From: a virus
Direction: 5' to 3' (one strand)
Virus record (IMG/VR): IMGVR_UViG_3300044675_008713
Coordinates: 1-25,374 of that record
DNA: 25,374 nt
The position numbers and the translations under genes are program-made. Below are positions 1 through 25,374 of the stretch, piece after piece. The notes under the pieces were generated by a model. That model was given only the letters and a program-made list of their open reading frames with translations, had not been told where the DNA came from and ran no database searches. Position 1 is the stretch's first letter. Every line of letters begins with the position of its first letter.

Positions 1-170
1 GAGACACGACAATTTGTCATAGAATTTTTGATGGAAAATATTTTCCACCCAAAGTTCGTTATACCGTTGACGTACGACCATTTTTGAAAGACATTCTCAG
101 AGAATTAACTGACATTTTTTCAGAACAGAGATTAAGTTATCAATATTTGGATTTTGATTTGAGTAAGTGA
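1..170 (+). CDS. 3' end of an unidentified upstream gene (partial)
   Basis: An open frame enters from the left edge (first full codon at base 3) and ends at TGA 168-170, giving 55 C-terminal residues. The other two forward frames hit stops early (bases 20-22 and 85-87), so this is the likely coding frame. The piece is rich in charged and aromatic residues and ends in SYQYLDFDLSK. I do not recognise the family from this fragment. It lies 35 bases upstream of the replicative helicase gene on the same strand, so a replication or recombination role is possible, but that rests on position only. Confidence 0.55.
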   Translation, partial: DTTICHRIFDGKYFPPKVRYTVDVRPFLKDILRELTDIFSEQRLSYQYLDFDLSK

Positions 171-205
171 GTATTTAATAATACACAGGGGAGCATTACA
201 AATAT

Positions 206-1591
206 ATGAACAAAAATTTCGATTACTTAGGAAACACTTTCCAGATTCAGTTATTGAATCAGATAGTGGTAGATAAAGATTTTTCATCATCTATTCTTGA
301 TGTCATCGAGTCAACATACTTTGATAACAAGTATTTCAAAATCCTTTTACAGATGATTAAGGAATACTATGTGAAGTATGAATCAACCCCTAACTTCGAA
401 ACTCTCGAACAAATTATCAAGTCTGAAGTTTCTCAAGAATTAGTTGCAAAAATTGTTTTGGATACACTTAAACAAGTCAAAGAGGCACCGTTTGAGGGTA
501 CACAATTTGTTCAAGAAAAAGCTTTGAAGTTCTGTAAACAACAAGAACTTCAGAAGGCTATGGATAAGGCCCAAAAAATCATCACTCAAGGAGATTTTGA
601 ATCTTACGATAAAGTGGAGGGGTTAGTTAGAGAGGCGTTACAGGTTGGTGAAATAGAGAAAGGTCAAACAGACATTTTTTCGGACTTAGAGACAGTATTA
701 GATGAGGATTATCGACACCCAATACCTATGGGAATACCAGGTATTGACAAACTACTTAAGGGTGGTTTGGCTAAAGGTGAGATTGGTGTAATCCTTGCTC
801 CAACAGGTGTTGGTAAAACAACAATCTTAACGAAGATTGCAAACACAGCGTTTAACTTGGGATACAATGTCCTTCAAGTATTTTTCGAAGACAATCCAAA
901 GATTGTTCAGAGAAAACACTTTACGATTTGGACGGGTATACCACCTGATGAGTTATCGAAACACCGAGAAGATGTGATGAGTAAGGTTACCGAGATACAA
1001 GAAACTATGAAGAACAAACTTGTGTTGAAGAAATTGGCATCGGATACAATGACAATGAATCAAATCAAAAACCAAGTCAGAAAAATTATCGCTGATGGAA
1101 ATAAAATTGATATGATTCTGATGGATTACATCGATTGTGTATTACCTGAGTCAACATCAAGAGATGAGTGGAAAGCGGAAGGTTCGGTGATGAGAGGATT
1201 TGAAGCAATGTGTCACGAACTTAATTTGGTTGGTTGGACCGCTACACAGGGTAACAGAAGTTCTATTTCTGCTGAGGTTGTAACAACAGACCAAATGGGT
1301 GGGTCAATTAAGAAGGCTCAAGTTGGACACGTTATTATTACGGTGGCAAAAACACTTCAACAAAAAGAATTACATTTGGCGACTATAGCGATAACAAAAT
1401 CTCGTTTAGGTAAAGACGGAGTTGTGTTTGAGAATTGTAAATTCAACAACGAACTATTGGAAATCGATACGGAAAGTTCGGTTACATTCTTAGGGTTTGA
1501 AGAACAACAAGAGGAGAAGAAACGAGACAGAGTTAAGGAATTGATGGAGAAGAGAAAACAAAAAGATGAACAACAAAAACAAACAATATAA
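206..1591 (+). CDS. DnaB/T4 gp41-type replicative DNA helicase
   Basis: This 461-residue protein is a RecA-fold hexameric helicase of the DnaB family, which unwinds the fork ahead of the phage polymerase. The first ~160 residues are helical, as expected for the DnaB N-terminal collar domain. A typical linker into the ATPase core follows (PMGIPGIDKLLKGGL, from about residue 174). The Walker A motif PTGVGKTT lies at residues 199-206 and a Walker B-like MDYID at about 306-310. GWTATQGNR near residue 346 fits the motif that precedes the DNA-binding loops. Length matches T4 gp41 (475 aa). The C-terminal ~25 residues are a charged Lys/Glu/Gln tail. The ATG follows an AT-rich leader; a GGGGAG about 13 bases upstream is too distant to be a convincing Shine-Dalgarno. 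nrdB starts 19 bases downstream. A recombinase of the RadA type is less likely because of the long helical N-terminus. Confidence 0.88.
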   Translation: MNKNFDYLGNTFQIQLLNQIVVDKDFSSSILDVIESTYFDNKYFKILLQMIKEYYVKYESTPNFETLEQIIKSEVSQELVAKIVLDTLKQVKEAPFEGTQFVQEKALKFCKQQELQKAMDKAQKIITQGDFESYDKVEGLVREALQVGEIEKGQTDIFSDLETVLDEDYRHPIPMGIPGIDKLLKGGLAKGEIGVILAPTGVGKTTILTKIANTAFNLGYNVLQVFFEDNPKIVQRKHFTIWTGIPPDELSKHREDVMSKVTEIQETMKNKLVLKKLASDTMTMNQIKNQVRKIIADGNKIDMILMDYIDCVLPESTSRDEWKAEGSVMRGFEAMCHELNLVGWTATQGNRSSISAEVVTTDQMGGSIKKAQVGHVIITVAKTLQQKELHLATIAITKSRLGKDGVVFENCKFNNELLEIDTESSVTFLGFEEQQEEKKRDRVKELMEKRKQKDEQQKQTI

Positions 1592-1610
1592 CAAAAACAA
1601 ATAATTAATT

Positions 1611-2558
1611 ATGGAAAAAATTTTAGTAGAGAATCCCGACAGATTTGTTATTTTTCCAATTCAACATGATGACATTTGGGAATTTTATAAATCTCATCAA
1701 GCAGCATTTTGGACTGCGGAAGAAGTTGATTTGACTAATGACATTAGAGATTGGAATAACCTTACCGATAATGAACAATATTTTATAAAGAATATTTTAT
1801 CATTCTTCGCAGCTTCGGATGGTATTGTAAATGAAAACCTTGCAGAGAATTTTTTGAAGGAAGTACAGTATCCTGAGGCAAAGTTTTTCTACGGGTTTCA
1901 ACTGATGATGGAGAATATCCACAGTTTGATGTATTCATTATTGATTGACACTTACATCTCAAACGAGGAGGAAAAACAATTGTGTTTCACGGCACTAGAT
2001 AATCTACCTGCAGTACAGAAAAAAGCGAAATGGGCTTTAGATTGGATTGAGAATTCAACTTTTGCTGAGAGACTTATTGCATTTGCAGCAGTTGAAGGTA
2101 TCTTTTTCTCAGGGTCATTCTGTTCAATCTTTTGGTTGAAATCAAGAGGTATTATGCAAGGACTAAGTAATGCAAACAGTCTAATCTTTAAAGATGAAAA
2201 CCTACACTGTGATTTTGCAATTCACTTGGTAAATAACCACTTGGAAAACAAACCAAGCGAAAAAAGAATTAAAGAAATTCTATTGTCTGCACTCGAGATT
2301 GAGAAAGAATTTATTACAGAATCTCTACCAGTTTCATTAATTGGTATGAACTCTAACTTGATGAAACAATATCTTGAGTTTGTAACCGACGGTCTGTTGG
2401 TTAAGTTTGGATGTAAAAAAGAATTCAACGTTGAACAACCATTCAAATTTATGGAACAAATTGCTGTTGAGACCAAAGGTAACTTTTTTGAGTCAAGAAC
2501 AATGGAATATCAAAAAGCTAAATTGAATGAAACAATATCATTTGATTCTGACTTTTAA
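1611..2558 (+). CDS. nrdB: Ribonucleoside-diphosphate reductase, class Ia small (beta, R2) subunit
   Basis: This subunit carries the diiron-tyrosyl radical cofactor that starts reduction of ribonucleoside diphosphates to deoxy forms, supplying dNTPs for phage replication. All metal ligands can be placed: D40, E101, H104, E162, E196 and H199. The radical tyrosine is Y108, four residues after H104 as in E. coli NrdB. The E162-to-E196 spacing of 34 equals the family spacing. The tail ends in SFDSDF, which resembles the R1-docking peptide of eukaryotic-type R2 proteins (FTLDADF-like) more than E. coli NrdB. At 315 residues it is slightly short but complete. The ATG is preceded by AT-rich sequence with no Shine-Dalgarno. 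It lies between the helicase gene and nrdA, 18 bases before nrdA, in one probable operon. Confidence 0.95.
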
Positions 2559-2576
2559 TTTAATATCTTAATACTT

Positions 2577-5003
2577 ATGATGTCATTAAAAATCAAAAAA
2601 AGAGGGGGGGAAGGAGAGTCTTTCAACCCTCAAAAAATTTATAATAGGATTAAACGTGCTGCAAAAGGGTTGAATGTTAACTCTGATGAAATCTTTATAA
2701 AAGTTATTACGTCAGTACCTACTGAGGGAAACATAACAACTAAAGAGTTGGATAAACTTGTGTACGAGATTGCTGCATCGTATACTGGTAGTCACTACGA
2801 TTATTCAAGATTAGCATCTTCCGTTGCAATTTCTTCATACCACAAAGAAACTGACCCGAGTTTTTCAAATACAATGCATACGTTACATGTTGACGGTGTT
2901 GTTCATGATGACCTAATGTCGATTATTGAAAAATATGGACCAAGTAAAATTGATGAGGTAATTAATCACGATAATGATTATAATTTCGATTACTTTGCTT
3001 GGAGGTCTTTACAGGAAATGTATTTGTTAAAAACACCTGAAGGTAAAGTAATTGAAAGACCTCAACATATGTATATGAGAGTTGCATTGTGGGTAACAAA
3101 TACTTTTGAAGAGGCGATGGATTATTATGAATCTTTGTCAAGTCAACGAATTTCCAAGGCAACTCCAATCATGATTAACTCTGGTACTAAAGTTCCTCAG
3201 TTAGCTTCTTGTGTGTTACATTATAACAACTCAGACTCAAGAGATGGATTACTTAAATCATTGAATGATATTTCAACTTATTCTTCGGATGCTGCGGGTA
3301 TCGGACTGTCTATGTCTAATATTAGAAGTAAAGAAAGTCGGATTAAGTCTTCAGGAGGATTTGCTGGTGGTCTATTAAAGTACTTGAAGATTGTTAATGA
3401 ATCATTAAGATTCTTTAATCAACAGGGAAGAAGACCTGGTAGTGCTGCGATTTATTTAGAACCTTGGCACAAAGATATTATGGACTTGTTGGACATCAAA
3501 AAAAATACAGGTGCTGAAGAACTAAGAGCAAGAGACTTGTTCACAGCGTTGTGGATTCCTGATAATTTTATGAGGGCGGTTAAGAATAACGAAGAATGGT
3601 ATTTGTTCTGTCCTAATGATATCCTCAAGGCAGGTATTAAACCGTTACAAGAGTGCTATGGTGAGGAGTATGAAAAAAATTATCAACTTGCAATTGATGC
3701 GGGTATTGGTAAAAAGGTGAAGGCTCAGGAGATTTGGAGTAAAGTAATTGAATCTCAAGTTGAAACAGGTGTACCATACTTATGTGCTAAAGATAGTGCA
3801 AATAAGAAAACGAACCATCAAAATATTGGTGTGATTAAACAATCTAACCTATGTAATGAAATCTATCAGTATACTGATGAGGAGACAACAGCAATTTGTA
3901 CTCTGTCTTCTATTGTGTTGAAGAACTTTATTGTTGAAGGTAAATTTGATTATACATTACTAATTCATGAAGTAAGAAAGGCGGTTAGAGCGTTGAACAA
4001 TGTTATCGATAAAAATAGTTATTCAACTGCAAAAGGATTAAAAGGTGGTCTTGAACAAAGAGCAATTGCTATTGGAGTTCAAGGACTGGCAGATGTTTTT
4101 TGTTTAATGGACTATTCTTTCACTTCGGATGAGGCTAAGGACTTGAACAAAAAAATATTTGAAGCGATTTATTTTGCGTCAATTACTGAAAGTAATGATT
4201 TGTGTAAGAAAGGAATTAGACACCCTTACGAATTCTTCAAAGGTTCTCCGATGTCAAAAGGTATTTTCCAATTTGATATGTGGGGAGTTAATCCTTCTGA
4301 TTTGAGTTTAGATTGGGATACATTGAAAAAAGACGTTCAAGAATTTGGAGTTTGTAATTCATTGTTTACCGCTCAGATGCCAGTTGCATCATCTGCTAAG
4401 ATTACAGGATCGTTCGAGATGACTGAACCTGCTCACTCAGCGTTATTTAATCGAAGAGTTGTTGGTGGGGAAATTTTGATTGTAAATAAGTATTTGATTA
4501 ATGACTTTGAAAAAATCGGTATTTGGTCTGAGGAATTGAAGAATGAAATTATTTTGAATGAAGGTTCAATTCAAAACATTAACTTCAATCAATATCTCGA
4601 TGTCGAAGACAAGGGATACAACAAAAAAGTTAAAAGAATTGAACACTTAATTCCTAAATACAAAACAATTTGGGAGATATCACAGAGAGAATTAATTGAT
4701 ATGGCGGCGGACAGAGCACCATTTATTGACCAATCTCAATCAATGAACATCTATATGTCAAACCCTACGTTGTCAAAGATTACATCATCTCACTTCCATT
4801 CGTGGGAAAAAGGTTTGAAAACATTGTGTTATTATGTAAGAACTAAGGCGATTTCAACTGGAGCGAAACATTTAGCATTGGATATGTCAAAGGTACAAAA
4901 ACCAAAACCAAATGTTGAGGTTCCTAAGGTAGATTACAGTAACATGAATTTACCACCAAAACCTGAAGGAATAGAAATTGAATGTTTTGGATGTTCTTCG
5001 TAA
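2577..5003 (+). CDS. nrdA: Ribonucleoside-diphosphate reductase, class Ia large (alpha, R1) subunit
   Basis: This is the catalytic subunit that reduces NDPs using the radical generated by NrdB. Residues ~3-90 form an ATP-cone regulatory domain (SFNPQKIYNRIKRAAKG). Active-site residues are visible: C212 (QLASCVL), N424-C426-E428 (SNLCNEI) and C441 (TAICTLSS). The radical-transfer tyrosine pair is Y752-Y753 (KTLCYYVRT). The C-terminal redox pair is C803/C806 (CFGCSS), which accepts electrons from thioredoxin or glutaredoxin. The 15-residue spacing from C426 to C441 matches the eukaryotic-type subgroup rather than E. coli (23). Length 808 is normal. Two ATGs are adjacent (2577 and 2580), so the start is uncertain by one codon. 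A run of seven G's at ~2604-2610 lies in codons 10-12 without breaking the frame. A strong terminator follows. Confidence 0.96.
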   Translation: MMSLKIKKRGGEGESFNPQKIYNRIKRAAKGLNVNSDEIFIKVITSVPTEGNITTKELDKLVYEIAASYTGSHYDYSRLASSVAISSYHKETDPSFSNTMHTLHVDGVVHDDLMSIIEKYGPSKIDEVINHDNDYNFDYFAWRSLQEMYLLKTPEGKVIERPQHMYMRVALWVTNTFEEAMDYYESLSSQRISKATPIMINSGTKVPQLASCVLHYNNSDSRDGLLKSLNDISTYSSDAAGIGLSMSNIRSKESRIKSSGGFAGGLLKYLKIVNESLRFFNQQGRRPGSAAIYLEPWHKDIMDLLDIKKNTGAEELRARDLFTALWIPDNFMRAVKNNEEWYLFCPNDILKAGIKPLQECYGEEYEKNYQLAIDAGIGKKVKAQEIWSKVIESQVETGVPYLCAKDSANKKTNHQNIGVIKQSNLCNEIYQYTDEETTAICTLSSIVLKNFIVEGKFDYTLLIHEVRKAVRALNNVIDKNSYSTAKGLKGGLEQRAIAIGVQGLADVFCLMDYSFTSDEAKDLNKKIFEAIYFASITESNDLCKKGIRHPYEFFKGSPMSKGIFQFDMWGVNPSDLSLDWDTLKKDVQEFGVCNSLFTAQMPVASSAKITGSFEMTEPAHSALFNRRVVGGEILIVNKYLINDFEKIGIWSEELKNEIILNEGSIQNINFNQYLDVEDKGYNKKVKRIEHLIPKYKTIWEISQRELIDMAADRAPFIDQSQSMNIYMSNPTLSKITSSHFHSWEKGLKTLCYYVRTKAISTGAKHLALDMSKVQKPKPNVEVPKVDYSNMNLPPKPEGIEIECFGCSS

Positions 5004-5012
5004 TAAATAATT

Positions 5013-5038
5013 AATCCCGATATATATCGGGATTTTTT
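5013..5038 (+). terminator. Intrinsic terminator after nrdA
   Basis: Bases 5013-5034 form a perfect 22-base palindrome with the GC-rich core ATCCCGAT...ATCGGGAT, followed by a T run at 5033-5038. It begins ten bases after the nrdA stop and separates the replication/nucleotide block from the baseplate block, so it probably ends the helicase-nrdBA transcript. Confidence 0.9.
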
Positions 5039-5046
5039 ATTTTGGG

Positions 5047-5056
5047 CTATTTATAA
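5047..5056 (+). promoter_or_regulatory. Candidate phage (late?) promoter element CTATTTATAA upstream of the gp25-like gene
   Basis: The element lies between the nrdA terminator and the first tail gene, 29 bases before its ATG, where a new promoter is expected. The core TATTTATAA recurs exactly at 7476-7484 and 15847-15855, each time just upstream of a gene. It is the reverse complement of a T4-late-like TTATAAATA, so either the orientation or the exact factor differs from T4. Assignment as a promoter is inference from position and recurrence. Confidence 0.4.
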
Positions 5057-5085
5057 GGAAAAACAAGGGACTTATATTTATCTTT

Positions 5086-5556
5086 ATGGCGAACGGAATT
5101 ACATATGGTATTAATTTTCCATTCAGAGATTCGAGACGAGGTGATTTTTTAGAACTCACCCAGTTAGAATCTCAACAGGTAAAATCTGATTTAATTCACT
5201 TACTTTTAACTAGGAAAGGGAGCAGATATTATTTACCTGAATTTGGAACTAGATTATACGAATTCTTATTTGAACCATTCGATGGTTTGACTTTTGACGC
5301 AATTCAATCAGACATTAGAGATGCGGTTCAACAATTTATGCCGAATCTTTTATTGAATCAAATCACAATTACACCAGCGGATCCTATGGAAGAAGTAGAT
5401 ACCATGATAGGGGAAAACATTATTGGTACGAGTGAATCTCCAATTTATAGATTACCGGGGAAAGGTACTTCAGAATATACTGCAAAAATTAGAATAGATT
5501 ACTCAAATAATAGATCGACTTTTGCTCAAAGTGATTTTGTTATTATTAATATTTAA
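5086..5556 (+). CDS. Baseplate wedge protein, GPW/gp25 family
   Basis: This 156-residue protein matches the T4 gp25 / GPW lysozyme-like fold family, which joins the baseplate wedge to the sheath and nucleates sheath assembly. Visible family features are a helical segment (SQQVKSDLIHLLLTRKGS, ~26-43), then RYYLPEFGTRLYEFLFEP (~44-61), the signature GxR...PEFG region. A following helix reads IQSDIRDAVQQFMP. Most gp25 proteins are ~130 residues; this one has an insert at about 98-130 before the final beta strands. The ATG has an AT-rich leader without Shine-Dalgarno. It is the first gene after the nrdA terminator and sits five bases upstream of the gp6-like gene, a wedge partner in T4, which supports the call. 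Confidence 0.87.
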   Translation: MANGITYGINFPFRDSRRGDFLELTQLESQQVKSDLIHLLLTRKGSRYYLPEFGTRLYEFLFEPFDGLTFDAIQSDIRDAVQQFMPNLLLNQITITPADPMEEVDTMIGENIIGTSESPIYRLPGKGTSEYTAKIRIDYSNNRSTFAQSDFVIINI

Positions 5557-5561
5557 TATAG

Positions 5562-7400
5562 ATGGCGAATCGTAAAATTTCATATACAACTAGAGATTAT
5601 CAGGGGATAAGAACTGAGTTACTAAATTATGTAAGAACCTATTATCCTGAATTAATACAAGATTTCAATGATGCATCTGTATTCTCAGTATTTTTGGATT
5701 TAAATGCCGCAGTTGCTGATAACTTACATTATCACATTGATAGAAGTATTCAAGAAACTGTATTACAATATGCTCAACAGAGGTCTTCAATATATAATAT
5801 AGCAAGAACCTATGGATTGAAACTTCCTGGTCAAAGACCATCAGTTTCTTTAGTAGATTTTTCAATTACGGTACCTGCCTTTGGAGATAAAGAAGATGAA
5901 AGATATCTTGGAATTTTATCTAGAGGGTCACAAGTTTCAGGTGCGGGTATTGTTTTCGAAAACATATACGATGTTGATTTCACATCACCATACAATGCCC
6001 AAGGATTTCCTAACAGATTAAAAATACCTAACTTCAATGCAAATAATATTTTGGTAAATTATACTATTACCAAAAGAGAATTAGTTGTTAATGGTATTAC
6101 TAAAGTTTTCAAAAGGGTTATTACACCAAACGATGTAAAACCATTTTTTGAATTGTTTTTACCTGAAAAAAATGTGTTGGGAATAACTAGTGTGTTACTT
6201 AAGAGTGGAACTGATTATACAAACATACCAACAACTGCAGAATTTTTAGGTGCTGCTAATAAATGGTATGAAGTAGATGCTTTGGCCGAAGATAGAGTTT
6301 TCATCGAAGACCCTACTAAAGTTTCGGACCAACCAGGTATTAAAGTTGGTAGATATATACAAACTCCGAACAGATTTATTAGTGAGTACACACCTGAAGG
6401 TTTCAAAAAGTTAACTTTCGGTGGTGGAACAAATACTGCACAAGATGCTCTTAATCAGTTTACCACATTAGGAACGACGATAGATTTACAGAGATATTCG
6501 AACAACATATCTTTAGGATCTGCTTTAACTCCGAACTCAACGTTATTTGTACAATATAGAATCGGAGGTGGTTTAGGTACTAACTTGGGAACGAATGTTA
6601 TCACTCAGATTGGTACGGTATCATTCTTTGTTAATGGACCATCAGAACTTACCAATTCATCTGTTGTTAATTCTTTAAGATGTAATAACGTTACTGCTGC
6701 AATCGGTGGGGCGGGATTACCATCACTCGAAGAAATTAGAAATTATGTGTCCTTCAATTTCTCAGCTCAAAAAAGAGCAGTTACAGTCCAAGACTATGAG
6801 TCTATTATCAGAAATATGCCATCAGAATTCGGTGCACCTGCCAAGGTTTCTGTTACTGAGAACAATAACAAAATTTTGATTCAATTATTGTCATATGACA
6901 CATCAGGAAAGTTAACGAACATTGTGTCTAATACATTAAGACAAAATGTTGCAACATACCTTTCTAATTATCGAATGATGAATGACTACATATCTATCCT
7001 TACTGCTGAGGTTATTGATTTGAGTCTCGAAGTTTCTATTGTTTTAACTTCCGCTCAGAATTCGGGTCAAGTTATTGCCGATGTTGTGGATAGGATTGCA
7101 ACTTATTTCAACCCTCAAGTAAGGGAGTTAGGACAAAATGTTTATTTATCTGAAATTCAAAGTATCGTACAAAATCAAAATGGAGTTTTAACAGTTTCAG
7201 GTATTAAGGTTTTCAATAATGTGGGGGGTCAGTATTCATCTGCGGAAACTTCTATGGAATATTCCGATCCTGAGACAAGACAAATTGCGCCTGTAGATTC
7301 TACAATTTTTGCGCAACCTTCACAGGTATACCAAATCAGATATCCAAATAAAGACATTAAAGTTTCAGTACAGAACTTTCAGTCTGTTACCTTTACATAA
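5562..7400 (+). CDS. Baseplate wedge protein, T4 gp6 / baseplate J-like
   Basis: This 612-residue protein resembles the gp6/baseplate-J family, which forms the ring linking the baseplate wedges. The N-terminus holds a typical helical region: TTRDYQGIRTELLNYVR, then DFNDASVFSVFLDLNAAVAD and a long helix through NIARTYGLKLPGQRPS (to about residue 90). Pro/Gly-rich beta domains follow. A later block (LEEIRNYVSFNFSAQKRA, then VTVQDYESIIRNMP, ~385-420) is characteristic of J-like proteins. Length is close to T4 gp6 (660). It directly follows the gp25-like gene with a five-base gap, as expected for wedge components. It ends 98 bases before the 1576-aa gene. Assignment is by motif reading only. Confidence 0.82.
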   Translation: MANRKISYTTRDYQGIRTELLNYVRTYYPELIQDFNDASVFSVFLDLNAAVADNLHYHIDRSIQETVLQYAQQRSSIYNIARTYGLKLPGQRPSVSLVDFSITVPAFGDKEDERYLGILSRGSQVSGAGIVFENIYDVDFTSPYNAQGFPNRLKIPNFNANNILVNYTITKRELVVNGITKVFKRVITPNDVKPFFELFLPEKNVLGITSVLLKSGTDYTNIPTTAEFLGAANKWYEVDALAEDRVFIEDPTKVSDQPGIKVGRYIQTPNRFISEYTPEGFKKLTFGGGTNTAQDALNQFTTLGTTIDLQRYSNNISLGSALTPNSTLFVQYRIGGGLGTNLGTNVITQIGTVSFFVNGPSELTNSSVVNSLRCNNVTAAIGGAGLPSLEEIRNYVSFNFSAQKRAVTVQDYESIIRNMPSEFGAPAKVSVTENNNKILIQLLSYDTSGKLTNIVSNTLRQNVATYLSNYRMMNDYISILTAEVIDLSLEVSIVLTSAQNSGQVIADVVDRIATYFNPQVRELGQNVYLSEIQSIVQNQNGVLTVSGIKVFNNVGGQYSSAETSMEYSDPETRQIAPVDSTIFAQPSQVYQIRYPNKDIKVSVQNFQSVTFT

Positions 7401-7475
7401 TCGATTTATTATCCTGAGTATTGGTTTATAATTTAGAATGTGTGTGTTTTCGATTTTTAAAAATTACACATAAAC

Positions 7476-7484
7476 TATTTATAA
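7476..7484 (+). promoter_or_regulatory. Candidate phage (late?) promoter element TATTTATAA before the 1576-aa gene
   Basis: Second exact copy of the nine-base motif, in the 98-base gap 7401-7498, 14 bases upstream of the ATG at 7499. This is the largest gap inside the tail block, consistent with a fresh transcription start. The rest of the gap is AT-rich with only a weak 6-bp inverted repeat (ATGTGT/ACACAT, 7438-7471). Function is inferred. Confidence 0.4.
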
Positions 7485-7498
7485 ACTAAAGATATTAC

Positions 7499-10400
7499 AT
7501 GGGTGATTCATATAGAATTAAGACCGAACTTGGGATTAACAAATCAATTAATGTACAGTTAGACCAAGAGTTTGAGTTCTTAGAAATATTATCTCTAAAA
7601 ATACAGCAAACTGATATCTACACAAGGAGTTGTGCGGATTATGGTGTTTTGGTGGGGAGAGTCACTGCGAATAATGGATTCGGAGTACCGAACGCTAGAG
7701 TTTCAATATTCATTCCTATTGACCAAGTAGATGAATCAAATCCATTAATTACAAGTATATATCCATACAAATCTCCGAATGATAAAAATGAGGATGGATA
7801 TAGATATAATTTACTCCCTTACACTCCTTCCTATTCCAAACATTCTGCAACAGGAACATTACCGACAAAGGCAGATGTTCTGACAGGTAGTACGGCTGTC
7901 GAGATTTATGACAAGTACTATCGATTTACTTCAAAAACCAATGATAGTGGTGATTACATGATTATGGGTGTTCCACTTGGAGAACAAAACATAGTTATGG
8001 ATGTCGACCTTTCAGATATTGGAGAGTTTTCTTTGACTCCTCAAGACCTGATAAGAATCGGTTTGGCAACTGAAGCACAAGTTGCTGGTAACAGATTTCG
8101 TACGTCAAACGACTTAAATTCTTTACCTCAGATAATCAATTTATCTAAAAGGGCAGAAATATCTCCGTTATGGGGAGATCCTGAAATATGCGATATATCC
8201 ATTAATAGATTAGATTTTGATTTACGAGATGATGCTAATGTTGATATTCAGCCAACCTCAGTTTTTATGGGGTCCATGTTTTCTTCTCCTGATAAATTTA
8301 GGATTAGAAAAAATTGTAAACCTAAAGATAATTTAGGTAACTTATGTGATTTGACTTCGGGACCTGGCCAAATATTGGCAATCAGACAAACTGTCCAACA
8401 AGATGAAGATGGAAATCCTGTTTTGGAAGTTTTTGAGTTGGAACAAGCTGGAAATATTATTGATGGTGACGGAACTTGGTTAACTGAATTACCAATGAAT
8501 TTGGACTATGTTGTAACAAATGAATTTGGGGAAAGGGTGTTATCCAACGATACAACTTTAGGTATACCAACTAAAGGGAAATATAGATTCAAAATAAAAT
8601 GGACTCAGCCGAATGATTTAACAATTCAAACAAGAAGACCAAGTTATTTGGTTCCTAACGTAAAAGAATATGGATGGACTACATCCACTTCCGACCCAAC
8701 ATTTAATCCACTTGCGAGTCCAACAGATAAAGATATACAAGAAAGTTCTTATTATTTCGGATTAGCTTGGACTGGTTATACCAATGGATTTACAGGTTCA
8801 GAACAGATAGATAGATTGAACGAAATAATTGATTGTGAGGATACATTCTATGAGTTTCAATTCAATCGAGTTTATACCATTTCCTCACTTATTGACCAAT
8901 ATAAAAAAGGGGGGAGAGGAAGATTTATAGGTATAAAAGAAATTGATGATGATGAATGTGCTAGTACTATCAATAAGTTTCCGGTAAATGATGGATTCAA
9001 AAATTTTGATTTACTGTATTTTTTGTTTTCGATAATTTTTACGGTAATTCAATTCGTTGGGTCAGTTCTTTTAATTGTCGCGCACCTTTTACTGTTTATA
9101 TATACTATTGTAATTCAAGCCTTGTGTTTTTTGTGTGACGTAGAAATCCCTGTAATCAAGGTACGACCGTTTGGATTTATTTGTAGATCTTTAAGGATAA
9201 AATGTGAAGATAAAAGTTTCTTGGTTCGATTACCAATGATAACATATCCCGATTGTCAGTCATGTAGCTGTAAAGATACGAATGTAGAGTCTTCAGCTTT
9301 ATTGAGTGGAACTAATGGAGTATTATCTTATGTTTCTTCACCATCAAGTTATTATGATGGTTTACAATCTTTGTTTGGTTCTGATGGTACACCGTCAGAA
9401 GATGTACAGTTGAAATCTTTAATTTTTTCTGAATCCATTGCAGGTAATAATGATTCTGTTACCGATTTGAATAAATTCAAAACACCAGTGTCACAGGTAG
9501 TCCGATTTTTATCAGATGAGTCGGATGAGAGAAGATATTTTACATATGCAACAAGTCTTACACTGGGAGAAAGAATAAATATATTTAACACCAGAAAATC
9601 GTATTTTGAAGAATTGAATAAAATTAAAGTGACTTTTTCTAAAAATTCAAATTTAGGGAAATATCACTTTGACAACACGGTAACTGTTTTGGCGAACCAA
9701 TTCTATGAATCTGGACAATTATTGACTACAGTCAACCCTGCAACGTCAACCGATAAAAATTTCTTGTATTTGGAACAAACTGACAATGGGTTGGTAAATG
9801 GAATAACGGGAACAACAATACAAGGTGCTACGAACGTAACTGTTAATTATGCTTTAACTGAATTGACAGATAGTAGTGTTTCTTATTCGTTACCAACTGG
9901 TAGTACTGTAACCCGTCAACAATATCCACAAGATAGAGAATATTTACAAGTTGTTACTGCGATAACTATTTCGGAGGCAATCAAAATATGGAATACAAAT
10001 AATTTGGAGGCATTCCCGAATATTTTAAGTGCACCATCAAGAATATTTTTAAGGAAAAAAAGAGGTTTTCCACTTCCAGGATATGAAAATGATGGTAACT
10101 TATTGATTAGTCCACTTTCAGTTTTAGAAAATTTAGATAATCAATACATACTAATTCTACAAAGAGGGGTTGACCCGTATTCTCCGAAATATGATAACGA
10201 ATATAAGTTAGGTCGACTTTTTGGAAAAAACATAGATGATTCTAATCTTACAATAACGGCTACAACTAGATTAAATATACCTATTCAAAAGTTAACGCAG
10301 ACAAATATTTCAGTCCAACCCTTCACCCAAAATGGAATGTTCTATCCATCCTATTTCTTCGAAGCTGGGAATGGTTTTAGTGGGTTTACGACTTCAACAG

Positions 10401-12229
10401 TTGGATATTATGGTAGTTTGGATGCTACACGTGACACAAATAGGGATGGGTTGAATAAGAGTAATATGGGGGGAGTAATTGGTATGGTTTCAAGAACCGA
10501 TAATGATTTTTACTCATCGACTCAAAATGCCGCAAAATATGATTCGTCTGAAGATGTCTCAGGTGCATCATATATCTATGCTAACATAAATCAGAATGGT
10601 TGGTTTGCTTATAGTAATGCTAGCTTCCGATATGTAACACCCAATGCTTATCCGATATTGACTGGATCCCCAATGTCTATCTCGTCCAAAGTTAAGAACG
10701 TAATGAGGAATGATAGATTACCTTCATCTGATGCATTGAACGGAAGTGCTTGGACTACAAATCCTGCATTGTTACAGCAGAATAATAATTTCATCTTCTA
10801 TGAAATACCTGAGTTAGATGAACCTGTTGAATTAGTGGGTTATGCGACAGGAGCTGAAATTCCCACTGCAGATTTGGAGGGGTTGCCAAATGAGTTGACA
10901 GTCTTATCAACATTTGATTGTGAAAACATGGTTGGTTTGGATTGTTATACAGGATTCGGAGATAGCTTTGAAGTAAATCAAGAATGTACTACAAAAGATG
11001 CGGTTGAGAGAGGATGTTATATGTTCATGAGAAGACCTGGATTAGACTTATTTAAGGATCTTGGAAATTTTGGTGAATGGGCTTTTAGATTTAGATTTTT
11101 CTATGGACTTTGTAGAGGAGTTCTTGCCCAATCATTTATGAACAATTGGATTAATGGTTCATTATATTTCTTTCCGATACAAGTTGATACTTTTTATAAT
11201 AGGCAAAATAGGGTTAGTAAGGTCGATTTTTGTAAAGATGTTGTTTATTACAATACTGATAGTAATAATTTTTATTATAGAAGTAGTCCTTATAACTTTA
11301 ATAATAATAGATTTGTTGGTAAAAAAACAAACAATGATGGTAGTGTAAATGATTTGAACTTATTGTTCCCTACAACTATTATCAATTTAGGAATGAAAGA
11401 TTATTTCTATTCTGAGATTACTTTCGATTCTTCGACTCGAGGGTTCATATTACCAAATTTAAGTCCGACAAGTTATGGAGATACATCTGACTTGGTTAAT
11501 TTATTTGTCATATCAAGAATTACTGATGAAAATTTCCTACAGCAATTGATTCCTTTGGGGGATAATTCCATCAATCAATTATTCTCAAGAGATGGTGACA
11601 ACAGAAGAATTGATGGGGACTTAGCGCAATTAATGTCGATTAACAGTGAAATTGGTAATATTAATTTTTCACCCGAGTATTATGATAATATTCCAGGACA
11701 ACCAAACCAGCCAACACAAATTCTTGGAACGGATAAGGATCCGACAATTGGTGTGTGGTTTTCTTCTACAACGGAGGATTTACAAACCAAAGATTACTTA
11801 ACACCTGGACGGATTAATTTTAGAGGTAATGATAACATTGGATATTATCCATATCCATATGGAATTAAATCTCAACAAGTTCCATTCTATCAGTGGAGAT
11901 TGGCTAATACCAAATTGATATTTGGAACTCAATTAAATAACTGGGCTACATCTTCATCTGACATTATTCAAAATACTGCATATCAATCTTTGGACAGATA
12001 TTCTACAAGTACACCGTATTTCTTAGGGAATAATTTCATGTCCAATGATTTGAACGCACGTGGATACATCTTCAATGTTACTGGAACTGTTGGAGATGGA
12101 CAATACATTCCGACTGGTGCTTTGAAACAAAAGTTTGTGGTAGGGGCACCATTCCAATTTTATTTTGGAACAATTGTAGGTGAAACCGCTTTGGATAAAT
12201 TCAAAACAAAGTATTCTGTAGATGAATAA
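7499..12229 (+). CDS. Very large tail/baseplate structural protein with Ig-like N-terminus and membrane-like segment
   Basis: This 1576-residue protein is not recognisable as a known T4 component; its operon position implies a baseplate or tail-tip role. Residues 5-19 (YRIKTELGINKSINV) match the N-terminus of the 276-aa protein encoded at 13906. Residues ~44-170 look like a carboxypeptidase-regulatory-like Ig domain (GRVTANNGFGVPNARVSIFI, then NDSGDYMIMGVPLG). Residues 505-546 form a 42-residue stretch with no charged residue except possibly H529, long enough for two membrane helices. Seven cysteines follow between 543 and 591, ending in the cluster CQSCSC. The rest is Asn/Ser/Tyr-rich beta-type sequence with a second cysteine-bearing part at ~1138-1180. 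The ATG lacks a Shine-Dalgarno. The end overlaps the next gene by eight bases. Confidence 0.8.
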   Translation: MGDSYRIKTELGINKSINVQLDQEFEFLEILSLKIQQTDIYTRSCADYGVLVGRVTANNGFGVPNARVSIFIPIDQVDESNPLITSIYPYKSPNDKNEDGYRYNLLPYTPSYSKHSATGTLPTKADVLTGSTAVEIYDKYYRFTSKTNDSGDYMIMGVPLGEQNIVMDVDLSDIGEFSLTPQDLIRIGLATEAQVAGNRFRTSNDLNSLPQIINLSKRAEISPLWGDPEICDISINRLDFDLRDDANVDIQPTSVFMGSMFSSPDKFRIRKNCKPKDNLGNLCDLTSGPGQILAIRQTVQQDEDGNPVLEVFELEQAGNIIDGDGTWLTELPMNLDYVVTNEFGERVLSNDTTLGIPTKGKYRFKIKWTQPNDLTIQTRRPSYLVPNVKEYGWTTSTSDPTFNPLASPTDKDIQESSYYFGLAWTGYTNGFTGSEQIDRLNEIIDCEDTFYEFQFNRVYTISSLIDQYKKGGRGRFIGIKEIDDDECASTINKFPVNDGFKNFDLLYFLFSIIFTVIQFVGSVLLIVAHLLLFIYTIVIQALCFLCDVEIPVIKVRPFGFICRSLRIKCEDKSFLVRLPMITYPDCQSCSCKDTNVESSALLSGTNGVLSYVSSPSSYYDGLQSLFGSDGTPSEDVQLKSLIFSESIAGNNDSVTDLNKFKTPVSQVVRFLSDESDERRYFTYATSLTLGERINIFNTRKSYFEELNKIKVTFSKNSNLGKYHFDNTVTVLANQFYESGQLLTTVNPATSTDKNFLYLEQTDNGLVNGITGTTIQGATNVTVNYALTELTDSSVSYSLPTGSTVTRQQYPQDREYLQVVTAITISEAIKIWNTNNLEAFPNILSAPSRIFLRKKRGFPLPGYENDGNLLISPLSVLENLDNQYILILQRGVDPYSPKYDNEYKLGRLFGKNIDDSNLTITATTRLNIPIQKLTQTNISVQPFTQNGMFYPSYFFEAGNGFSGFTTSTVGYYGSLDATRDTNRDGLNKSNMGGVIGMVSRTDNDFYSSTQNAAKYDSSEDVSGASYIYANINQNGWFAYSNASFRYVTPNAYPILTGSPMSISSKVKNVMRNDRLPSSDALNGSAWTTNPALLQQNNNFIFYEIPELDEPVELVGYATGAEIPTADLEGLPNELTVLSTFDCENMVGLDCYTGFGDSFEVNQECTTKDAVERGCYMFMRRPGLDLFKDLGNFGEWAFRFRFFYGLCRGVLAQSFMNNWINGSLYFFPIQVDTFYNRQNRVSKVDFCKDVVYYNTDSNNFYYRSSPYNFNNNRFVGKKTNNDGSVNDLNLLFPTTIINLGMKDYFYSEITFDSSTRGFILPNLSPTSYGDTSDLVNLFVISRITDENFLQQLIPLGDNSINQLFSRDGDNRRIDGDLAQLMSINSEIGNINFSPEYYDNIPGQPNQPTQILGTDKDPTIGVWFSSTTEDLQTKDYLTPGRINFRGNDNIGYYPYPYGIKSQQVPFYQWRLANTKLIFGTQLNNWATSSSDIIQNTAYQSLDRYSTSTPYFLGNNFMSNDLNARGYIFNVTGTVGDGQYIPTGALKQKFVVGAPFQFYFGTIVGETALDKFKTKYSVDE

Positions 12230-13919
12230 GTATACGTTAATACCGAGTGGAATGAGATATAAGGGAGCTCCATCTTTGGATGAGGAGATTTCTTTAACGC
12301 TTCAAGAGCAGAGTCAAGAACTCACTGAGTATGATAGGACTTCGACCTTGAATTTGGCTCAGATTTATGATGATGAACGACAAACAAGTACGATATTTAG
12401 ACCAACGTTTAAGATTACGTATTTGTATGATAACACCTATACAGGTACTACGACTTATTTACCATTCGAATATAATCTGTATTACAGTGACCCTGTGTCT
12501 TCGAAACAAAGTGGTGTTTGGAGGGGGTTCCCTCAATATTATGAGTTTGATTTTTATAGACCAAACGTAGGTGATAACCACTTTCAATATAAAGCAAAAA
12601 GTGCATACACTTATAATTGGACATATTACATAACATATCCATATGAGAATGATAGTAATAGACAATTAACATACTACTCGACAACAAATAATAATGTCAA
12701 CTGGACTGCATCAAGTGGTATACCTTTTTCGATTACAAACAATACTCAGAATGGTAATGGATTGGTTTCATTTATTTGTATTGCTCCTCATGGATTAACA
12801 ACGGGTCAATATGTGGAACTATCACTCACTTACCGTGATTCTAATATATTTCAGGTATATTCTATAGGTAATGGATTATTTGGAAGTGATAAGTATGTTT
12901 TTAACTTATTTAATATTGGATTCACAGGAGCAACATTTAATACTGGTACCATTGGAACATTCCGAAGGGTTATCAATCCTGATAATTTAACGGAAACTAG
13001 ATCGAAATATTATGTTAAGAAATATAAGGTCTTGACTAATGTTACAGACCTTGCAGTCACGAAGGCAGGATTCGAAAAAAATGTTTTCGGTGAAGAGAAG
13101 AAGTTGGAATTTAGTTCCATAACTCCGAATAATATTACGAGAATATCACAGAAATCGAGTAGTAATGCATATGATATAACGTCTAACTATGACTTAGACT
13201 TTGCGGGTTTATTAGATAACCAAAAAAGACCACTGAATGAAATAAGTCTTACTATTGTTAATAAAGGTTATTCAGGTTATTTTAATCAATCATTTAATGG
13301 AGTTGGTTTGAAACAAGGGTGGGAGTTCAATTTATCCAAAACAATAAATCCTTGGTGGGATTTGAACAATCAAAGGTCAAATACAAACATACCAGTTTCG
13401 GCGTATACTCTCACCAGTGGTGCGACAAAAACATTCTATTACAATACTGATTTAAAAGTAGGAGATGTTATGGATGGTGATTTTTGTGAATGGAATGACT
13501 ATGAACAAGTTGAGAGAGTAGTATCTCCATATTACCATAAGATAAAATTCAATCAAAACGTATTTCAAACCACTAGTAATTTTTCAACAAATTCACCGGG
13601 TTATTATTATAAACCTCACAACTCAATGGTGTTGAGGGTTTTTTCAGATTATATTGAGACTGCAGAATTGGGGCTTATTGATAATGTCCCAAGTTGGGCA
13701 TTTTATTCAACTACGGACCAAGAGTTCCGATGGAGGGATATTTATACTTATGGATTTATTGACAACTTGCGTAGGGGAGTTAATTATCCATATTTGAATT
13801 CGGCACAGTATCCATACACCCAAGTCATATTCAGACTGATACCTGAAGGAATAAATTATAATGATAATCTTGACGGATTTGACTTCGCGATAAAACCACT
13901 AATAGATGAGTGTGAATAA
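12222..13919 (+). CDS. Tail/baseplate structural protein of unknown function (565 aa)
   Basis: I do not recognise this family. The protein is rich in Tyr, Asn, Thr and Ser with few cysteines, a composition common in beta-rich phage tail and fibre proteins. No signal peptide, membrane helix or catalytic motif is visible. The N-terminus (MNKYTLIPSGMRYKGAPS) is followed by a short helical stretch to about residue 50, then mostly predicted beta sequence. Its ATG lies inside the end of the 1576-aa gene (eight-base overlap) and its own end overlaps the next gene by 14 bases, so it is probably translated by coupling and made with its neighbours. A role in the baseplate periphery or host-contact apparatus is inferred from position only. 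Confidence 0.75.
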   Translation: MNKYTLIPSGMRYKGAPSLDEEISLTLQEQSQELTEYDRTSTLNLAQIYDDERQTSTIFRPTFKITYLYDNTYTGTTTYLPFEYNLYYSDPVSSKQSGVWRGFPQYYEFDFYRPNVGDNHFQYKAKSAYTYNWTYYITYPYENDSNRQLTYYSTTNNNVNWTASSGIPFSITNNTQNGNGLVSFICIAPHGLTTGQYVELSLTYRDSNIFQVYSIGNGLFGSDKYVFNLFNIGFTGATFNTGTIGTFRRVINPDNLTETRSKYYVKKYKVLTNVTDLAVTKAGFEKNVFGEEKKLEFSSITPNNITRISQKSSSNAYDITSNYDLDFAGLLDNQKRPLNEISLTIVNKGYSGYFNQSFNGVGLKQGWEFNLSKTINPWWDLNNQRSNTNIPVSAYTLTSGATKTFYYNTDLKVGDVMDGDFCEWNDYEQVERVVSPYYHKIKFNQNVFQTTSNFSTNSPGYYYKPHNSMVLRVFSDYIETAELGLIDNVPSWAFYSTTDQEFRWRDIYTYGFIDNLRRGVNYPYLNSAQYPYTQVIFRLIPEGINYNDNLDGFDFAIKPLIDECE

Positions 13920-14736
13920 ATTTGTAATTAGACAAGATGTTGGTGTTGACAAACAAATCAACATACCTGTGGAACTCAAGTGGGATTATTTGGGGTTAGA
14001 CTTGGCAATTGATGAGTATGAGACCAAAGTAATTAAAGAAGTCATTGGTGACGGTAGAGATTTTGAGGTTTCAAGATTTGCGCATGCACCTGCTACAGGA
14101 ACTACGAATGATACATTAATCAATTACGAATTTTATTTTTATTCAGGAGGATCTCTTGATGAATCAATTAATTGGAGAGTAAATTATTTAAGTGAAGGAT
14201 TTACTCCACAAGAAGTATATTATTATGAGAACGTGTTTTCCAATTCGTTTTTTAAGTTGGATTTTTATGACACACCTGATGAAAAACAACAAACAAATTA
14301 TCTTACAATAATATTACCAACACAACAAGGTTTAATGATGGAGACCCAAATGCAACGAACTTTGGTTAATATTAGAAAACCACAATTTGTTTTAGATTAT
14401 GTTGGGGACAAAGAAGGGTTTTTTGTCTATTGGTTGAAGAAACGAAATTTCCTTAATATAAATACATTTTATATGACTGCGAAGTTTTTCAATGCAAAGA
14501 CTGGACAATTCACAAAAATGATGACAGGTAGAGGAACAAGTTCAGTAGACCTCACCAACGGACCTCAATTCAATTTGAGAGGAAATAAGTTTGCCTTTGA
14601 CAACACACAGTTTTTCTATTATACCGTCAGACTTGATTATGAAACACAAACTTACCAAGTGTTTAATACTAGTGGACAAAGGGTGGGTACCAATATACCC
14701 ATAAAATGGTATGAATATGTAAATCCGCCACAATAA
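13906..14736 (+). CDS. Tail/baseplate structural protein of unknown function (276 aa), shared N-terminal motif
   Basis: Residues 6-20 (FVIRQDVGVDKQINI) align without gaps to residues 5-19 of the 1576-aa protein. The pattern is aromatic-x-I-basic-x-acidic-hydrophobic-G-hydrophobic-N/D-K-x-I-N-hydrophobic, followed by another beta-like stretch in both. The remainder is beta-rich with many aromatic residues (YEFYFYSGG, VFSNSFFKLDFYD) and shows no enzyme motif. The start overlaps the previous gene by 14 bases. The stop TAA shares its last base with the next ATG (TAATG at 14734-14738). The shared N-terminus suggests that both proteins dock to the same partner or site in the baseplate; that is inference. 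Confidence 0.75.
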   Translation: MSVNKFVIRQDVGVDKQINIPVELKWDYLGLDLAIDEYETKVIKEVIGDGRDFEVSRFAHAPATGTTNDTLINYEFYFYSGGSLDESINWRVNYLSEGFTPQEVYYYENVFSNSFFKLDFYDTPDEKQQTNYLTIILPTQQGLMMETQMQRTLVNIRKPQFVLDYVGDKEGFFVYWLKKRNFLNINTFYMTAKFFNAKTGQFTKMMTGRGTSSVDLTNGPQFNLRGNKFAFDNTQFFYYTVRLDYETQTYQVFNTSGQRVGTNIPIKWYEYVNPPQ

Positions 14737-15827
14737 TGTCACAGGATACCTATAGATTTATTGTTTCACCAGAGAATGTTGCAAGGGACTTGTCTGTTGT
14801 AAATTATGAAGGAACACCCGTTGGTGTTTATTCTGCAATGACGCAAGTTGTTAGTTCAGGACCTAATGGAACATCCTTACTCACTAATTTATCAGTTCCT
14901 ATATTATTAAGACAGACTGCGGTTGATGTTGGTTACTATAGTCCATTTGATGGTGCGGTGTTACAAAAAGATGTTGTAACAAACTTTTTATTCTCATCAA
15001 CAACAACTAATCCGTATGTATGGAATGTTTATAATACTTCGGACGAGTTCCAAAAGTTTTTGGAGTTGTCGGTGTATAGAGTAGATTGGGGGGATGGAAG
15101 TCCAAAACAAACAATCACAACTTACGCTCCAAATTCAATCAGTCATACCTATCCAACCGCGACTAAACAATATACCATAACATTGGAACAAACAAATCCG
15201 TGGGGTATTACTAAGGTATCAAAAACAATTAATGTACCATTTACAGATGTTATAGTTTATAACCCACAAGGTCAAGCATTTTTCGCACCTTCTACAGGAA
15301 ATTGGATTGGGACGCCAGTATCTTACGATTACATTTTTTCGGGAGATGCTGTAAATGAAGTTTCTGCTCAAACATCTAATAACTATGTTACAATTCCATT
15401 CATGGTTTCAGGAAATACAAAATCTAGAGTCAATGAATTGGCGTTATATGGTAGCCCTAAATTCCAAGTTGGTGTACCTGTAATTAGTTATGGGCAAATA
15501 TGGGGAGCGATATCAGACATAAATCCTGTATTCACTGCCTATACAATTACTGGAGTTCATTACTATGATTACAATGATGGAACTACAATATTCTTCCAAG
15601 AATCATCAGGATTAACTTCAAATAATTTGACGGCACAACCTATAACAAAAGATGAAGTTCTTCTGAAAGTAATTGACCAAGCACAGATACAAACCAACGT
15701 CTTCGTTGAAAGGGGGAAGAATAGTGCCTATGAGAGAGTTATGAGATTGGGTGAAGTAGATAACCTGGGGGATATGATAAATTATGGGTATGGTTTCTTT
15801 AATATAGTTAATAAAGAAAGAAACTAA
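14736..15827 (+). CDS. Tail-associated protein with PKD-like domain
   Basis: This 363-residue protein contains a PKD-like Ig domain at about residues 105-170. The hallmark VDWGDGSP (116-123) is followed by ISHTYPTATKQYTITL (135-150), the usual WGDG...HTY pattern. PKD domains are extracellular beta-sandwiches used for adhesion and spacing, common in Bacteroidota surface proteins. The N-terminal ~100 residues and the C-terminal ~190 are unrecognised; the C-terminus becomes helical (KDEVLLKVIDQAQIQTNV, then a region ending DNLGDMINYGYG). It starts by one-base overlap with the preceding gene. It is the last gene before the inserted endonuclease, so it probably once abutted the 302-aa gene directly. 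A host-contact or fibre-attachment role is likely but not shown. Confidence 0.77.
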   Translation: MSQDTYRFIVSPENVARDLSVVNYEGTPVGVYSAMTQVVSSGPNGTSLLTNLSVPILLRQTAVDVGYYSPFDGAVLQKDVVTNFLFSSTTTNPYVWNVYNTSDEFQKFLELSVYRVDWGDGSPKQTITTYAPNSISHTYPTATKQYTITLEQTNPWGITKVSKTINVPFTDVIVYNPQGQAFFAPSTGNWIGTPVSYDYIFSGDAVNEVSAQTSNNYVTIPFMVSGNTKSRVNELALYGSPKFQVGVPVISYGQIWGAISDINPVFTAYTITGVHYYDYNDGTTIFFQESSGLTSNNLTAQPITKDEVLLKVIDQAQIQTNVFVERGKNSAYERVMRLGEVDNLGDMINYGYGFFNIVNKERN

Positions 15828-15846
15828 TTGAAAAAAGGAAATAAAG

Positions 15847-15855
15847 TATTTATAA
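15847..15855 (+). promoter_or_regulatory. Third TATTTATAA element, immediately before the endonuclease gene
   Basis: The exact nine-base motif ends three bases before the endonuclease ATG at 15859. If it acts as a -10-type element, the transcript would start at or inside the endonuclease coding region. It would then serve a leaderless or shortened product, or mainly drive the downstream 302-aa gene. Its position differs from the other two copies (29 and 14 bases before the ATG), which lowers confidence. Confidence 0.3.
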
Positions 15856-15858
15856 AAT

Positions 15859-16644
15859 ATGAGAAAAATTGTTTTTACTGAAAAAGAGATTTCTGAAATT
15901 GAGAGAGATTATTTAATAAATAATTTGTCCTGCGAAACTATTGGAAAAAAGTTTGGAGTAAGTAAAAGACCAATTAACAATATTTTAAAGAAAAACGGAA
16001 AATTAAAAAAAGGGTTGAGTGATGGAAAAAAAATTAATATGACCGATGAACAAATAAAAACTATCAAAAAATTATATTTAGAAGAATTAAAAAGTACCGA
16101 TTATATTGCGAAAACATTAAATTTAACTAAATTTTTTATTGATAAATTTTTATCTATCTCAGGATATAGAAGAAGTCGTGGTGAAGCAATATCCTTAAGG
16201 CAATTAGGTAAAAAAAGAAGTGAAAAAGTCATTAGGATTTTAACTTTAGCCCAACAAAAATATAGTAGAAGTGGAAAAAGAAAACAAACGGGAGGAGTTT
16301 GTGATACTTTTTTCATAAGTGGGATTGAATGTCAAGGTACCTATGAAAAATTTTACATTGAATCTTTGATTAAAGAAAATAAACTACTCCCAACCAATTC
16401 AATTTCCTTTGAAACACCATACGGTGTTTATTATCCTGATTTTTCATTTACTGATAAATTAATTGAGATTAAATCTGATTATACTTATGATATTTTGTTG
16501 GGGAATCGGATAAGTAGATTTACAAAAAAAATAGATAAAACACAATATAAAAAAATCGAATGGGTTCATAAGAATATAAAACCTGTTGAAATTATTATTG
16601 TTGATAAGAGAAAAAATAAACTAACAAAAAAAGAAATCAAGTGA
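15859..16644 (+). CDS. Free-standing homing-type endonuclease, double HTH plus PD-(D/E)XK nuclease
   Basis: This 261-residue protein appears to be an intergenic homing endonuclease. Two N-terminal helix-turn-helix units are visible: residues ~7-46 (CETIGKKFGVSKRPINNILK) and ~62-103 (TDYIAKTLNLTKFFIDKFL). The C-terminal half carries a PD-(D/E)XK site: E163 (or E169) in the leading helix, then P193-D194 in YYPDF and E203-x-K205 in LIEIKS. These are the expected metal-binding and catalytic residues, so it is probably active. The gene is Lys-rich and visibly more A+T-rich than its neighbours, a sign of transfer. It interrupts an operon whose other junctions overlap. Its TGA overlaps the downstream GTG start (GTGA at 16641-16644). 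A DNA-repair nuclease or regulator is possible but less likely. No Shine-Dalgarno is near the ATG. Confidence 0.8.
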   Translation: MRKIVFTEKEISEIERDYLINNLSCETIGKKFGVSKRPINNILKKNGKLKKGLSDGKKINMTDEQIKTIKKLYLEELKSTDYIAKTLNLTKFFIDKFLSISGYRRSRGEAISLRQLGKKRSEKVIRILTLAQQKYSRSGKRKQTGGVCDTFFISGIECQGTYEKFYIESLIKENKLLPTNSISFETPYGVYYPDFSFTDKLIEIKSDYTYDILLGNRISRFTKKIDKTQYKKIEWVHKNIKPVEIIIVDKRKNKLTKKEIK

Positions 16645-17549
16645 GTATAGGAAGCTACGGTACAATAAGACCAAGTGATGTTTCACCAGCGGATGTAGAT
16701 ATCATAATGAATTATACTCCTACAAGGGATGTGACAGACCAGTTTGTTCTGACAAAGTTGGACGCACAAACAATATTAAGACCTTATTTTGCAAACTCAG
16801 AAACAGGAGGAAATGCAGGTGTTGAAGTTTTGGGGGGACTTTATAATCTAACATTACCTGCAAACCAATTTAATGCATTAGGTATTTACACTTTATATTT
16901 AAGACCTGCAGAAATTAGAACGGTTATTAGTGATTGTGGTGTACTTAGCTCATTACCAAACGTGAAGGGGATTATAATTGATGTTTCTGATGTACCGACA
17001 CAATATCAAAATAAATTTGTTCCACAAGGATTGGTTGGATTCAGAGTTGAATATCTAAATACTGATGGGTCAAAAATTCCTAATTTCTTCAGAGTTGTAA
17101 CATCAAGTTTCTTCTGTGAACCTGTTGTGACAAATGAAGTTAATACAACGCAAAAAGCGATTAGATATAGATATGTTGAAGGAAACTCAAATTTGATATT
17201 CCTAACTCTGTCACCGTCTTCATCACCAACAAACAAACCAAACGCAACTCCGTACATCGGACAGCCTGACCAAGATATTATTATTACGAACACCTTCTTC
17301 AACCCAGTATCTATTGAGGTGGAAATGGTTGAGTACGATATTTCTTCTCTTGCAATTGCTCTATATGGTAATCAAACCAAGTCTATCGATGATGGTATCT
17401 ACACTATCTATGACTCTAATGACAACATATACAGACAGTACAACCTATACGAAATTAGAGACCAATTTAATGCTCTTCTTTATGAGGTTAGACAAAGTAG
17501 AGGCAATAATATTGATTTCAGTAAAAACTTTACAAATATAACTAGTTAA
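16641..17549 (+). CDS. Tail/baseplate structural protein of unknown function (302 aa), GTG start
   Basis: The reading frame opens only at 16620 and has no ATG before residue 23. GTG at 16641 is therefore the likely start, giving SIGSYGTIRPSDVSPADVD as the first residues after Met. The protein is beta-rich, without membrane or enzyme motifs; its C-terminus is more helical (YEIRDQFNALLYEVRQSRG). I do not recognise the family. Its length is near that of T4 gp8 (334 aa), but I see no motif supporting that identity. The start overlaps the endonuclease stop by four bases, and the stop TAA overlaps the next ATG by one base. Translation probably depends on ribosomes finishing the endonuclease, an arrangement created by the insertion. 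Confidence 0.77.
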   Translation: MSIGSYGTIRPSDVSPADVDIIMNYTPTRDVTDQFVLTKLDAQTILRPYFANSETGGNAGVEVLGGLYNLTLPANQFNALGIYTLYLRPAEIRTVISDCGVLSSLPNVKGIIIDVSDVPTQYQNKFVPQGLVGFRVEYLNTDGSKIPNFFRVVTSSFFCEPVVTNEVNTTQKAIRYRYVEGNSNLIFLTLSPSSSPTNKPNATPYIGQPDQDIIITNTFFNPVSIEVEMVEYDISSLAIALYGNQTKSIDDGIYTIYDSNDNIYRQYNLYEIRDQFNALLYEVRQSRGNNIDFSKNFTNITS

Positions 17550-20536
17550 TGGCTACGACTCAAGGTACTACCAAATTTTTTTACCCACCACGTCCAGGTA
17601 GTGGTGCTGCAACCTTCTCTGACAACATTGTAGGATTACAAACAGTCGAAGGGGGAGGACTTACGCAAGGTAACTTTGAGTTCACAACTTCTATTACAGA
17701 AAGGGTAACTAGAACTTTTAATGTTGGGGCATTCTCTGAACCAATAAGTTTGGAGGGGTTAGACATTAATGACTTAACTGAGAGTAGGAGAATAATGGCG
17801 ACACAGTTCAGGGTATACCCGAACTACGACGTGTCACAGGTTTTGAATTTCTCAATGTATGGGTCATTGAGTAAGAGATTCCAAGTATCAATTACCGAAA
17901 TTATTCATAGGTTTCCGGCATCTTTGGACATATTATTCAATAACGAAGATTTTGTTACTGGCGCTACAGCGACTAATATATCCTACGATTCAACATTAGA
18001 TGAAACATCATTTAGAATTAATGTAAGTAGAATAAATAATCCGTTTGATATCGATTATTCTTTAAGTGCGACAACTAACTTGTCGGTAAGAGAGATTACA
18101 GTTTCACCTTATAGAAATTTATATAACACATATTTGGAATATTGTGTCGCAATTAATGATAATATTTTTAACATTGTTGCATTCACACCATCACAAACAT
18201 TATCAACAGGATTCGTTGAATTTATTGTATCGGGAGCACCATTTGGTACAACTGCAACTACAACTTTTGAAGAATTTCAAGTAAGACCTAATGACTTTGT
18301 TGTCGATAGAATTTTTGCAGAAGATTTTGATGAGGTACAAAAATTTTTATTAAATCGACTTATAAGACCTGAGTATACTGCGGTTTTCCAAGTTCCACAA
18401 CAAAATGAAGGTGGACAATTTTTCACCGACTTTCAACAAGTAACATGGCCTAAATCAGGTCCTTGGAATTTGGATATTAGGTCATTCTTGTTTGAAAGTT
18501 ATTTGGAACAACTTGAAGCGATTGCAATTAATTTGGATTCATTCAAGACAAATTTGATTTCAAGATTTTTGGTTACAGATTCATTGAAAGAATTTGACAC
18601 ATTGGGGCAAAAAGTTGAGAAGATATTTCAAATTTATGGTAGAAGTTTTGACCAAATCAAACAATTCATAGATGCGTTGGCATATATGAATTCAGTTAGT
18701 TACAATCCATCGAATGATATTCCATCACAACTTTTGGTTAATTTGGCACAAACACTTGGATGGAGTTCAAATTTTTCACCAATAACGAATGAGGACTTCT
18801 TGAGTTCGGTATTCGGAAATACTTCAACGCCAACGTATCCTGGTTATGCTAGAGCATTAACACCAACAGAATTGAATTATGCATTCTATCGAAATTTGAT
18901 TTTGAATGCATCTTATTTGTTCAAATCAAAGGGGACGAGAAGGTCTGTTGAATTCATGCTAAGATTAATTGGTGCACCTGATTCTTTGATTGAGTTCAAT
19001 GAGCACATTTATTTGGCTGACCAAAAGATTAACATGGACCAGTTTGGTATTCAATGGGCATCAATTTCTGGTGGTACATATGTTGAAAACACGCCAAGCT
19101 TTATACCTGGATCGACTTATAAAATAAAGGGACAAATCTATAGTGCGTTCACTTCAACAGCAACATATCAAGATGTTAATACAAGGTTGGATGATTATCC
19201 TGTGGATTTGGAAGGGTTTCCAAAAGCACCTGTTAATACTGAGAGTTATTTCTTCCAATTGGGAGCGGGATGGTATGAGTCAACTCCATCGCATAGAAGT
19301 CCTGATGAAGTAACTATAACAGGTCAGGTGTTTACGGGCCAAAATTTTAATATTCAAACACAGTTAGCTCCGTTCACATATGGACAACCTTACTTGAATA
19401 GATTCAGAGACTTTCCATTCATGACTGAAGGGTTCAAACTTAAAAAGGTGGTTGATAACAATAAGTCTTGGTTAGAGGAAGATGATAGAATTAGAGTTTC
19501 AACAAGTGCTGATTATAATGCATATTATTTTGTTGACAATGAAAAATTGGTGTTGAATGTTAAAAATGTTGATTTATTTTTGAATCCTGCGCAAGGTTTG
19601 GTGTATGACGTTTGGGAACAATCGAGGAGATACGATTATCCGATTCCTGAATCAGGATTAACGGTTGGATATCCTGTTCCTGGTGGTGTTGATTCTACAT
19701 TCATAAATCCTCAGCCAAAAAAGAAAACCTTTTTCGAGTTCGCTCAAACTTTTTGGGAGAACATGATTAATGTTAGAAACCGTCAATACATTACTGATGG
19801 AAAAACTGGAGGATATCCGGTATTACAATCAATTTTTTGGAAATACATTGAATCTCAAGGTACGGTTGGGTTACCTAATAACAAATATACATATCAAAAA
19901 TTAATTGATTATGTAAACGGTATTGGTCCATATTGGATGAAGTTGGTGGAGCAAATGATTCCTGCGACAACAATATGGAATACAGGAGTAAGAATGGAGA
20001 ATTCTATATTCCAAAGACAGAAGTTTGTTTATAGAAGGCAAAGAGGATGTCGGTTTATTCCTGTTCCTGTTGATCCTTGTTTCATTATCTCGAGCATATT
20101 TGATTATACCTGTACAACAGAATATACCGACTTCAACATATTTCCGTGGTTGAATGGTGATGTTGACGTTAGTAATTTTAATAGTATCTTATCGAATAGA
20201 GTTAATAATATGTTGGCACAAAGTGGGTTGACATTAAATGATTGTATTCAGAATTCAGTTGAAAGTAATTGGTATGTTGATTTAAGAATTGGTGGGGAAA
20301 TAATAATTCAAGAATTGTATTATGTTGGATATGGATTTACAGATGTACCGACTAATACAATGTGGAGGAATGCTTTGATACAATATCTACCACAACTATA
20401 TGACTATGGATTTACTTTTTTCTTAAATGGTAACTTACTAACAATTACAAGTCTTACTTGTACAGAAAGAAATATTAATGAGACACTTTCCTTGAATTCG
20501 GGAATAAATATAAGTATAAATTGTACTAATAACTAA
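17549..20536 (+). CDS. Large baseplate wedge protein, T4 gp7-sized with tail protein I (P2 gpI)-like region
   Basis: This 995-residue protein is close in length to T4 gp7 (1032). Its middle contains a helical section (~300-480) ending in FKSKGTRRSVEFMLRLIGAP (458-477). That resembles the KGT...hydrophobic helix...G pattern of P2 gpI-type tail proteins, which connect the baseplate to fibres. The N-terminal ~290 residues are beta-rich. A further helical part near 770-830 includes WKYIESQGTVGL and WMKLVEQMIPATTIWNTGVR, a feature also seen in wedge proteins. The C-terminal ~110 residues appear related to the C-terminus of the next protein: VPTNTMW begins exactly 63 residues from the end. In context with gp25- and gp6-like genes, a gp7-like wedge role is plausible; this is motif-level inference. 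One-base overlaps (TAATG) join it to both neighbours. Confidence 0.72.
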   Translation: MATTQGTTKFFYPPRPGSGAATFSDNIVGLQTVEGGGLTQGNFEFTTSITERVTRTFNVGAFSEPISLEGLDINDLTESRRIMATQFRVYPNYDVSQVLNFSMYGSLSKRFQVSITEIIHRFPASLDILFNNEDFVTGATATNISYDSTLDETSFRINVSRINNPFDIDYSLSATTNLSVREITVSPYRNLYNTYLEYCVAINDNIFNIVAFTPSQTLSTGFVEFIVSGAPFGTTATTTFEEFQVRPNDFVVDRIFAEDFDEVQKFLLNRLIRPEYTAVFQVPQQNEGGQFFTDFQQVTWPKSGPWNLDIRSFLFESYLEQLEAIAINLDSFKTNLISRFLVTDSLKEFDTLGQKVEKIFQIYGRSFDQIKQFIDALAYMNSVSYNPSNDIPSQLLVNLAQTLGWSSNFSPITNEDFLSSVFGNTSTPTYPGYARALTPTELNYAFYRNLILNASYLFKSKGTRRSVEFMLRLIGAPDSLIEFNEHIYLADQKINMDQFGIQWASISGGTYVENTPSFIPGSTYKIKGQIYSAFTSTATYQDVNTRLDDYPVDLEGFPKAPVNTESYFFQLGAGWYESTPSHRSPDEVTITGQVFTGQNFNIQTQLAPFTYGQPYLNRFRDFPFMTEGFKLKKVVDNNKSWLEEDDRIRVSTSADYNAYYFVDNEKLVLNVKNVDLFLNPAQGLVYDVWEQSRRYDYPIPESGLTVGYPVPGGVDSTFINPQPKKKTFFEFAQTFWENMINVRNRQYITDGKTGGYPVLQSIFWKYIESQGTVGLPNNKYTYQKLIDYVNGIGPYWMKLVEQMIPATTIWNTGVRMENSIFQRQKFVYRRQRGCRFIPVPVDPCFIISSIFDYTCTTEYTDFNIFPWLNGDVDVSNFNSILSNRVNNMLAQSGLTLNDCIQNSVESNWYVDLRIGGEIIIQELYYVGYGFTDVPTNTMWRNALIQYLPQLYDYGFTFFLNGNLLTITSLTCTERNINETLSLNSGINISINCTNN

Positions 20537-22671
20537 TGGCGGTTTTAAATTATAACATAACGGTAACTGGTGATTGTTCCAATAATAATTCTGGAGCTTT
20601 CAATTTATTCGTGAGTGATGGGACACCTCCATATACTGTAGAATTCATTAGTCCGTCTTATGCGTCTCAAACCATAACAACTCAACCAGCGTCTTTAGTT
20701 GGAATTGCAAGTAGGGTTTATCAGGTCAGGGTCAATGATAGTAGTTTACCGACCAACAATGAATTCTTGCTCAATATACCGATATCAAGTGGTGTTTGTG
20801 GGTCAATATCTGCGGTACAAAACACAACTTGTGGAGTCAATAACGGTTCAGTTACAGGTTCGTCAACATCATTATATTCATCAACGGATTTTTCATTATA
20901 TAATATAAACAACAATTATCTTGCTTCTGCGACAACGAATACAAATGAGGCTGTTTTCGGAAGTTTGAGTGCTGGAACTTATTATTTGGGAGTTACGGAC
21001 TTAGGAGGATGTACAGCATTTACTCAGACATTTATAATTGAAGGATCTGAACCTTTAGATTTCGGTTTGTATGTGGTACCTAATTCAAGTTGTGGGGGAG
21101 CTCCAATAGGTAAAATTTTTGTTACAGGTCAAACTGGGCAATCACCATATAGTTATTTGTGGAATAATGGGCAGACGGGTAGTACAATTACTGGATTAAC
21201 ATCAGGTAACTATTCAGTTGCTGTGACAGATGCATTCGGTTGTACTTTATCTAAGGAGGGAACAATAACAAACGTGAACCCTGTTGGACTTGGATTATTT
21301 ACCTCAACAGCACCAACTTGCCTTCAATCGAACGGGGTTATTAATATGACCATTACAGGAGGTACTGAGCCTTTTTATTATTCAGCATCAACTGGAAATG
21401 TTTTGGTTTCATATTCAAGAACTTTTTCTTTGTCAGGATTATCTGCCGGACAATACAACTTTCAAGTAACAGATGCGGGGTTATGCCAAATGTTTGCGGG
21501 GACAACACTTGAAACGCCAGGTGGATTAACAAGTGTTACGGTACAAGGTCAAAACTCAACGTGTTCAAGTACTAATGGTTCAATAACTGTAAATGTGGTT
21601 GGAGGTAATTCACCATATACTTATACATTAGTTTATCCTACAGGTAATCAACTTAATATTAGTAATTCTCAAACTACTCAAATATTCAGTAATTTAAGTG
21701 GGGGAACATATACTGTCGCGGTTTCAGACAATTCGGGGTGTGCGTTTATGGAGGAGGTTACTTTAGTTGCGCAAAACAAGTTTACAATTTCAACACAAGT
21801 GGTTGGAACAAGTTGTAATCAAAATAATGGTTCGGTTACAATTCTTACCACAGCGGGAAGTACTTTACCTTTGGATTATTCTGTTGATGGATTACAAAAT
21901 ATTATTGACACAAACTTAACTGCAGTAACCTTCAATAATTTATCATCAGGTACTCATGTTGTTTCGGTAACGGATGCTGATGGATGTGTTCAAACTACGA
22001 ACATATTAGTGCCGAGTAGCCAACCCTTAAACTATTCTTTATATAGTACTTCTTGTGGTAGTGGGTCAAGTGGAAAAATTACGGCATTCATTACTTCGGG
22101 TGAGCCACCATTCACTTTCAATTGGTCAGACAATGTACCAAATGATCCACAACAAATACAAGTTAGTGGATTGACCGCTGGAACATATTCTTTGACGGTA
22201 GTTGACTCAAATGGATGTTCATTAACGAGAAACACCACAATAACCTGTAGTACAAATTCTACGAATTATCAAACCTATATCATGGGAGCTGAAGTATTCA
22301 ATATTCAGTCTCCGACTAAGTTTGGTTTATTACAAATGTTGAATGAGGGTTATTTCGATTTAACATCGGGGAATGTAGGTTGTGAATTACTAAGTGCTAC
22401 ATTTACTGCGAAGGTTTCTGTGGATCCATCAGGAATAGTTGCAACACAAAATTTCTTTACATCGACTTCATTAGTACAAGTACCGACAGATAACCAATGG
22501 TATAACACAATCCGTACTTTATTATTAGGAATACCTGGTGTGGGGGATGTTACAATAGACCAACTAAATAACCAAATAACAATCGAAACAAGTAAAAATA
22601 ATACTTCTTTGCAGGGACAAGAAATAGTTATCGATCTAGTTATAGACTATAATATAATTTGTTCAGCATGA
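20536..22671 (+). CDS. SprB-repeat tail fibre/adhesin-like protein
   Basis: This 711-residue protein is built from about six SprB-like repeats (residues ~97-563) after a divergent first copy (~10-85). Each unit starts with a Cys in a xxCxxxNGSI-type turn, runs through GGxxPYxY, and ends with LSAGTYxVxVTDxxGC. SprB repeats are typical of Bacteroidota gliding-motility adhesins; here they probably form an extended, host-contacting tail fibre. The C-terminal ~135 residues are different and share a module with the preceding 995-aa protein: VPTDNQW begins 63 residues from the end in this protein and VPTNTMW does so in that one. No signal peptide is present, as expected for a virion protein. It overlaps the 995-aa gene by one base and the downstream gene by ATGA. 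Confidence 0.8.
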   Translation: MAVLNYNITVTGDCSNNNSGAFNLFVSDGTPPYTVEFISPSYASQTITTQPASLVGIASRVYQVRVNDSSLPTNNEFLLNIPISSGVCGSISAVQNTTCGVNNGSVTGSSTSLYSSTDFSLYNINNNYLASATTNTNEAVFGSLSAGTYYLGVTDLGGCTAFTQTFIIEGSEPLDFGLYVVPNSSCGGAPIGKIFVTGQTGQSPYSYLWNNGQTGSTITGLTSGNYSVAVTDAFGCTLSKEGTITNVNPVGLGLFTSTAPTCLQSNGVINMTITGGTEPFYYSASTGNVLVSYSRTFSLSGLSAGQYNFQVTDAGLCQMFAGTTLETPGGLTSVTVQGQNSTCSSTNGSITVNVVGGNSPYTYTLVYPTGNQLNISNSQTTQIFSNLSGGTYTVAVSDNSGCAFMEEVTLVAQNKFTISTQVVGTSCNQNNGSVTILTTAGSTLPLDYSVDGLQNIIDTNLTAVTFNNLSSGTHVVSVTDADGCVQTTNILVPSSQPLNYSLYSTSCGSGSSGKITAFITSGEPPFTFNWSDNVPNDPQQIQVSGLTAGTYSLTVVDSNGCSLTRNTTITCSTNSTNYQTYIMGAEVFNIQSPTKFGLLQMLNEGYFDLTSGNVGCELLSATFTAKVSVDPSGIVATQNFFTSTSLVQVPTDNQWYNTIRTLLLGIPGVGDVTIDQLNNQITIETSKNNTSLQGQEIVIDLVIDYNIICSA
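20824..22224 (+). repeat. Six tandem SprB-like protein repeats
   Basis: Within the 711-aa protein, unit-opening cysteines occur at residues 99, 186, 262, 343, 427 and 507. Matching closing cysteines lie in the (D)xxGC motif at 159, 236, 317, 402, 484 and 561 (GLC in unit three). The period is 76-87 residues. The units are clearly related at protein level but diverged at DNA level, so this is an old duplication rather than a recent tandem expansion. The paired cysteines could form one disulfide per unit. Confidence 0.75.
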
Positions 22672-22952
22672 TACAGATAAGAATTACAGAAATTACTGGT
22701 GGAACATTTCCTGTTAGTGTTTATATTTCTGACATTTATGGTAATAACCAAAGTTTACTTGGTGTTATTGACCCTGGTCCTGTACCACCAGTTGTAAAAT
22801 ATAGTTCTGTAGTTCCAGCAATTTTTGATGGTATACCTATAATCATGTTAAAATTGGTTGATATAAATGGATGCGAGATATTCAAAAATTTACCATGTAC
22901 TTTTGGTTGTGCTTTTGAAATCATTATCGAACAGGTACCGGTACCATCATAA
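22668..22952 (+). CDS. Small tail-associated protein (94 aa), possibly related to a SprB-like unit
   Basis: The preferred start is ATG 22668, whose ATGA overlaps the stop of the 711-aa gene. A longer reading would need TTG at 22659. The product begins MIQIRITEITGGTFPVSVYI. It has a GG-x-P-hydrophobic turn near the start and KLVDINGCEIF at about residues 66-76, the same arrangement as GGxxPYxY...VTDxxGC in the SprB-like repeats upstream. A further CTFGC pair lies near the end. It may be a single-domain tip or capping subunit of the fibre; this is inference from resemblance and coupling. It is the last gene of the tail operon and ends 31 bases before the 22984-23017 hairpin. Confidence 0.68.
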   Translation: MIQIRITEITGGTFPVSVYISDIYGNNQSLLGVIDPGPVPPVVKYSSVVPAIFDGIPIIMLKLVDINGCEIFKNLPCTFGCAFEIIIEQVPVPS

Positions 22953-22983
22953 ATTCCTACTCTGAGTGTATAAAAAAAAATAA

Positions 22984-23017
22984 AATAACACTTTTTTTTG
23001 TTTGTAAAAGTGTTATT
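22984..23017 (-). terminator. 12-bp hairpin, terminator-like on the minus strand
   Basis: AATAACACTTTT (22984-22995) pairs perfectly with AAAAGTGTTATT (23006-23017) around a 10-base loop. On the + strand there is no T run after the stem, but an A-rich run precedes it (22971-22985). The minus strand therefore reads stem-loop followed by a long T tract. It may stop antisense transcription, act as a weak bidirectional terminator, or serve as a 3' processing structure for the tail mRNA. Confidence 0.5.
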
Positions 23018-23039
23018 ATTGATTTAAAATTAATAGAAT

Positions 23040-23456
23040 ATGAACTTAAAATTAGAAGAGATTATTAATCTTTATTATGAACTTAATGGAATTACGCAAA
23101 CTTCTGAAGAAGAGACAAAAGTCCTTACACAAGGGATATTGAAGCAAAAAATGTCTTTAAAACTTAAAGTTTATTTACAAAGGTTGAATGCGGTTCTTTT
23201 AGAAGACCTTAAATTATACGAAGAGGCAAGGAAAGAGTTATTCCAAAAGTATGGAAATGAAGAGAATGGATCAATAACAATTACTCAAGAAAACCTTGTC
23301 CACTTCAATGTGGAACATTCTCAATTGATGTCCGCAGAAAAAATTATTGACGTGAATAGTCTTTGGGGAGATAACTTCACTTTAGATAATCTTGAAGACG
23401 TTGAAACAGAGGAATTTTATCCACTACTATTTAAACTTATTGATAAATCTAAGTGA
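23040..23456 (+). CDS. Small helical protein of unknown function (138 aa)
   Basis: The protein is mostly helical and highly charged. It shows a leucine-rich N-terminal helix (LKLEEIINLYYELNG), a region KMSLKLKVYLQRLNAVLLED and another helix LYEEARKELFQKYGNEENG. The C-terminus is acidic (EDVETEEFYPLLFKLIDKSK). The pattern vaguely resembles small phage proteins of the DUF1617 type (residues LKVYLQRLN...EEARKELFQKYG). I cannot confirm that and assign no function. It stands alone between the 22984 hairpin and the 23481 terminator, so it may be a separate transcription unit. Its ATG follows AATTAATAGAAT with no Shine-Dalgarno. Confidence 0.78.
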   Translation: MNLKLEEIINLYYELNGITQTSEEETKVLTQGILKQKMSLKLKVYLQRLNAVLLEDLKLYEEARKELFQKYGNEENGSITITQENLVHFNVEHSQLMSAEKIIDVNSLWGDNFTLDNLEDVETEEFYPLLFKLIDKSK

Positions 23457-23480
23457 TTGTAATGATTCCTTAATTTGAAG

Positions 23481-23519
23481 AATACTCCCAAAATGTGTAA
23501 AAAATTGGGAGTATTTTTT
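23481..23519 (+). terminator. Intrinsic terminator
   Basis: AATACTCCCAA (23481-23491) pairs with TTGGGAGTATT (23505-23515), a perfect 11-bp stem with a 13-base loop, followed by a T run to 23519. It lies 24 bases after the stop of the 138-aa gene and separates it from the glycosyltransferase cassette. Confidence 0.88.
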
Positions 23520-23539
23520 ATTAAATATTGTAGCGAGAA

Positions 23540-24196
23540 ATGAAGAGAGTATTAATCGGCACTCCGTCTTACGATGGAAGAATCGATGTTTGGTATGCGA
23601 ATAGTTTGATACAAACAGTAAAAATGTCTGCAGGCCGTGGATATGACGTTCATGCGATATATACAAGTTACGATTCCTTAATTCAGAGAGCAAGAAATAG
23701 TTTGTTTCGATTGGCTCTCCAAGGAAATTATGACTATCTATTTTTTATTGATTCGGATTGTGAGTGGAGGCCTGAATGGTTTTTCAATTTATTGGATAGA
23801 CCTGAACCAATTGTTGGAGGATCTCTTATTAAAAAATCGGAGAAGGAAGGTTATACCGTTAAGTTGATGGATAAAAACTTAAAATATTCTCAAGATAATA
23901 AGTTAATTGAAGTTGATGGTGTTGGAACTGGATTCATGAAGTTGTCTAGATTTGCAATACAGAAACTATGGGAAATATCTGAACCATATCTATCTGAAGG
24001 TGAAGAACATAGGATGATATGTGATATTAAAGTAGAGAATGGTGATTTAATATCTGAAGACTATGTAATTGGAAATAAATGGAAAGAATTGGGATACAAG
24101 GTGTGGTTAGACCCAACCATTACATTGAACCACATTGGAATAAAAAAGTTCAAGGGAGACTTTGAATCATTTTTAAAAAAACACGGATATAGATGA
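23540..24196 (+). CDS. GT-A fold glycosyltransferase (family 2-like)
   Basis: This 218-residue protein is a GT-A glycosyltransferase, transferring a sugar from a nucleotide donor. It starts with VLIGTPSYDGRIDVWYANSL. It carries the metal-binding DxD motif as D71-S-D73 in YLFFIDSDCEWRP. An SED at 172-174, within LISEDYVIGNKWKELGYKVW, is in the position expected for the catalytic base or acceptor-site acidic motif, and H198 follows in the usual closing strand (LNHIG). Length is typical of short phage GT-A enzymes. It opens the cassette just after the terminator, 20 bases downstream of the T run, and overlaps the next glycosyltransferase by ATGA. The acceptor (virion protein, modified DNA base or host glycan) cannot be told from sequence. 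Confidence 0.86.
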   Translation: MKRVLIGTPSYDGRIDVWYANSLIQTVKMSAGRGYDVHAIYTSYDSLIQRARNSLFRLALQGNYDYLFFIDSDCEWRPEWFFNLLDRPEPIVGGSLIKKSEKEGYTVKLMDKNLKYSQDNKLIEVDGVGTGFMKLSRFAIQKLWEISEPYLSEGEEHRMICDIKVENGDLISEDYVIGNKWKELGYKVWLDPTITLNHIGIKKFKGDFESFLKKHGYR

Positions 24197-25113
24197 GTTT
24201 TCAAAAACCTATGGGAGGAACTGAATTGATGTATAATCAATTGATGGAATTATTGGATGATGGGTATAAGGAGAAATTCTCCATATTCAATTATCCTGTG
24301 TATGCGGATACAACCAAAAAAACTGTGTATTGGAATCAGTTGTCGTATGACCAAGAAGCTGTGCAATTTTTATCTTCACCTGAAAACGTTGAAGAAATTA
24401 ATCATTTTGTATTTGTATCTCATTGGCAATCGGAACAATTCAGAAAACAATTCAATATTCCTGGATACAAAACTCAGGTGATAAAGAATGCAAGTTCTGA
24501 CATTGGTCAGAGAGAGCCAGGAGTCAGACAGAAGGTGAGAGTATGTTATACATCTACACCTTGGAGAGGATTGGATGTATTGTTACATGCTTGGGAGTTG
24601 GCAAATACTGAAGATTGCGAGTTACATGTTTTTTCCAGTACCAAAATATATGGTGAAGAATTTGCTAAAAACAACGAAGACCAATATCAAAGTTTGTATG
24701 ACAAATGTGAGCAGTTGGAAGGAGTTGTTTATAGGGGTTCGGTTTCCAATGAAGAATTGAGAGAAGAATTACCGACCTTTGATATATTAGCCTATCCAAA
24801 CACATTTGAAGAAACATCATGTATTGCGGTTATTGAAGCGTTATCTTGTGGATTGAGAGTGGTATGTCCGAACTTGGGAGCATTACCTGAAACAACCGAA
24901 GGTTGGGCAAGAATGTATCCTTATTTGGCAAATAAAAAGTTACATGCTTTGAAATTCGCTGACATTTTGGAAGAAGAAATTAAAAAAATTAAGAGTGGGG
25001 ATTTGGATTCACATTTGGAGTTACAAAAACAAGTGTATGCTCCAAAATGGAATTGGAATCAAAGAATTGAAGAATGGAAAAACTTTTTAAATACATTAAC
25101 CCAAAAAGGGTGA
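24193..25113 (+). CDS. GT-B fold glycosyltransferase (family 4-like)
   Basis: The C-terminal half is a clear GT4-type nucleotide-sugar-binding domain. Features are CYTSTPWRGLDVLLHAW (118-134), YRGSVSNEELREELPTFDIL (180-199) and the E-x7-E signature at E207/E215 (EETSCIAVIEALSCG). An N-terminal GGTELM (8-13) matches the glycine loop usual near the start of such enzymes. At 306 residues it is shorter than many GT4 proteins (350-400) because the N-terminal domain is compact. It overlaps the upstream GT-A gene by four bases (ATGA) and the downstream methyltransferase by 40, so the three are probably made together. It likely extends or decorates the same glycan as its neighbour; the sugar is unknown. 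Confidence 0.88.
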   Translation: MSFQKPMGGTELMYNQLMELLDDGYKEKFSIFNYPVYADTTKKTVYWNQLSYDQEAVQFLSSPENVEEINHFVFVSHWQSEQFRKQFNIPGYKTQVIKNASSDIGQREPGVRQKVRVCYTSTPWRGLDVLLHAWELANTEDCELHVFSSTKIYGEEFAKNNEDQYQSLYDKCEQLEGVVYRGSVSNEELREELPTFDILAYPNTFEETSCIAVIEALSCGLRVVCPNLGALPETTEGWARMYPYLANKKLHALKFADILEEEIKKIKSGDLDSHLELQKQVYAPKWNWNQRIEEWKNFLNTLTQKG

Positions 25114-25367
25114 TAGACGTTGGGGCTCACGTTGGAGAGTTTACAAAGACAATTCAAAGTAAGTTCCCAACTTGTGATATAATAATGGTTGAAGCCAATC
25201 CAAATTGCGAACCATATTTGAAGCTTTTGGGTAAACCATATGATATGGTGGGATTGTTCGATAAGGAGGGATATGAAACTTTTTATCTTGAAAAAATAAA
25301 TCCTATCCCAACAGGTGCATCCATTTATAAGGAAAACACAATATGGTACGGTGAGGGAAAGTATTAA
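25074..25367 (+). CDS. FkbM-type SAM-dependent methyltransferase, 0-frame product truncated at 97 aa
   Basis: Residues 12-24 (RVIDVGAHVGEFT) are a class I methyltransferase SAM-binding loop. MVEANP (38-43) is the acidic end of strand 2, and TGASIYKEN (80-88) is typical of FkbM-family proteins. Those proteins usually exceed 200 residues and methylate sugars. Here the frame stops at TAA 25365, before the family's remaining core strands. Four bases upstream, GGGAAAG (25355-25361) sits in the X XXY YYZ phase needed for -1 ribosomal frameshifting, and the -1 frame is open to the window edge. The full enzyme may be made by frameshifting, or an indel may have broken it. The start overlaps the GT-B gene by 40 bases; the family match beginning at once after the Met supports this start. 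Confidence 0.72.
   Translation: MEKLFKYINPKRVIDVGAHVGEFTKTIQSKFPTCDIIMVEANPNCEPYLKLLGKPYDMVGLFDKEGYETFYLEKINPIPTGASIYKENTIWYGEGKY
25355..25361 (+). promoter_or_regulatory. Candidate -1 frameshift slippery heptamer GGGAAAG
   Basis: In the methyltransferase frame the heptamer reads G GGA AAG, the X XXY YYZ phase in which both tRNAs can slip back one base. It is the same heptamer known from the lambda G/GT tail chaperone frameshift. The 0-frame stop follows at 25365-25367. Only 13 bases of -1 frame are visible beyond it, so no stimulatory structure can be judged. Confidence 0.35.
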
Positions 25368-25374
25368 ACAATAA

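Follow-up and report, generated by a model that had tools for sequence, protein, structure and literature searches.

A protein of the baseplate module, here called X and representing an undescribed family, was found to carry a long hydrophobic segment together with a dense group of cysteines, and we consider it somewhat probable that this segment, predicted to be a helix, is a module with which the baseplate protein embeds in a membrane at infection. X (1576 aa, defined by translation and synteny) is encoded on the forward strand at positions 7499..12229 of the window, that is, the whole stretch of 25,374 nucleotides of viral DNA analysed, and its reading frame was open over its whole length. 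No matches to X were obtained in Pfam, PHROGs or NCBIfam, and its comparison by sequence with solved structures gave nothing significant; a large protein left blank by current family libraries can now be given an anatomy.

Hydrophobic segment and cysteines of X

As the preliminary description had stated, residues 505-546 of X (9011-9136) contained no D, E, K or R, being bordered by D504 and D547, and seven cysteines occurred within 49 residues (positions 543, 546, 562, 569, 586, 589, and 591), ending in CQSCSC. An uncharged run of 42 residues was obtained in 65 of 2000 shuffles of X and, taken alone, is only mildly unusual for the composition of the protein. The hydrophobicity of the 42-mer and the density of cysteines are not due to chance: the mean Kyte-Doolittle value of 2.37 was not reached in any of 5000 shuffles (best shuffle, 1.88) and seven cysteines within 49 residues appeared in none of 2000. 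A single 19-residue window at 2.57, the value found in the helix, was reached in 52 of 5000 shuffles. No 19-residue window exceeded 1.07 in the rest of X, and the segment was the most hydrophobic among the main ORFs of the stretch analysed (1.83 for the next-highest ORF).

The region was modelled with AlphaFold2 in two jobs, using as input X and a close set of 107 nonredundant homologues (<88% identity). A helix was predicted at residues 505-546 in job one (pLDDT 75-80 over most of the helix) and at 505-547 in job two (pLDDT 83-92; whole-model mean 84.9). Both jobs modelled a single continuous helix, and the double segment or hairpin proposed at first was not sustained for this protein. With 43 residues and a window value of 2.57, the helix (aa 505-547; 9011..9139, forward strand), delimited by AlphaFold2, conservation and periodicity, is predicted to be long enough to span a bilayer. 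Its family profile displayed a 100-degree periodicity over 38 residues, matched in 0 of 20,000 permutations, and one narrow polar stripe ran along it (S511, T515, Q518, H529, and T536), H529 being kept in 93 of the 107 homologues. Conservation and hydrophobicity correlated positively along the helix (Spearman +0.41), with hydrophobic positions at least as conserved as polar ones, a pattern that does not speak for surfaces facing lipid.

The cysteines surround this helix on the same strand. C487 (8957..8959), located ahead of the helix and invariant in the 107 homologues, is part of the feature although it lies just beyond the range first marked (8990-9275). A tip loop with C543, C546, C562, and C569 (9125..9205) was defined by comparison of homologues, and the near-invariant closing motif RLPMITYPDCQSCSC (9227..9271), recognised in the 107 homologues, contains C586, C589, and C591. 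The cluster described initially thus held in part: C586 and C589 were invariant and C591 was present in at least 90% of the homologues, whereas the four tip cysteines were lineage-specific. Together with C487, the three cysteines of the closing motif form a candidate C4 site that may bind a metal.

In the N-terminal part of X, a putative CnaB/CarboxypepD_reg-like beta domain was placed with Foldseek and Pfam at about aa 45-170 (7630..8010, forward strand; boundaries approximate). In Foldseek the N-terminal model was matched with pilin and SdrD B domains at E values between 5e-5 and 1e-3, the TM-scores being low, and PF13620 matches to this domain in X homologues fell below the Pfam cut-off, the likeness to CnaB and carboxypeptidase-regulatory-like domains being weak at the level of the model. 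A Foldseek likeness of the same model to cholesterol-dependent cytolysins was discarded, with TM-scores near 0.1. The model of aa 380-1576 gave no Foldseek match at E 0.001 and VIA-align Z values of 3.9 at most, which does not imply a new fold.

Baseplate operon and virus

Genes in the window followed the order DnaB-like helicase, ribonucleotide reductase, gp25, gp6, X, o565, o276, o363, an endonuclease-like ORF, o302, a 995-aa protein, and a SprB-repeat protein. The gp25-like (5086..5556; PHROG 261, E 1.8e-17) and gp6-like (5562..7400; PHROG 219, E 1.1e-20) baseplate wedge subunits are both encoded on the forward strand, and the gp6 family HMM matched T4 gp6 with an E value of 1e-9 in a 10-sequence set. 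Among 106 nonredundant homologous loci, gp6 was present in all 106 and gp25 in 96, each sharing the strand of X, and X is a protein of a T4-like baseplate operon by its synteny with both. The 565-aa protein o565 (12222..13919, forward strand) was a constant partner downstream of X (100 of 106 loci). Within the same loci X changed much faster than gp6, which fits a host-facing part.

The 995-aa protein (17549..20536, forward strand) was recognised as a gp7/tail-protein-I-like wedge protein by its SKGTRRS motif, of the type seen in gp7-like wedges, and by its family HMM, which in a test set of 10 sequences reached an E value of 3.2e-5 on the large ORF of Flavobacterium phage immuto. A KGT-type motif was not found in X on reading its sequence, and the X family HMM did not score significantly on T4 gp7 or on the large ORFs of immuto, Mel-JY01, and LR756508. 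The identification of X as gp7 was consequently rejected and, since the 995-aa ORF displays both the motif and the match to immuto, X represents an additional protein.

Other ORFs of the region were also inspected. A 261-aa ORF (15859-16644), which matches a helix-turn-helix weakly and contains a PD-(D/E)xK-like motif (YPDFSFTDKLIEIK), probably encodes a homing endonuclease within the baseplate operon, and it was present at just one of the 106 other loci (L168). Downstream of the gp7-like gene, a 711-aa protein (20536-22671) contained SprB repeats (PF13573, E 2.7e-16). The N-terminus of o276 (13906-14736) resembled that of X over 28 residues with an hhalign probability of 7%, which is only a hint that the two might share an N-terminal baseplate adaptor.

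The virus belongs to an uncultured, contractile-tailed phage lineage whose host is probably a member of Bacteroidota. SprB repeats and missing Shine-Dalgarno motifs are pointers to Bacteroidota; a Shine-Dalgarno-like motif was missing at 16 of 17 starts, and the nearest relatives of the terminase and gp6 were those of Flavobacterium phage immuto and of one uncultured huge phage, all of which led to this host assignment. Contigs bearing X relatives, which included records of 236 to 380 kb, may belong to the moraphages, aquatic jumbo phages described in 2025 (PMC12619734), which reach 307 kb, are predicted to infect Bacteroidota and yielded no identified tape measure gene. HSP70, sought as a link to this group, was not found in nine contigs.

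The module in close and distant relatives

All close homologues kept the hydrophobic stretch, and none lacked both the stretch and the cysteines. Mean pairwise identity among the 107 homologues was 37 and 29% in the two halves of the helix and 67 and 62% in the two flanks of the segment; the helix halves were 80% nonpolar, with 0.7 and 3.6% of charged residues, respectively. Conservation of the element as hydrophobicity, and not as sequence, is supported by these alignments. Insert boundaries could be parsed in 102 homologues, all of which presented a 19-residue window with a Kyte-Doolittle value of at least 2.0. The segment varied between a single helix and about four TM-like segments (two in 52, three in 30, and four in 3 of the 102), with inserts reaching up to 141 residues. 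Flanking charge averaged -0.9 on the N side and +2.8 on the C side, the latter being positive in 88 of 102. The inserts gave no significant Pfam match, and the earlier idea that fusion with some known membrane protein gave rise to the element found no backing.

Tips of the module contained four, two or no cysteines in the relatives; those free of cysteines were either a bare helix or a stretch of at most about 140 residues containing two to four TM-like segments. In 47 members with less than 65% identity, the tip cysteine count was even in 43 (zero in 21 of these) and odd in 4, which suggests that tip cysteines are paired, this count being inflated by shared ancestry. Five homologues (L009, L012, L022, L096, and L120) had a second hydrophobic insertion, about 45 residues long, near aa 1031 (equivalent to position 10589 of the window), where a loop linking beta strands is predicted; the window protein and the relatives closest to it lack this insertion.

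Scans of metagenomic viral contigs yielded at least 348 confirmed X relatives, and a tblastn search of 50,697 phage records gave no match for X or for the distant members L153, L212, L228, L229 and L230. The uncharacterized protein A0A8S5LA66 (Myoviridae sp. ctPuP5, BFVD) belongs to the same family, as judged by its Foldseek match to the N-terminal model of X (E 4e-44; 34% identical residues across 592 columns). Among 97 full-length distant relatives, 91 presented a window of at least 1.9, mostly at the corresponding place and in many cases in a cysteine-rich protein (up to 60 cysteines), and the remaining six, of about 690-770 residues, showed no hydrophobic segment and contained 4 to 10 cysteines. 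The sister members L290 and L357, with their relatives, displayed 50 to 60 cysteines, with long cysteine-rich stretches directly after the helix.

Helix and cysteine cluster were both missing from short forms (G007/L250, L228, L230, L232, L233, and L234), and the 380-kb contig G007 encoded a long X member with the segment plus a short one without it. An o565-like neighbour was found beside long members and beside each of these short ones. Since the short members lack helix and cluster, the helix is an added module, dispensable for the shared N-terminal region and for the partnership with o565.

Possible roles and comparison with known systems

On the reading we favour, X would be an extra baseplate protein, probably located at the wedge periphery as its gene order suggests, that joins a T4-like wedge formed by gp25, gp6, and the gp7-like protein, with o565 acting as its partner. 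The module, consisting here of one 43-residue helix plus a cysteine-rich tip and in relatives of up to about four segments, would sit between near-invariant flanks, its ends putatively stapled by C487, C586, C589, and C591 via metal or disulfides. Neighbouring subunits would shield the helix in the free virion, until opening of the baseplate on the cell would let several copies of X enter a host membrane. Once inserted, these copies would hold the baseplate in place, or they would line the tube's passage or seal it like a gasket, with the narrow polar stripe (S/T/Q/H/N) presumably facing neighbouring helices. From the membrane-inserting element suggested in the preliminary description, this proposal retains what is backed by conserved hydrophobicity, variable segment number, and root cysteines, and it drops the hairpin and the fusion origin.

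Lipid contact is favoured over a buried core by hydrophobicity kept without sequence, the variable number of segments, the positive juxtamembrane charge, the fast evolution of X, and the dispensability seen in paralogues; the straight helix of 43 residues, which exceeds the length needed for one bilayer, counts against embedding. The twice-predicted helix with its narrow polar stripe, and the second hydrophobic insertion of five relatives, also count in favour of embedding. The main rival, a structural helix buried in the core of an X oligomer, or packed on o565 and the wedge and never meeting lipid, is in our opinion unlikely, though by no means negligible. Its heptad-like S/T/Q/H/N stripe would pack in a helical bundle, with the cysteines acting as zinc or disulfide staples, and both the coherent helical periodicity over 38 residues and the positive correlation between conservation and hydrophobicity argue for such packing. 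So does T4 gp7, annotated with a 'predicted integral membrane domain' (hydrophobic window near 886), which is a soluble wedge protein; hydropathy alone can therefore mislead. A buried helix accounts poorly, however, for the near-total lack of charge at low sequence identity in the 107 homologues, for growth to two to four TM-like segments in inserts of up to 141 residues, and for paralogues that manage without it.

Morphogenesis instead of entry would be served if the helix fastened X, and with it the baseplate under assembly, to the inner membrane of the cell that makes the phage, an arrangement with a precedent in Cis13, where deletion of the TM helix frees particles (PMC8894136). We regard this as improbable, given that phage tails have to leave the cell and no second component for release is known, and the fast evolution of X suggests a changing external partner. 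Absence of the module from distant short relatives is what might be expected of a recent fusion with a membrane protein, or of a functionless frameshift or assembly artefact; this explanation is contradicted by conservation of the module in all close homologues and in 91 of the 97 full-length distant ones, as well as by the open frame throughout and inserts unlike any Pfam family at significance, and we hold it to be very improbable indeed.

Extending the membrane-embedding proposal to the whole family, we tentatively suggest that a large uncultured lineage of contractile phages may possess a modular, baseplate-borne membrane-embedding device, with one to about four helices and a cysteine-staple root, which would serve to anchor or open the host envelope. 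To our knowledge, such an entry step has not been described for T4-like phages. The contact of the myophage baseplate with lipid and the sealing of the tube during DNA entry are poorly understood, and the baseplate-lipid question would become testable with a widespread family whose conserved hydrophobic module has one to about four segments and which includes TM-less paralogues.

Among proteins of known systems, T4 gp7 resembles X in adjoining gp6, in its large size, and in having several cysteines and a single hydrophobic stretch; it differs in that no profile similarity links the two and the window encodes its own gp7-like protein. The nearest precedents for the proposed action of X are Cis13 and the T5 tape measure. 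Cis13, from the thylakoid contractile injection system of Anabaena, anchors the particle by a TM helix (PMC8894136) and, like X, whose attachment is proposed from gene order, carries a predicted TM helix on a baseplate-attached protein; it is a tail-fibre-like trimer with the helix at its C-terminus, whereas in X the module is internal and flanked by conserved cysteines. On the best reading, the functional analogue of the X helix may be the hydrophobic segment of the T5 tape measure pb2, whose approximately 46 hydrophobic residues were proposed to insert in the outer membrane and form a channel there during infection (PMC10038345). Both are tail-module proteins with a long hydrophobic segment, the place of X in the virion being suggested by gene order. 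T5 is a siphophage whose pb2 lies in the tube lumen and has a stretch read as two TM helices, in contrast to one long predicted helix in a baseplate-operon protein of a contractile phage, and both gene position and the beta-rich model make X unlikely to be a tape measure protein inside the tube.
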